Shown here piece after piece: positions 1 through 64,000 of a DNA stretch of 64,000 nt (its first letter is position 1; each line of letters starts with the position of its first letter). A model generated the notes under the pieces. It worked only from the letters and a program-made list of their open reading frames with translations, searched no databases and was not told the origin of the DNA. Both the position numbers and the translations under genes were made by a program. The stretch comes from Cafeteria roenbergensis (taxonomy: Eukaryota; Sar; Bigyra; Bicosoecida; Cafeteriaceae), in NCBI GenBank assembly GCA_008330645.1, contig VLTN01000001.1, forward strand, positions 558,001 to 622,000. The letters are read 5' to 3'.

Positions 1-27
1 CAATCGGCCCCCGGTCTCCGGGCAGGC

Positions 28-76
28 TCTTGCACATGCCTACGCTTGCACTGGACAGCGCTTGCACTGGACAGCG
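28..76. repeat. Two-copy tandem repeat of 16 bp
   Basis: The unit cttgcactggacagcg occurs twice back to back at 45-60 and 61-76, directly after the DNAL4 stop codon, so it lies in that gene's presumed 3' untranslated region. It looks like a simple slippage duplication. No function is claimed. Confidence 0.7.
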
Positions 77-730
77 CTAGCACTTGTAAACGAGGATAGA
101 GTGGCGCTCCTGGTACTGCATGTACAGCACCTGGCGCGATTCGTACGTGATCTCGAACCCAAAGCCCTCGCCGATCACGCAGTGCCACGTCGGCCCGTAG
201 CGCTTGTCCATGTTCTCCTTGATCATCTGGGAAGCCTTCTGCGGTCCAGGCATTCACAGCGGACAGCACCCGACGGGGCCATCGATGGCACGTGCCCTTG
301 CACCGCCGCCCCTCTCTGCCAAAGGCACGCCGTGACCCCTCCGGGTTTCGACATCCGGGAGGCGGAAGCACAACCGCCTTCTCCCAGCCTGCGGCTGCGC
401 TCCGAGCTCACCTCGAAATTTTCGGAGGTCAGGTATTTGTCCACAGCGCTGACCACAATCTCGACTGCCTCGCTGGACATTTCATGGGGCATATCCGTGT
501 GCTGCGCGACATCGGAAGCATCGAAGCCCAGGGCAGGCGGCGAAGGGGGGGGGGCAGGAGCAGTGGGGGTGGGGTGGGGGGTCTGGCTTTGAGGCGGGCC
601 GGTTCCAACGGGCTGGATGCTGCGGTCGCGCAAGCGCGCAGCGTCCAAGACGAGAGCCCGGTCACCAGCAGGGCATGCTCACCTTGACCAGCGGCTTCGC
701 CATGACCTTTTTGAATTCGGCGGACGCCAT
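77..730 (-). CDS. DNAL4: Axonemal dynein light chain 4-like (LC8 family), 3 exons
   Basis: Exons on the minus strand are 683-730, 412-501 and 77-238, joined in phase 0 at GTGAGC donors and CAG acceptors, giving 99 residues. The joined protein contains PLVKHTDMPHEM, ASQMIKENMDKRYGP and IGEGFGFEITYE, which follow the DNAL4 branch of the LC8/DLC family (about 105 aa) closely and more specifically than DYNLL1. The family forms small homodimers that bind dynein intermediate chains and other partners in a beta-groove, and DNAL4 is an axonemal outer-arm component. The ATG at 730 is the first in frame and begins MASAEFKKVMAKPL. Upstream lies a divergent region toward the P4-GC gene. Gene identity and splice sites are read directly; axonemal location is inferred from the family and from ODAD3 in the same window. 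Confidence 0.9.
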
Positions 731-1427
731 GGCCGCACGCGGCTTCAACGCTAGCGCCGCAGCAAGTGATGGACGGCACCAGCGACTACGAGCCCCAACT
801 CAGAGTCGCGCATTGAACTTCCGGGCGCGGGACTATAAACAAACCCGTTGCTCGCAACGCGGCCAGCAAGCCACACCCTGCGCCGGGGTCACTGCCGCCC
901 CATTGCCTGTCCCGGATTCCCGCCAGGAAGGCGGCAACTCCGCGGACTCAGGCTCCGGCATGAACCTGGTCGAGGCGGAGCCCGTGAGGAGCGGCTGCAC
1001 TGTTGGCCAGGGCGTTGCTGCAGTCGCTGAGAAGACGAGCGCCTTGCAGGCCTCTCGGCGCCGCGCCCGCGGACCCTGCGCCTGGGCCGCCCTCCCCTGG
1101 TTGAGCAGCGCGCTCTTTGTGTGCCTTCCCGGTTAAGCGCAGTCTGAGGTCTGGATCGGCCCAGCAGCTGCTGGGCGCTCCGCGGCCCAGGGCACGTGAG
1201 TTTTAGGGCTTGAACGTCCAGCGCGGCAGTGTTGCAGCCAGTGACGGCGGGCGCGGCAGCCGGCCCGCCCCAGGGGAACCATGCGCACGGGGACTGCGCT
1301 CCAGCCGGGCCGACCAGCTGCTGGCGGCGGCGTTGGCACGGGCTGACGCGAGCGCCTCTTGGCTCTCGAGTCGCCCTCCACTGCTGCTCCTTCTCGAGCG
1401 CCCGTCTGCCTTCCGGACACGTCGCAG
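731..1427. promoter_or_regulatory. Divergent promoter region DNAL4 / P4-GC and missing first exon of P4-GC
   Basis: This lies between the minus-strand DNAL4 start and the first recognisable P4-ATPase exon. It must hold the 5' end and first coding exon or exons of the P4-GC gene, because the exon at 1428 starts with the last base of a codon and has no in-frame ATG upstream. Donor-like GTGAG sites occur near 984 and 1196, but neither connects an ATG to 1428 in phase, so I leave the first exon unassigned. No TATA box or other clear core element was recognised. Confidence 0.4.
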
Positions 1428-4400
1428 GACTCCGAATGCCATATCCACGGCCAAGTATTCGCCATGGCTCTTCATCCCTCAGTGCCTGGTGGAGCAGTTC
1501 TACAGGACTGCCAACGTGTACTTCCTGGCCATTGCCGTGGTGCAGGTGAGGCAGGCGAAATGTGCTCTCGCGGCGGCAGCCCGCGGCGGCACGGCTCCTG
1601 GCCTCGCGGCCCGTGGGCAGCAGCTCGCAGCGCGCTCTCCGTTTTCAAGCAAGGCAGTCTGGCGTTCCAGGCGGCAGGGGGCCGCTGCGACGGGCGCGGG
1701 CGCTGGGCTCCATGCGCGAGGGGCTGCGGTTGACGACAGCAGCGAAGCTCCGCCGCCGCGCCCTCCCCCCCCCATCCTCCGCTCCTTTCCCTGCTTGCGC
1801 TTGGCCGCAGATTGTCACCGACCTCTCGCCTACGAACCAGTACTCTACTCTGGTACCTCTGCTTGCCGTGATCCTGCTGTCCATGGCCAAGGAGGGTGTT
1901 GAGGACTGGCGTCGCCACTCGGCGGATAGCACGTCAAACAAGGCGCCGGTCCGAGTGTTGCGCGCTGGCGGGTGGGCTGTTGCCGAGCGCCAGGAAATTC
2001 GGCCCGGTGACATCGTGGAAGTCCGTACCGACGAGCAGTTTCCAGCAGACTTGGTCATCTTGGCCACGTCGGCGCCCGACGGCAGGGCCATGGTCGACAT
2101 GTCCTCCCTGACGGGCCAAGAGCGCTGCGCAGTGCGCTCCGCCGTCCACCTCACGCAAGGATTGAGCAACGACGCCAGCCGGCTGGCCAAGCTTTCTGCA
2201 GGCGTCGTGATGGTCGCGCCAAGCGCCGACTTGGGCAGCGTGCACGGCCAAATTCACGTCTGGCCAGATGGCACCATGCCCCCCAAGTCTATCGACCTCT
2301 CGACTGCAGTGGACGTGCCCTGGTCAACCGTGACCACAGCCACCGGGCCGGTTTCGATGGAGCCCGGCAAGTGGACGACCGAGGCAACTCCTGGTGCAGC
2401 GCCGGCCGGCCCGGTGAGCGGCCCCGCGAGTGCGGCCGCGAGCGGATGGGTGGCGGAGCGGGCTGCCGCAGGCGACAGCCCGGAGCCCACCCAAGTGCTG
2501 GTTGGCGGCGATGACGTGACCGCGGCCCGCTTCGGGCTTGACGGGCACGTGGTTGAGGCGGTCGGGACCAAGCGCTTCGCGCCCCGAGGCAGCGAGCTGA
2601 GGGTCACTTCCTTCGTCGTCGGCGTAGCCGTCTTCACTGGGCCCTCGACCAAGATGGCCCTCTGCTCGGGGAGGGCCCGCAGCAAGCGGGGTCGCATGGA
2701 CGCGGAGGTGAACCAGTCGATTTGGCTGATTTTCACCCTCCTCTTCCTCATCACCGCTGGGTCCGTGGCTTTCCACTCCAACTGGCAGCGCCAAAACTCC
2801 GGCGCCATGCAGTACCTGACCTTCCTTGGCGAGACACGCGGCGCCACCGACGTCAGCCGCGCCTTCGTGACCATTCTCATCCTGTACAACAACCTCGTTC
2901 CCATAAGCCTTTACGTCACGCTCGAGATTGTGCGGTGGTTCCAGGCGCGGCGCATTGAGGGCGACCCGCACCTGCGCAGCGCCCAAGGGGACGCACCAGT
3001 TGCGCGCACGTCCAGCCTGAATGAGGACCTGGGAGAGGTGGACTTTGTCTTCGTGGACAAGACCGGCACGCTGACCGACAACAAGATGGAGTGCCACGCT
3101 GTGGTCATCGACGGCGTTCGCTTCGGCAAGGAGGGGGCCAGTCCGGCCGTCTCGTCCAGCTCGGCGGCCGAGGCTGGTGCGGACGCGCCGGCTGGGCCTG
3201 GTGTCGCGACGGGCGGCGAAGTTAGCATGACGCCAGAGCGGGGAGTGAGCCCCTTCGGTGCCGCCCCGAGGGACTATGCGTCGCCTGCTGCAGTCGAGAC
3301 TGGCGCGGCTGCTGGCCCCGCCAGCAAGGCGCCGGCGCACGCCCCAGCGCAGTCCCCCTCGCAGCGCACTCCATCTTCGTCCGGGGAATCCCCTCTTCCC
3401 TCTGTGCAGATTCCTCCGGCCGTGAGGTCCAGCTCGGGGCCTCAGACGTCACGCTCGGGAGCGGCCTGGGGCGACGCAAAAGCGGGCACCGGGAGCGCGC
3501 GCGGCAGGAGGGACTCGTTCGGACAGCGATCGGGCAGCGAGCCCGCGCTGCTTGCTGCGGCAGCCGCGGCGGGGGGCGTGGGGGCCGCGCAGGCGGCAGC
3601 AGCGCTCGCCGAGTTGGCCAAGCAGCGCCGGGCTGCCATGAAAGCGTCGCGCAGCGAGTGCCGCAGGGCGGGGGCGGCTCTGTTCGCCGCCCCCGTGGGC
3701 CCCAGCGTCACGGAGCACATCGATGCGGTGCCCTTTGGAGATAGCCGGTTGCTTGCTTTGCTCAAGGCAGGCGTGGAGGCAGCTCGCTTGATGCGGCTTG
3801 ACCCCGCCTCTGCGGCCATCTGCCAGCCCACGGACCTGACCGCGCAGGCCATGCTCTTCTTCTACGGGATTGCGCTGTGCCACTCTGTCACCAGCCCGAG
3901 CACGCCGACCACGTCGGTCAGCGCGGCTGCGCCCGCGGCGCCCTCGCTGCCCCCGTGGCGGCTCTACCGCTCCACGAGCCCCGACGAGCGCGCGCTCTTG
4001 CTCGCCGCCCGTGCCATGGGCTTCGGGTTCATCGGACGCCAGGGCAACAAGCTGGTTCTCGAGGTGATGGGGCAGGTGGAGACCTGGGGGCTGATCCACA
4101 CCCACCCCTTCTCGTCGACGCGCCGAATCATGAGCATTGTCGTGCGCTCGCCAACGGGCCAAGTCTTCGTGTTTGCCAAGGGCGCCGACTCGGCAATGTT
4201 GCCGCGGCTGTACAACTCCGACGTGGCTCGGCGAGAGGCGGCGCGAGCAGGGCCGCTGCCCACTGTGCATTCCGCGGAGGCCAGCATGGCGGAGCCCTCG
4301 CACAGCAGCGACGGAGTCCAGCCTGCGTACGTTGACGGCTTCGCGGGGTCGGACGGGTTGCTGTCGCCGATTCCCCACGAGGACTCTTTCCACGTCCGCT

Positions 4401-7400
4401 CCGGCAACCACCATGCTTCGGCGGCTTCGGCGGCCATCGACCCGCGCATGAGAGGGAGGCTGGCTGCCTCACCGGCGCTGCTCCCGCCCGCCGTGGCAGC
4501 AGGGAGCCTGCTGGAGGGAGGGTCGAGCCACGGCGCCTTGGACGAGAAGGAGCGGGCGTCCGCGGGGACCAGGACCCCGCAGACCTCAGCACCGTCCCCG
4601 CAGCTGGCTCCACGCGTTCACGTGGGTCACCGCTCGCGCACAAGTTCCAGCCCCGAGGGCCGAGGCCTCCACAGACCGGGCTCGGCCTCCAGTGTTTACC
4701 GACCCGGTTCCGCCTCCGCGGCGGCGGACCCGTTGCCAAGCATGGGCATCAACGCAACCTCGGACGCACGAGTGAAGCTCGAGAGCAGCATTGCGGACCT
4801 CTGGGAGGCGGGCCTTCGGACCATGGTCGTGGCCGCCAGGCAGCTGACTGCCGCCGAAGAGGAGGCCTGGAGGAGGGCGACGAGGACAGCGGCCGCTGCG
4901 TCCGGGCGAAAGAACAGGAGGCTCATGCAAAAGGCCGCCGACCTTGTGGAGTTTGGCCTCGTTGGCCTCGGCGCCACGGGAGTGCACCACCAGCTGCAGG
5001 AGGGAGTGCCCGAGACGGTGGAGACTCTGCGGCAAAGCGGGTGCCGCGTGTGGATGGTCACTGGCGACAACGAGGAGCCTGCAATTTCGGTCGCGCATGC
5101 GGCCGGAATGATCCGGGAGGCCTCCACGATTGTGGCTCTCAACGGCGACTCGCGGAGCAAGTGCGAGCACCAGCTGGCCACCGCTCGCGCGGAGCTGCGC
5201 AGCAAGGGGCGCTGGCACCCCAGGCTCGTGGACGACGGACTCGTGTGTGTCATCAACGGCGAGGCGCTCAGCCACATCCTTGCGCCGTCGCCCAAGGCCC
5301 GCCGGGCAGAGCATGAAGAGATTGCGCAGAGGCACCGGCGCCAGCGGCTGCGGAGCGGGGCCACGCCAGCCGATATCGACGAAGAGTCCGACAGCAGCTC
5401 AGACAGCGACGACGAAGCCGCGGAGGAGGTGGTTGGCTCTGGGGCGAGCTCGAGGTCGGCTCGCATTCGACGGTCGGGGGGGCTTTGCGGCAGAGCAGGT
5501 TGCTGCAGGGGCTCGAAGCGGCGGCGAGCCAACCGGAGCGAGCGGGTCGGTACCGATTCTCACAACGCAACGGACAGGGAGAGCACCACCCCTGACACGT
5601 CCGTTGCGACTGGGGGTACGCCAGCCTACGGCAACCTTGACGGCCTGGCGGGTGGCAGCCTCGACGACCCCTCCTGCGTGGCGGCGTGCTTCTGCGCTTC
5701 CCGGGGGTGCTTCTGCTGCTGCTGCGCCGCAGAGTCGGCTTCCTCCTTGAGGGCAGGCCGGCGCACGATCGTCCGGCAGGTGTCTGAAGGAGCGGTGTCG
5801 GCCGGGGACTACTCTGCGCGAAATCTGGAGAGCGCCGTCGGGGCGACGAGCACTTGCCGGTCCGAGGACGGCGGGCACACCTCCCAGCCGACCTGCAGGT
5901 GTTGCTCGCGCGAGTGGGTGTGCTGCCACAACCTGGGCAGCGCCCACGGCCGCCTCTTTGGGTCCTCCAATATCGACCAGGGCACGTTTATGTGGTGGCT
6001 CCTTCACCCGGTGATTTGGTTCCCGCAGTGGCTGACCGCAGCTCTTGGCATTTCAGATGTGACCCTGGAGGCGGAGCCGCTTCCCCGCGAGCGCCGGCTC
6101 CTGGAGCTGCTCAAGCAGTGCCGGACTGTGCTTGCCTGCTCCATGACGCCGGCGCAAAAGGCCCAGCTCGTGGCGACAGTGAAGAGCATGGTCAGCCCCG
6201 GCCCGGTCACGGTCGCGATTGGGGACGGGTCCAACGACGTGGCTATGATCCGCGAGGCGCACGTTGGAATCGGCGTCACTGGAGGCGATTGCACGCACGC
6301 AGTGCGGTCCGCCGACTTTTCAGTGCCGACCTTCAAAACGCTGGCGCCGCTGATGCTGACGCACGGCCGCCAGAACAAGCTTCGCACGAGCCTGACAATC
6401 CTGTACAGCTTCTTCAAGAACGTGACCCTGGTGTTCACCCTGCTTCTCTTCTCCAACCTGTCGGGCTACTCCGGGACCACGCTGTATGAGTCCTACCTGG
6501 GGGCCGGATGGAACGTCGCTTGGACGTTTTTCCCAATCCTCGCCATCGGCATCTTCGACAGCGACTTGTCGCGCCAGGCGTCAATGAGGTACCCAATCAT
6601 CTATCGGCAAATTTTCCGCGGCGCCGCCTTCAGTGTTCGCTCTCTGGCCTGGTGGGTGGTGCAGGGTGTCCTCTACGCCGGGGTGGTCACGCTGGCGTCG
6701 TACGCGATGTTCGAACATTCGTGGGTTTTGTCCGACGGCACTGCCGCTGGCATTTGGCCGACCGGGGCCGTCGTCAACCTCATCCTGGTGGTGCTGGTCT
6801 CCGGAAAGCTGGTCATCCACATGCACTCGTGGTGCTTCGCGACGCTAGGCAGCGTGCTGCTGAGCTTCCTCCTCTGGTTCGCCTTTGTCATCGTCTACTC
6901 GGTGCTGTATACCGCCACGGGCCTCTCCGCTACCCGCGACTTTTCGTCGGTGGCACTTGTGCTCATGCAGCAGCCACTGACGTGGTTGGGGCTGCTCCTG
7001 CTCCTGGGCACGGCTCTGGCCCTCGAGCTGGCTACCCACCACCTCCTGAGGCAAGTGTGGCCGACCTCGCTTGCCATCCTGCAGGAGTGGGACAAAGGCC
7101 TGGGCACCCCCGAGAGCGGCGACCTGGTTGCCAGGGCGGCCGAGGCCCACCGAAGCCTGGCCATCGCCAAGGAGCGCTCCCGGGCGCTGAAGAAGGTCGG
7201 GGGGGGGTACATGCTTTTGCAGCAGTCGAAGTGGTATGCTACTGAGCAGATGGAGGCCATTTGGGACGTGGAGGCGATGGGCGATGCGTGGAGGCCGTCG
7301 TCTCGCAAGGCGCGCGCCTCGACGCGGCCAGGAAAGCACCGACACGTGATCATCGGGCGCCTCCAAGGGGCCTCGAATTCCGGAGCTGCCGAAATGTCCG

Positions 7401-10400
7401 TGACGGGAGGGAAGGTCTTGAGCATGGAGGAGCACCTGCGCCAAGTGGCGGCCATCGAGCGCCTGACGAGCAAGGTGGTGAACTCGCAGCGGCTGCTCTG
7501 GAACGCCCTCCACAAGCGGTGGACCCGTCGCAGAGATCCAAAGCGGCCGCACCACCGCTCCTCGAGGGACGCGGCGCACCGGACGGCAGCCGTCGCGCCG
7601 GCCGCTGCAGCCCCCGTTCCGATCTCCTCCGGTCCGGTTCCGCAGGCTCCTCAGCTTCCATCCAGCGGCCAAGCCGCGCGCTCCAGCGACGGAATGAAGC
7701 TGTCAAGCTTCCACGCTTCGGACGAGCCCGCAGCGTCGCACGTGCAGAGGTCATCTCGCGGCCTCACCGTGCCTGCGTTCGTGGCCCGCCAGCGGCTGGC
7801 GTTTGCAACGCCCGCGGCGGCCCGGGACTCCACTGTGAGCCGAGCCTCGGACCAGCGACGCACCTCCGCCATCGAACAGTCCGACGGGTACACTCACCCG
7901 CAAGGGAGCGGGACGACGCTGTCCCATCGGCCTGGCCAGCGCCAGAAGCGAGGGTCCGTCGTGCTGGCGCCGGCATGGACGGCTGGCTCAGAGGGGCAAG
8001 TACTGGCGAGAGCCTCCCGGGCTGGGGGCGCTCAGCTCCGCCAGCACTTTCGCGAGATGCAGCAAGCGAAGGCATCGGGGGCGGAGGGGCTCGCGCTCTC
8101 GCTGGAAGACTCAGCCGCCCCGCGCGTCACGCGGTTCACCCGGCAGTTTGCCGACGACCCGGAGCTCGAGCGAGCCTACCACTTCCGCTTCTTCCTCGGC
8201 AAGAGCCTGCCTGTGACCCGCACGGGTCTGCTGATGGCTTCGGCGCTGGGAGGCGCGTTCATCATCTACGAGTACTTTGCGTCCGTTGCCGGCTTTGGCG
8301 GGTTCGCGAGGCGCCCACCCGCCAAAGCACTCACGACGCTGCTGCTCCGGATGGCGCTGGTTGTGGGCGCCCTCCTTGCTGTGCTCTTCACCTACACGAC
8401 GACCTTCCGTCGGAACCACAACTCCATCATGTTCGCGCTTCTGCTCATCACTGGGATTGCCAAAACTGTCATCGTCTCAGACGCAGGCACGTTCGGTCAG
8501 ACGCTCTACACGATTTGCGTGCTCCTCATCCTGCGACTCTCCTTTGCCTCGGCTGCCGTGCTGGCGATTCTCGACCTCGCCATTTTCACGGCCGCAGTCG
8601 GCGCCAACCTGGTTGGCGATGGAGTTGCGTCGCTCATCGACTACATTCCCTACGCAGCCTTCGTCCTGGCCTTCGGCCTGAGCGGCGCTCTTGCGATCGA
8701 CGAAGCAATGCGGCAGGACTTCCTGCAGCAGGCTCGCCTGGCCGCTGAGAAGAAGAGCTTCAACGATATCCTCAAGAGCTCCATGCCGCCTCACGTGACG
8801 AAGAAGCTGAAGCGCATGGAGCTCGGCGGGTTCAGGGGCAAGTACTACGACAAGGAGGAGGAGATCTCCGTCATCTTCATCGACGTCATCGACTTCGAAA
8901 AGGTCACTTCGTCGCACACGCCGCAGATGATGGTCACGCTGCTTGACCGGCTCTGGCGCCTCTTCGACGCCCTGGTCGAAAAGCATCTGGTGACAAAGAT
9001 GGAGACGGTGGGAAAGACGTACATGGCGTGCGCCGGCCTGCAAAAGTCGCGTTCGGACCATGCGGCGGCGCTCGTGATGCTTGGCCTGGACATCCTCCAC
9101 AACCTGCGGTCGTTCAAGGACAAGGACGGGCGGCGCATCATCTCCGTCAAGATCGGCATCCACTCGGGGCCAGTGGTCAGCGGCGTCGCGGGACTGAAGA
9201 AGCAGCAGTTTTCGCTGTTCGGAGACACCGTCAACACCTCGAGCCGCATGCAGAGCTCAGGGGAGCCCAACCGCATCCACATCTCGCCGGCCACGTACGC
9301 CCTCGTCGAGGGCCTGTTCGAGACGGAGGCTCGCCGGACCCCTGTCAAGTCCAAAGGCATCATGATCACGCACCTCGTCCAGCGGGTGGCCAACTCTGAC
9401 GAGGCGATGAAGCGGAGGAGGGCGTCCGCCCTGGGACTGGCGCCGCTTCTCGCGGGGCCCTCGAGTCAAGCCACCGGTGCCGCGGCAAGGGCTGCTGCCA
9501 CACGCGCCGCTGCGCTCGCTGTCGCCCAAGCGTCCCCAGGCGCGGCGGCGTCTGGCAGGCAGATCGTTGCAGTCGCGGAGGCCGAGCCTGCTCGGCCCTC
9601 GGCCCGCCTCAGCAGGCACGGGAGCAAGACCAGCAGGAGCGAATCACCGGGCCAGCTTGCGAAGCGCACGCCCTCGCGGACCTCCCTGCCCATGGGCGTC
9701 CAGCGCATGGCAATCACGGAGGGGAAGCTCGATTCGGCCGGCGATCTGGCGGGCCCCAGCGAACCCCATTTGGAGCACGTCGACTCGCCGAGCGCCGCCG
9801 ATGCAGAGACCCCCCGCGCCGGTGAGGACGGCTCCGTGACCGCTGGCACCCAGCCCGAGGCTGAGAGCCGCAGGCGCGAATCCCGCTTCAGCATTGTCAA
9901 CTGGCTGTACGTCTTCAGGGACAAGGAAGTGGAGCGAGCCTACCAGGTGAAACGGCGGCGGAGTCAGCTGTCGAACATGCGGACAGCCGGCCTCGTCCTC
10001 GGCCTCTTCGCCATTTTCCGGGTGCTGTGGGACGACAGGGCGTCGGAGCGGTCTCGGATCCTGCGCGTGGCTTGCGCGGCCAGCATGTTCGTCGCAGCCA
10101 GCCTCACGGCTTCCAAGATTGTCCGGCGCATCCCGCCTGCCCTGCGCCACTCCATGGTTGCGCTGCTCTTCGCCGTCGCAGGCTGCCTCCTCGCTGCGGC
10201 ACAGGCCAACTCTGCGCAGGTCACCCTCGACATCGTGTTCTTCACGTCGCTCTGCTCTGCCAGCGGCGCAGTTCACCACTTGGGGGCACTCTTTGCCAAC
10301 CTCGTCGTCGTTTCCTTTGCGCTCGGCATCTCGGCAACGAACTCTCTCGACTTTGCCGGCGGCGACTCGCTGACCGGAACGGCAGCTTTCTTTGCCGGCA

Positions 10401-11947
10401 TCGGCGTGGTCGCGGGGACGCTGGCGTCCGCAACTCGGGCCTACTACAAGCGCCGCAGGTTTGGCCTGGAGGTGCTGACGAAGGAGGAGACGAAACGCGC
10501 GCACGGAATTCTGTACAACATGTTGCCAGCTGCGCTCGTGAACCAGATCAAGGAAGGGAAGCAGGGCGCGAGCGACGCATTCCGCAACGTCACGCTGCTC
10601 TTCTGCGACATCCGTGGCTTCACCAAGATGGCCAGCTCGGTGTCGCCAGAGCAGGTGGTGGACGTCCTCGACAAGCTCTTCTGCAGTCTGGACGCGATCA
10701 CCGACCAGTACGAGGTGTTCAAGGTCCAGACGATTGGCGACGCATACGTGATGGTGGCCGGCATGCCGTTCAAGGACCAGCGCGTCCTTCCAGACTCGAG
10801 CGCCGCCGCGTCTGAAGCCGAGGCACTGCCCTCGGCCACGAGTCCAAGCAAGGCCAGCTTGAGCAAGACCACGAGCAAGCTGAGCATGCTCTCGTCCGGC
10901 CCTGGCGGGGCCTCTATGGGGTCCATGGTGGTATCGTCGTACGGCCAACAGCGCTTCGGCGGGAGCTCCGGCAGTATCTCCAGCTCCATGAGCTCCGACG
11001 GAGACGCCTTCGTGGAGCATTTCTTGAAGCAAAAGGCCGACGCTGCAGAGTCCAACGCAGCCTCCACGTTCGAGCACGCGTCTGCGCGCACCTCCGCGAC
11101 GAACGCAGCCCAGCTGTCGACGGCCGGGTCCCATTTTCTGGCGCCTTCCACCGCCGAGCCCGCTCACTGGGGCCGCACGAGGCTGCATGCCGACTCGAAG
11201 CGGGCCAGCAAGGACGTGGGCGACATGGACTCGAGCCATCGCGAGGGCAACAACAGCAGCAACCCGGTGTCGTCCGTGGAATTGCTCCGCCAGCAATCCG
11301 ACGCCACCATGGTCGTGAGCGACTGGAGCGACGAGGATCGAAAGGTACTCGACGAGGCCGAGGCGGCAGGCATCGAGGACCCCGAGTACCGCGCCCAGCA
11401 CCCCAGGCGACGTGAAACGGCCGAGGCGATGGTGAACGTTGCCATGGACATGCTGCAAGCCATCAAGAAGATCAAGCACCCGGGGACCGGCGAGCCGCTG
11501 GTGATGCGCATCGGCCTCCACACGGGCGACATTGTCGGGGGAGTGATTGGATCCAAGACGCTCCGATACGACATCTGGGGCACGGATGTGCTTGTTGCCA
11601 ACAAGATGGAGAGCGAGGGCATCCCCGGCGGACTTGTCGTCTCGCACGACACTCGCCTGGCCCTGATCGGCGTGGAAAACCTCGAGTTCCGGCCTCATAA
11701 AGACGTGGTTGCGAAGGGCAGAGGCACAATCAAGACGTTCCAGGTGATCAAGAAGGTCAAGACCGACGGCGGCATGATTCGGATTGGTGACGTGGAGCTC
11801 GACGGGGACGGCCACGGGGGAGAGCTCGACGCGCTCCGGCAGCAAGCCACAGAAGTCATGCCCGTGGACGCGCCTCCCAGCGACGGGCTGGAAGGGCCGT
11901 CTGCGCTGCCCTCCAAGCACGGCTCCCCAGTGGTCAAGTCCCCGTAG
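1428..11947 (+). CDS. P4-type ATPase fused to tandem guanylate cyclase domains (5' end incomplete)
   Basis: Recognisable exons are 1428-1545 and 1811-11947 (intron donor GTGAGG, acceptor CGCAG), giving at least 3,417 residues; the first exon is not identified. The N-terminal half is a P4 flippase-like ATPase: ISTAKYS and TANVYFLAI entry helices, phosphorylation motif DKTGT (Asp codon at 3055), N-domain KGADS, hinge TGDN (5060-5071) and GDGSNDV near 6225, with about ten membrane segments to near 7060. Two six-helix bundles follow (about 8200-8740 and 9975-10440), each leading into a class III cyclase domain (about 8755-9390 and 10495-11755). Such fusions are known in ciliates and apicomplexans, where they make cGMP. 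The A-domain motif DGET is replaced by LTGQ. Cyclase 1 keeps the Asn/Arg pair but has GKTY instead of GDAY; cyclase 2 keeps both metal aspartates but lacks Asn/Arg. A 200-residue insert splits cyclase 2. Confidence 0.9.
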
Positions 11948-12221
11948 CCCGTGTCGCGCCGCGACGCTGCCGGCACGTGATCTGGGGGTCGTGGCCCAAC
12001 GTTCTGAGCACGGCCCAGGGAAAGGGCGTGCCTATTTCAAGCAAGTCCCGACTGCAATGGCGAGTAGCGCAGTTGTCACATTGATTTGTGCAGCGGCATC
12101 GGCGTCGCCCGTTCGTTGTGTGGCACGTTGCGATTGCATTGGATCCCCTCCCCTCCCGAATCTTGGTGCAGTGAGATACGTGGCAGGCCCAGCGCACGAT
12201 CGTTTTGGCTCGCCCGCACTC
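11948..12221. other. Convergent 3' intergenic, P4-GC / CTR9
   Basis: A gap of 274 bp holds the 3' ends of two convergent genes. It is slightly less GC-rich than its surroundings. No gene, repeat or polyadenylation consensus was recognised. Confidence 0.5.
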
Positions 12222-12676
12222 TCACACGCCCACACCCGCTGCAGCAGCTGCTGCTGCCGCTGCCGCCATTTCGGGCTCGCCCACAGAGTCCGCGTCGCTC
12301 TCCCCGTCGAACAGGCCGAGGCCAGCGTCCTTGGGGGCCGCGGGCGCAGCCGACGGCGGGGGGGCAGGAGCACTGGCCGGCTCCCGCGCTGCCGCAGCCT
12401 GATCAACATCCGCATCAGACTCAGAGTCCGACTCGCTCTCGTTCGACATGCGCACGAGGCGCTTCTTCGGCGCGGCGGCCGCGGCCCCCGCTGCCGTTGC
12501 CGCTGCCGCCGTCGCCGTGGAAGACGATGCGGACGAGGAGGAGGACGAGCTCGTTGGCCCGGACCCCGAACTGCCCGACCGTGCGGCACCGCGGCCTGAG
12601 CCGCGGCCACGGGGGGCACTCCTGGCGGCCGGGGAAGCGGGGGACCGCGCAGCGCCAGCGTCGCCGCCAAAGCTCG

Positions 12677-12708
<32 letters not shown>

Positions 12709-15700
12709 CCGTCGCCCTCCCCTTGGATGCCGAGCTGGGCGACGAGCTGGTCGGCAGCTTCGCTGTGCTCGCCTGCGAAGCCGCCTCCGACCTTGGCATC
12801 GGGCGCCACGTCCGGCAGCTCTGGCACGCCGCCGAACAGCGAGCCCATCGTGAGCAGCGGCATCTCTTCGGCAGGCGCAGCGGCCGCAGCCGCATCCCCA
12901 GCCGCCTCTGGAGCGTCGGCGAACAGCGCCTCCGTGGCCACCGCAAAGGCGCGGCGGAGCTCCTCCACCGGGTCGATGTCGTCCTTGATGTCGTCGTCCT
13001 CGTCGCCAGCGCGGCGGCCGCGAGCAATGGCGTCCAGCTGCTTGGGCGTGAGGTCATCGACGTCGTACTCGACGCCGTCTGCATCCGCTCGGGAGCTGCG
13101 CTTGCGCTTCATGGCCTCAGCCTGAGCGCGGCGCTCGCTGGCAACGCGGTTGAGCTCCGCCACGCGGGACTGCAGGGCGCGGGCCGCCTCCTCGGCCACG
13201 CGGCGCTGCTCGCGCTCCACCACCCTGGCCGCCTCGGCAATCTGCTCCTTCTCGGCAAGGAGAGCGTTGCGGCGCTCCTCGCGCTTGCGGGCGTCGCGGC
13301 GCTTGCGCTCCTCCTTCCGGCGCTGGAACTGCAAGTGCTGCGGCGCAAGGGCGAGGTTCCTCGCGGCGCGAGTCAGCACGCTGGCGACCTGCTCGGCGGT
13401 GACGCCGTCCATGGCGGCCTGCCTGCGGAGGCGCGCGCCGCGCTCAAGCAGCTCTGCCTGCGAGCTGTCGCTTGCGGGGGCGCTCCCGCCCGCGGCCTCC
13501 GCGGCCTTCGCCTGCGCCTTGGCCGCGTCAGCCTCTCGGAGCACGCTCTCGCGGTTCTCCACGATGGTGTTGAGCCACTTGAGTCTGCGCACGCACGACT
13601 GCAGGAGCCGAACTGCGTGCTCCACCTGAACCAGGGTGCGGTTGGCAGTCTCGTTCAGCGTGTCCAGGCCCTCGATACCCATGACGTAGGCGAGGTTGAA
13701 CCACAGAGTCAGGTTGTCGGGCTGCAGCACCAGAGCCTCCTGCAGGGCTCGCCTCGCCTCGGTGAGGCGCTGCGTCTCCGAGCAGGCGCGCGCCAGGAAG
13801 AGCAGCACCCGCACGCGGCGCTCCGGCGTGCCCTTGAACTGCCGCAGCACGCGACGGTAGAGCTGCACGGCAGTTCCCCCATTGCCCAGCGCCAGCTCGG
13901 TGTGAGCGAGGTTGATGGCGACTGGCTCGGCCTCGAGCATTGCCTCGCGGGCGGCCCGAAACGCGGTGCGGGCCTGCTCGACGCGCCCCTGCTCGGCGAG
14001 GATCATGCCCAGGCCGTTCGCGGCGTACACGTTGCCGGGCACGAGCTTCAGAACCGACTTGTACCCCTCGAACGCGCGCTTCATGGCCGCGTCTCGGCGG
14101 GCCGGCGACTTGGCCGTGTGGCTTGCCCGCGGGTCGCGGTAGATTTCGCCAAAGTAGATGTTGGCCTTGGCCAGCTCGGAGTAGGGTTCCGCCCTGCCGG
14201 CCTGCGCCTTGGATCCGGGCGCTTGGCGAGGGGCGCGCGAGCCGATGACGCTCGAGAAGCGAGCGCGCGCGTCCCCAAAGTCCCCCTCCTCCTCCATCTG
14301 CCTGCCAAGCGCCGCGAGGGCGTTCTCGCCTTGGGCGCCACCGCGGGCCGCCTCCACCGCTCGCGTGAACCACGCCCGCGCTTTTTCGCCGTCGCCAAGC
14401 TTAGAGGCCACCACTCCCAAGCGCAGAGCGGCGTCTGAGTATCCGGGGTAGCGGCGAAGCATGGCCTCGTAGATGTGGCAGGCATCGTGGGTCTCGCCCG
14501 TGGTCTCGTGGAGGAGCGCCAGGTTGAAGGCGAGGGTGGCGCACTTGGGGACGAGCATCACGCGCTCGGCCAGGCCGGCCAGCGCCGCGTCGTTGTCCGC
14601 GCGGTCCGGGGCGGCCTCGGCGGCGGCCAGGCGAAGCGCGGCCTGGTAGAAGGCCAGCGACTCGCGGTCGCCGAGGGAGTGCTTGAGGGCGCCGATGTTG
14701 CACAGCAGCTCAAAGTGCGTGGCGGACACGGCGCTGGCCATGTGCTGCCCCGCTCGACGATAGGCCTTCATCGCGTCCCGCAGCATGGGGCGGGTGCGCT
14801 GCACCTGGGCGATCTCGGCGCGCTGAAGCCAGGCGTCGTAGTCTGTCGGGGCCACTTCGGTAGCCCGGAGGGCGAGCTCGGCGGCGCTGGTGATGCGGCC
14901 CTCGGCGCGGTCGATGTGGCAGAGGAGGCGCAGGGCGTCCGCGTTGTCGGCTTGACGCTCCAGCACGGTCTGCGCAAGCTTGCGCGCGTCCTCCGGCCGG
15001 TTCTGCGAGATCATGAACTGGGCCTTGCCAAAAATGGCGGGCACGTGCGAGGGGTCCGCGTCTGAGCAGCGCTTGTACTCCACGTAGGCGTCCAGCATGT
15101 TGCCGCGCACGTGGTTGGCCTTCCCGCACAAGTAGCGGGCCTCCGCGCGGAGGGCGAGGTCAGTTGATGCCTCGGCAGCAGCGTGGGCGAGCCGACCACT
15201 GCGCTCGATGGTGCGGCGCTGCACCGGCAGGTCGGCCGCCGTCGCTCCCGAGAAGGCGGCCGCCAGGCGCAGCACGGTGCCGGGAGCGCAGCCTTCCATG
15301 CCCGGCTCTCCGGGGAGCACGTCGTGGCGGGCGGTGCCAGAGGCGAGGAAGACCGTGTGCTCGCCGACGCGCAGCACCTGCCCGGGGCGGAGCAGGTGGG
15401 CCACGGGCGCGGAGCACCAGACGAGTCGGCTGCGCTGCACCACGCGGGCCAGGACCGGCACGTCCTCGGTGGCGTCCTGGGGCCGGCCCTTCACCTGCTC
15501 CCACGACCAGAAGGCGAGCTGGGCGAGCGCAAGCAGCGCCGTCGGCTCTCGCGGCTCCAGCTCCACTGCGCGGGCGAGCAGCACCCTCGCGCGCGCGCGG
15601 GCTTGCGCCTCCACCTCGTCCTTGGTCGGACCCGAGAGCTCCCCGCGGGCGTCACGGGTGGGCGTGTAGCTGGCGGCCTCCGCCATTTGCAGCACGGCGA

Positions 15701-17372
15701 AGCCGGAGAGGGCCACCGCGAGGTCCTTGTCGAGCTGGATAGCTCGCTCCATGGCCTTGACCGCGACGCGGGTGTGGCCCAGGCGGTAGAGGCAGATGCC
15801 CAGGCCCACCCGCGCGCTGGCAGGGCAGACACGCGGGGCGGCGCGGATGGCCCGGGCGAAGAGCTGGCGGCCCCTGGCGTAGTCGCCCGAGCGGAGGGCG
15901 GCGTCCGCCTCCCCGAGGCAGGCCGGGATGCTGAAGCCCTCAATGTCGAAGCCCCCCGGGCCGGAGACGGCGCCCTTGCGGCCGGTGAGCGTGGCGGCGA
16001 TGCCAGGACTCGAGGCCAGCGCGCGGCTTGCGAACTCGAGGCGCGCAGCAGACTGCTGAGTTGCGCAATGCGTGGACACCTCGCGGGCGCGAGAGCGCTG
16101 CTGGTCGCGCAGGCCCCGGCGCTCTTGCGCCGTGGTGACCAGCGCGCCCTGCGCTGTGACTGTGAGGAGCTGCAGTCTGGACATGGCAGCCTGGATGGCC
16201 GCCAGCTGCGAAGGGGTGCGGCTGCTGTCGTCGGCTTCGCCTTCGGCCAGCCCCAGCGCTGCCTCCGTCCGAGACTGCAGCACCTGCAGCTCGCGGAACA
16301 CGGTGTGCGCCTGTTCGTGCACGTGGGCGAGGCCCTTGACTCGCTGCGACAGGCCGAGCGCCTCCACGCGAGCCGTCGCCAGCGCCGCAAACGCGGTTGC
16401 ACTGTGCCTGCGGTACTGCGCCTCGGAGCCGCGGTACTGCGAGCGCGTCGAGGTCGAGCCGATCAGTCGGTCGTCCGTTACCGCCTCCAAGAGCTTGACA
16501 GCCTGCCCCACGCGGCGCGTCTTGTAGTACAAGTTCTGCGAGCAAGCAGCGAGCGAGGAGCACCACAGCGGCTCGGCAACAGGCAAAATAAACGCGACGC
16601 ACGCCGCAGCTGCATGGCGGCGCGTGGGCCGGCGTCATTGGCCGAGTCTGTCGCTGGTGCCCACAGGCTTTGGCCGTCCAGGGGCAGAGCGCAGAGGGGA
16701 GAGTTGGGCGTTCACATGCGCCGTCTCGCCCAGGACGCGAGAGAGAGCGCGCCCGCACGCCAAGCCTTGGCTCCGGTACCCCCCCCCCCCTCTCCAGCCC
16801 GCACCCGCTGAGTGGGCCGTGTCGGGCGAAAGTGGGGACGGGGGGGGCGCTGGGCGGCCTCTCGCTCGAGGGCGGGAGCGGCCGTGGTCGCTGGTGCGGC
16901 TGGCAAGGGCCACGCCACTGGCGATTTACCGCTCCCCTGGCGCAGGGGCCATGCTTCCCCCCCCCCTCTCCCCGTCCCACGCCAACTGGGGCGGGACAAC
17001 GCGAAAGGTCGCTGCAGCTGCATGTGCTGCCCGGCACGCAGCCCCCGCTGAGCCCCGCCGCGCAGGCGGGTTGGCAAATCTTGGGAAGCGAGATGAAAGC
17101 CTGCGGGCTGTGACCTGGCTTTCCAGCCCGTGCGCAAGGGCGTTGCGGCGCCGCCACACGAGCAGCACGCAGCGCCGGCGCACGCGCGCATGGTAGTCTG
17201 GCCGCGGGGTTCCCGGGCGCCGAGGCCTCACCGCTACTCGCAGCCAAACGTCCAGCTTGGGCGTCTCCTCGCTGAGCAGCTCGACCATTTCGGTCGCGTC
17301 GTCCGGCAGCTCATCGACGACGATGGACTCGCCCGACCGCAGTGGGATGGTCACGCCCGCAGACGACGACAT
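12222..17372 (-). CDS. CTR9: CTR9, TPR subunit of the Paf1 complex
   Basis: Exon 1 is 17232-17372 (47 aa, ends WLRVA at a GTGAGG donor) and exon 2 is 12222-16535 (starts NLYYKT), joined in phase 0 to give 1,484 residues. The junction reproduces the CTR9 N-terminus, IPLR..DELP...WLRVANLYYKTRR..KLLEA. The body is a run of tetratricopeptide repeats (for example LAFNLALLHETTG, VYAANGLGMILAEQGR and NLTLWFNLAYVMG). A charged coiled coil rich in RKREERRN follows, then an acidic and serine-rich tail with SNESESDSESD. CTR9 scaffolds the nuclear Paf1 complex, which travels with RNA polymerase II and supports H2B ubiquitination and H3K4/K36 methylation. The protein is longer than animal CTR9 (about 1,170 aa) because of alanine-rich insertions in the tail. 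It diverges from ODAD3 across 243 bp. Confidence 0.92.
16536..17231 (-). other. CTR9 intron 1 (696 nt)
   Basis: This is the longest intron in the window, bounded by GTGAGG at 17231 and CGCAG at 16536 on the minus strand. It contains several runs of 8 to 13 C on the plus strand (G on the transcript strand) near 16780, 16840 and 16960. Intronic RNA or regulatory elements cannot be excluded, but no conserved snoRNA or tRNA boxes were seen. Confidence 0.75.
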
Positions 17373-17615
17373 GGCGGCCGCGGGTGCCTGCGCCAGCCCC
17401 TTCCCCCAGGGCGCGAGCGTGCGCGGTGCCGCCGCCGGCCCACTGCTGCTCGGGCTGCTGGCAGCGGGCTCTGCCCGCCGGTGGCCGGCGCCAAACGGCA
17501 CCGGAACAACAGCCCCCTCGCTGCGGCTCGCGAAGCTCCCGCCAACGACTTGCGCTCCCGCCCAGGCGTCCCACGCGGGTGATCGCGAACCCTTGCCGGG
17601 AGCACCCTTGCAGGA

Positions 17616-19254
17616 ATGGCTCGCGGCGCCTCGATCGAGGAAATCACGCGCGAGCAGCTCAACGCTCTCAAGGACAAGTTTGAGCTGGTGCAAGGCGACC
17701 GGCGCGCATTCTTTGACACCTATGAGACGACCAAGAAGAACAACGAGGTGAGGGCCCCGATGGCGCGGGTGGGGGCTGCGTCCGGAGCAGCGGTCGGAGC
17801 GGTTGCCGGTGTTCGAGTCAGGCGCGCCGCCGGCCGCCTTGCCTGGGCGGGCTCGGTGGTGGGAGGTGGGCGTCGGCCGCTCCAGCTCGACAATGCGAGC
17901 GACAGAGGCGCGCGTGCTCTTCCAGAGAGCTGATGCTCCAGGCTGCTCGGGGAGGGCGGCGGTGGAGCTCGATGCCTTGCGGGCGCTCGCGCTGACCTCT
18001 TGTCGGTGCCTGTTGCTCGACACCGCTGGCGATGCGCAGGAGCTCCTCGGCGAACTGAGGAGGAAGAACAAGAGCCTGAGGGACGAGCTCGGCTCGGCGC
18101 AAAAGACGGCAAAGGAGGCCCAGCTCCGCCGAACCACTGGCCGCGACGCAACCAAGGTGTCCGCGCAGCTTCTGGCAGTGCGCTCGCAGCACGACACGCT
18201 GCGGCACCGCGCCAAGCAGCTCACCAAGGACTACAAGCGGCTGCGAGACGAGCTGCAAGTTCTTACGCGTGAAGAGTCCGCGCAGACGCGCGACAATCCC
18301 GAGGCCCGCCGCATCCGCGCCCTCGAGAACCGGCTTGACAAGGCCATGATCAAGTTCAACGAGGCCCAGTCCATCAGAAAGACGTACGACCAGATCGTGC
18401 GCCGCCTGCGCGAGGAGCGGGTGGGCTTCGACACGCAGCTGACGGCGATCGAGAAGAGCCTCCGGGCAAAGAAGGCCGACCTCGAGGAGCTGCGCCAGCT
18501 GGCGCAGGAGGCCAACCACGCAAAGGACGTCGCCCTGGCAGAGCTGGAAAAGACCAAGGCGCTTGCCCTGGAAGAAAAGGAGAAGCGGCTCAAGGCCCTG
18601 CGCGAGAAGCGGGGCATGGCAGCGGCCCGCTCGAAGATGAACCAGACGGTGCGCGACCGGGAGGCGCGGCGGGCGGACAGGGTCAAGGCTCTGCACGGCG
18701 ACATGGACGAGCACCAGGAGGCGCGCCTGCAGGCCAGCGTGGAGGACCAGGCGCGGGAGCAGCAATCGCTTCACGACCAGGCGGCCGAGGCCCGGCGAAG
18801 CGTGGAGCGCTTCGAGGAGGCGTTCCAGAAGATCCGCGAAGCCACGGGGGTCAAGGACGAGAACGAAGTCATTCAGAAGATCGTGTCCCAGAAGGAGCAG
18901 TACCACTCCCTGCAGCAGCTCTCCCGGGACAACGCCCAGCGCATCGAGGAGCTCCACCGCGAGGAGACGGAGCTCAAAGAGCACCTCGACGCCCTCAAGT
19001 TCTCGGGAGGGGATGGCCGCGGCGGCAGCAGGCAGCTCATCGACAGCCTCGACGCGCAGCTCAAGGCCACGCTCAAGTCCCTCGCCGGGGCCAAGGACCG
19101 CTCGGACCGGATTGCGCGCACCCTCATCGAGCTGCGGGCCGGCGCGGCGCACCTTCGAGAGAAGGTCAGCGGCCTGCGCCGCGAGCAGCAGGCGATGGGA
19201 GTGGCGCCAGCGGAGAGCCGGCCGAGCACTGCGGCCTCGGGCTCCTCCGCGGCA

Positions 19255-19286
<32 letters not shown>

Positions 19287-20058
19287 TGGCAAGGACTCCG
19301 GCGGCGGGTCTGCCGTGGCGGCCGCGGCGGCCGAGAGCGGCGTGCTGCCGGACCAGGCGCTGGTGGACCTGGAGCACAGCGAGGGTGTGCTTGTGGCGGC
19401 GCTCGCGTATCTGAAGCGGTTCGAGCGACAGTTCAAGCGGCAGGCCGTGGCCGACGCTGCGGAGGGAGGGTCGGCATCCGCCCTGGAGCTCCCCTCCGCC
19501 GTGGCGCGGGCACTCACGCATGTGCCCGAGGGCAGTCTGCCTCGCGACGGGGCCGGCGTCTCCCTGGGAAGCGACGTGGCTGCGCAGCTAGGCCTGGCCG
19601 AGTCCGACGTGTCGCTTCTCCGCGCCCACAACTTGCGCGTTCCCGTCCGTCACGTTGCGTCAGTCAAGTCGCCCATCGTGAAGATCTTTTCTGCGGACGG
19701 AGATGCCCAGGAGGCCGCTGCGGGAACCAGCGCTGGCAAGCCGTCGGCAGCGGCTGGCTCCGCGGACGAGAGTGCAGGCGCCCCCACCTCGCGCTCGGCT
19801 GCTGCTCACAGCGGCGCAGGGGCTCCCAGCGGCCGCGGAGCGGCTGGGAGCGCCGGCCAGTCTGCGGCGGCCGGGGACGCTGACAGCGACGGGGACGATG
19901 CCGACGACGATGCCGCCTACGTCGACGACTTCGAGGCTGACGCCGTGTCCCACGCGCAAGTCAAGCGCGAGTCGACGCAGGCGGTCAAAGCCCAGACGGT
20001 GCGCTCCAAGGCGCGCACGGGGAGGACAAACACCGAGCCCGCGCGGTACCTGGAATGA
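17616..20058 (+). CDS. ODAD3: Outer dynein arm docking complex protein ODAD3/CCDC151 (ODA10-like)
   Basis: Exon 1 is 17616-17747 (44 aa, ending KKNNE at GTGAGG) and exon 2 is 18040-20058 (starting ELLGEL), in phase 0, for 716 residues. Almost the whole protein is heptad coiled coil. The diagnostic segment reads NRLDKAMIKFNEAQSIRKTY, followed by QIVRRLREERVGFD and EANHAKDVA, which are hallmark CCDC151 sequences. In animals and algae this protein helps dock or assemble outer dynein arms on axonemal doublets. The C-terminal third is low-complexity with a run of Asp-Gly dipeptides (19258-19290) and an acidic patch near DSDGDDADDDAA. Together with DNAL4 it is the strongest evidence for a motile flagellum in this organism. 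Confidence 0.88.
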
Positions 20059-20335
20059 GCACGTGCGAGTGCGAGCGCATGCGTGAGCGAGTGCGAGGGC
20101 GAGGCAGGAAGCGTGTGTCCCTGTGCGCATGGTGCCATCGGTCGTGCGTGGCTGCGCGCCGCCCTGCCCGCCGAAGCTGTGAAGCGGCCTTTGGGCACAG
20201 GGCCCAGTGCGGTTGGAACGGCCGACGTAGGATTTATCTCGCCCAGCGCAGAAGGTGGGACCCAGACAGGAGGGCCCCGCACGCAACGAACAAACGCCGC
20301 CGAGGCAGCAGCCGGCGCGAGCCCGACGAGCTCCG
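20059..20335. other. Convergent 3' intergenic, ODAD3 / lipase
   Basis: A 277-bp gap with GAGCGA/GTGCGA-type short repeats just after the ODAD3 stop. No gene was recognised. Confidence 0.5.
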
Positions 20336-23300
20336 CTAGGGCTCCTCCACGCCCGTGTCTTCCCCGTCTCGCGCGTCGTCGGAGTCCACCACCTTCAAGT
20401 CGGGGTCGGACCGGATGCGCATGTTGGCAAGCTGGCGTGCCCTAAGCATGGAACGGCGGTAAAACCCGAGCTTGTGGTGCTCGGAGCTGGTCCTCGACCT
20501 GATGCGAAGGCTTTGCTCAAGCGGCGAAGGATCCACAATCAGGTTGCCGATGTCGTCAGCCACGACGCGAACCCCCACGTGGCGGAACAAGCAGCAGAAC
20601 TTGGGCACGGTCACGACAAAGTCCTGCTCCATCTCAACGCGCCACGCCAGGGGGACGGCCCAGTTGAAGGCCCGAGCAAAGGCGCCGTTCCCGACCCGAG
20701 GGCTCCCGAACGTCATCAGCACGACGGAGTCGCCAGCGCCAGGCAGGCCCTCGCCAAGCATGCGGCCAAGCATGCCTGCCGTCCGCCTGTTGCTGCTGTG
20801 GTTGTGAGTGGAGTGCCGCGGGTCAAAGTCGTCGCGCTCCTCATGGGCCTTGGTGAAGATGCCGACGCCGCAGTCGGCGGGCGTGAAGGCGTCGTACTTT
20901 GGTTTGGCGGCGGCTCCTGCTCCGGAGGCGCTCGCCGCTCCGGCAGCGCTTGCGCTTGCAGCTGGAGCGGCGGCCAGCGCGTCGGGGTCCGCCCCACTCG
21001 AGCCGCGCGCCATAAGCTTCGCGCTTCGGTCGCTGGAGCCGAAGAAGTCGCCATCGCGCATTTTGCCGAAGCGCCGGCCGTCGTACGACCGAGGAACGAT
21101 GCTCGACATCAGGCGGGCCGCAATCCCGCTGGCAGGGGCGATCCGGGCGTCGGACTCGCGGGCGTGCTTGACGTCCGGCGCCAAGTCGATCGCGGCAAGC
21201 GTGGCCAGAGCCCCGCCGAGAGAGTGCCCAGTGAGGTACAGACGACAGCCGCTTCCGGCGCTGGCAAGAGCCGAGCGCACAGCGGCCTGGAGATTCGCGC
21301 GGATGCCAGCGTAGGCCTCTTGGAACCCGGTGTGGGTCAGCGGAAAGGCGTCCTTCAGCACAGGCACTCGCGAGGCGAGGTCGGAGAGCCGGCCGTGCAC
21401 GTCCGTCGGGCTGCGCGACGCGCGCAGGTCGGTCCAGAAGTTCTTCTTCGTCACTGTGCCGCGGGCAGAGACGACGACGCGCCAGGCACGCCGGAGGACG
21501 AGAACGCGAGTGTCCAGCTCAGGGTCGTCGAGCACCGCCTCAATGCTGAACCCGTGGACTGCAGTGGCCGGCGCGCCGCGGGACAGGGCCTCCTTGGCCT
21601 CCACCGCCGTGGCCTCATCGTACGCCAGCCACGCCATGTCCAGCAGCCACGACGCCGCGTTGATGGAGAAGAGACCAGGCACGGTGATGGCAGAGGCCCG
21701 GTTGCGGTCGGAGAGGCCCAGCATCGAAGCCGCCTGCGCTGCCGTTCCCTCCAGCATGGCCGTCGCGGGCTGGGCACGGCTGTGGCGCTCGTCATCGTCC
21801 CCGCCCGCGTCGCTGGCGCTGCGGCCGGCCGCCCTTGTGCAGCAGCACACGCATCCCGGCACGGCGCGAATTGTGCGAACGCAGCCAAGGGGGCACACTC
21901 CTCCCGGCGGGAGGAAGGCAAACGCCATCAGCACTGCGTAGGCCGTCACAATCAGCAGCTCGCCAGTGGGCTGGACCCCGTTCACAAGGAGGCGCAGGCC
22001 GTTCAGGATCTGGATGCGGGTCCGAGCTTCCGCGGAGGGGCTGTTCCCTCCCGAGTCGGCGCCGAGCGTCGCCTGGTCGCCGCCGCCCGGCCTCTGAATC
22101 AGCCCGAAGAGGCCGAGGGCGGGGATGGTGTTGACGATGACGACGAAGGCCAACACGAGGAGCTGCAGCCACACGAAGAGGCGCCACGTGAGCTGGTAGT
22201 AGCGCGTTGCCGCGTACGCCAGGCCTCGCAGCCGGCGACCTGCCCGGCAGACGGTGACCAGAACCACGAGCATGAACACGACGAGGGATCCCGCATAGGT
22301 GATTCCGGCGATCACGGCAAGCTCCACGCCAAAGGAAAGCGAGAGGTTGGGGCCAAACGGGCTGCCGGCGTTGGCATCAGGGAAGAACGGGTAGGGGTCT
22401 GCCAGCACGGCGAGGAGGAAGGACGAGGCCAGAGTGACGCACGCCCACAAGACGATGGCGGTCCAGCGGCAGAAGTCGCACACGGAGCAACCGACCCTTC
22501 CGGACGCGATGCGGTTGGCAGCGTCGCGAATGCTCTCGACCAGCGCCAGGCTGCAAGCCAGCATGATGGTCCAGCCAAGGGAGGTCAAGGCGCGCTGAAG
22601 CCACGCGCGCTGAGCCTCCTCCTGGGGGGAGGCCGCGGCCCCAGAGGGCGCTTCCGCGCTGGAAGTGGCAGGCCGGGTCACCGGCAGCTGCCACAGCAGC
22701 GTGCCGACGAGCAGAACGAGGATGATGGGTCGCTGGGGCAGGTCGCAGAGGGCCGAGCAAGGGGCCCACACGTGGATCCCAAACACCGAGCAGCCGCGAC
22801 AGGGCCGGCAGCCCACTGTTGCGGTCTCCTCGGGCGGCAGCTCGGGCGGGGGTGCGATGCAGGTGGCAAACACGACGGCCAGCGCCGAAAGCAGTGTGAT
22901 GCCGAACAGCGCTTGCCGAAGCGTGGTGTCGGCAGCCACGGCAGCCCCGGCGGTCCACTGGACGAGCAGGGTAGAGTTTGCCACGAGGGCGTCGAGCCGG
23001 TCGGGTGACGCGCCACGAAGCGTCACTCCAACGAGAAGTCGCTCAAAGCCGCCGGGACTGTCGGCGCCCAGCTGACGCACCTGGGAGAGCAGCTGCACGG
23101 CGGGGCTGCACAACCCGCCGTTGCTGGGGCAGCTTGCAGCTGCCGCCACCGACACGTTGCCCGTGGCCAGGAGCAGAGAGTACCCCTGCGGGGCCGGCGG
23201 AAACTGGCCGGACTCCGACTTGCCAGCCCGCAGCCCTCCCCCCAGAACGGCTGCCGCGACCCCAGCCGCACCAGGATCGTCCGCCAGCCAAGGCGGCAAG

Positions 23301-23857
23301 GACGCCAGCCCTGGGGCTCGCAGGCCCGGCTCGCCTTGTCCAAGGTCGCCGCTGGGATCCTTGTCGCTGCTGGTTCCGGACGACCCGAGCAGCACCGCAT
23401 CCATCACGACGCGCCGAATGTGGTCGCCCTCGGCGACCGGGGACGCGACGCGGGCCGCAACCTCGAACCCGCCGTCCAGCCGTGTGAGGCCGTCAACTGC
23501 AAGCAGCCACGTCGTAGAATTCTGGGACGTGCTTGAGGAAAAGCAAATTCCGCCGCTGACAGCCTCGGCCCCGCCGGAGATGGGGCCCAGGTTCGACATG
23601 GAGGGCCACGCGAGCTCCTGGCAGGGGCTTGTCGAGTTCTCGAGGCGGACCTCAAGATGCGCGTTGCTGAGCTGCACGCTCAGCGAGAGGCCGATGGCCG
23701 CAGCTGCAATGGCGTACACGCAAAACAGGAGGCATTGGCTGGCGAAGCTCCCCAGCGTCTCCAGCCGGACCCGTGCAGGTGCCGCACGCGTCCTCATCCC
23801 TGCCAGCGTCGGGATGGCAGCCTCCGCATCACCGGCACTCTTGGCAGTGCCGCTCAT
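20336..23857 (-). CDS. Polytopic membrane class-3 lipase, diacylglycerol-lipase-like
   Basis: An uninterrupted frame of 1,173 residues. The N-terminal two thirds hold about eight hydrophobic segments (for example CLLFCVYAIAAAAIGLSL, ITLLSALAVVFATCI, AVIAGITYAGSLVVFMLV and FVWLQLLVLAFVVIVN). The C-terminal third is an alpha/beta-hydrolase of the lipase_3 family: an oxyanion-side strand VVVSARGT, a nucleophile elbow LTGHSLGGALA with Ser879, a likely Asp near 1079 (EQDFVVTVP) and a likely His near 1127-1128 (HHKLGFYR). Multi-TM modules joined to lipase_3 resemble sn-1-specific diacylglycerol lipases, which release monoacylglycerol at membranes. The number of helices exceeds the four of animal DAGL, so substrate is an inference. 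A roughly 60-residue Ala/Ser/Gly loop interrupts the lipase domain, in the place of the DAGL regulatory loop. Divergent from ABITRAM. Confidence 0.75.
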   Translation of the reverse strand: MSGTAKSAGDAEAAIPTLAGMRTRAAPARVRLETLGSFASQCLLFCVYAIAAAAIGLSLSVQLSNAHLEVRLENSTSPCQELAWPSMSNLGPISGGAEAVSGGICFSSSTSQNSTTWLLAVDGLTRLDGGFEVAARVASPVAEGDHIRRVVMDAVLLGSSGTSSDKDPSGDLGQGEPGLRAPGLASLPPWLADDPGAAGVAAAVLGGGLRAGKSESGQFPPAPQGYSLLLATGNVSVAAAASCPSNGGLCSPAVQLLSQVRQLGADSPGGFERLLVGVTLRGASPDRLDALVANSTLLVQWTAGAAVAADTTLRQALFGITLLSALAVVFATCIAPPPELPPEETATVGCRPCRGCSVFGIHVWAPCSALCDLPQRPIILVLLVGTLLWQLPVTRPATSSAEAPSGAAASPQEEAQRAWLQRALTSLGWTIMLACSLALVESIRDAANRIASGRVGCSVCDFCRWTAIVLWACVTLASSFLLAVLADPYPFFPDANAGSPFGPNLSLSFGVELAVIAGITYAGSLVVFMLVVLVTVCRAGRRLRGLAYAATRYYQLTWRLFVWLQLLVLAFVVIVNTIPALGLFGLIQRPGGGDQATLGADSGGNSPSAEARTRIQILNGLRLLVNGVQPTGELLIVTAYAVLMAFAFLPPGGVCPLGCVRTIRAVPGCVCCCTRAAGRSASDAGGDDDERHSRAQPATAMLEGTAAQAASMLGLSDRNRASAITVPGLFSINAASWLLDMAWLAYDEATAVEAKEALSRGAPATAVHGFSIEAVLDDPELDTRVLVLRRAWRVVVSARGTVTKKNFWTDLRASRSPTDVHGRLSDLASRVPVLKDAFPLTHTGFQEAYAGIRANLQAAVRSALASAGSGCRLYLTGHSLGGALATLAAIDLAPDVKHARESDARIAPASGIAARLMSSIVPRSYDGRRFGKMRDGDFFGSSDRSAKLMARGSSGADPDALAAAPAASASAAGAASASGAGAAAKPKYDAFTPADCGVGIFTKAHEERDDFDPRHSTHNHSSNRRTAGMLGRMLGEGLPGAGDSVVLMTFGSPRVGNGAFARAFNWAVPLAWRVEMEQDFVVTVPKFCCLFRHVGVRVVADDIGNLIVDPSPLEQSLRIRSRTSSEHHKLGFYRRSMLRARQLANMRIRSDPDLKVVDSDDARDGEDTGVEEP

Positions 23858-24271
23858 GGCCGTCGCCGCCCCCGCGCCGGGCAGCGCCTCTGGCTGGAAT
23901 CGTCCGCCGGCCGCCCAGAGGGCCGACGGGCCTGAGTAGGGCCTCTACTGGCCGGTTGCGCGAGCCGGGCCGCTCCTGCGGTGCCCACTCTCGAGTGTTC
24001 GCCGATTCCGAGTGTTGCAGCGTCGGGCCTCCTGGCTCCGGCGCACAACACAAGCCGCCGCTGCTCTGCTGGGTCTTTGGCCGCGCGCAGACATTCGGAT
24101 TCCGCCGCCGCGCCTCGCAGCACCAACCCACGGCGGAGCCGGCACACAGCGCGTCGCGTGCCCCCCCGCAGCCTTGCCAACGTAGCCTCCGAAAAGCTGG
24201 CGCGGACTTGGTCGTCGCAGCGCGCCCGCCCCTCCACCCCCTGCCCTCCCGCCTCGTCGGGCACCTTTCGC
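23858..24271. promoter_or_regulatory. Divergent promoter region lipase / ABITRAM
   Basis: 414 bp separate the two start codons, so both promoters and 5' UTRs must lie here. It is CpG-dense. No TATA box was recognised; core elements cannot be placed by eye. Confidence 0.45.
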
Positions 24272-25015
24272 ATGGCAGCCGCCGCAGCCTCGGAGGCCAA
24301 GCGGCCCAAGCTGACTGCCGGGTTCCCCGGGGTGCTCCCGCGGTACTACCGCATCTGGGAGCGCACCACCAGCGGCGCGGAGTCGGGCGAGGGCATCGTG
24401 CTGGCAGTTCACAACAATGGCACGGGCTTGCTGATGCTCGGACCTACGCACCCAGCGGCCGTCGCTGCCGCCGCAGCGGGCGTCAAGTCGGTCGTGTTCA
24501 GTGACGGCAGCGACTCGTTTGCTGCTCCCTCCACGGTCCCCGAGTCGCCCCGGTCGGAGGCACCGGCGCAGGAGGGCGGCGGAGACGAAGACGGCGACGA
24601 GGACGGCGCCAAGACCCCCGCCAGCGATCGCCCCTCCGCTGGGCGCGTGTCTAGGAAGCGCCCGCGCGACGGGCCCGTGAGCCTCCAGGGCATCAAGGTC
24701 TCGGGAACCGGCAAGAAGGGCGCGCCGCGCGTGCGGACGCGCACCTGCGTGGCCATCGTGACCGACGGGGCGGGCACCGAGTGGCCCGTCGTGTGCGGCG
24801 TGAGCGGTCGCGTGCTGGAGACGAACAGAAGGCTTGCTGAGCGGCCGGAGCTGCTGCTGCGGGGCGCCGACCACGGAGGGCTAGGCCACCTGCTTGTGCT
24901 CGACGTGGACGGAAACCTCCGGAAGCGGCTCGACCCCTCCAACCCGCCCCACGACTGGGTGTGCTTGCACGACAACGCGGCGGAGGGGACGGATGCCGAT
25001 GCCGACGAGGACTAG
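24272..25015 (+). CDS. ABITRAM: ABITRAM / FAM206 (Simiate) family protein
   Basis: A single exon of 247 residues. The N-terminus LPRYYRIWE, the strand VHNNGTGLLML, then VKSVVF and the C-terminal block VCGVSGRVLETNRRLAERPE match the order and spacing of the FAM206 family, a small protein with a biotinyl/GCVH-like fold called actin-binding transcription modulator in mammals. Between the two conserved halves sits an insert of about 80 residues that is acidic then basic (GDEDGDEDG, RKRPRDGP). The basic KRPRDGP stretch could act as a nuclear localisation signal; this is inference. The start is the first ATG after a stop-rich upstream region and has a favourable GC context. Function outside vertebrates is poorly known. 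Confidence 0.72.
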   Translation: MAAAAASEAKRPKLTAGFPGVLPRYYRIWERTTSGAESGEGIVLAVHNNGTGLLMLGPTHPAAVAAAAAGVKSVVFSDGSDSFAAPSTVPESPRSEAPAQEGGGDEDGDEDGAKTPASDRPSAGRVSRKRPRDGPVSLQGIKVSGTGKKGAPRVRTRTCVAIVTDGAGTEWPVVCGVSGRVLETNRRLAERPELLLRGADHGGLGHLLVLDVDGNLRKRLDPSNPPHDWVCLHDNAAEGTDADADED

Positions 25016-25274
25016 CGTGTTCAGATTGCATGCGTGCGGCGGGGCGTGCGTGGCCGCTAGTGACAGCCCCAGCGAGGAAGTTGCGCTTGCAAGTGGCCCA
25101 CTCCAGCTTCGGTGCAGCCCAGCCTGCCCAGCCCGCTGCCACGGCCCTTCGAGCACAGACACTGACGCACACGCAAACGCTCACGCTCCGGAAGAGCGAG
25201 AAGAACAGCACATTGCTCCATTGAGCGCCCTGGTTTGTGCCGAGCGCGGCTCGCCCTGCGAGCTGCTCCCCGCA
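25016..25274. other. Convergent 3' intergenic, ABITRAM / elongin-B-like
   Basis: 259 bp with a small ACGCACACGC-type alternating stretch near 25165. No gene recognised. Confidence 0.5.
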
Positions 25275-25783
25275 CTACTCCTCGGGTCCCTCCAGCAGCT
25301 CGATCTTCTCCAGGCTGCCGCCCAGGCGCCGCACCGCATACAAGACGTCGTCGTCACGCAGCCGGTGGTCCGACACCAGTGCCTCGTCCGGGAACTCGAG
25401 CGTCTTGTCCGGGGCAAGAATCGCCAGCTCGGCCTCGGGAATCTCCAGGATTTGCGCAACCTGCGACCGAACCGAGGCACAGCCCAGGTGGTGAGATGTG
25501 TAGCGGACAGGGGTCTGGGCTTCGGGCGCGACGCGCAGGGACGCGTCCGGAGGAGAGCAAGGCCGGGCTCGATGCGGAATCGCTTCAGTGTCGTTGGCCC
25601 CGCCTGGAGGCGACGATTGCCGCGGAGCTGGTCCCGGCACCCGCAACGGGCTCGCTGGGCAACCCCCGGCAAATGTCTCACGCGCGTGCGAATGCTCGCA
25701 AACGACTGGCTAGGCTCGCAGAGCAGGAAAATCGTCTCGTGCTGGCGCTTGACGCGCAGGTACAGCGCCCTTGAAGCGGCCAT
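25275..25783 (-). CDS. Elongin-B-like ubiquitin-fold protein, 2 exons
   Basis: Exon 1 is 25682-25783 (34 aa, ends SIRTR at GTGAGA) and exon 2 is 25275-25460 (starts VAQILEIPE), phase 0, for 95 residues. The order is that of a ubiquitin-like beta-grasp as in elongin B and its plant homologues: ALYLRVKRQHETIFLLCEP, helix FASIRTRVAQIL, then LAPDKTLEFPDEALVSD and LRDDDVLYAVRR. Elongin B partners elongin C in SIII transcription factor and in BC-box cullin E3 ligases. The protein ends soon after the fold in an acidic tail, so the C-terminal extension of animal elongin B is missing. No diglycine end is present, so it is not a conjugatable modifier. It could instead be an unrelated ubiquitin-like domain protein. 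Confidence 0.65.
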
Positions 25784-26324
25784 GGGACGCCCGCAGCCCC
25801 TGGGTGACGAGGGAGCTCAGGAGTACACGTGCGCTGGCAGTACGGTGTCGCGGGCCGGGGGGGCGGCGAGCGCTTCGGCGGTGCTCGGACCGGGGCATGG
25901 GGCGCAATTGCGCGTTTGGCAGAGGTGGCCTGGCCGGGAGCTGGCCATCTCGCCCGCGAGCGCGAGTTCGAGAGCAACATGCCCCAGTTCTGCCAGCGGC
26001 GGCTCGCACTGCCTTCCAGCCGCTGCGCAGGTGACGGGCGTGAGAGGGGACCGATGTGAGAACTTGCATCGCCGCCCGCGGCAGTGAGGGCCCGGTGCGC
26101 GCCTTCCTGGGGCAGCGGGGCGCGGGCGGGGGCGGGCTTGGGTGCGAACGGGGCAGATTGAGCGGCCGTTCTTCAGAGACTTGCCCGCCGCCGCCTGCCG
26201 ACGGGGCCGCGGCATCCAGCTGCTCTGGCCCGCCTGGCTCTGGCGCGCGCGCTTTGCTACGTGCTTCCCAAGAGAGCTCGTGGCGGGATTGACTTGGCTC
26301 GGCCGCAGACCCGATCAAGGCTCA
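25784..26324. promoter_or_regulatory. Divergent promoter region elongin-B-like / CCR4, possible CCR4 5' UTR intron
   Basis: 541 bp between divergent starts. A clear acceptor-like site (ctcggccgcag) ends at about 26308, only some 16 bases before the CCR4 ATG, suggesting that the CCR4 leader is spliced. An open frame runs upstream of the ATG to 26142, but that part is not conserved-looking. Confidence 0.4.
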
Positions 26325-29003
26325 ATGGCGATAGCTCGAGACGGCACTCTCGACTCGCTGGGCGCCGTCGGGGGTGACGCCGCCGACGGCCCAGGAGGGG
26401 GAGACAGCCCAATGGCCCCCCGCACGTCCCCCGTGGGGATTGGCATCGGGGGCGGCTTTGGCGACATTGGCGACGACGAAGCGCCCGCCCAAGGGCTGGG
26501 GGCCGGAATGTTTGCCCCAATGACTCCGGCCGACGGGGAGGACGCCGAGCGCGACCGCGAAGTTGGGGCAACCATCAGGGGCATCATGGTTGAGGCAATG
26601 GACGATGATGGGGGCGCGGACGGCGACGGGGATGGCGACGGGGACGACGAGACGCCAGCGCCCGCGGCTGGCAGCGTCACGCCGGCCAGGCGGACGGGCG
26701 CGGCCTCCGGGGCAGGGGGGGACGCGCCAACGCCTCGCTCCCGTATCATGGAGCGGGCGTCGGGCCGCAGCGCAGCGGGCGGGCGCGGCTCCCCCGAGCG
26801 CGGCAAGCTCTCCGCCCGGCTCAACGAGCCCGTCGAGGGCGTGCACCTCGTCCCCTTCGTGGCCCTTCGGACCGACGACGGCCGCATGCTTCGCGCCGAC
26901 GACGGCCACCTGTCCTTCACCTGGTACCGCTCCTCGTCGCTCGCGCCCTGCGCGTTCCCGCTCTGCCCCAACGCCACGGACCCCACGGCCGAGTCCACCA
27001 TCCGCGCGGTGGGCCTCGAGGCATCGCGCACTGGCCGCGGTGCCTTTTGCAGCAAGGAGTGCTTCTGCCGCGCGTGGCCCACCATTGCTGCCGAGACGTC
27101 CGCCGGCTCGGCCGGCCCGACCGTGGCCCTCGGCGCCAAAGCGCTCCTGGACGCCGGCGCCAGCGAGTCAAGCGCCGCTGAGGCTTACAAGGACCTCGTT
27201 TCCGCCCTTTGCACCCCGGGGACGGCCAGGGCCGGGGCTGCGGCCGGCGCGGCCGGCGCCGTGGGTGGCGGTGGCGGGTGGGACGAGCTGGACGGCTCCG
27301 AGCGCGCCTTTGCCATGGCGGAGCTCGCCAGGAGCGTGCCGGCCCTCCCCGACTCGGAGACGGAGTCCTGGACAGAGGTCGGCACGTCTCTAGGCTACAC
27401 GCCCACAGCGGACGACGTGCTCCGCCGCCTTCGCGTGGAAGTGGCGGCGGACATGGCCAGCATGGGCGGGGCCAACTTGCTGCGAGTGGTGGACTCCCAG
27501 CCGGTCGTGGCCTTCCCCGTCGCGCCTCCCTCCAGGCCGTGGCACCACCTGGCCGTGGACCCGTACACCAAGCTGCGCAGGCCAGCCGGCACCGCAGTGG
27601 CGACCCACGGCGACCGCTCCAAGGCCAACGCGGTGCGCGTCGTCTCCTTCAACGTGCTGGCCGAGATCTACGGGAACCGCGGCGTGTACCCGTACTGCCC
27701 GGCGTGGGCCCTTGCCTTCGATTACAGGAAGAAGCTCATCGCGCAGGAGCTGCGCGCCCTTGACGCCGACGTCGTCTGCCTGCAGGAGGTGCAGACTGAC
27801 CACTACGCGTCCTTCTTCCTTCCCGAGATGCACAAGCTCGGGTACGAGGGGCTCTACCGGCAGAAGAACCGCCAGTCCATGGGGGTTGCCGGCAAGGTGG
27901 ATGGCTGCGCCATGTTCTTCAAGTCCTCCCGGTTCGGCCTCCTGGAGAAGTACAACCTGGACTTCAACGAGGCGGTCAAGAAGTGCTGTGAAGGGGAGGC
28001 CGCCAAGGCCAAGGGCATGAACGCGATCGAGTCCAAGTCGCACCTGGACCGCGTGGAGAAGATCAAGCGCCGACTCTCGCACGACAACGTGGCCCAGGTC
28101 GTGGTGCTGGAGATGCACAAGTCCCCCTCCGGCGCGCCGCTGCCAGAGCCCGTGAGGCTCTGCGTGGCCAACACGCACCTCTTCTGGGACCCCGAGTACG
28201 AGGACGTCAAGCTGTGGCAGACGCACAAGCTGCTCGGCGAGCTCGAGAAGAGCATGTCTGGCCAGCACGCGTGCCCCATCATCCTGTGCGGCGACTTCAA
28301 CTCGGAGCCCACGTCTCCCGTGCACCAGCTGCTGGCCGGGAACGCTCGCATGGGCCACCGCGCGGTCCTGCCCTTTGACCAGCTGCCGGAGGACCGCCTT
28401 GCCATCCTCTCCATGCAGGGCTCCGCGCCCCTCTGCCACTCCCTCTTCCTCTCGTCGGCATACGGCACCGTCCTTGGCCAGGAGCCAGAGTACACCAACT
28501 TCACCAAGAGCTACGTTGGCTGCCTCGACTACGTGTGGTACACGGCGACGAACATCACGCCGCTTGCGGTGCTGGCGATCCCCAAGGAGGAGGAGCTGCT
28601 CCGCGCATGGGGCACGCACCTGCCCAACCCGCAGCACCCCTCCGACCACATTGCTCTCTGCACCGACCTCTTGGTGGGAACGCCGAGCATGGCAGCGCCC
28701 ATGACCGGCGCAGGCCCGCCGACCGCCCAGCGCAGCTCCTCCGGCTTCGTTGGAATGCCTGGGCAGCAGCCGGGCCGCTCGGGCCTCATGGCCGCGCACC
28801 ACTCCGGGGGCCTCAACCCGATGCCTGGGATGGCCCTTCGTGGTGGCAGGAGCGGGGCGGCCGCCTCGGGCGGGGCCGGGGCCATGGCCGCTCGCATGGG
28901 GGTGCACTCGTTTGGTGTTAGCGCCTCGCCGCAGCGCTTGCAGGGCGGAAGGGAGGCCCAGATGGCAGCGATGGGCCGAGGGGATTTGTCGTCGCTCGGA
29001 TGA
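26325..29003 (+). CDS. CCR4: CCR4 deadenylase (EEP nuclease) with N-terminal zinc-finger-like region
   Basis: Starting at 26325 the protein has 892 residues. The C-terminal half is an endonuclease/exonuclease/phosphatase domain with all hallmark blocks: VVSFNVLAEIYG, the metal-ligand Glu in VVCLQEVQ, CVANTHLFWDPEYEDVK, LCGDFNSEPTSPV, the Asp in CLDYVWY and the general-base DH in HPSDHIALC. CCR4 removes poly(A) tails as the catalytic subunit of CCR4-NOT in the cytoplasm. The N-terminus lacks the leucine-rich repeats of fungal and animal CCR4. It has instead a Cys-containing module (APCAFPLC and GAFCSKECF) like that of plant CCR4a/b. A Gly/Ala-rich C-terminal tail follows the nuclease. A frame open to 26142 could extend the N-terminus, but the acceptor-like site near 26308 argues for the 26325 ATG. 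Confidence 0.88.
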   Translation: MAIARDGTLDSLGAVGGDAADGPGGGDSPMAPRTSPVGIGIGGGFGDIGDDEAPAQGLGAGMFAPMTPADGEDAERDREVGATIRGIMVEAMDDDGGADGDGDGDGDDETPAPAAGSVTPARRTGAASGAGGDAPTPRSRIMERASGRSAAGGRGSPERGKLSARLNEPVEGVHLVPFVALRTDDGRMLRADDGHLSFTWYRSSSLAPCAFPLCPNATDPTAESTIRAVGLEASRTGRGAFCSKECFCRAWPTIAAETSAGSAGPTVALGAKALLDAGASESSAAEAYKDLVSALCTPGTARAGAAAGAAGAVGGGGGWDELDGSERAFAMAELARSVPALPDSETESWTEVGTSLGYTPTADDVLRRLRVEVAADMASMGGANLLRVVDSQPVVAFPVAPPSRPWHHLAVDPYTKLRRPAGTAVATHGDRSKANAVRVVSFNVLAEIYGNRGVYPYCPAWALAFDYRKKLIAQELRALDADVVCLQEVQTDHYASFFLPEMHKLGYEGLYRQKNRQSMGVAGKVDGCAMFFKSSRFGLLEKYNLDFNEAVKKCCEGEAAKAKGMNAIESKSHLDRVEKIKRRLSHDNVAQVVVLEMHKSPSGAPLPEPVRLCVANTHLFWDPEYEDVKLWQTHKLLGELEKSMSGQHACPIILCGDFNSEPTSPVHQLLAGNARMGHRAVLPFDQLPEDRLAILSMQGSAPLCHSLFLSSAYGTVLGQEPEYTNFTKSYVGCLDYVWYTATNITPLAVLAIPKEEELLRAWGTHLPNPQHPSDHIALCTDLLVGTPSMAAPMTGAGPPTAQRSSSGFVGMPGQQPGRSGLMAAHHSGGLNPMPGMALRGGRSGAAASGGAGAMAARMGVHSFGVSASPQRLQGGREAQMAAMGRGDLSSLG

Positions 29004-29448
29004 GCTCGGAATCGTGCTGTTTGTGCACGCAGGCAAGCGCGTCCTTGCTGCGTTGTACCGTGAGTCTGTTGGAGGGCACAACGTGCCGAGCGTGTTGCCT
29101 TCCTTCTCTCCCCTCGTGAGGTGTGCTGCATGACTGCGCGTTCGAGGCGCGCAGGTCCCAAGTCCAGGACTGCAGTCCGCCGCTTCGTGTTTTGCATGTG
29201 TGACTCGTTCGCCCTCCGCGCGCTGAAGGCGCGCCCATGTGTCAAATTCGTCGCCTACCTCGCATGAAGAGCCATTGCAAAACCGCGGCTGCACAGCAGT
29301 CAACCCCGAAGGAACTCGCACGCATGGGCAAGCGCAGCGTGCCTGCGCCCGGCCACAGCGGAGGCCTGCTGGCCTGGTGGCGCACGTACAAGACACAGGC
29401 GGCGTCAAGCCAGCGCACGCACAGCTGCAGGTATGCATCGCCACGGTC
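29004..29448. other. Convergent 3' intergenic, CCR4 / GPCR-PIPK
   Basis: 445 bp carrying the two 3' ends. Reduced GC relative to coding sequence and several A/G-rich words, but no RNA gene, repeat or small conserved frame was recognised. Confidence 0.5.
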
Positions 29449-32400
29449 TCAGCCTGTCGGCCCTTTGGCCGGCTTGAGCGCGATGTCGCACCCCTGCAGC
29501 ACATTTGCCACAAAGTCGCTGAACCGGGATGCATACCTCTCCGCGGGCACGGCTGACACGTCGGCGCTGCGGCCCAGGCGCATCAGCTGCTTGAACCTGT
29601 GCTCGATCTTCTTCCCCAGGTCGTACTGCTGCAACAGGTCCACGATGCCAATCTGCGCCACGACCTGCACGCTTTTCCGAGCAGGCACGCTGGGGTCAGG
29701 GCGCCACTCCGGAATCTCGCTCACAACTGCCGAGAAGGACGACCAGCGACGTGGCGGCCCGCCCGCGTTGAGGGGAGCAGGCCCTGCGCTCTGCACCTGC
29801 GCGCGGCATCCATCCGGGACGGGCGAGATCGCGAGGAGGCAGGAATAGTCCATGAGGCCGTACGTGCCCAGCAGGGTAACGTCACGGATGACCTGCGAGA
29901 CGATCTCGGAAGTGAGACGGGGGCTGGCGAGCGGGACGCCCTTGGGCGCCATTTCCCGAAAGTCTTGGTCGAGTCGCAAGGCCCCCTTTGGTTTGGCCTT
30001 GCCCTTCTTGGCGCCGTGGGAGTCGTCCCCGGCCGGCTTGGAGCGGCGGCCCACCGTTGAGCCCTTGAGGTCGAAGACCACCGATTGCATTCCGAGGTTG
30101 CCGAAGGGGAAGGAGTTCTGCATCACAAGGCAGTACAGGGGGCCAACGCCGCGCACGTGCACCACGATGAGCGCCAGGAAGCGGCAGAGCAGGGAGTCGG
30201 GGTTGACGTCGAGGTGCTTCAGGTAGGCGGGCAGCAGCGAGGCCAGGGCCTCCACTTCGTCCCGCTCGATCGTCTTGAGGATAATGTCGTCGTTGACGCT
30301 CCGGCAAAAGAAGGAGCGCGAGGCGCCGTGGCTGAAGTGCGCTCGTAGCTTGCCCTCCTGCATCAAGGCAGGGTCGAACGCGCTGGCGAGCTGCACGCCC
30401 CCGATGCCCATTCGGGCGCGAAGCTTGGCAAACGCCTCGTCCTCGATGCTCTGGACTTGGAACTCATCCATGACGCTGCTGCGCCGGCGGTCGGATCTGC
30501 GCGGTGCCGCGGTGAACACCCGGACGCGCGGCGGGTCCGAGGACAGCAACGGCGAGCCGCCCTCGTCGACGGACGAGCCGCTCGACTGCCGGCTGAAGCT
30601 GCCACGCCCATCAGCGCCGGCTCCGAGGAGGAGAGGCTCGTCCAGGTGCATTGAGCTGTCGGTGCTGTCGCTGCGCTGCCCGAGGCCGCCTGGCGCCGCG
30701 GCGGCCGGGCTGCCGCTCCCGCGCCCACGCCCAGGATGTTGCAGCGTGCCAGTCTCGCCGGCCCGCCCCGCCCTGCTCGCCTTGGCCGTGTGGCTCTTGT
30801 GCGAGCGGCTGCCCCGGTGCCCCAGGCTGCGACGGGCGCCCCGCTCCGAGTCTTCGCCGCTTGTCGTGCTATCCTCGCCCTCGACCAGAATGGGAACGCC
30901 CGCCGCCCTTCCAGCGCCTGCCATCGAGCCATTCAGCGTCATCGAGACCAGGGACCCCAGAGGCGGCTTGTACCGCGTCGAGAGGGCGCGCCGGCGCTTC
31001 TGGCGCCGACGGGAGCGGAACCTCCCGCTCGAGCTGGCCGCAAGCAGCGCGTCGTCCTCGGCCGCCTTGACTGCCGCAGCGTGCGCCACCTTTCGCGCCG
31101 CCCTCTGGAACTTCTTCGACGAAAAGTTGGACAGCATGGAGAAGCGTCTGCGCGCCGTCGCGGGGCGCTTCAGCAACTCGGCAAAGGACTCGACCTTTTC
31201 GGGCGGGGGGAGCGGACCCGGAATCACGGCCGAGCCGTCCCCGGCGCGGCCGAGCGACTCAGTGCCCCACCAGCCAGACGCGCCGCCTGCCCCAGACGCG
31301 GGAGCCGCACCCTGGGCCGCAGCGCTCGAGGGGCCAGCCGACTCCTTGCCAATCGAGGTCGTGCTGCCAGGCCCGAACGACTGCCCTGATGCGAGCCGCC
31401 CACCGCTGGACAGCGCCGAGTCTCCCAGGGCCAGGCTGACGCAGGGCGCCTCCTTGTGCGCCGGCCCGCGTCGAGCAGCCGCGTCCTTGGCCAGGCCGTA
31501 GTCAAGCTCGGCCACGAGCACCGTCTGGCATAACCCGCTCAGCACGCACAGGCTCAGCTCCCTGCGCAGCGTCGCGCCGACGTCGAAGCCCTGCAGAGGC
31601 TTGGGCGACTCGGGGCGCTTCATCCCTGCCATGGCGGCTGCCGCGGCCGCAGACGCCCTCGAGTCTGTCGGACCCGACTTTTCGTCTGGGAATGGCGTTT
31701 CTTGGCTGAGCTTGGACCGCCCCGGAGTCGCGCGCTGCCCGGGCTGGCCGGGGAGCCCCCCCTTTGCGCGAAGCTGCGCGGCCGGGGCGCCCGACAGGGT
31801 GCGCATTCGGTCCCGGACCCAGCCTGCTTTGGGCTGTGCAGAGCCCCGGTGAGGCGTCGTCATCCAAGCGCCGACGCGCTCCCCCTCCTCTTCAGAGTCG
31901 TCGCTGAACCCGGCATCGCCAGTGACGGGCTGTCCGGCATCAGTGCCTTGGGCGCCTCGGCGGTCGGAGGCTGCAGGCGCGGAGCGGCCGCCCGGCCACC
32001 CGCCCAAGGAGTCCAAGGCCGCCTCGGTGGCCTCTGCCTCGGCCGAGGCCTGCGATGCTGCCGCTGCCGCCACTGCAGCCCAGGTTTGGGCCGGTGACGC
32101 CGGGTGGTCGTCCTCGTCGTCGCCGTCGTCTCCGAAGGCAAGGTCCACTCCCGCGAGCACCCACGACCCTGCTGGGGTCGGCTGCGCCCTGCTCACCAGG
32201 CTGGCAGGCAGGTTTGGCGCAGGGAGGAGCAGCGGGCAGCCACCATGCCCGGCGACCGCGGCCCGCCGCGCTGCCAGCGCGGCCTCTTGCTCGCCCACGG
32301 CCCGCGGCGCGCTCCAGCCCAGTGGAGCGGCAGCGGCCGTGATCAGGTCCTCGATGAACGGGTTGGCGCACCCAGGGGCAAACTCGGAGGCCGAATTGGA

Positions 32401-35238
32401 CCGAAGGCGAACGATGGACGAGCGCACCAGCGGGGTGTGAGTCGCCACGATCCGCAAGCGGCGGTGGGGCGGAGGACTGCCGGGAGAATGGGGCGCGCGG
32501 TCGGCAGGGGCACGGCTCGCCTGCTTCCCGGGCCGGGCGCTCCCTGTCGCCGCGGACGACTCGCCCAGGCTCAGCGCGGCCCAGCCGCCTCGCGGCACTG
32601 ACGTCGCACGGGACGGGCGGGGCCACACCATCCAGGCCGGGGCGTCGGGGCCCGCTTCCGGTTGGGGCAAGGCGTCCGCCTCTCCAGCTCTGCGCGCGGC
32701 GTCCGTTCCAGCGGCCGAGGGCGCTGGACCGGGCGCGTCGCTTGCACGGCGGGACGGGGGAGCAGGCGGCACAGAGCGGCCGAGCGGTCTGCGGGAGGCA
32801 GAACCAGCTGCCGTCAGCGGCACGGCGCCGAGCGCGCGCTGGCCGCCGGCCCCCACGCTTGCCTCGCCGTGGTCGCTGGTCTTGCACACCAGGCTGGCCT
32901 CGATGGCGGCATGGGAGGGCGGTGGAGCTCCCGCGGGCAGCGCCGGGGCGACGGCAGGCCCCGCCTTGAACGGCAGAGGCCGCGAGGGGGCCGGAGCGGG
33001 ACCACGGGCCTCTGTGAAGGAGCCGTACCCGCCCCCGCCGCCGCCAAGCAGCGAAGTCCTCGGAGACGCTGCACTGGCAGCCTCGCCCCAGTGAAGCTGG
33101 CCCCCTGCAGCAGCAACGGCAGCTCTCGAGGCAGCGAGCGCAGCGTTGGCTGCCGATGTCCCCGGAGCGGCTAGCAGGTCCCCGGCGCGCGAGAAGGCGC
33201 GGCTGCTCGAGCGGCCGGGCTGTCGCAGCCCAGCGCGGCCGGGGCGCTGCGGCAGGGTGCTCCTCGTGGCCAGCTTGCTAGCTCCCATGGCTCCCTCTCC
33301 TGCTGGAGCGTCTGCTGGTGCGCAGGGCCGGCCCTCGCCTGCGGCGCGTCGCGGTGATGCTGCTCCCCGGCGCTCGTCGGCGCCGCGCCACGCAGCCAGT
33401 CCCCCGCTGCGCAGCAGCCCTGCGGCCCGGCGCACCGCCGCCAGCTCCGCCGCAGCGTCGATCTCGTCGGCGTCCTGGCCGCCCTCCGAGCCATCCCCGT
33501 CCGCGCCTGCCTCCGAAGCCGCAGCAGCCGACAGGAGCGCGACGGCAGACGCCTCGCCGCTCAGCCCGGGCCAATTCACCCGCTCTGGCGCCCCCAGGCT
33601 GGCCCAGTCGCTGCTGTCGTCGGAGCTGTCGGCCTCGTCCCCCGTCCCACGGCCTGCCTGGCTGCGGGCCTGGCGCTCCCCGCGCGCACGGCCCCTCAGG
33701 CTTGGGGCTTGGGAGGACCCGAGGGCCTTGCCGAACTCGATCTCAGGGAGACTGACCCCGCTGAGCGACGGGCCCCACCCCGGGGCGTCTTGCTCCCCCG
33801 TTGCTGCCGCCATGGGCGATGCCGGGGGTGCCAAGCCGGCGGCAAACGACTGCCGGCTGCGGAGGAAAGAGTCAGCGCGAACGGGCAAGCCGCGGCGCCA
33901 GCCGCCGCCCCCGAAGCGGGCGCCTTCCAGCCTCATACTGCTTCTGGCTCGGGCGATGCCCTCGGCGATGAGGCGGGAGTTGTGGGGCTGCTGCTGCGGC
34001 TGGCGGGTGGATGCGCTGCGAGCGTGGCGGCGAGGGGGCTCGTCGTCGTCACTGCTACTGCTGCTGCCACTGCTGCTGCTGTTGCGGCTGCTGTGGCTGC
34101 TGTGGCTGCCGTGGCTGCCGCCAGAGCTGTCTTGGCTCCCAGCCCTGGCGCGACCGTGGCCGTCACGGCGGGTTGCCGGACCGCCAACGCCGTCTGTGCC
34201 GCCACCAATGGCCTCGTAGTCGCCAACCGCTGCCAGAGACACCTTGTGCCCGCCCCGCCTTGCCGGCCCGCACAGCGTGCACGAGCATCGCTTGCGCAAG
34301 CGGCGCAAGCGGCGCCGGCAGCGGCGCCGGCAGCGCTCGTGGTCCCTGCCGCAGCAAGCACGCCGGCACCTGCACGTGGCAGCAGCGACCAAGCGCCGCA
34401 CGCACTCGCGCCCAAGAGCTCCCAGCATCTCCACCATGGCTGCGGCCGCCCCTGGCTCGCGCAGCCTGATGAGCGACAGCGCAAAGGCTTGGCCCGAAAC
34501 GGTGAAGGCGTCCACATAGGTCACCCACATTGTGTCCTCCAAGAAGTGGTGCACAAAGGGCCAGGCCCACATGAATGCGAACGTCGCCACGTAGGTGAAG
34601 TGACGCCAGAAGATGGCGGCGCGCAGCGACCGGGTCATGCGGGTGCCTGCAAAGAGGGTGGCCCTCAGCGCAAACAGGAGGCTCCCCACAGCCAGCACGA
34701 GGTAGAGTCCCACGATGAAGTCGAACAGCACCAGGTTTGCAGAGTCCGCGCGCACCCAGCAAGTGTGGTCCGCCGACTGCGCTGGCACCCCGGTGGCCCA
34801 CACGTACACGGCCGTGCCCACACTGGCGCTCCATACGAAGATGTGGTACCAGACCATGTGCTTCCTGGTCGAGGACAGCGGCCTCGTGATAGTGATCACC
34901 AGGTCGACAAGCCAGCAAGCGTTCCAGGCCACGATGGCCGTCGAAAGCAGCATTCCGTACACCGCGCTGGAGAGGCAGTTGTCTGGGAAGATGTGGAAGC
35001 TGTCGCGCTCGTCGCGCAGTCCCATGTGCCACGAGACAGCGCCGGCCACGAATTTCACGGTGTACAAGAGGTCGCAGATGGTGATGATTTGCACCATTTT
35101 CCCGAGCTGCTCTTGCCTGAGGCGCTTGTCCCACCAGAACATTCCAAGGACAAGGAACCCGCCAACAAACGACAGGCAACCCGTGTACAGGTGCACATCC
35201 ACGATGCTGTCGTACGTGCTCGTGTCATCGCTCGCCAT
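29449..35238 (-). CDS. GPCR-phosphatidylinositol phosphate kinase fusion (RpkA/GPCR-PIPK type)
   Basis: An uninterrupted frame of 1,929 residues. Seven hydrophobic helices lie in the first about 265 residues (VGGFLVLGMFWWD, IITICDLLYTVKF, VYGMLLSTAIVAWNACWLVDL, WSASVGTAVYVWATG, FDFIVGLYLVLAVGSLLFAL, ATFAFMWAWPFV and a seventh), with the layout of a Dictyostelium-type cAMP receptor-like GPCR. A Cys/Arg-rich juxtamembrane stretch and about 1,300 residues of low complexity follow. The last 290 residues are a PIP kinase: ILKTIERDEVE, LLCRFLALIVVHV, VFDLKGSTVGR with the DLKGS motif, catalytic TYGLMDYSCLLAI and metal-side GIVDLLQQYDLGKKIEH. Such fusions are known in amoebozoans and oomycetes, and would couple ligand sensing to PIP2 production at the plasma membrane. 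Its start faces the TIR-STAND-SH2 gene. Confidence 0.88.
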   Translation of the reverse strand: MASDDTSTYDSIVDVHLYTGCLSFVGGFLVLGMFWWDKRLRQEQLGKMVQIITICDLLYTVKFVAGAVSWHMGLRDERDSFHIFPDNCLSSAVYGMLLSTAIVAWNACWLVDLVITITRPLSSTRKHMVWYHIFVWSASVGTAVYVWATGVPAQSADHTCWVRADSANLVLFDFIVGLYLVLAVGSLLFALRATLFAGTRMTRSLRAAIFWRHFTYVATFAFMWAWPFVHHFLEDTMWVTYVDAFTVSGQAFALSLIRLREPGAAAAMVEMLGALGRECVRRLVAAATCRCRRACCGRDHERCRRRCRRRLRRLRKRCSCTLCGPARRGGHKVSLAAVGDYEAIGGGTDGVGGPATRRDGHGRARAGSQDSSGGSHGSHSSHSSRNSSSSGSSSSSDDDEPPRRHARSASTRQPQQQPHNSRLIAEGIARARSSMRLEGARFGGGGWRRGLPVRADSFLRSRQSFAAGLAPPASPMAAATGEQDAPGWGPSLSGVSLPEIEFGKALGSSQAPSLRGRARGERQARSQAGRGTGDEADSSDDSSDWASLGAPERVNWPGLSGEASAVALLSAAAASEAGADGDGSEGGQDADEIDAAAELAAVRRAAGLLRSGGLAAWRGADERRGAASPRRAAGEGRPCAPADAPAGEGAMGASKLATRSTLPQRPGRAGLRQPGRSSSRAFSRAGDLLAAPGTSAANAALAASRAAVAAAGGQLHWGEAASAASPRTSLLGGGGGGYGSFTEARGPAPAPSRPLPFKAGPAVAPALPAGAPPPSHAAIEASLVCKTSDHGEASVGAGGQRALGAVPLTAAGSASRRPLGRSVPPAPPSRRASDAPGPAPSAAGTDAARRAGEADALPQPEAGPDAPAWMVWPRPSRATSVPRGGWAALSLGESSAATGSARPGKQASRAPADRAPHSPGSPPPHRRLRIVATHTPLVRSSIVRLRSNSASEFAPGCANPFIEDLITAAAAPLGWSAPRAVGEQEAALAARRAAVAGHGGCPLLLPAPNLPASLVSRAQPTPAGSWVLAGVDLAFGDDGDDEDDHPASPAQTWAAVAAAAASQASAEAEATEAALDSLGGWPGGRSAPAASDRRGAQGTDAGQPVTGDAGFSDDSEEEGERVGAWMTTPHRGSAQPKAGWVRDRMRTLSGAPAAQLRAKGGLPGQPGQRATPGRSKLSQETPFPDEKSGPTDSRASAAAAAAMAGMKRPESPKPLQGFDVGATLRRELSLCVLSGLCQTVLVAELDYGLAKDAAARRGPAHKEAPCVSLALGDSALSSGGRLASGQSFGPGSTTSIGKESAGPSSAAAQGAAPASGAGGASGWWGTESLGRAGDGSAVIPGPLPPPEKVESFAELLKRPATARRRFSMLSNFSSKKFQRAARKVAHAAAVKAAEDDALLAASSSGRFRSRRRQKRRRALSTRYKPPLGSLVSMTLNGSMAGAGRAAGVPILVEGEDSTTSGEDSERGARRSLGHRGSRSHKSHTAKASRAGRAGETGTLQHPGRGRGSGSPAAAAPGGLGQRSDSTDSSMHLDEPLLLGAGADGRGSFSRQSSGSSVDEGGSPLLSSDPPRVRVFTAAPRRSDRRRSSVMDEFQVQSIEDEAFAKLRARMGIGGVQLASAFDPALMQEGKLRAHFSHGASRSFFCRSVNDDIILKTIERDEVEALASLLPAYLKHLDVNPDSLLCRFLALIVVHVRGVGPLYCLVMQNSFPFGNLGMQSVVFDLKGSTVGRRSKPAGDDSHGAKKGKAKPKGALRLDQDFREMAPKGVPLASPRLTSEIVSQVIRDVTLLGTYGLMDYSCLLAISPVPDGCRAQVQSAGPAPLNAGGPPRRWSSFSAVVSEIPEWRPDPSVPARKSVQVVAQIGIVDLLQQYDLGKKIEHRFKQLMRLGRSADVSAVPAERYASRFSDFVANVLQGCDIALKPAKGPTG

Positions 35239-35592
35239 GGCGGCGGCGAGGCTCCGCCCCAGGCAGAAGCTTCAAGGTGCAAAGCTCGCGGCCAGACGAC
35301 GCGCCAGCTCGCCACACCCCCTTCCGGTGCGCTCGTCCCTGGCGGTCGCGCGAGGTGCTTTCCGGCGGCGCGCCCTTGCCGAGCAGGAGCCTGGCCTGCC
35401 TCCGCGGCCGCCTGCTGCTCGGGACGCCAAGTGGGGCTGCCGCTGGGACCGCTTGCAGAGCCCTCTGTCTCAGCGACTCGCTGGCAATTCCAGTCCGTCG
35501 AATACGGGCGGCAAGCACTCCCGCTGCAGCAGCCCAAGGCAAAGCCCTCGGGCCTGCCCGCCCTGCGCGCTGCCCCGGACCGACGAGCGGTG
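35239..35592. promoter_or_regulatory. Divergent promoter region GPCR-PIPK / TIR-STAND-SH2
   Basis: 354 bp between two divergent start codons must hold both promoters. No TATA or CCAAT motif stands out. The shared region makes co-regulation possible but does not show it. Confidence 0.45.
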
Positions 35593-38500
35593 ATGGCCGC
35601 TTCGCACGAGGCCCGCGCCGTGCCGAGCGTACCTGGCGCTGGCGACGGCCGGGTGAAGCGGGAGATTTTCCTCAGCTATGGCCACGGCGGATATACGCAG
35701 CTCGTGCGCCTGGTCGCCCAGGGCTTGCTTGAGCGCGGTGAGCCGCGCATTATCCGGCAGCCTCGCGCTGCGTGCCGGCCAGCGCTCATGGTGCACCCTG
35801 CACTGCTGGCTCTCACAATCAACAGGCGAGTGGCCGAGGTGGCTGGCCCGTGTTGTTTTTGGCGCCCTCAGGCCACACCGTCTGGTTTGATGAGCTCGCG
35901 CTGGAGGTGGGACACAAGTGGGCGGACAAGATGTCCGAAGGGCTTCGGGACGGGGCAGGCGCTAGCAACAAGCTGGTGATTTTTTTCCTCGACTACTATG
36001 CATGCCGGAGGGACGAGGACAACATGCCGCAGGCAAGGGGCAACGGCTTTTGCGTCAACGAGATGGCCATTGCGTCGACTACCGAAACTCCCTTGCTCGT
36101 TGTGGCGCTGGCCGATGCGCACCCTCCGGCTCCCCTGTGTTTCGAGGACAAGCTCTGCCTCGATGTCCGGGACGTGCTCGGCGACCGCGACCTGAGGCTC
36201 CAGGACGGATACGAGGGGGCAGCTTTGGACGCGATCACAGCAGCGCAAGCGGCGCCGGAGGAGGAGCTGTTCAGGCGGTGCGACCTCGGCTCAGTTCCCA
36301 ACCTCGCCTCGGCGAAGGACGTGAGCGCTGCTATGGCCGCCTACTTTTTGCACAGGCCGGGGGCCATTTCGGTTGTCCGCCGCATCGTTGACATGGCTGG
36401 CCAGCCAGACCCTGTTGGGGGCATTGGCGAGGCTGCCAGGCTGCTTGGTGCCAAAACGACTGTCATTAGGCACATCACACACTACAAGCGCGAGGAGCCG
36501 CGCGAGCCTGCGGCACCCGGGCTGACGACTGGCCCGAAGCGGCGGCTCTTCATCGTGGGAGAGAGGGGCGTCCAGCCGCTGCTGCTCAGGCTGCGAGATG
36601 CGCTGGTGGCGCGTGGGCACGATGCCAAGAGCATGCACTGCGATGCCGTGGCCGGCCGCGCGCTCGACTCGGCGGACGCTGCCGACCACGGCATCAACTG
36701 GGCGACGGAGCGCAAGGACGAGTGTCCCGGGATCCTCCTCGTGCTCATGTCGGACGGCTTTGTGGAGCCGAGCGGTGACATCATCGCCAAGGCCAACAGC
36801 TCATTCTTGCCAGTGGTTCCGTTGCGCGTGACCACTACCTGTGTTATGCCGATCACTCTCATTACAATTCAATACCAGGACTTCGTCCCCGCGGTTGCCG
36901 GCGCAATCGAGGATGGGTCGTTCGAGGTGCACGCTGCGTTCGACCACTTCGCAGAGCTGCTGGGCACGTCTCTCGACCAGGGCTTGGAGTTGCACGACCA
37001 GACCAACGCCGCGAGACGTCGCGTGGAGGGGCTGTTCAAGCCCCAGGCAATCGGAGCCGAAATCGCGCGGCACACCCTGTTCTGCGGCCGGACACTGCTC
37101 AAGGCAGAGGTGGAAGCCTGGAGACTTGCCCCGACGAGCGCCGTGGTGAGGGTGTACGAGGGGCACCTGGGCTGCGGCAAGACGGCTCTGGCGAGCCACC
37201 TTGCTCGAACTTGGCCGTCGGTTTGGGCGCTTCAGGTTGCGGCTGGCGCCCCTGACCTCAGGGGCACTGTCCTCAACCTCGCGTTTCAGCTGTCGTCCCG
37301 GCTGGTCAAGGGCCCATCCGTGTTTCTGTTCAATAGCGACGGCTCCCGGCGCCTGTACCGCACCGCCCTGCACTCGGGCGCGGAGGGGCCTGAGCCGGCG
37401 AGGACCGCAGAGCTCTCAGAGCTGCTTGCCAAGGCCGACGTCGAGACTCTGACGGCAGAGCTGTTCGCGGCGTGTCTGGCCCCGCAGTTGGCGGCGCTGC
37501 CCGAGCGGCTCCGCGCTGCCAGTCCGGTGGTGTTGGTGGTGGACGGTCTCCACAGGATCCGGGTCGACAACAAGCCGAACCGGGGGCTGGTCCTGAAGAC
37601 GCTGGAAGCCGCCGCAAGGGGGGCGAGCAGTGACGGGCTGCAGGTCCGCGTACTGGCGCTTGCAGACGCAGGCCGAGGCCTGTTGCATGCGGCAGAAGGT
37701 TCTGCCGCGGCGGCAGGGGCTGCCACGCCGACTTGCAGTCGGGGTTCGCCAGGGGCGGCCGTGCTGGAGGGTGCCAGTGTGGAGTTCGACCGCATGCTTG
37801 GCAAGGACGGCTCTCCGCGCCGAGACGAGATGGTGCAAGACATCCGGCAAGCCGTCCTTCAGCGCCTCGCGAAAGCCGCGGGCGTTGCGCACAGGGCAGG
37901 CGAGGCAGCCGGCGGCCTGGAAGACATGGCAGCGCGCATATGCGCAAAGGCAGGCATGGACTTTGCCTGGGCCACCGAGCTGGCGCAGCACGTGGCGGTC
38001 GCTGGCAACTACGGCGACCTTCCCGAGCTTGAAGCGCACCACAGCCGCAGGTACGAGGCCATGAGTGGGATGCTCGCAGAAGCGGGGTTGGCGGAGGCAG
38101 GCAAGGCCCTAGTCAGCGCGGTGGTACACAAACCAGACGATGCCGAGTTTGATTTGCTGTCCAGGGGGGTCTTGAGGCGAGTCATGTCTGGGATAGACGA
38201 GCAAATGCTCGTGCAGGCGCTGTCGCCGATGTTTTATCTGCGCGGCCCAAGGCACATCGTGACGCCAGTGGCAGGGGAGCAGCAGCTCGCCTGGCTCCGC
38301 ACCATGTCGGCGTACGACAGCGAAGGCAAGCGCTTGTGGGAAGCGTGGTGCATGCGGGTGCTTGAGGATGCGGACAGAGGGTGCAGCACACCGTTCGAGG
38401 TGGACCGTGAAGCCGTGGGGAGGGCAGCGGCGGCGGAGGTTGGCGGAGCGCTCGCCCTGCGCCTCGCGGGAGAGCTCGTCCAAGGCGCCGGCTGGGACAG

Positions 38501-38882
38501 TTTTTCAGAGCGCCTCTCCAAGGGCCAAAAGTTCGCCCTGCTTGTTTCCAGGATGCGTGGCCAGGCGGACAAGTTCGCAGCCATTCACGAGTGTCTGGGC
38601 CGCGACGACGCCAGGTCCAAGCTGCGCGAAATGGGCCCCGGCTCGTTCTTGATTCGCACAAACAGGCAGCGCGACACTGTCGTGTCGAGCTACCCCGGAG
38701 AATCCAACTCGGACAACCGGATGATTTACAAGCTTGAGTCGGGCAAGTACGCCATCAAGCGGCCCTCTCGGACCGTGCCTCTGACGGCACATGACATCTT
38801 TGACGACTTGCCTGCACTGCTGGCATACGCTCAGCTGGAGGGAATGCTACCGAACCAAATGCTTGCCAGGCCATCTGCGTGA
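35593..38882 (+). CDS. TIR - TIR-like - STAND ATPase - SH2 protein (NLR-like)
   Basis: Exons 35593-35737 and 35872-38882 (donor GTGAGC, acceptor CCTCAG, split Gly codon) give 1,051 residues. Splicing restores a TIR domain at about residues 22-150: REIFLSYGH, LLERGHTVWFDELALEVG, LVIFFLDYYA and FCVNEMAIA. The usual NADase Glu position seems to be Ala (WADKM). Residues 271-365 look like a second, degenerate TIR fold (RRLFIVGERG, LVARGH, ILLVLMSDGF). A P-loop EGHLGCGKTALA (Lys485) and Walker B VVLVVDGLHRI (Asp606) define a STAND/NACHT-like ATPase. After a helical region, residues about 950-1045 form an SH2 domain: GRDDARSKL, PGSFLIRTN with the phosphotyrosine-binding Arg977, MIYKLESGKYAI and DIFDDLPALLAYAQ. 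Together this is an innate-immunity-type switch without LRR or WD repeats. The spliced intron and flanking host genes show it is not bacterial contamination. Ligand and partner are unknown. Confidence 0.82.
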
Positions 38883-39251
38883 GGGTTGCTGCAGGTCTCG
38901 CAGCGACACCGCCACAGACAAGGACGCGCAAATCGAATTTCGCTCTGTGACGCAGCGTGAGCCGTCGCTTCCGACGCAGCTGCGTTCAGACCAGCGCTGG
39001 CGACTGGCATCAGTGCGCATCTGACTGCGCCGCGCGAGGCAAACGACGTGCTCCACCTAATCACCGCAATCGCAACATCTTGTGGCCGCAGCCGCGGAGC
39101 ACACACACTGCACGTGACGCCTCGAACCCGTCGGGCAGAGCTCGGCGCAGAGCAAGCGCATCCAGGCACGAAAAAAAAAGCGAGCAATGCGGCGCGCCTG
39201 GTGGCACCGGGGGAAGCACTCGCACCACCTGGCGTGCCAGGCGAGATTCCC
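38883..39251. promoter_or_regulatory. Intergenic: TIR-STAND-SH2 3' end and EDC4 promoter
   Basis: 369 bp, the lowest-GC gap in this part, with a CCTAATCACCG stretch near 39055 and an A run (8-9 A) at about 39170. The EDC4 frame is open upstream to an earlier ATG at 39048, so part of this may be translated. No RNA gene recognised. Confidence 0.4.
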
Positions 39252-42200
39252 ATGTCACTGGATATGCTGAGACGGCGGCAAGTTTCTGCTTCTGCGGCGG
39301 CGCACGCCGCTGCCCCTGGAGCAAGCAGCTTCGCTCACTGCCTGGATTTTCCGTGCGCTTCTCCCCCGAGCCAGAGAGTGATTGTTCCGTTGGCAGGCTC
39401 CCTGGACGGGGCTGCTTGCTCGTCCGCAACGATGCTGGGGAGCATGAGCGCAGGCTCCGGGGACTCTGCCCCCGCGCTGGCGGCTGCGGCTGGAGCTCGC
39501 AGTGCTTGGAGCGTGGAGGTCGCGGAAGACGGCAAGAGGACGCAGCACTTCATCCGTGTGGTGGACAACGATGCGAGCAAGAGGTGGTTGCTGCGTGACC
39601 TGGCAGGCCCGGCCTTGGCACTGACGGTGAGGCTGCGCGTTGTTCGGCTGTGCGCAAGCCTTCTCAAGACCTCGCCGATGCCTCACGTGCCCTCTGCCCC
39701 CCCCCCAACCACCACCACCTCCTCCATCACCTCTCTAGCTGATCCGATTTGCCGTGTCGAGTGTTTTCAGGTTGGTTCCCATGCGTCCGGCGCGACCATC
39801 GTCGCAGCTGTGCTCGGCCCAGTCGCCGCAGAGCCTGGCCTGCTTCGCTTTGCCGTGTGGGCGGTGCTCGGCGCAGAGGATGTTGTCGAGGTGGCCAACA
39901 TGCCCATCGGCCTTGCCAGCGAGGCCTCGGACGCGAGCGCCCTGGCGCCTTGGGGGTGGAAGGCGGCGGCGCAGCACTTCGCAGCCAACGCACCGCCCGG
40001 CGCACACGACACCCGCTCCACCTGCCTAGGCCCTGGTATCCCGAGCCTGGTCTGGCTCGGCGGAGAGCGCGCTGAGATTATGGCCGTTGGAGGCTCTGCC
40101 GCCATGACGGTGTCCGCCCTGGAGGCGTTGCGCTCTGGAAGGCGCGTCGGACCTGTCGTCCCGGGCTCGCCATTGGTGGTCATAGAGCATATAGGCATGG
40201 GCAAGATTCCCGATGGCCAGCTTGTAAGCGCCAGCGTTGCCGCGGGCCGCGTGGCAGTGACCACGGAATCTGGGTTGTCGGCCGTTCGCCTCCAGGCAAA
40301 CCGCTGGGCCGTGGTGCTGACGCCCAAGGGATCGCCGATGAGACTCAACGGTGTCCGCGCCACGACCATCGTCAGCGTGGGCGCCGAGCTCCTCTTGTGC
40401 ACCATCCTGGAGTCCTCGGGCCTGGCGGCCTTCCTGTCGTTCCCCCTCAAGTTTTCCTCTCAGAACCTTGTGGCCACCGGCGCGCTCGTCTCAGAGACGT
40501 TTCGCTTCACTGGGGCGCCGATTCAAGGCGCCAGCATGACCACCGTCGCAAGCGCGTCCGGCCCTTGCATCGTCGTGCACTTCCCAGGGCAGGCACCGCC
40601 CTGCTTCCACACCATCGTCCTCGGCCCTGACGGCCGGGTGTCCCGCACCTGCGCTGTTGCACTTGCGCCATCCGGCGCCGGCAGCGCGGCCAGCCATGCT
40701 CGGATCACCGACCTTCGCCCCGGCGCCGGCGGCCACGGCTCAACCAGCCTCATCGTGCGCGTGGCCTCTGCCGACGGCAGCCAGCACCACATTCTCAGCG
40801 CCAGCATCCCGGCCGTTGCAGTGGTTTCGCCCCCGGAATCCCGCCGCGCTGAGGTTCTCGCCGAGCGCACGGCGGCAGCCAGCGGCGCTGCGACTGCAGC
40901 GCGCGAGCCTGCGCCCTCCTCCCCCTCCGCGGCGTCCTTGGCATCCGCCTCCTCGCGTGGAAGCTTGCTGCGCCCGCGAGACCTGGCCAGCAAGGCCGCT
41001 TCGACGCGTCCCGCGGACTCCCCTGCACAGCCCACCCAGCACAAGGCCGCCCGCGACCTCCCTGAGCGCAAGGGGGCAGTCTCGAGCCCCGTGCCACCAA
41101 GCACCGTCCTGCCCGAGGCGATCCAGTCGGACGTCGACGACAGGCTGCAGGCCCAGCCGAAGCCCGCATCGTCGGCCGTCGGCCATGCGGCGGCGAGCCC
41201 CGCGGCAGCGTCTGCGGCAGCGGCGGCAGCTGCCGCCGCTGCCAGCCCCGCTCCGGTGCAGGCTGCCTCCGGCGCTGGCGACGCAGACTACGCTCGCGGC
41301 GTGGCGGAGGCCATCGCCGGCCGGCTGCGACCGGCCATGGCAGGCATTGTTCGGGAGGCTGCGGCTGAGACGGCCAGTGCGGCCAGCTCGGTCATGCTCG
41401 AGGCAGCCGACGAGCTCACCACCCGCGTGGCCACGGCCGCTGCGCCCGCCCTCCAGGCCGCGTTCATCGCAACGTTCCAGCGCGAGCTTGCGCCTGCCAT
41501 GGCCAAGGCCATCGCCGAAATGACCCGCCAGCAGGCCGCGGCCATGAAGGCAGCCAGCGATGCCCAGGTGGCGGCCAGCGAGCGCCTCTTGTCCGCCTTC
41601 GAGGCCAGGGCAGCGGCCGCCAGCAAGGACCTTCTCGCAGCAGTGGAGGCGGCGAGCAAGAGCGCCCAGCTCGCACTCCGCGCCGCAGAGCAGGCCACCA
41701 CCGCGGCCAATGGCGCCCGGGCAGCGACCTCCAAGGCGGCGGAGGCTGCCTCTGCGGCTGAGGCGGCGGCCCATCGCTGTGCCACCTCGGCGGAGGCGAC
41801 GTCGGCCAGTGCGGCATCATTGAGGCGCGCAGCCGACGAAGCCGCCGGGGCGGCGTCCCGTGCCACCGATGCCGCCCTCTCGCTCTCTGCAAAGGTAGCC
41901 GACGCCATCGGTGCCTTCCAGGCCTCCGGGGCTGGCAGGGCGGGCGCTGCGCCGGACGAGGACTCTCCCGACATGCGGCCCGCCGCCGCGCCCTCGCCGC
42001 CCCCCGTGAGCGCCCTGCCGACCATGGAAGCCGGCCCGTGCTTTGAGGAGGACAGCGCGGCCGCCGCGATGGCGCCTCCGGCTTCCGCCGCCTCCGCCGC
42101 TGCCGGCCTCAACGGCCACAGGCGCTCGCACAGCGTGCCCCCGCCAGCCGACGCCGACCACATGACCTCCACTCTGCGGAGCTACGCGGACGGCTCCACT

Positions 42201-42590
42201 TCCCTCAATAGCGTGGTGGAGAACGCCCTTGAGCAGCAGGACGCCGCGGCAGTGGTGTGGATGTGCGCCGAGCTCGAGGCGATGGGAGACTCCGCCGCCC
42301 AGGCGGTTCAGGCCATGTCCGCCGTCAGCGCCCTCTGCCTCTTCCAGCAGCTCGCCAGCTCGGGGCCGGACCACCTCCCTCTCCGCTTCCGCTGGCTGGC
42401 GCCCACGGGGCCCCGACTGCGCGCGGCGAGCGATGACGAGACCGTGCGTGAGCACCTTCCCAGCATCGCTGCCGACGCCATCACAGAGCTCCGCCCCGTG
42501 TTCTCGAGCGCTCCCGCCGCGCCTGGGCTGGACGCCGCCACCAAGGCGGACATCCGCGCGGTGCGTGACTTCCTCCTGACCTTCACCTGA
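39252..42590 (+). CDS. EDC4: EDC4/Ge-1/VARICOSE-like mRNA decapping scaffold
   Basis: Exons 39252-39626 and 39771-42590 give 1,064 residues. The intron 39627-39770 (donor GTGAGG, long pyrimidine tract, acceptor TTTTCAG) is 144 nt and stop-free, so the unspliced reading frame is also open. The N-terminal half is beta-rich and repeats like a WD40 propeller (LLRFAVWAVLG, VWLGGERAEIMAV, VAVTTESGLSAVRL). A Ser/Ala-rich linker and a long Ala-rich coiled coil follow. The C-terminal portion keeps the EDC4 layout: LQAAFIATFQRELAPAM, then the helical end AVVWMCAELEAMG, LCLFQQLASSG and WLAPTGPRL. EDC4 scaffolds DCP1/DCP2 in P-bodies and acts after CCR4 deadenylation. The family call rests on architecture and C-terminal motifs; N-terminal similarity is weak. 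A start at 39048 would add 68 residues. Confidence 0.65.
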   Translation: MSLDMLRRRQVSASAAAHAAAPGASSFAHCLDFPCASPPSQRVIVPLAGSLDGAACSSATMLGSMSAGSGDSAPALAAAAGARSAWSVEVAEDGKRTQHFIRVVDNDASKRWLLRDLAGPALALTVRLRVVRLCASLLKTSPMPHVPSAPPPTTTTSSITSLADPICRVECFQVGSHASGATIVAAVLGPVAAEPGLLRFAVWAVLGAEDVVEVANMPIGLASEASDASALAPWGWKAAAQHFAANAPPGAHDTRSTCLGPGIPSLVWLGGERAEIMAVGGSAAMTVSALEALRSGRRVGPVVPGSPLVVIEHIGMGKIPDGQLVSASVAAGRVAVTTESGLSAVRLQANRWAVVLTPKGSPMRLNGVRATTIVSVGAELLLCTILESSGLAAFLSFPLKFSSQNLVATGALVSETFRFTGAPIQGASMTTVASASGPCIVVHFPGQAPPCFHTIVLGPDGRVSRTCAVALAPSGAGSAASHARITDLRPGAGGHGSTSLIVRVASADGSQHHILSASIPAVAVVSPPESRRAEVLAERTAAASGAATAAREPAPSSPSAASLASASSRGSLLRPRDLASKAASTRPADSPAQPTQHKAARDLPERKGAVSSPVPPSTVLPEAIQSDVDDRLQAQPKPASSAVGHAAASPAAASAAAAAAAAAASPAPVQAASGAGDADYARGVAEAIAGRLRPAMAGIVREAAAETASAASSVMLEAADELTTRVATAAAPALQAAFIATFQRELAPAMAKAIAEMTRQQAAAMKAASDAQVAASERLLSAFEARAAAASKDLLAAVEAASKSAQLALRAAEQATTAANGARAATSKAAEAASAAEAAAHRCATSAEATSASAASLRRAADEAAGAASRATDAALSLSAKVADAIGAFQASGAGRAGAAPDEDSPDMRPAAAPSPPPVSALPTMEAGPCFEEDSAAAAMAPPASAASAAAGLNGHRRSHSVPPPADADHMTSTLRSYADGSTSLNSVVENALEQQDAAAVVWMCAELEAMGDSAAQAVQAMSAVSALCLFQQLASSGPDHLPLRFRWLAPTGPRLRAASDDETVREHLPSIAADAITELRPVFSSAPAAPGLDAATKADIRAVRDFLLTFT
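39627..39770 (+). other. EDC4 intron, in-frame and stop-free (144 nt)
   Basis: The intron begins GTGAGGCTG and ends TGTTTTCAG, with a C/T-rich tract at 39690-39737 and a branch-point-like CTGAT at 39739. Its length is divisible by three and it contains no stop, so retention would insert 48 residues including a Pro/Thr/Ser run. The inserted segment interrupts the propeller-like region, which favours splicing. Confidence 0.65.
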
Positions 42591-42880
42591 GCCCGCGACG
42601 GCGCTGCTGGCGCGACCGCAACCAAGAGATCAGCCAACGGCCGTCCCCGCGCCAAGGCCGCAGCGCGCGGCTGGGCCGGGGCGGCTCGGCTGGCTCGTGG
42701 CGCAGCTGGCGGGGCGCTTGACTGTGAGTGAGGAGGGCGCCTGCTGGCACGTGGCGCCTTGCGATTCCGTGGCGCGAATGCATGAATGCAAGCGACTGAC
42801 GCTGGCCTCGCCGTCTCGCGGAGCTGGCTCGCAAGGCACGCACCACTTCCTGAGGCAAGCAGACGGACACACAACAGCGG
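42591..42880. other. Convergent 3' intergenic, EDC4 / FKBP
   Basis: 290 bp between convergent stops. No feature recognised. Confidence 0.5.
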
Positions 42881-43318
42881 TCACACACGAGCGCCAGCGG
42901 AGGGGGCATCTTCATTCACCACACGCACCAGCTCCACCTCCACCAGCAGGGAAGCGCACGGCGGCGAGCCGAACCGGCCGTAAGCCAGGTGGTCCGGAAG
43001 CACCAGCGCGCGGATGCCGCCCTCCCGCATTCCCACGACGCCAGCGTCGATGCCAGGAGGCACCATCCCTTCGCCGACACGGAAGGAGAGCGGCTCGCCT
43101 GATTGGTACGTGCACTCCAGCAGACGCCCGCTGTCCGCTGCGAGAGCAGAGTACTGCACCTCGACGCTGCTGCCACGAGCGGCAACGCGCTCCCCGCCCC
43201 CGACCTTGCTGTCCCGCGCCGCTAGCCCCCGCCCGAGGTCTTGCCAAGCCGCTTCGGTGCTCAGCGCCCGGCGCGTCCAGGCCAGGGTTGCCAACGAGGC
43301 CCCCTTCCGCACAAGCAT
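42881..43318 (-). CDS. FKBP-type peptidyl-prolyl isomerase with predicted mitochondrial presequence
   Basis: A single exon of 145 residues. The first about 30 (MLVRKGASLATLAWTRRALS) are basic, serine-rich and free of acids, as in a mitochondrial presequence. The rest is one FKBP domain: VEVQYSALAADSGRLLE, PLSFRVGEGMVPPGIDAGVVGM, REGGIRALVLPDHLAYG and LLVEVELVRV. FKBPs catalyse cis-trans isomerisation of X-Pro bonds. The core VPPGID and AYG elements are present, but FKBP12's active-site Trp position is not Trp here, so catalytic strength is uncertain. A plastid target peptide cannot be excluded. The gene diverges from metaxin, another mitochondrial gene, over 192 bp. Confidence 0.85.
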   Translation of the reverse strand: MLVRKGASLATLAWTRRALSTEAAWQDLGRGLAARDSKVGGGERVAARGSSVEVQYSALAADSGRLLECTYQSGEPLSFRVGEGMVPPGIDAGVVGMREGGIRALVLPDHLAYGRFGSPPCASLLVEVELVRVVNEDAPSAGARV

Positions 43319-43510
43319 GCTATACGAGCACCCTCGACTGCGTGCGGAAGGTAAACCAGAAGCTGGCTTCTACCCTGGGCTCCCGGCGGTCACTGCTGCG
43401 CTGTGTGGGGCGGCCGGGGAGGCAGGAGAGCGCGGCAGAGCAGAATTCCAACTCCGAGGTGTTTGCCGCCGCGGCTCCCGCGTCACCTGCCCTGCTCTGA
43501 CGAAGCCAGG
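43319..43510. promoter_or_regulatory. Divergent promoter region FKBP / metaxin
   Basis: 192 bp separate two divergent genes whose products are both predicted to be mitochondrial. No core element was recognised by eye. Confidence 0.4.
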
Positions 43511-44621
43511 ATGGCCAAGGATGGAGTGGCGCCCCCCATTCTTCGAGAGTACCGCCCCGCCTGGGCAGTCCACGCCGTGCTGCGCTTCGCCGCCTGCCAC
43601 TACGAGGTGATGCCAGTGCCTCTGCCCGACGCGCCGTCGGACCGCTGCGCCGACGCGCTCGGCCCTCCCGTGCTGGCAGACGGGCCGGCTCTGGCCCAGG
43701 GGACAGAGCGCTGCCTCAAGTATGTGGATTCCAAGGCCGTTGATTTGGGCACGATGGTGGTGCGCGAGAACATGCCCGAATCCGACCGCGCGGGTTTGGA
43801 GGCCCTGCTGAGCCTGGTGCTGGGCAAGCTTGAGGCAGTGGCAACGTTCATTGAGTTTGTGAGCTGTCCCGCACGGGCTGAGGCGCCCGAGCGGGTGCTG
43901 ACGCCCTTCAGCATGCGGTGGCTGGTGCGGCGCCAGCGGTCAGCCAAGGCTGCTGCGCTCATCGAGGCGGCAGGCATCACCCGCGAGGAGGACGCCAAGG
44001 CCGCTGCCATCGAGACTTACACGGCTCTGGGGACCATGCTCGCGGATGCGCTGGAGGACGTCAGGGACGACGAGCCGGAGGGCCCGTTCTTCTTCGGCGA
44101 GCAGTGAGCCAGCGCTGCCTCGCCCCGCCCCCCCCATGAAGCCATCGCGCCGCCGCGGCATCGCCCCTCCCTGCGTGACGCACCAAGGCCCCTGACCGCG
44201 GCCCCGTCGCGGCAACCACGCCCCTCCCTTCCCCCGCCCCGCGCGCGCCGTGCTCCGCAGGCCGTCAATCCTCGACGCGGCGGTGTTCGAGCACCTCATG
44301 CGCGTCCAAAACTCCCCCGCCGACGCCTGGCTCAAGGAGAGCGGGTACGCCAAGCTTCTGGAGTCCCATCGCCAAGTCGTGCTGACCCGGTACTTCGGCG
44401 GCGTGGGCATCAGCAAGCCCCAGGACGCTCTCGTCATGCTTGGCCCGCACTGGGCGCCCGTCGCGGGGGCTCTCACGGGCACGGACAAGCACGACGAGTC
44501 GGGCCTCAACTACATTGCGATCGGGCTGGCAGCGGTGATCATCGGGGCTGCGGGTTACTTTGCCGTGTCCACGGCTGCGCGGGGCGGCGAGATGCAGGTT
44601 GCCAGCGCTGCGGACAAGTGA
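43511..44621 (+). CDS. Metaxin/Sam37-like mitochondrial outer-membrane protein, 2 exons
   Basis: Exons 43511-44103 and 44261-44621 (donor GTGAGC, acceptor CCGCAG, codon CA|G) give 317 residues. Splicing creates FFFGEQPSILDAAVFEHL, the diagnostic metaxin C-terminal GST motif. The N-terminal part (PAWAVHAVLRFAACHYEVMPV, then LKYVDSKAVDLG) corresponds to the metaxin N-terminal thioredoxin-like fold. A helix-rich GST-C segment comes between. The C-terminus carries one membrane helix, NYIAIGLAAVIIGAAGYFAV, and a short basic/polar tail, as expected of a tail-anchored SAM-complex subunit. Metaxins help insert beta-barrel proteins into the outer membrane. Which paralogue (Sam35 or Sam37 type) cannot be decided here. 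Confidence 0.85.
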
Positions 44622-44981
44622 GGCGCCCGCGGAGCCCCGGCCGCGCCCCCACCCCCTCTTTTGGGGGGGAGGGGGGGGACGCGCGAGGCCCAGTGAGGTC
44701 GATGTGGTGCAAAAGCCGCGTATGTGGGGTTGTGCGTGTGTGTGTGCCTGTGCCCCTATGCGCGCGAGAACTGAGCGCAAGTGTCTGCGTGTGCATCAGT
44801 GTGGGCGGGCGTGTGAGTGCGCGTGCCCTGCGCGTGCCCGCACGAACCTGATCATCGGGACTGTCCGCTGGTGAGCCAGCGCGCTCAAGCGCGCAGCTCC
44901 GGCACCGACAGCGATTCAGGCAGAAAGCGGGCGCAGGACGACACACGCCGCGCGCTCCCACCACACGCGCAAGCACTCCAA
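44622..44981. other. Convergent 3' intergenic with GT microsatellite
   Basis: 360 bp containing a G/C homopolymer-rich stretch (44660-44685) and an alternating GT/GC run centred on 44731-44750, TGTGCGTGTGTGTGTGCCTG. Alternating purine-pyrimidine tracts like this can adopt Z-DNA. No gene was recognised. Confidence 0.6.
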
Positions 44982-47912
44982 TCATGCGAGGCCAGCAGCC
45001 GGGGCGAAGGCGAAATCGGCATCATCGTCCTCCACGCCGTCTCCGAAGCCGGCGGGCTCCCCGGCGCTGGGCGCGCTAAAGCCAAACTCGGCGGTGACCT
45101 TGCCCGCCCCCGCGTCCGCACCGGCGCCCGTGGCCCCGATGAGCGTGGCCAGGATGTCGCGCTGGATGTCTCGCCTCGCCGAGCGCCTGAGAAACCCTGC
45201 GGTGCGCGGCCTGGGTGGCTCTGCCGGCGCCGCCGTGGGTGTCTTGGGGGGGGCAACGGCGGCGCTGGTGGCTGGCTCGATTGAGCTCATGGCGAGGGTG
45301 CGCGGCTGCATGGCGGGACTCCCGTTGCCAGCGTCAAGCGCCTCGGATGCGGCACGAGCCCTCGTGGACGGCTTGGGCGCGGTCCCCGGCGTGGAGCTTC
45401 TGAAGAGGCGCCGGCGCTGGGCGCTGGGAGCCCTGGACGCCGCGTTGGAGGCGCCCGCCCGGCTGAGGCGGGCGAAGCTTCCGCGGAGAGCAGAGCGGGG
45501 GGCCGCCAGGGCTGCTGCGCGCTCTGCTGCGGTCATGACGGGCAGGGGCATGTCGTGGCCTTGGGCTTGCTGTGCCGCGGCGACGGCGGCCGGACCCAGC
45601 AGAGCCAGGGTGGACGAGGGAGCCGCTGCGGGCCGGGAGACTGGCGTTGCGGCTGCTGCTGCTCCTCCTGCTCCTCCTGCTGCTGGAGAGAAAGTGGACG
45701 CGAAGGGGGACGCGACGTGCGCGGGCGGAGACGCACCGTGCTGGGACGAGGCGGAAGAGGTTGGCGCCGCCGACGCGGAGAAGAGCGCCGCAGGGGCTGG
45801 AGACGAGCCGGCGGCCGGGCCGGCTTGGGACGAAGCCTGGAGCGTCCCAGCGGGCAGGGCCGGACGGGGAGGCTGCGCCGCAGTGGGGGTCGGCGCCGGT
45901 GGAGCAGCAAAGGGCGAGGCGAAGGCAGCAGGGGCGGGAGCGGGGGCGGGCCTGGGAGCAGAGAGCGCCCTGTCGCCGGAGGAGGATGCGGCAGTGGGAG
46001 CCGTGGGCCCCTGGGTGGCTGGCTCTGAAGTGCGGGCCAGGGGCGCCACTGCCGGGGACGTGGCCGTCGAGGAGGACCGGGAGGAGGGTTGGCCCGTGAC
46101 GATGCCGAAGGCCGAGGATGCCTCGGGGATGAGGCGCAGCGAGGAGCCGGCGTCGCCAGGGCTGGGGCCAGACCTCAACGCTGGGGCAAGGGAGGCCACA
46201 GGGGCGGAGGAGCGGCGCCAGCGCGACACGAGGGAGCGCGCCACCGCCACGGGGTCCGCACGGCCGGATGCCCGTGCGGACAGGGCGGCCAGGCGGGAGG
46301 GTGCCGCTCCCGGAGGCGACGCCGGGGCCACCGCTGGGGCAGCGCCAGCCGCTGCGGGGGCGGGGCGGACGTGACCGGTTCCCGGCACTGCCGCGGCGGC
46401 AGCGGCGGCAACAGTGGGGACAGCGGTGCTGCTGCCATTGCTGGCAGCAGTGCCAGCTGGAGCCGGGTGGCCTGGTGGCGGAGTCTCCGCAAGCTCCTTG
46501 TCGTCAGGGCCAGCGCTGCCTCCAGTCAGCTGGCGCTGCAGCAGCGGCTTGGCCAGCCCGGAGGAGGAGCCGCTCGACGAGGAGGCCCCGGGCGCTGTGG
46601 CCGAAGCCGAAGGCCCTGTATGGGGCTCAAAGCCGGCGGGAGGCTCTGGGACGCCCTCGTCGTCGGCGTCGTCGCCCCCTGCAACGAGTTCGTGGCGGAG
46701 CGCAGCCGTGAGCAGCGACGGCGCTGCTTCCGCCACTTCGCCGTCCTGGGTGCTCCCTCCGGTGAGCTGCCTCCGCAAGAGCGGCATGGCCAAGCCCGAC
46801 GGCTTTGCGGCTTGGGGGGGTGCAGCTGTTTCGGACGTGCCGAGCGGCTCTGCTGGACTGGCGTGGCCCGTGAGCACCGCCGCTCCCTGCGAGAATGCGC
46901 TCCCCTGGGCCGCGGCCGACCCCAAAGCCGGTGAAAATGCCGCCTCCGCGACGGGACTCTGGGATTCGAGGATTGCCGAGCTTGCTGCTGCCGGGGTGTC
47001 GCAATCTGCGGCCGCAGCGAGGGCGTTGTCGCCGTCGCCTTCGCCGTCGCCGTCAATCGAGGCAGGGGGGCCGAACGGCAAGCGCTTGGCGGGGGGCGAT
47101 GGCTCGGCTTGGGCTGCCCCCTCGCGCGCTGGGGAGATTCCCCACGCAGACGCCGCGCTGGCAGCTGCTGCGTCGGCCGCGCCCTGCGCGCGCTCGTCCA
47201 CGCTGCTGCGGCGAGCGGGCTTATCCTCGCTGTCTGCGCCACCTGAGGAGGCGGAGAGCGACTCAGCGGACTGACGAAGCAGGCTATCAGAGGCGGCTGG
47301 GGAGCCGCGCTCGGACCCTGCGTCAGACACGTCGTCGCCATCGGCCTCCGGCCCTTGGCTCCCACTGCTGGAGCTGGGGTTCAGGCGCCGCGGCACGATA
47401 TCGCTCGAGTTGGATCCCTCCGACAGCCGGGGCCGCTTGGCAGGAGTGGTGTCGTCCAGGAGGTCGTCGTCCGCGAGGTCTGGCCCGTTGTCGTCCGCGG
47501 CGTCCCATCCGGCTGCAGCCGCGGCGTCGTCCTCCGCCTCGTCCCCCGCTCCCATGTGGGCCTTGGCAAAGTCCGACGGGCTGAGCTTCGAGATCCAGCG
47601 CGTGACTTCGCGCGTCTCGTTGCGGTCGTCGCCGAAGCGGACGGACTCCCGCCGGCGCTTTGGCCTGCGCGCGGTGGCTGGCCGTTTCAGCCCCCCTCGC
47701 GCGGACTCTTCCGCACCGTCGTCCGCCCCGTGGGCTGGGTGGCTGGCCGGGAGGGACTTGCGCCGCGCCTTTCTGGCCGAGGCGGGCACAACCGAGCCCA
47801 CGAGGCTGCCTAGGAAGGGCAGAGTGTCAGCCACATAATGCGCAACGTTGGAGAGAATGGAGGACCGGCGCCGCGAGCGAGCACTGCGAGCCGCGGACGG
47901 AGGCTCGGCCAT
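44982..47912 (-). CDS. Putative FG-type nucleoporin (nuclear-basket-like)
   Basis: I choose the ATG at 47912 (MAEPPSAARSARSRRRSS), giving 976 residues; the frame stays open upstream but runs into the first exon of SMC3 on the other strand. The N-terminus has a basic patch followed by a probable amphipathic helix, ILSNVAHYVADTLPFLGSLV, then a second basic cluster RPKRRRESVRFGDD. The remainder is Ser/Ala/Pro-rich and largely disordered, with scattered phenylalanine motifs (SPFASTFSP, FASPFAAPP, AEFGFSAPS, DFAFAPA). An N-terminal amphipathic helix followed by spaced F-x-F/FG motifs is the layout of basket nucleoporins such as Nup1, Nup60 and plant Nup136, which I propose as a hypothesis only. 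Two copies of a 16-residue motif GLAxPLLxRQLTGGSx stand out. It diverges from SMC3 over 243 bp. Confidence 0.4.
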   Translation of the reverse strand: MAEPPSAARSARSRRRSSILSNVAHYVADTLPFLGSLVGSVVPASARKARRKSLPASHPAHGADDGAEESARGGLKRPATARRPKRRRESVRFGDDRNETREVTRWISKLSPSDFAKAHMGAGDEAEDDAAAAAGWDAADDNGPDLADDDLLDDTTPAKRPRLSEGSNSSDIVPRRLNPSSSSGSQGPEADGDDVSDAGSERGSPAASDSLLRQSAESLSASSGGADSEDKPARRSSVDERAQGAADAAAASAASAWGISPAREGAAQAEPSPPAKRLPFGPPASIDGDGEGDGDNALAAAADCDTPAAASSAILESQSPVAEAAFSPALGSAAAQGSAFSQGAAVLTGHASPAEPLGTSETAAPPQAAKPSGLAMPLLRRQLTGGSTQDGEVAEAAPSLLTAALRHELVAGGDDADDEGVPEPPAGFEPHTGPSASATAPGASSSSGSSSGLAKPLLQRQLTGGSAGPDDKELAETPPPGHPAPAGTAASNGSSTAVPTVAAAAAAAVPGTGHVRPAPAAAGAAPAVAPASPPGAAPSRLAALSARASGRADPVAVARSLVSRWRRSSAPVASLAPALRSGPSPGDAGSSLRLIPEASSAFGIVTGQPSSRSSSTATSPAVAPLARTSEPATQGPTAPTAASSSGDRALSAPRPAPAPAPAAFASPFAAPPAPTPTAAQPPRPALPAGTLQASSQAGPAAGSSPAPAALFSASAAPTSSASSQHGASPPAHVASPFASTFSPAAGGAGGAAAAATPVSRPAAAPSSTLALLGPAAVAAAQQAQGHDMPLPVMTAAERAAALAAPRSALRGSFARLSRAGASNAASRAPSAQRRRLFRSSTPGTAPKPSTRARAASEALDAGNGSPAMQPRTLAMSSIEPATSAAVAPPKTPTAAPAEPPRPRTAGFLRRSARRDIQRDILATLIGATGAGADAGAGKVTAEFGFSAPSAGEPAGFGDGVEDDDADFAFAPAAGLA
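46519..46798 (-). repeat. Duplicated PLLxRQLTGGS motif within the nucleoporin-like gene
   Basis: Two segments, about 46752-46798 and 46519-46565, encode GLAMPLLRRQLTGGST and GLAKPLLQRQLTGGSA. Each is followed by an acidic residue cluster and then a proline-rich linker. They are the most ordered-looking pieces in an otherwise low-complexity protein, so they may be a binding motif present twice. Confidence 0.65.
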
Positions 47913-48155
47913 GCCGCGGCGCTGCCGCTGCCTGCTGCGCCGCTGGGCTCGTCGGGAGGGCCCACACCGGCGCCCGGTGGGCAGCACCCACGCCAGAACA
48001 GCCGACAGAGCCGCCGGCCCTTCGGCTTGAGCGATCGGCCAATTTTGCGGCGAGGGCAAATGTTTTTTTCGAGTTCGCAACAAGGCACCGCTGCGGCGAC
48101 CTCGCTCGCTCGGTCTCCCGCGGCCCCGCCCCCTGGCGGCTCGTGAGCGGCCACC
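47913..48155. promoter_or_regulatory. Divergent promoter region nucleoporin-like / SMC3 with CCAAT box
   Basis: 243 bp between divergent starts. A CCAAT pentamer at 48039-48043 sits in a short AT-rich patch (cggccaattttgcgg), followed by a run of seven T near 48064. CCAAT near the middle of a divergent promoter is a plausible shared element; its use is inferred. Confidence 0.4.
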
Positions 48156-51100
48156 ATGCACATCAAAAACATCATCATCCACGGCTTCAAGGCCATTCGG
48201 AACCTCAGCTTCGACGGCACCTTCCACCCTGGCCATAACGTGATCAGTGAGCTCCTTGCGATGCTCGACTGCCACGCCCACGTGCCCGCGTGGCGCTGTC
48301 CAAGACCCGCCCGCGCCGCGCCTCTTGTGAACCGTGCCTCGCAGTCGGCGCCAACGGTGACGGAAAGTCCACCATCTTCGATGGTGAGGCGGAGCGGACG
48401 GCCTTGAGCGCAAGTCACTGGGCGACCTCGAGTTTGGATGTGCCGCCTCGTTGCCGCGCGAGGCAGCGCCCCCCACGCTCGCCGGGGCGCCGCCTGCTGC
48501 CAGAGGCTGGAGACGCGTGCCACTCACGCGCTCGCGCCGTTGCTGCTGCCGCGCCTCTCCCGTGCAGCGATCCGGTTTGCGCTCAGCGACGGGCCTGCTG
48601 TGGCTGCAAACGGCACCCGCGCCGGGCTCCTGTGGGTGAGTCGGGCCGCGCCGCCGTGCTTCCGCGCCGTTGCTAGGGTTATATGCTCATTTTCTGCGGA
48701 AATGGCGAACCAGAACGGGCTGGGGACCTCCCAGGGCGCTGCTGCGCGGCGAGGCGGTGCCGCCGGTTGAACGCGCGAGGCGAGCACCGCGAGCGCGGCC
48801 CTCCCGCCGTGCCGCTGCCACCGCGCCCCCCTCCTCCGCCTCCCAATGCCGGCGTCGCCTCGCTGCAGCAAGACACGGGCGGCCGGGCGACCAAGGCCGA
48901 CGTCACCATCGTGTTTGACAACACGGACCGGCGGCTGTCCACCACCTCGCTGGCCGGCACCCGCGACGAGGTGACTGTGCGGCGCGTGGTGGGAAGCAAG
49001 AAGGACGAGCATTTCATCAACGGGCGCAGCGTGTCGCGGTCGGATGTGCAGTCGCTGCTCGAGGCGGCAGGCTTCTCCCGCCACAACCCGTATTTCATGG
49101 TGGAGCAGGGCAAGGTGACCGACCTGTCCGTGATGCGAGACGACGCCCGCATGGAGCTGCTGAAGCGCGTGGCGGGCACGGACGTGTACGAGCACCGCCG
49201 CAAGGAGGCCCTCCGCATCCTCGCGGAGACGGAGCGCAAGCGGCAAGGCATCGACGAGGTGGTCGCCGGCATAGACGAGCGCCTGCGCGAGCTGGAGGAG
49301 GAGCGAGCGGAGCTCGAGGAGTACCGGCGGCTCGACACGGAGCGCAGAGCGCTGCAGTACACGCTGCACCAGCGCCAGCTGGAGGCCACCGCGACGGAGA
49401 TGGCCGACTCGGACGACCGGCTCGCCGCGGCGCGCGTGGAGCTGGAGGAGCAGCAGCGCCGCCTTGACGAAATGCGCTCCGCGTCTGCCGCCGCCCTGCG
49501 CCGCCTACACGAGGCCGAGGGCGAGTGCTCGGCGCTGCGCTCCCGCAAGGCGGACCTGGAGCTGGCCCGCCGCGATGCCGCCTCCGCCGTGGTTCGCACC
49601 ACCGAGGAGCTCCGGGCTCTCGAGCAAGACGTTGCCGCGGACTCCAAGACGGAGGAGGAGCGCCAGGCGGAGCTGGCCGCAGCGGAGAAGGCCCTAGCCG
49701 AGGCCGAGGCGCTCGTGCGCTCGGAGCACGACCCCGCCGTGGCCGCTGCCGAGGCCGCGCAGCAAGAGGCCTCCCAGGCGATGCGCCGCATCGTGGCCCG
49801 CGAGGACGCCCTCCTGGCGAGGCTGGGCCGGTCGGCGCAGTTCAGCAGCGCGTCCAAGCGGGACAAGTGGCTGCGCGAGCGCATCGCCGAGGCAGAGGCG
49901 GCGGCCGAGGCCCAGGCCGCGCGAGGGGCCGCGTCGCGCGAGCGGGCCGATCAGCTGCGGAAGGACGCCGCGGCCTCCCGCGCCGCCGCCGCGACGCAGG
50001 ACCAGACCGCTGAGGAGCTGGCCAAGAGCGTGGCCCAGGACTTGGAGCCCCGCCTGCGCGCCGCCAGGAAGGACGCCCAGCGCGCCGGCCGAGAGCGCGG
50101 GGCGGCCATGGCAGACCTCGCCGCCATCGAGCGGGACCGCGCCGCGGCCGAGGCCCGCCAGCTCAGCGCCGAGAAGCGGCTCTACCGGGGAGTGCCAGCC
50201 GCGGTGCGGCAGGGCCTCGCCGAGGCCAGCCGGCTGGTCACCGAGGAGGGGCTGGCCGGCGTGCACGGCCCGCTGATGGAGCTGGTGACGTACGCGCCGC
50301 AACTGGACGTGGCGGTGCAGGAGGTGGCCGGCAAGCAGCTGTTCAACCTGGTGGTGGACGACGAGCACGTGGCCGCACGCATTGTGCGGCACCTCCAGCG
50401 CTCCGGCAAGGGCCGCGTAACCTGCATGCCGCTCGCCCGCCTGCGCCCCCGCGGCCCGCGCGAGTTCGACGAGCGGGCGCACCCGGACGTGACCCCGCTC
50501 AGCTCGCAGCTGGCCTTCCACCCGTCGGTGCAGAACGCCGTGCTGGAGGTGTTCGGCAGCGTTCTGGTGTGCAAAGACGCGGACACGGCGCGCAAGTACG
50601 CGCTGCCCCCCGCGGAGGGCGGCATGGGGATGGACTGCGTCACCACCGACGGCTACCGCCGCAACGCCGACGGCAGCATCTTCGGCGGGTACGTGGACCG
50701 CTCGGCCACCCGCTCGGGGGCGGAGCGCGAGCGGCGAGCGGCCGGGGAGGAGCTCGCCGAGGCGACCAAGGCCGCGGCCGTGGCCATGGCCGCCGCCGGT
50801 GAGCTGGAGCGTCGGCTCGCCAAGCTGCGGTCGGAGGACGTGGAGCTTGCCAACGAGGCCCGCGAGGCCACTTCGCGCGCCAAGCAGCTGCGGCTCGACG
50901 CCGAGGCGAGCAGGCGGCGCGCCGCGGCCGAGGAGGAGCGCGCAGCGGCGGCGGAGCGGGAGTCCGTGGCGGAGGCCGCCTCGGCCGAGGAGGCGCGGGC
51001 GTCTGCCACCACTCTCCGCGAGGAGCTTGGCACGCCCCTGTCGTCCACTTTGAGCGCGCCGGAGAGGGCGGAGCTGACGGCGTGCAGCCGGGAGCGGGAG

Positions 51101-52951
51101 GCGGCGCAAGCGGCGCAGCGCGAGGCCACCATCGCCCTGGAGGAGCGCCGCGCCGCTCGGGACGAGGTGACCAGCGACATCGACGGCAAGCTGCGGCCGT
51201 CAGTGGAGCACCTGCGCGCCCAGCTGAGCGGCAGCGCCGGGGGCACGGGAGGCGCGGACATCGAGTCGAGGCGGGCGAGGCTGCAAGAGTCCAAGGCGGA
51301 GCTCGACGCCGCCACGGCCCGGCAGCGCGACGCCGAGGCGCAGCTCAAGGAGTGCCTGGAGGAGCTGGCAGAGCGCGAGGCCCCTGCCGAGGAGGCACAG
51401 GCGGAGCTGGAGCGGCAGCGCGCCGAGGAGCAGTCCCAGGCGGAGCAGCTGAAGCGGCTCCAGGGCGGCTCCGAGGCCCTGTGGCGGCGGCACGCCCAGG
51501 CAGCGGAGACGCGCCGCGAGTGCGAGGCCAAGCTGCGCGACCTCGGCACGCTCCCGTCTGAGGCGATGAGCGCCATCGCGTCGCTCTCTCGGTCCGAGGT
51601 GATGCGCCGCCTCAAGACGGCCGGCAAGAAGCTCGCCAAGTTCGGCCACGTGAACAAGAAGGCCCTCCGCCAGTGGGAGACGTTCAGCGACCAGCGCACG
51701 GCCCTGGAGGCCCGCCGCCTCGAGTGCGAGACCGGCGCCGGCGCCATCCAGGCCACCATTCGCCACCTGGACACCGAAAAGGACAAGGCCATCCTTCGCA
51801 CCTTCCGCGGCGTGGCCATGCACTTCCGCAAGGTGTTCGGCGAGCTGGTGCCCCACGGGAAGGCCAGCATGGTGCTGGTGGCAGAGGCGGACGGCGCCGC
51901 AGATGCGGGCGCCAAGGCCGCCGGAGCGGCGCGCAGTCTCGGCCCGTCCCAGTCGGAGGGCGGTTCGTCCTCGTCCTCGTCCTCGTCGTCCTCGTCGTCT
52001 GCTGCCGCGGCGGCGGCGTCTGCTGCGCCGGCGCGTCGCTCGGCGTCCAGCTCGCGCGAGATCGAGAGCGACTCCCAGGAGCTGACCGAGCTTGAGGCGC
52101 GCGTCGTCGCGGGGCCCTCGGCGCCGCGCAGCAGGACCAAGCGAACTCGCCGCGGCAGGGCGACCCGCCGAGGCGACCCGGCGGAGGATAGCGCCGAGGA
52201 GAAGCAAGGCGACAGCTCCGGCTCCGAGGCCGGCAGCGATAGCGACGACGAGCCCGCCGACGGCAGCGGCCCCCTCGCCAGCCAGAGCGCCTCCGTCAGC
52301 AGCATCGCCTCCCGCCGCTCCGAGCTGGACGTGTTCAAGGGCGTGGCGGTCAAGGCCAGCTTCGCCGAGGGCGAGGCCCCGAAGCGCGTGGAGCTGTACT
52401 CCGGAGGCCAGAAGACGATGCTGGCCATCGCCCTTCTGCTGGCAATCCAGCGCTGCGACCCGGCGCCCTTCTACCTGTTCGACGAAGTGGACCAGGCGCT
52501 GGACTCCACCTACCGCACCGCGCTCGCCGAGGTGATCAAGCGCCAGGCAGCCTCCACGGAGAACCCCGCCCAGTTCCTCACCATCTCCTTCCGCACCGAG
52601 GTCATCGCCGCGGCGGACGCGCACTTCGTGCTGGTACCGGGGCACAACACCCAGCTGGTGCCGCACTCCGCGACCTCCGCCCTCGTCGAGGCGGAGCGCA
52701 TCTGCGAAGAGGAGGCGGCGAGGGCGCGCAGGCCCGGCTCGGAGCGCCGTCGATCGCGCTCGCGCTCGCGCTCGGTGGCGGGGACGCCCCGCTCCGCTGC
52801 GGCGGGAGCAGCCGCTGCCTCTTCCGGGGGAGCCTCGCCCTCCTCGGCCGTCAAGGACTCCGCGCCCACGCCCAGCCGCAGCGCTGGCCGTCGCGCGCGA
52901 GTCCGCGCCGACAGCGACGACGACCAAGACCACGACGACGGCGCCACGTGA
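48156..52951 (+). CDS. SMC3: SMC3, cohesin ATPase subunit, 4 exons
   Basis: Exons 48156-48246, 48345-48383, 48568-48635 and 48869-52951 (donors GTGAGC, GTGAGG, GTGAGT) give 1,426 residues. Splicing assembles MHIKNIIIHGFKAIRNL, Walker A GANGDGKS (Lys38), FDAIRFALSDG and VTIVFDNTD. Lys110-Lys111 in VGSKKDEHF correspond to the Eco1/ESCO acetylation pair. A coiled coil, the hinge (GVHGPLMELVTYAPQLD to SIFGGYVDRS), the returning coiled coil with SHVNKKAL-type GHVNKKALRQ, signature YSGGQKTM and Walker B FYLFDEVDQALD follow. It forms the cohesin ring with SMC1 and a kleisin. Two additions are unusual: a roughly 150-residue Ser/acidic/basic insert in the C-terminal head lobe before the signature motif (about 51890-52330), and an Arg-Ser-rich disordered tail after 52720. 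The Walker A Asp (NGDGKS) replaces the more common Ser. Confidence 0.95.
48345..48383 (+). other. SMC3 micro-exon carrying the P-loop (39 nt)
   Basis: Exon 2 has only 39 nt, bounded by CTCGCAG and GTGAGG. It supplies the core of Walker A, so skipping it keeps the reading frame (39 is divisible by three) but deletes the nucleotide-binding loop. Confidence 0.85.
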
Positions 52952-53094
52952 CGGTTTGTGCCGCCGTTGCGATTGCTTCCGGCGCCCCGCGCCCTCGCTT
53001 GCGTTGCGTCCGATTGCGCGTGTGTGCCACGTCATCCAATTTGGTCCTTGCGTTCCGCCGCTGCGCCCCCGGCCACGCTCTCGCACACAACTGC
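52952..53094 (+). promoter_or_regulatory. Short intergenic with CCAAT box upstream of the DUF3427-like gene
   Basis: Only 143 bp separate the SMC3 stop from the next start codon in the same direction. A CGTCATCCAATTTGG stretch has CCAAT at 53034-53038, about 57 bp before the ATG, so promoter and leader must be very short. Confidence 0.4.
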
Positions 53095-54241
53095 ATGGCG
53101 TCGGCCTTTGATGAGGCCAGGAAGGCCGCGCTGCAAGCCAAGCATGCGGCAAGCAAGGCGCTGGGGCTGGGCGTGAACTTGCCGCGCGCCCCCAAGCGGC
53201 ACCAGCGGCCGAGCGCGGCTGCCAGCACCGCGGCGAAGCGTGCGGCTCTCGCCCTCCCAACGCGGAGGAGCACCCGCCGGGCTGCGCTGAACGCAACGGC
53301 TGCGATGGTAAGGCCGGCCGGTGCAGCGTCGTGGTGGGGCTCCCCCGGCACCGCCGGCTTGGCTTCAACTCAAGCGGTGCCGCTGCCGGCCCGCGTTCGC
53401 GCCGCAGGCCGGAATGGACGCCCCTCTAGCGCCTGACAAGGCGACTCGAATAGGCGGGCCTGGGCCGGGCTCTCCCTCTTCTTCTGGTTCGCCCGTGGAG
53501 CCGCCCAGAGTGCCGAGCGCCGAGGAGGCCGATGCAATCGCAAGCGCCAGGGCGGCCGAGACCGCCCCCGTGGGGTCGCTTCGCTCCAAGCGACTCCAGC
53601 TGCAAACTCTGCAGACCGTGTGGCTGGGAAAGCTGGTGCCCAACTTCGGGCAGGGCTTCAAAGCGTCGGCGGTGACGCTTGCGGCCTGCGGCGCGCAGGC
53701 GGCGTCGGGCCGGCAGCTCGTGCGCTTCAGCAAGTACAGCGGAATCCAGGAGTTCGCGGACTCGGTAGTGCTCTTCGTCAACGTGGGCGGCGACAGCTAC
53801 GCCAACCTGTTCGAGTTCGCGCCCCCGCACGCGGCGCCAACGACCGCGGCAGCAGCTCCCTCGGCGTCAGTACCACCGCCACCCGGGGGCCGGTCGGCGG
53901 CCAAAGACGTGGTGCTGACCTGGTTCGCGCGGCCGAGGGACCGCCCTGACTCCCCCATTATCGCACGGCTCACTTCCCAGTATCTGGCCGGGCACTCAGA
54001 TTCCAAGCCTCAAGCCGAGTCTGAGAACGCAGCCGCCACGACAGTGGGGCTTTTCATGCGGGACACGCGCGACTCCCGGCCGGGAGGGAAGTCCTCCCCG
54101 CCCCTCTACGTCTGGTGCGGGACCCTCCAGCTGCTTGTGGTGGACTTTGCCGCATCGCCAATGCGGTTTCGCTGGAGGCTTCAGGACTCCAAAGAGCTCC
54201 AGACGAGCGAACACTTTCAGCAGCTCATTGGGGGGGACTGA
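53095..54241 (+). CDS. Uncharacterised protein with DUF3427-like C-terminal domain, 2 exons
   Basis: Exons 53095-53307 and 53408-54241 (donor GTAAGG, the only non-GTGAG donor seen; acceptor CCGCAG) give 348 residues. The N-terminus is basic and unstructured, with LPTRRSTRRAALN resembling a nuclear or nucleic-acid-binding tail. The C-terminal about 180 residues are beta-rich: VVLFVNVGG, VVLTWFARPRDRPDSP, TVGLFMRDTRD, LYVWCGTLQLL and PMRFRWRLQD. The order hW..h.R....SP, then LFhR, then Y..G, then PM.h.W.L is that of DUF3427, a domain found at the C-terminus of some bacterial superfamily 2 helicases and restriction-like proteins. That match is from memory of the pattern and is tentative. No helicase motifs are present, so the domain would be free-standing here. 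Function unknown. Confidence 0.7.
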
Positions 54242-54500
54242 CTCAAGCAAAGCTCGTGTGTATTTGACGGCTAGTGATGCGTCTTAAGGTGCGCTGTGCT
54301 GCGCCATCGCCTCGGCCCAGTTGTCAGTCTCACTTTGGCAAGCGCTTACCTCACAAACACAAACAAAGCTCAGCCCACCACAACAGGCACTCGCCCCAGC
54401 TGCCACACAATACCTGGACAAGTTGGCCGAAGGAGAGAAGGAGCGGAAGGCGCGGGGAAGGGGGGGCAAGGTGGAGCCGTCTGGCAGGCATGGCCATCGT
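54242..54500. other. Convergent 3' intergenic
   Basis: 259 bp with relatively AT-rich words near 54345-54400 (acaaacacaaacaaagc). No gene recognised. Confidence 0.5.
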
Positions 54501-57500
54501 TCACTCGTCCGCGGGCAGTGGCAGGGCGCTGGCGGCAAAGCGAAGAGCCCCCGACCCGCGCGGGCCCATCGTGATGCGGGTGGCAGCGTCGGCCGTCCCC
54601 ATGGTGCGCAGGAGCCGACGCATTGCAAAGAGACCGCTAGCACGCTCGCCAGCCTCAGCGTCCTTGGGGCGAGCGCAGAACTTGGTCGCCACGCGGGCGA
54701 GGAGCTCTTGGAAGTGCTCCCACCCCATGATGATGCCAGTGGTCGACGAGGGCAGGTGGCCGCCGGATGCCGCGTCGTCGGCCACGACCTGGGCCGCCAG
54801 CTGTGAGAGCGCTGCGCGAGTCATGAGCGCGGGGGCAATGCCGAACTCTGTGGCGAAGGCCTCCACTTCGACGCCTGACATCCACCACGAGGAGGGCTCT
54901 TGGTCCTTGGCAGCGAGGTTGATGGGGCGGCCAGCCCGTGCCGTGGCCGTGCGCCAGCGGAGGGCGTAGTGCTCGAACACGCCCCGCACGGCGACGACGT
55001 CGTGTTTGAGCGCCTCCCGAACGCCTGGAACGTCGACAGACCAGCTGCTGTCGGCGGGCGCCGCCGCGGCGTCGGCGGCAGCTCCAGTCGCGGAATCGTT
55101 GAGCGCTACGCAGGCAGCTGCCAGGAACCGCGCACCAGGGGCGGCGGCTCCAGCGACGCCAGACGCCTCCGCCGCGGCTGCGGCGTCGCGGTCGGGAGCT
55201 GCAGCGTCGGTGGCGCCATTCACGGACGCAATCAGCCGCTTGGAAGCGCCGGAGTACCAGGTTGAGTCCTCGTCGTCCTCGGCATCTGCGGTCGCGCCAG
55301 GCGCCTCAGCAGCGTCCGCGTTGCAGTCGTTGCCGGAGACCTCGGCAGGCGCGGTGTCGGCTGGATTCGCGGCGGCTGCCTCGGACCCATCTGTGGGGCC
55401 CTCCACGTCAGCGGGGGCAGCTGCGGGAGCCTCGTCCCCCCACCCTCCGTCCTGGAGCGTGACTGCCACGTGCTCCTCGGCCACCGGCTCGGCAGAGCCA
55501 TCCACCGCGGGCGGTTCCGGAGTGGGCTCCGACGCTGCCGGCGTCTCCACCGGCTCGGCTGCTGCAGGCGAAGCTTCGAGGCCCTGCTCGGGTGCCTCGC
55601 TGGCCTCAGGCTCCTGGGCGGCGTCAGGCGCTGCTTCCGGCTCGGACTCGTCGTCGCCTGCGACGACGGCGGCCGCGGGTGCCTCCACCTCCCCCTCCTC
55701 CGCATACTCATCAGCGTCGGCAGGTGAAGCGACAGCCGAGGCGCCTCCCTCGACTAGGTCGTGGGCGTTTGCGAACGGCACAAGGTGGTCGGTGACCAGC
55801 TTCTCAAAGCGGGCCCCCACCGACTCCGGGTAGCGTAGGACGCTGAACATGACGAGTGCAGCAGTGAACGCGCGCGCGGAGATCCAGTCCTGCGGGGCAT
55901 CGCCCGGGGCGGCCACTGCCGCTGCCTCCGCAATGAGGCGTGAAAACACTGCCCCCACCCGGTCGCTGGTGAGGCGCGGCGGTGCAAGGAGGTACGTGTC
56001 AGCGCAAAGCTTCTCAAGGGTGGACAGCGGCATCCTGTCGTCCGACGCAAAGTGCGCAAACACTGCCTGGACGACGTCGTTCAGCTCGCGCACAGCGGCC
56101 ACAAAGCCGGGGCTGGACACCTCCCGCTCGAGGTCGGGGCCGAGAGACTCGGGGAGCGTGGCGTCATCGGAGCAAGCGTCTGCCGGCGCGGCGAGGGCGG
56201 AGGCGGTGAGCGCCTCGCCAGGCTCGTCGCCGGCTGACTGCGCTGCAGCTTCGAGTGCCTCAGGGAAGGAGGCAGCGTGGTTGGAGGGCGCCGCGTCATC
56301 AGCGGCCTCCTCCTCGGCCTCCTTGGCTGCGGCGGCGGCAGCCTCCTCGGCCTGCTTGGCGGCGGCGGCAGCCTCCTCCTCGGCCTGCTTGGCGGCGGCG
56401 GCGGCAGCCTCCTCCTCGGCCTGCTTGGCGGCGGCGGCGGCAGCCTCCTCGGCCTGCTTGGCGGCGGCGGCAGCCTCCTCCTCGGCCTGTTTGGCGGCGG
56501 CGGCAGCCTCCTCCTCGGCCTGCTTGGCGGCGGCGGCGGCAGCCTCCTCCTCGGCCTGCTTGGCGGCGGCGGCAGCCTCCTCCTCGGCCTGCTTGGCGGC
56601 GGCGGCAGCCTCCTCCTCGGCCTGCTTGGCGGCGGCGGCGGCAGCCTCCTCCTCGGCCTGTTTGGCGGCGGCGGCAGCCTCCTCCTCGGCATGCTTGGCG
56701 GCGGCGGCAGCCTCCTCCTCGGCCTGTTTGGCGGCGGCGGCAGCCTCCTCCTCGGCCTGCTTGGCTGCGACGGCAGCAGCGGCGGCAGCGGCCACCGGCA
56801 CTGCAATCTGCCCTTCACCAGCTGACTTGGGAGACGCGTTGGCACTCGATGCTTCGCTGACGACGCTCACGGCCTCGGGAACCACAAGGTCTGCGGCGGG
56901 CGCGGTGGGCTCAGAGGCGCTGTGGAACGAGGAGCCGCTGCGGAAGCTGGCGCTGGGAGTCATCCCTGCCGTGAAACTCCGACGGACCTCCATGATGGCG
57001 AAGAGGGCGGGGTTGGAAGAGGCCGCGCGAGAAGCCTGGATGGCGCGCGCCACCATGGCGAGGCTCCGCGTGCCCGCTGGGAGAGACTCGATGCCTCCGC
57101 TCTCGCGTCGCTGGGCCGCGGCAATGCCTGGAGCGACCGCGTGGACGACGTCAGCAAGCGACCTGAAGGGCTTGCGCGGTTTCGTGGCAATCCCTCCGGC
57201 TGAGGGCGCGCCAGCACCGGGCTTGTCATCAGCCGCTTCGGCAGGGACAGAGGGAGGCGCAGCATCGGCGGCTGGGGCCGGCGCGCTGGCGGGTGCAGCA
57301 GCCGCAGGGTCTGCCTGCTCGCTGGCTGCGCCAGGGGCGCAGTCCTCGGCGTCGTCGACGACAACCGCTGCCGATGACCCTGCCGACGGCTCCATTGCCA
57401 GCTTGGGGACGCCGCCGGCGACAGGTTCAGCCGAGTGAGCTGCGCGGGGAGTCGCCAGACCGACAGATTCCAGATAGGCGTCGAGGGAGGCGGCGGACGA

Positions 57501-58811
57501 TGGGACGCTCATTGCGTCGTCAAAGTCGGTGAGGCTGCGGCTGGCGTTGTCATCGTCCTGCTCGGAGCTGCCGGCCTCGGAGCCCCACCGGCGGACCCGC
57601 TCCGAGGCGGCGGGGCCGCGGAACCGAAAGGCGACCATGGCCTCGACAGCGCTTCGGATGAAGAGCTGCCACTGCGTGCCCGTGAGGCGCGCTGACAGGG
57701 CGGCCTCGGCGCCTTCGCGCACTGCACGGAAGCTGGGTGCGGGCTTGCTGCTGTTGACGGCGCGCACGCGGCTCCAAAGGTGGGTGAGGAGGTGGCCGAC
57801 GAACCTGCTGTGCGCAGAGGAGGCGCTGTCGTCGTCGGCGGCCGCTGTCCCGTCGTGCCCGGGCACGGCCACGGGACCCGTGCCGTCCCTCGCCACGGGC
57901 AGGTCGGAGGGGGGACGGGGCATGCGCTGGAGCACGCGCGCTGGAACGGTCTCGGGGTCCGGCAGGTGGCTGCTCGTGGTGGAGGCGGTGTCGTCGGCGT
58001 TCTCGGGCAGAGAGGCAGCAGGCTGCGTCACACTAGGCGCAGCAGCCGCAGCGGGGCTCGGTGGTGCCGCAGCTTGCTTTCCCTCCTCTTCCACGCACTT
58101 GGCCTCGACTGCGGGCTGGGCCTGCTCGGCCTGGGCTCCTGCGCTGGCTTGGCTGGCGGCGTCAGTGCTGGCTGTGTTGTGGCCAGCCAGGCGCTTGCGG
58201 CCGTCCTCGCTGCCGCTGTCGAGCTTGGATCGCGCAACGTTGCTCTCCGGTTTTGCAGCAGGCTTGGCGGTCGGAGACGAGGCGAGAACCGGCCGGGGAG
58301 TCGCGGGCACGGGCACGCTCAGGCCCGCTGCGACCAACGCAGCACGGCGCTCCTCAGCGGAGAGGCGCCGCCCGGCCTTGAGCGCCGCAACATACTCAGC
58401 CAGGGCGGCAACCCACGCATCGCGCTCCGCCTGGTCTGGCGCGGCGACGTAGTAGGTCCTCTCGGCTTCAGCTGTGCGGACGCTGAAGACGTAGTGGCGA
58501 CCGGCAGTGCCCCCAGGCACGACGCGCGCCTCGACTCCACGCAGCTTGAGGTCGTGGGCCACGTCGATGTTGCCACTCGCGCCATCGTCCCTGCAGTAGC
58601 CAAACTGGCCTTGCTTCGAGACGAAGTAGCGAGGAACCCAGGACGGGCCGCAAAAAAACGATCCGGTCGTCAGCTTTTCCAGGAGCGTGTGCCTGGCCGG
58701 GGGCGCGGGCGGCTGCGCTGGCGGGGGCACAGCAGCGCTGCCACGCCCAGCAGGGGCGACCGCCGCGGCGGGGGAGGCGGTCTCGCCCGTTGGCGCAAGG
58801 TTTTGGGACAT
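54501..58811 (-). CDS. PH-domain protein with KQAEEEAAA repeats and EF-hand-like modules
   Basis: An uninterrupted frame of 1,436 residues. A PH domain occupies about residues 40-150: LLEKLTTGSFFCGPSWVPRYF, QFGYCRDDG, LKLRGVEARVV, YVFSVRTAEAERTYYVAA, ending in the canonical C-terminal helix with its Trp (ERDAWVAALAEYVAAL). It should bind phosphoinositides or a membrane partner. Long Ala/Ser/acidic linkers follow, then 14 copies of a KQAEEEAAAA(A) heptad-like unit predicted to form a single charged helix. Two related helical modules come after the repeat (AVFAHFASDDRMPLSTLEKL and VFEHYALRW...WWMSGVEVEAFATEFG). Their spacing resembles degenerate EF-hand pairs without clear Ca2+ loops. Family unknown. 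The very high Ala and Glu content means similarity searches must mask the repeats. Confidence 0.7.
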   Translation of the reverse strand: MSQNLAPTGETASPAAAVAPAGRGSAAVPPPAQPPAPPARHTLLEKLTTGSFFCGPSWVPRYFVSKQGQFGYCRDDGASGNIDVAHDLKLRGVEARVVPGGTAGRHYVFSVRTAEAERTYYVAAPDQAERDAWVAALAEYVAALKAGRRLSAEERRAALVAAGLSVPVPATPRPVLASSPTAKPAAKPESNVARSKLDSGSEDGRKRLAGHNTASTDAASQASAGAQAEQAQPAVEAKCVEEEGKQAAAPPSPAAAAAPSVTQPAASLPENADDTASTTSSHLPDPETVPARVLQRMPRPPSDLPVARDGTGPVAVPGHDGTAAADDDSASSAHSRFVGHLLTHLWSRVRAVNSSKPAPSFRAVREGAEAALSARLTGTQWQLFIRSAVEAMVAFRFRGPAASERVRRWGSEAGSSEQDDDNASRSLTDFDDAMSVPSSAASLDAYLESVGLATPRAAHSAEPVAGGVPKLAMEPSAGSSAAVVVDDAEDCAPGAASEQADPAAAAPASAPAPAADAAPPSVPAEAADDKPGAGAPSAGGIATKPRKPFRSLADVVHAVAPGIAAAQRRESGGIESLPAGTRSLAMVARAIQASRAASSNPALFAIMEVRRSFTAGMTPSASFRSGSSFHSASEPTAPAADLVVPEAVSVVSEASSANASPKSAGEGQIAVPVAAAAAAAVAAKQAEEEAAAAAKQAEEEAAAAAKHAEEEAAAAAKQAEEEAAAAAAKQAEEEAAAAAKQAEEEAAAAAKQAEEEAAAAAAKQAEEEAAAAAKQAEEEAAAAAKQAEEAAAAAAKQAEEEAAAAAAKQAEEEAAAAAKQAEEAAAAAAKEAEEEAADDAAPSNHAASFPEALEAAAQSAGDEPGEALTASALAAPADACSDDATLPESLGPDLEREVSSPGFVAAVRELNDVVQAVFAHFASDDRMPLSTLEKLCADTYLLAPPRLTSDRVGAVFSRLIAEAAAVAAPGDAPQDWISARAFTAALVMFSVLRYPESVGARFEKLVTDHLVPFANAHDLVEGGASAVASPADADEYAEEGEVEAPAAAVVAGDDESEPEAAPDAAQEPEASEAPEQGLEASPAAAEPVETPAASEPTPEPPAVDGSAEPVAEEHVAVTLQDGGWGDEAPAAAPADVEGPTDGSEAAAANPADTAPAEVSGNDCNADAAEAPGATADAEDDEDSTWYSGASKRLIASVNGATDAAAPDRDAAAAAEASGVAGAAAPGARFLAAACVALNDSATGAAADAAAAPADSSWSVDVPGVREALKHDVVAVRGVFEHYALRWRTATARAGRPINLAAKDQEPSSWWMSGVEVEAFATEFGIAPALMTRAALSQLAAQVVADDAASGGHLPSSTTGIIMGWEHFQELLARVATKFCARPKDAEAGERASGLFAMRRLLRTMGTADAATRITMGPRGSGALRFAASALPLPADE
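56306..56772 (-). repeat. Coding minisatellite, about 14 units of 33-39 bp
   Basis: A tandem array encodes KQAEEEAAAA or KQAEEEAAAAA. Sporadic unit variants (KHAEEE, KEAEEE, KQAEEA) and one-codon length differences mark individual copies. It is all in frame, so length changes would keep the protein open. The opposite strand reads as long open frames of Gly/Leu or Arg/Pro, which are artefacts of the repeat. Confidence 0.9.
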
Positions 58812-59340
58812 GGCGCAAGTCGGACGCGCTGTCGCGTTTCCGCTACCGGGAGGAGCCTGGTCGACGGGAAGCAGGTCTTGCCTGGCGCTTGCCCCGACAC
58901 ACGCGCCTTGAGCAGCGATGGGAGGCTTGCAGCGGGGCGGGGGGGAGTGCTCAGGTCACTGCGCCGGACCGCTGATGGACCAGTGCGATTCGCTGACGAT
59001 GCCGTGCAGAGCGATCAGTCAGTGGTCCGACGCTGCTTGGCTCAGCGCCCTGAGACCACGAAGCCCCACTCTCGCTCGCTTAGCGCGCGCCTTTCGAGTG
59101 CCGGTGCATGGTGGCGTGGCGGGGGCGCGCAAAAAGGCCAAGTGAGGCGGGATTTCGAGGGGATTCGCCGGCCAGGCCGCTCCGAGGCGAGTCGCATGCC
59201 AATCACAAGCAGCCTTGCGGTGGAGAACATGTGTGGCCACGCAGCCTCCAGGTCTCTCTGTCCCCCCCCCCCTCCTCCCGCGAAGCGCTTGCACGAAAGA
59301 GACTTCGCGTGATTCCTCCGCGGGCGCCCGCGAGATGCCG
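58812..59340. promoter_or_regulatory. Intergenic: PH-protein promoter and SFGH 3' end
   Basis: 529 bp between a minus-strand start and the stop of the next minus-strand gene. It should contain the promoter of the PH-repeat gene. A C-rich run occurs at 59262-59280. No RNA gene or conserved frame was recognised. Confidence 0.45.
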
Positions 59341-60261
59341 TCACGAGCGAGTCGCCAAGGCTGCAGCGTGGAATGCAATGTGCTCGCTCACGAACGACTG
59401 GATGAACCAGTAGCTGTGGTCGTATCCCTCGCACGCGAAGTAGTCCACTGTGAGCTTGTCGTTGGTTGCGGCTGCCGCCTGCAGGGCGTCGGGGAGCAGC
59501 TGCCCGGCCTTGAGGAAGTTGTCCGCCATTCCCTGATAAACGAGCAGAGTCAGCGGCGGCCCGTCGTAGGCCGCGGCGAGCATGCTCGCGTCGTGGGACG
59601 CCCAGGAGCTCCTGTCCGTGACGGGGAGGTCGGCCGCAGCCTCGCCAAGGTAGCCGGCGAACGCCTTCTTGCCCCACGGGCAGGCGCACGGGTTGCAGAT
59701 TGGGGCAAACGCGCTCACGCTAGCAAAGCGGCCCGGGTGCCTCAGCGCCAGTGTGATCGCGCCATGCCCACCCATGGAGTGGCCGAACACGGAGGCGCGG
59801 GACACGTCCACGAAGGTGCCGACGGCCGCGGCAACGGCCTTGGGCAACTCCTCCATGACGTACGTCTCCATGTTGAAATGCGCGTCGAACGGCTCCTTTG
59901 CAGCGTCCAGGTAGAAGCCTGCACCCTTTCCAAAGTCGTACGCGACCTCCTTGTCGTCGGGGACGTCGTCGCCGCGGGGGGAGGTGTCCGGCATGACCAG
60001 CGCGATGCCGAGCTCGGCCGCGGCGCGCTGGGCGCCGGCCTTCTCCGAGAAGTTCTTCTCCGTGCAGGTCAGGCCGCTGAGGAAGTACAGGACCGGCACC
60101 TTCGCCTCCCCGGCGCTGGGAAGGAACACGGCGAACCGCATTTGGCACTTGCAGGCCGCGCTCTCGTGCGTGAACGTCATCTGCCTGCCGCCGTGGCAGC
60201 GCGCCTCGCTCTCCAGGGTCACGCCCGCAGGCGCAGGGGCTGCCTCGGTCGCGCTTGCCAT
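59341..60261 (-). CDS. S-formylglutathione hydrolase (esterase D)
   Basis: From the ATG at 60261 the protein has 306 residues, slightly longer than the usual about 280 through a short N-terminal extension. It is an alpha/beta-hydrolase of the esterase D family: VPVLYFLSGLTCTEKNF, the nucleophile elbow VFGHSMGGHGAI with Ser162, then SAFAPICNPCACPWGKKAF, Asp247 in MADNFL and His282 in EGYDHSYWF. The enzyme hydrolyses S-formylglutathione to glutathione and formate, the second step of glutathione-dependent formaldehyde detoxification in the cytosol. The first-step enzyme starts 172 bp away on the opposite strand. An open frame upstream of 60261 overlaps that neighbour and is not used. Confidence 0.93.
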   Translation of the reverse strand: MASATEAAPAPAGVTLESEARCHGGRQMTFTHESAACKCQMRFAVFLPSAGEAKVPVLYFLSGLTCTEKNFSEKAGAQRAAAELGIALVMPDTSPRGDDVPDDKEVAYDFGKGAGFYLDAAKEPFDAHFNMETYVMEELPKAVAAAVGTFVDVSRASVFGHSMGGHGAITLALRHPGRFASVSAFAPICNPCACPWGKKAFAGYLGEAAADLPVTDRSSWASHDASMLAAAYDGPPLTLLVYQGMADNFLKAGQLLPDALQAAAATNDKLTVDYFACEGYDHSYWFIQSFVSEHIAFHAAALATRS

Positions 60262-60433
60262 TTGCCCTCGCGGTGTCTTGCGGTGGCAGGCAGTGGCGTG
60301 CTTGAGCCGCCGCCACCGCTGCTGCTCCGGATCACTCGCGTGCAGAGCGGCTGTCCGACGATCGCTGGGCTGCGCATCCCGCTGCCGGCAGACGTGCCAC
60401 TCCGGACCGCAACGCTTCGACTGCCCGCGAACC
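60262..60433. promoter_or_regulatory. Divergent promoter of the formaldehyde detoxification pair
   Basis: 172 bp lie between the start codons of S-formylglutathione hydrolase and formaldehyde dehydrogenase. Both promoters must lie here. No TATA box was recognised. The position suggests coordinated expression of two consecutive pathway steps. Confidence 0.55.
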
Positions 60434-62031
<1,598 letters not shown>

Positions 62032-62394
62032 GCAGCTCGGGTCGTGTCCAGATGCGTGCGCGCTTGTCGGGCAGCGTTGTCGGCCTCGCGAGCCGCGGCG
62101 TGCGCGATTGGTGGGCTCCGGTTTTGCAGTCAGCAGCAAGCATTGCGGTCCATTGGCTCTTGCTGGCCGGCCCCGCCCCGTCCGCGATCACGCCCGCGCT
62201 CGCGCCCACACAAACCCCACTCAGTCCGAGACTGTGCTCGTCGTGCGGAGAGCTCACGAGCGGCTGTGCCCGCTGCGCCGCAGCGCTCTCCGGCGTGGCT
62301 CGGCGGCCCCAGCCGGCGTGCGTGGCGGGCGCCTCTGCCGGGCAAGTGTCAAGCAGCTTGCGCCGGCCGCACCGCCTTGGGGCCCAGGCGCAGC
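62032..62394. promoter_or_regulatory. Intergenic: ADH 3' end and ZW10-like promoter with inverted CCAAT boxes
   Basis: 363 bp between same-strand genes. ATTGG (inverted CCAAT) occurs at 62107-62111 and 62152-62156, about 240-290 bp before the next ATG. No other element was recognised. Confidence 0.35.
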
Positions 62395-64000
62395 ATGGCA
62401 GCCGAGCCCCAGGAGTTCACGTTGTCGGATGTGACAGCTGCGGCCCTGGACGTGCTGGTGAGTGCCTGAACTGGAGCAGCGGGCGGCCGATTGCGCGCGC
62501 AGGCGGGCGCCGTTTGCGGGCCGCGTGCACTGGCAGCGCTGCTCCGCCCGACCGAACCTCGCATCCGCTCGTCCTCTCCGCCAAGAACGTGGGGTGCTCG
62601 CAGCCCAGCGCCGTCCGCACGGCAGTGGCCCACGCGCCGGACGCCAGCGAGCCGTTCGGCCCTCCGAGCGCGTCGCTGGAGGTGCAAGTGGCCGCCCTTC
62701 AAGCCCGGCTAGCAACAGCGCTGGCGACCGCCCGCAAGGCCGGCCCCGCCCCCAGCTCCTCCCAGCGGGCCACCCGAAGCGCTGCCCGCGCCAGTGCGGC
62801 GGGGTCTGCCGCCCAGGACGAGGCGCAGGCTCGAAACGCAACCGAGGCGGTGGCCCTGCTCTCGGCAGCGCATGCGGCCCTGACGGACTGCGACGCGGCC
62901 TTGCGCCGCGGCCGGGCGGACGCAGCGGTTGGCAGCCTGGCGCGGGCTCGAGAGGCCGTGGAGCGGCTCGGCAGCCTGACGGACGAGGAGGAGCAGCTGG
63001 CGACAGGCAAGTCGGGAGCCGGCGGCGTGGCCGCCGCGCTCCCTGGCGCTCGCCGCGCCCTCCGGGCTCTGCGCGAAGCCATCTCCACGCGCCAGGCCCG
63101 AGTGGCTCACGCAGCGGCAACCCTGTGGGACGGCTGCTTCTCCATCGCTGCAGGGGCCCAAGCCCGCCAGCTGGTCGAGCGGGTTCGGGCAGCCGGCGTG
63201 GACGAGGCTGCGGCTGCGCGGGGCGCCGCAGACGAGCTCGACGCCGCAGACAGCGACGCCTCCCTGCTGGACGCCCTCGTGAGCGGCGTCGCAGCGGTGC
63301 TCCACGTGCAAGGCCCCCGCCTCCCCGGCGCGGGCGCCGCAGGCGTGCCCTCCTCCCCGTCCCCTGCGTGGGCTCTGGCTCTCCTTGGCCGCGTGGGAGA
63401 GCAGCACCAGGCCGCGGCCGTCGCGGGGTCGGCGTCCTCGCTGTCCTCGTCGCTGCTCGCGCCCGCCCTCGCTGGGGAGCTGGGTCTCGTTCCGGTCTCC
63501 CTGCCCGTCGCTCGGCGAAACCGCGACGAGTGCCTGATCGCGGCGATTGCAGCCTCCTCCTCGTCCCCCTCGCCGTCCCTGCCCTCGTCGCCGTCCCTGC
63601 CCTCGTCGCCGTCCGGGCGCGACGCGACGGCGGCAGCAGTCTCGCGCGTCGGCCGAACGCTGCGCCTGGTCGCCGACGCTATGGAGGCGGGGGAGCAGGG
63701 CGCGTCGGAGGAGGAGCGCACGCAGTCGGCGGCGGCAGCGGCGCGGTTTCTTGCCGCCGTGTGGTGGGGCCACGCGCTCGACGAGGACGAGTTTCGCGAG
63801 GACGGCGACGACGACGACGACGGGGCGGACGGCGGCGAGTCCGACGTGGGCGCTGACCGGGTGCCACGGGGGTGGACGGCTCTGGCGCCGTCGCGGCAGG
63901 CGCTGGAGGGGGCGGCGGAGGAGGCGCTGGACGCCGCTGACGCTGCATCCGCGCTTGACCAAGGGAGCGGGCTGGCGCTGGCGCTCGTGCGCGCGCTCAG
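62395..64000 (+). CDS. ZW10-like tethering/kinetochore protein (3' end outside window)
   Basis: Exon 1 is 62395-62457 (21 aa, MAAEPQEFTLSDV, donor GTGAGT). A phase-0 acceptor GCTCGCAG at 62603 opens a stop-free frame from 62604 to the window end, about 486 residues so far. The protein is mostly helical: VAALQARLATALATA, then LLSAAHAALTDCDAALRRG, ALRALREAISTRQARVAH and ATLWDGCFSI. The later blocks WALALLGRVGE and VSRVGRTLRLVADAM follow. The order of helices, including a Trp shortly after the second coil and an R.LRLV-type element later, resembles the N-terminal half of ZW10, a Dsl1/NRZ membrane-tethering and RZZ kinetochore subunit. Similarity is faint and Ser/Pro and acidic low-complexity inserts obscure it, so the name is a hypothesis. 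The coding frame itself is well supported. Confidence 0.5.

Follow-up and report, generated by a model that had tools for sequence, protein, structure and literature searches.

A TIR domain, a STAND-like P-loop core and a C-terminal SH2 domain in one candidate receptor gene of Cafeteria roenbergensis

A gene of the flagellate Cafeteria roenbergensis encodes a protein of 1051 amino acids, in which an N-terminal TIR domain (TIR1) is followed by a second alpha/beta-looking unit, a P-loop NTPase core, a mostly helical-looking region and a C-terminal SH2 domain. The gene covers positions 35593-38882 on the forward strand of the window, the whole stretch of 64,000 nucleotides analyzed here (contig C1, 558001-622000; genome of 36.3 Mb in 167 contigs), and consists of two exons separated by a single GT-AG intron. 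We propose that its product is an NLR-like receptor with the SH2 domain as sensing or recruiting end, the ATPase as switch and TIR1 as output, and with a non-catalytic paralogue as partner or decoy; we give this reading an even chance. NLR-type proteins usually end in LRR, WD or TPR repeats. Judged from its sequence, the receptor would work like an NLR but is not filed as one of the TIR-NB-LRR type.

Exon 1 (35593..35737) encodes residues 1-48 and ends one base into codon 49; it comprises the front of TIR1 and is modeled identically in another strain's NCBI entry. The 134-base intron (35738..35871, phase 1) lies within TIR1 between LLERG and HTVWFDE. Exon 2 (35872..38882) is one open frame until the stop and contains the remainder of TIR1, the second unit, the P-loop core, the helical part and the SH2 domain. 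The NCBI model FNF27_00553 from the other C. roenbergensis strain, labeled as TIR-domain protein in UniRef, also has 1051 residues, four of which differ from the spliced protein. Because of this identical length and the few differences, we regard the gene as real, splice included. Moreover, a relative with 57% identity (P0002) carries an extra 38-residue stretch exactly at the position of the intron, which is read as a retained intron. Checking of splice and translation placed the intron and the key residues K485, D606 and R977 exactly where an earlier note on this DNA had put them. That note had described a TIR, a second TIR-like unit, a STAND ATPase and an SH2 domain in one gene. TIR1, the STAND-like P-loop, the SH2 domain and the single exon 2 frame were recovered, but the TIR identity of the second unit is unproven, and the observation is therefore graded as partly confirmed.

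The assignment of the SH2 domain (38574..38846, residues about 950-1040) is solid, although the window sequence alone scores weakly. With the Pfam SH2 model, the window protein and P0002 reached 18.5 and 19.9 bits, respectively, under the cut-off of 21, and the paralogue exceeded it with the highest score of the three (23.6 bits). The assignment is solid because both relatives carry an SH2 domain at the same C-terminal end, the paralogue over the cut-off, and because profile and fold agree. Each of the 45 PDB sequences that a profile of the three SH2 sequences found at E<=0.01 came from an SH2 protein (best E 6.4e-9). Furthermore, the C-terminal end folds as an SH2 domain, and its structural matches were all SH2 among the matches listed. 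The SH2 domain with intact R977 claimed earlier is thus backed by relatives, PDB profile and fold. The computational checks on whether the end is not an SH2 domain or belongs to another gene came out in favor of the claim, as shown by the SH2 fold, the uninterrupted exon 2 frame from TIR1 to SH2 and the SH2 domain at the corresponding end of both relatives.

SH2 domains bind phosphotyrosine. R959 (38601..38603), the FLIR arginine R977 (38655..38657) and N997 (38715..38717) occupy the alpha-A2, beta-B5 and beta-D4 positions, which we take to be the usual phosphotyrosine contacts. Two of these three contacts are present in the window SH2, R959 and R977, both invariant in the three SH2 domains. 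At beta-D4, asparagine replaces the histidine of both relatives; the histidine of the three-SH2 profile aligns with a histidine of CRKL. Comparison with P0002 revealed the highest identity in TIR1 (residues 23-160, 112 of 138 positions, 81%) and the lowest in the SH2 region (residues 946-1051, 46 of 101, 46%). The linker (57/103), the second unit (92/151), the P-loop core (131/207), residues 651-735 (42/84) and residues 736-945 (126/210) lay in between. This gradient would fit a constrained output and a drifting recognition end, and, coming from one sequence pair, it shows no selection. N997 and the low identity of this region are also what one might expect of a structural SH2 domain, one that retains the fold solely for contacts between proteins and does not bind phosphotyrosine. 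We consider this very unlikely, given that three divergent copies all have R959 and R977 and that both relatives keep the beta-D4 histidine.

TIR1 (35665..36173, residues 25-149, intron inside) matched Pfam TIR_2 with 36.3 bits (E 9e-9), over the curated cut-off of 28. Among PDB sequences three bacterial TIRs were found with E-values from 2.3e-4 to 6.8e-3, one of them the NAD(+) hydrolase AbTIR; the matches reach over roughly the first 57 residues in the searched piece. The glutamate of the C-x-x-E motif (E112 of FCVNE, 36060..36062) was invariant when TIR1 was aligned with two divergent TIRs, one from the metagenomic protein P0003 and one from a further TIR gene of Cafeteria. E112 is a candidate NADase residue, its position presumably being that of the catalytic glutamate of TIR NADases, and TIRs with this glutamate can hydrolyze NAD+. 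The TIR domain named in the earlier note is well founded on the TIR_2 score and the retained E112. Elsewhere in the genome, a TIR gene (C1:628888-632208, TIR_2 2.5e-20), whose TIR lies about 8 kb past the window end, appeared SARM1-like by eye, with an ARM-like front and a SAM-like end. A partial TIR_2 match of 25.8 bits, under the cut-off, lies at C31:51568-51768; by eye, the long frame around it contains membrane-like stretches.

The second alpha/beta-looking unit (36534..36896, residues about 270-390) is possibly a degenerate TIR. It lacks the C-x-x-E glutamate and had no match in Pfam or among PDB sequences. Residues 340-526, a stretch that is partly STAND, align with E 4e-7 to the C-terminal half of the P0003 TIR running into STAND, through Walker A. 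A TIR profile comparison with hhalign gave 8.6% and E 0.0039 over 30 columns only. Nine shuffle tests, with 1000 shuffles each, gave mixed results. The score was reached by 1 of 1000 shuffles for the second unit of the paralogue against P0003, by 25 and 27 of 1000 in two tests against TIR1, and by 113 to 774 per 1000 in the six remaining tests (297 of 1000 for the window protein's own second unit against P0003). Since the C-terminal half of the P0003 TIR aligns onto it, there is a hint that the second unit might be a decayed TIR directly before the STAND part.

The P-loop NTPase core (37056..37676, residues 444-650) scored under the curated cut-offs of NACHT (25.0 bits, E 1.8e-5; cut-off 26.7), NPHP3_N (22.8 bits, E 1.1e-4; cut-off 24.8) and AAA_16 (24.2 bits, E 5.4e-5; cut-off 32.6). 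Among PDB sequences it reached an E-value of only 0.23, and it aligns with the NPHP3_N core of P0003. Because all family scores are under the cut-offs, this NACHT/NPHP3-like core is classed as STAND-like only. The lysine of Walker A (GHLGCGKT, K485, 37161..37184) is kept in P0002 and lost in the paralogue, and the Walker B aspartate (D606, 37542..37544) is common to all three proteins. The P-loop ATPase core described before thus holds with regard to K485 and D606, both present and kept in P0002, but its STAND/NACHT profiles stay below the cut-offs. STAND ATPases switch via nucleotide exchange and oligomerize. One NACHT domain over the cut-off was found in the genome, at C2:1115110-1115631 in an open frame of 4658 amino acids.

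The region between NTPase and SH2 (37908..38561, residues 728-945) is mostly helical-looking, judged by the secondary structure in a model of very low confidence, and had no family match. It could hide diverged repeats; a search for C-terminal repeats yielded no Pfam repeat family at E<=1. The full-length structure model (pLDDT 32.7) is unusable and gives no domain arrangement.

A genome search with the window protein gave four matches. Two are its own exons, and the other two fall on contig C36, where a paralogue is encoded on the forward strand (C36:185500-193500, about 2985-7468 therein). It has a degenerate TIR1 and Walker A and an intact SH2 domain. The paralogue corresponds to FNF31_02360 and FNF27_06026 of NCBI, with the UniRef name 'SH2 domain-containing protein'. 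Its phase-1 GT-AG intron lies at a place equivalent to that of the window gene. This intron is independently supported by the NCBI models, which splice at the same place but take a Met inside the first exon as their start. By reading, the first unit of the paralogue is devoid of TIR motifs and of the C-x-x-E glutamate. The lysine is missing from its Walker A (GYGRSS), and Walker B is kept. The paralogue record P0004, which is without most of the first exon, showed no TIR_2 match. FNF27_06026 has 1167 amino acids compared with 1379 and misses a middle stretch including Walker B. From these residues, one copy of the gene pair looks active and the other looks like a pseudo-enzyme.

An expanded, diversifying family, such as many immune receptors form, was not found, as the genome search with the window protein brought up one paralogue. 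In the searches for relatives, only the 8000 candidates with the most words in common with the query were scored, the words being taken from the first 500 residues. The C-terminal end of P0002 as query (3079 candidates, E<=10) returned only P0002. The absence of further relatives means little, because this search missed even the window protein, which is 46% identical there.

Both SH2 and TIR serve generally as adaptor domains, and together with the single paralogue this would suit a scaffold rather than an immune receptor: a signaling protein recruited by phosphotyrosine (in phagocytosis or surface sensing, for instance) that uses the TIR for protein contacts and the P-loop as switch. That the window protein and P0002 have retained E112 and the Walker residues points instead to an enzyme with a nucleotide switch. 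Choanoflagellate TIR proteins with SH2 domains, listed without a tested role (PMC6040629), speak for the scaffold, which we nevertheless hold to be unlikely. That both paralogues keep the SH2 domain at the same end and one loses the catalytic motifs raises the thought that the SH2 domain may serve the pair itself. It could bind phosphotyrosine within the receptor or the paralogue and lock the receptor, which would then be activated by dephosphorylation. Nothing here separates such autoinhibition from the recruiting model, and we judge it distinctly improbable.

The Pfam SH2 model detected one place in the genome, the paralogue, and the paralogue SH2 as query detected two, the paralogue and the window gene. 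As far as found, all SH2 domains of the genome, counted outside the Spt6-type SH2 family, would therefore sit in these two genes. The genome counts are lower bounds, because the Pfam TIR, NACHT and SH2 scans do not list the window gene among their matches (the intron interrupts its TIR, it scores low for NACHT, and its SH2 was missed as well). Scans with PF01582 and NPHP3_N gave no match at E<=0.001.

A plausible phosphotyrosine writer and eraser are predicted in the same genome. PF07714 had 146 matches; at 30 of these the loci were inspected, 28 fitting the kinase motif pattern and two more being read by eye. One kinase (C33:215055-215711), preceded by a SAM-like stretch by eye, contains HRDIAARN and GPIRWLAPE, motifs that we take to be tyrosine-kinase-like. 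Among the best 60 of its 1786 PDB rows, 58 were tyrosine kinases by name and two were CTR1, which is modest evidence because the PDB is rich in tyrosine kinases. It is a possible tyrosine kinase in a stramenopile, or may belong to the TKL group instead. Matches to the PTP family numbered four; each was partial and exceeded the cut-off, and two had E-values barely below 0.001.

On the reverse strand of the window, a divergent neighbor (29449-35238) has its start some 350 bases away from the receptor gene. It has a PIP5K end (3.3e-48) and a front that looks by eye like a membrane part of several helices, presumably resembling the GPCR-PIPK proteins of oomycetes and Dictyostelium. An FKBP-type peptidyl-prolyl isomerase (2.6e-16) is encoded at 42881-43318, also in reverse. 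In 2-kb steps the GC content of the window ranges from 65% to 76%, and a strong AT skew (0.25), larger than in any other step, occurs at 18001-20000. Published Cafeteria assemblies comprise 34-36 Mb with about 70% GC (PMC6972860).

According to our preferred reading, the NLR-like receptor, the protein is probably soluble, and its SH2 domain would bring it to a tyrosine-phosphorylated partner or be released by one. Engagement of the partner would let the ATPase exchange its nucleotide and oligomerize, and the clustered TIR1 domains would then hydrolyze NAD+ or signal otherwise, with defense or cell death as output. The C36 paralogue, in which the SH2 domain is kept but the TIR1 motifs and the lysine of Walker A are gone, might act as non-catalytic partner or decoy. 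Consistent with this reading, P0003 shares the TIR-STAND layout, K485 and D606 are conserved in P0002, and the genome encodes a tyrosine-kinase-like domain and partial PTP matches. Against it speak the ATPase scores below the cut-offs, the insecure TIR identity of the second unit, N997 in place of the usual histidine, the possible TKL nature of the kinase and the single paralogue. Ligand, oligomerization, NADase activity, immune role and the pairing of the two copies are the parts of the scheme that we infer. A bolder version is tentative and in our estimation somewhat unlikely: the only SH2 domains found would be used in a TIR-STAND-like pair, one copy with catalytic residues and one pseudo-enzyme, and a kinase of host or invader, by phosphorylating tyrosine, would directly gate TIR NADase signaling.

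The gene offers a candidate receptor for a cultured, virus-infected flagellate, a free-living marine organism and a host of the giant virus CroV. It joins a domain of the phosphotyrosine-reading type, at the end where repeats are usual in related receptors, with TIR/STAND signaling in one protein, so that tyrosine phosphorylation may feed into TIR signaling in a single-celled organism. Moreover, with an active-looking and a pseudo-enzyme copy, the pairing of receptors could be tested outside plants. We take C. burkhardae to be the same organism as C. roenbergensis. The former name is used in later papers (PMC8547959, PMC10945749), one of which states that protist antiviral defense mechanisms 'remain unknown', with virophages as one candidate; the passages of this work at hand mention neither TIR nor NLR (PMC10945749).

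The closest matches of TIR1 in the PDB, AbTIR and other bacterial TIRs, are without STAND or SH2. P0003 (TIR_2, NPHP3_N, TANC1-type, HEAT) resembles the window protein in having a TIR followed by STAND (TIR1 alignment 3e-19), but it has one TIR and ends in HEAT repeats instead of SH2. The earlier note knew of no described protein with this domain order. A TIR-STAND-SH2 architecture was indeed not found in the open-license literature among the matches listed, but TIR with SH2, with no STAND mentioned, is known from multiple choanoflagellates (Richter et al. 2018, PMC6040629). Like the window protein, these come from single-celled eukaryotes and combine both domains in a protein that has no transmembrane part; in contrast, no STAND ATPase is named in the part of the source compared, by description only, and they belong to another supergroup. 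SH2 domains also occur on choanoflagellate and filasterean myosins (PMC3942036). In the TRADD-N expansions of sponges, immune-type proteins with SH2 as one variable C-terminal option, Death-like and TRADD-N domains stand in front, and the section on them contains no TIR-STAND-SH2 protein (Kaur et al. 2021, PMC8195603). Plant TIR-NB-LRR and red-algal TIR-NB-WD40 proteins resemble the window protein in having a TIR at the N-terminus and a STAND-type P-loop ATPase behind it, but they end in LRR or WD40 repeats, whereas the Cafeteria protein ends in an SH2 domain (PMC7145615).
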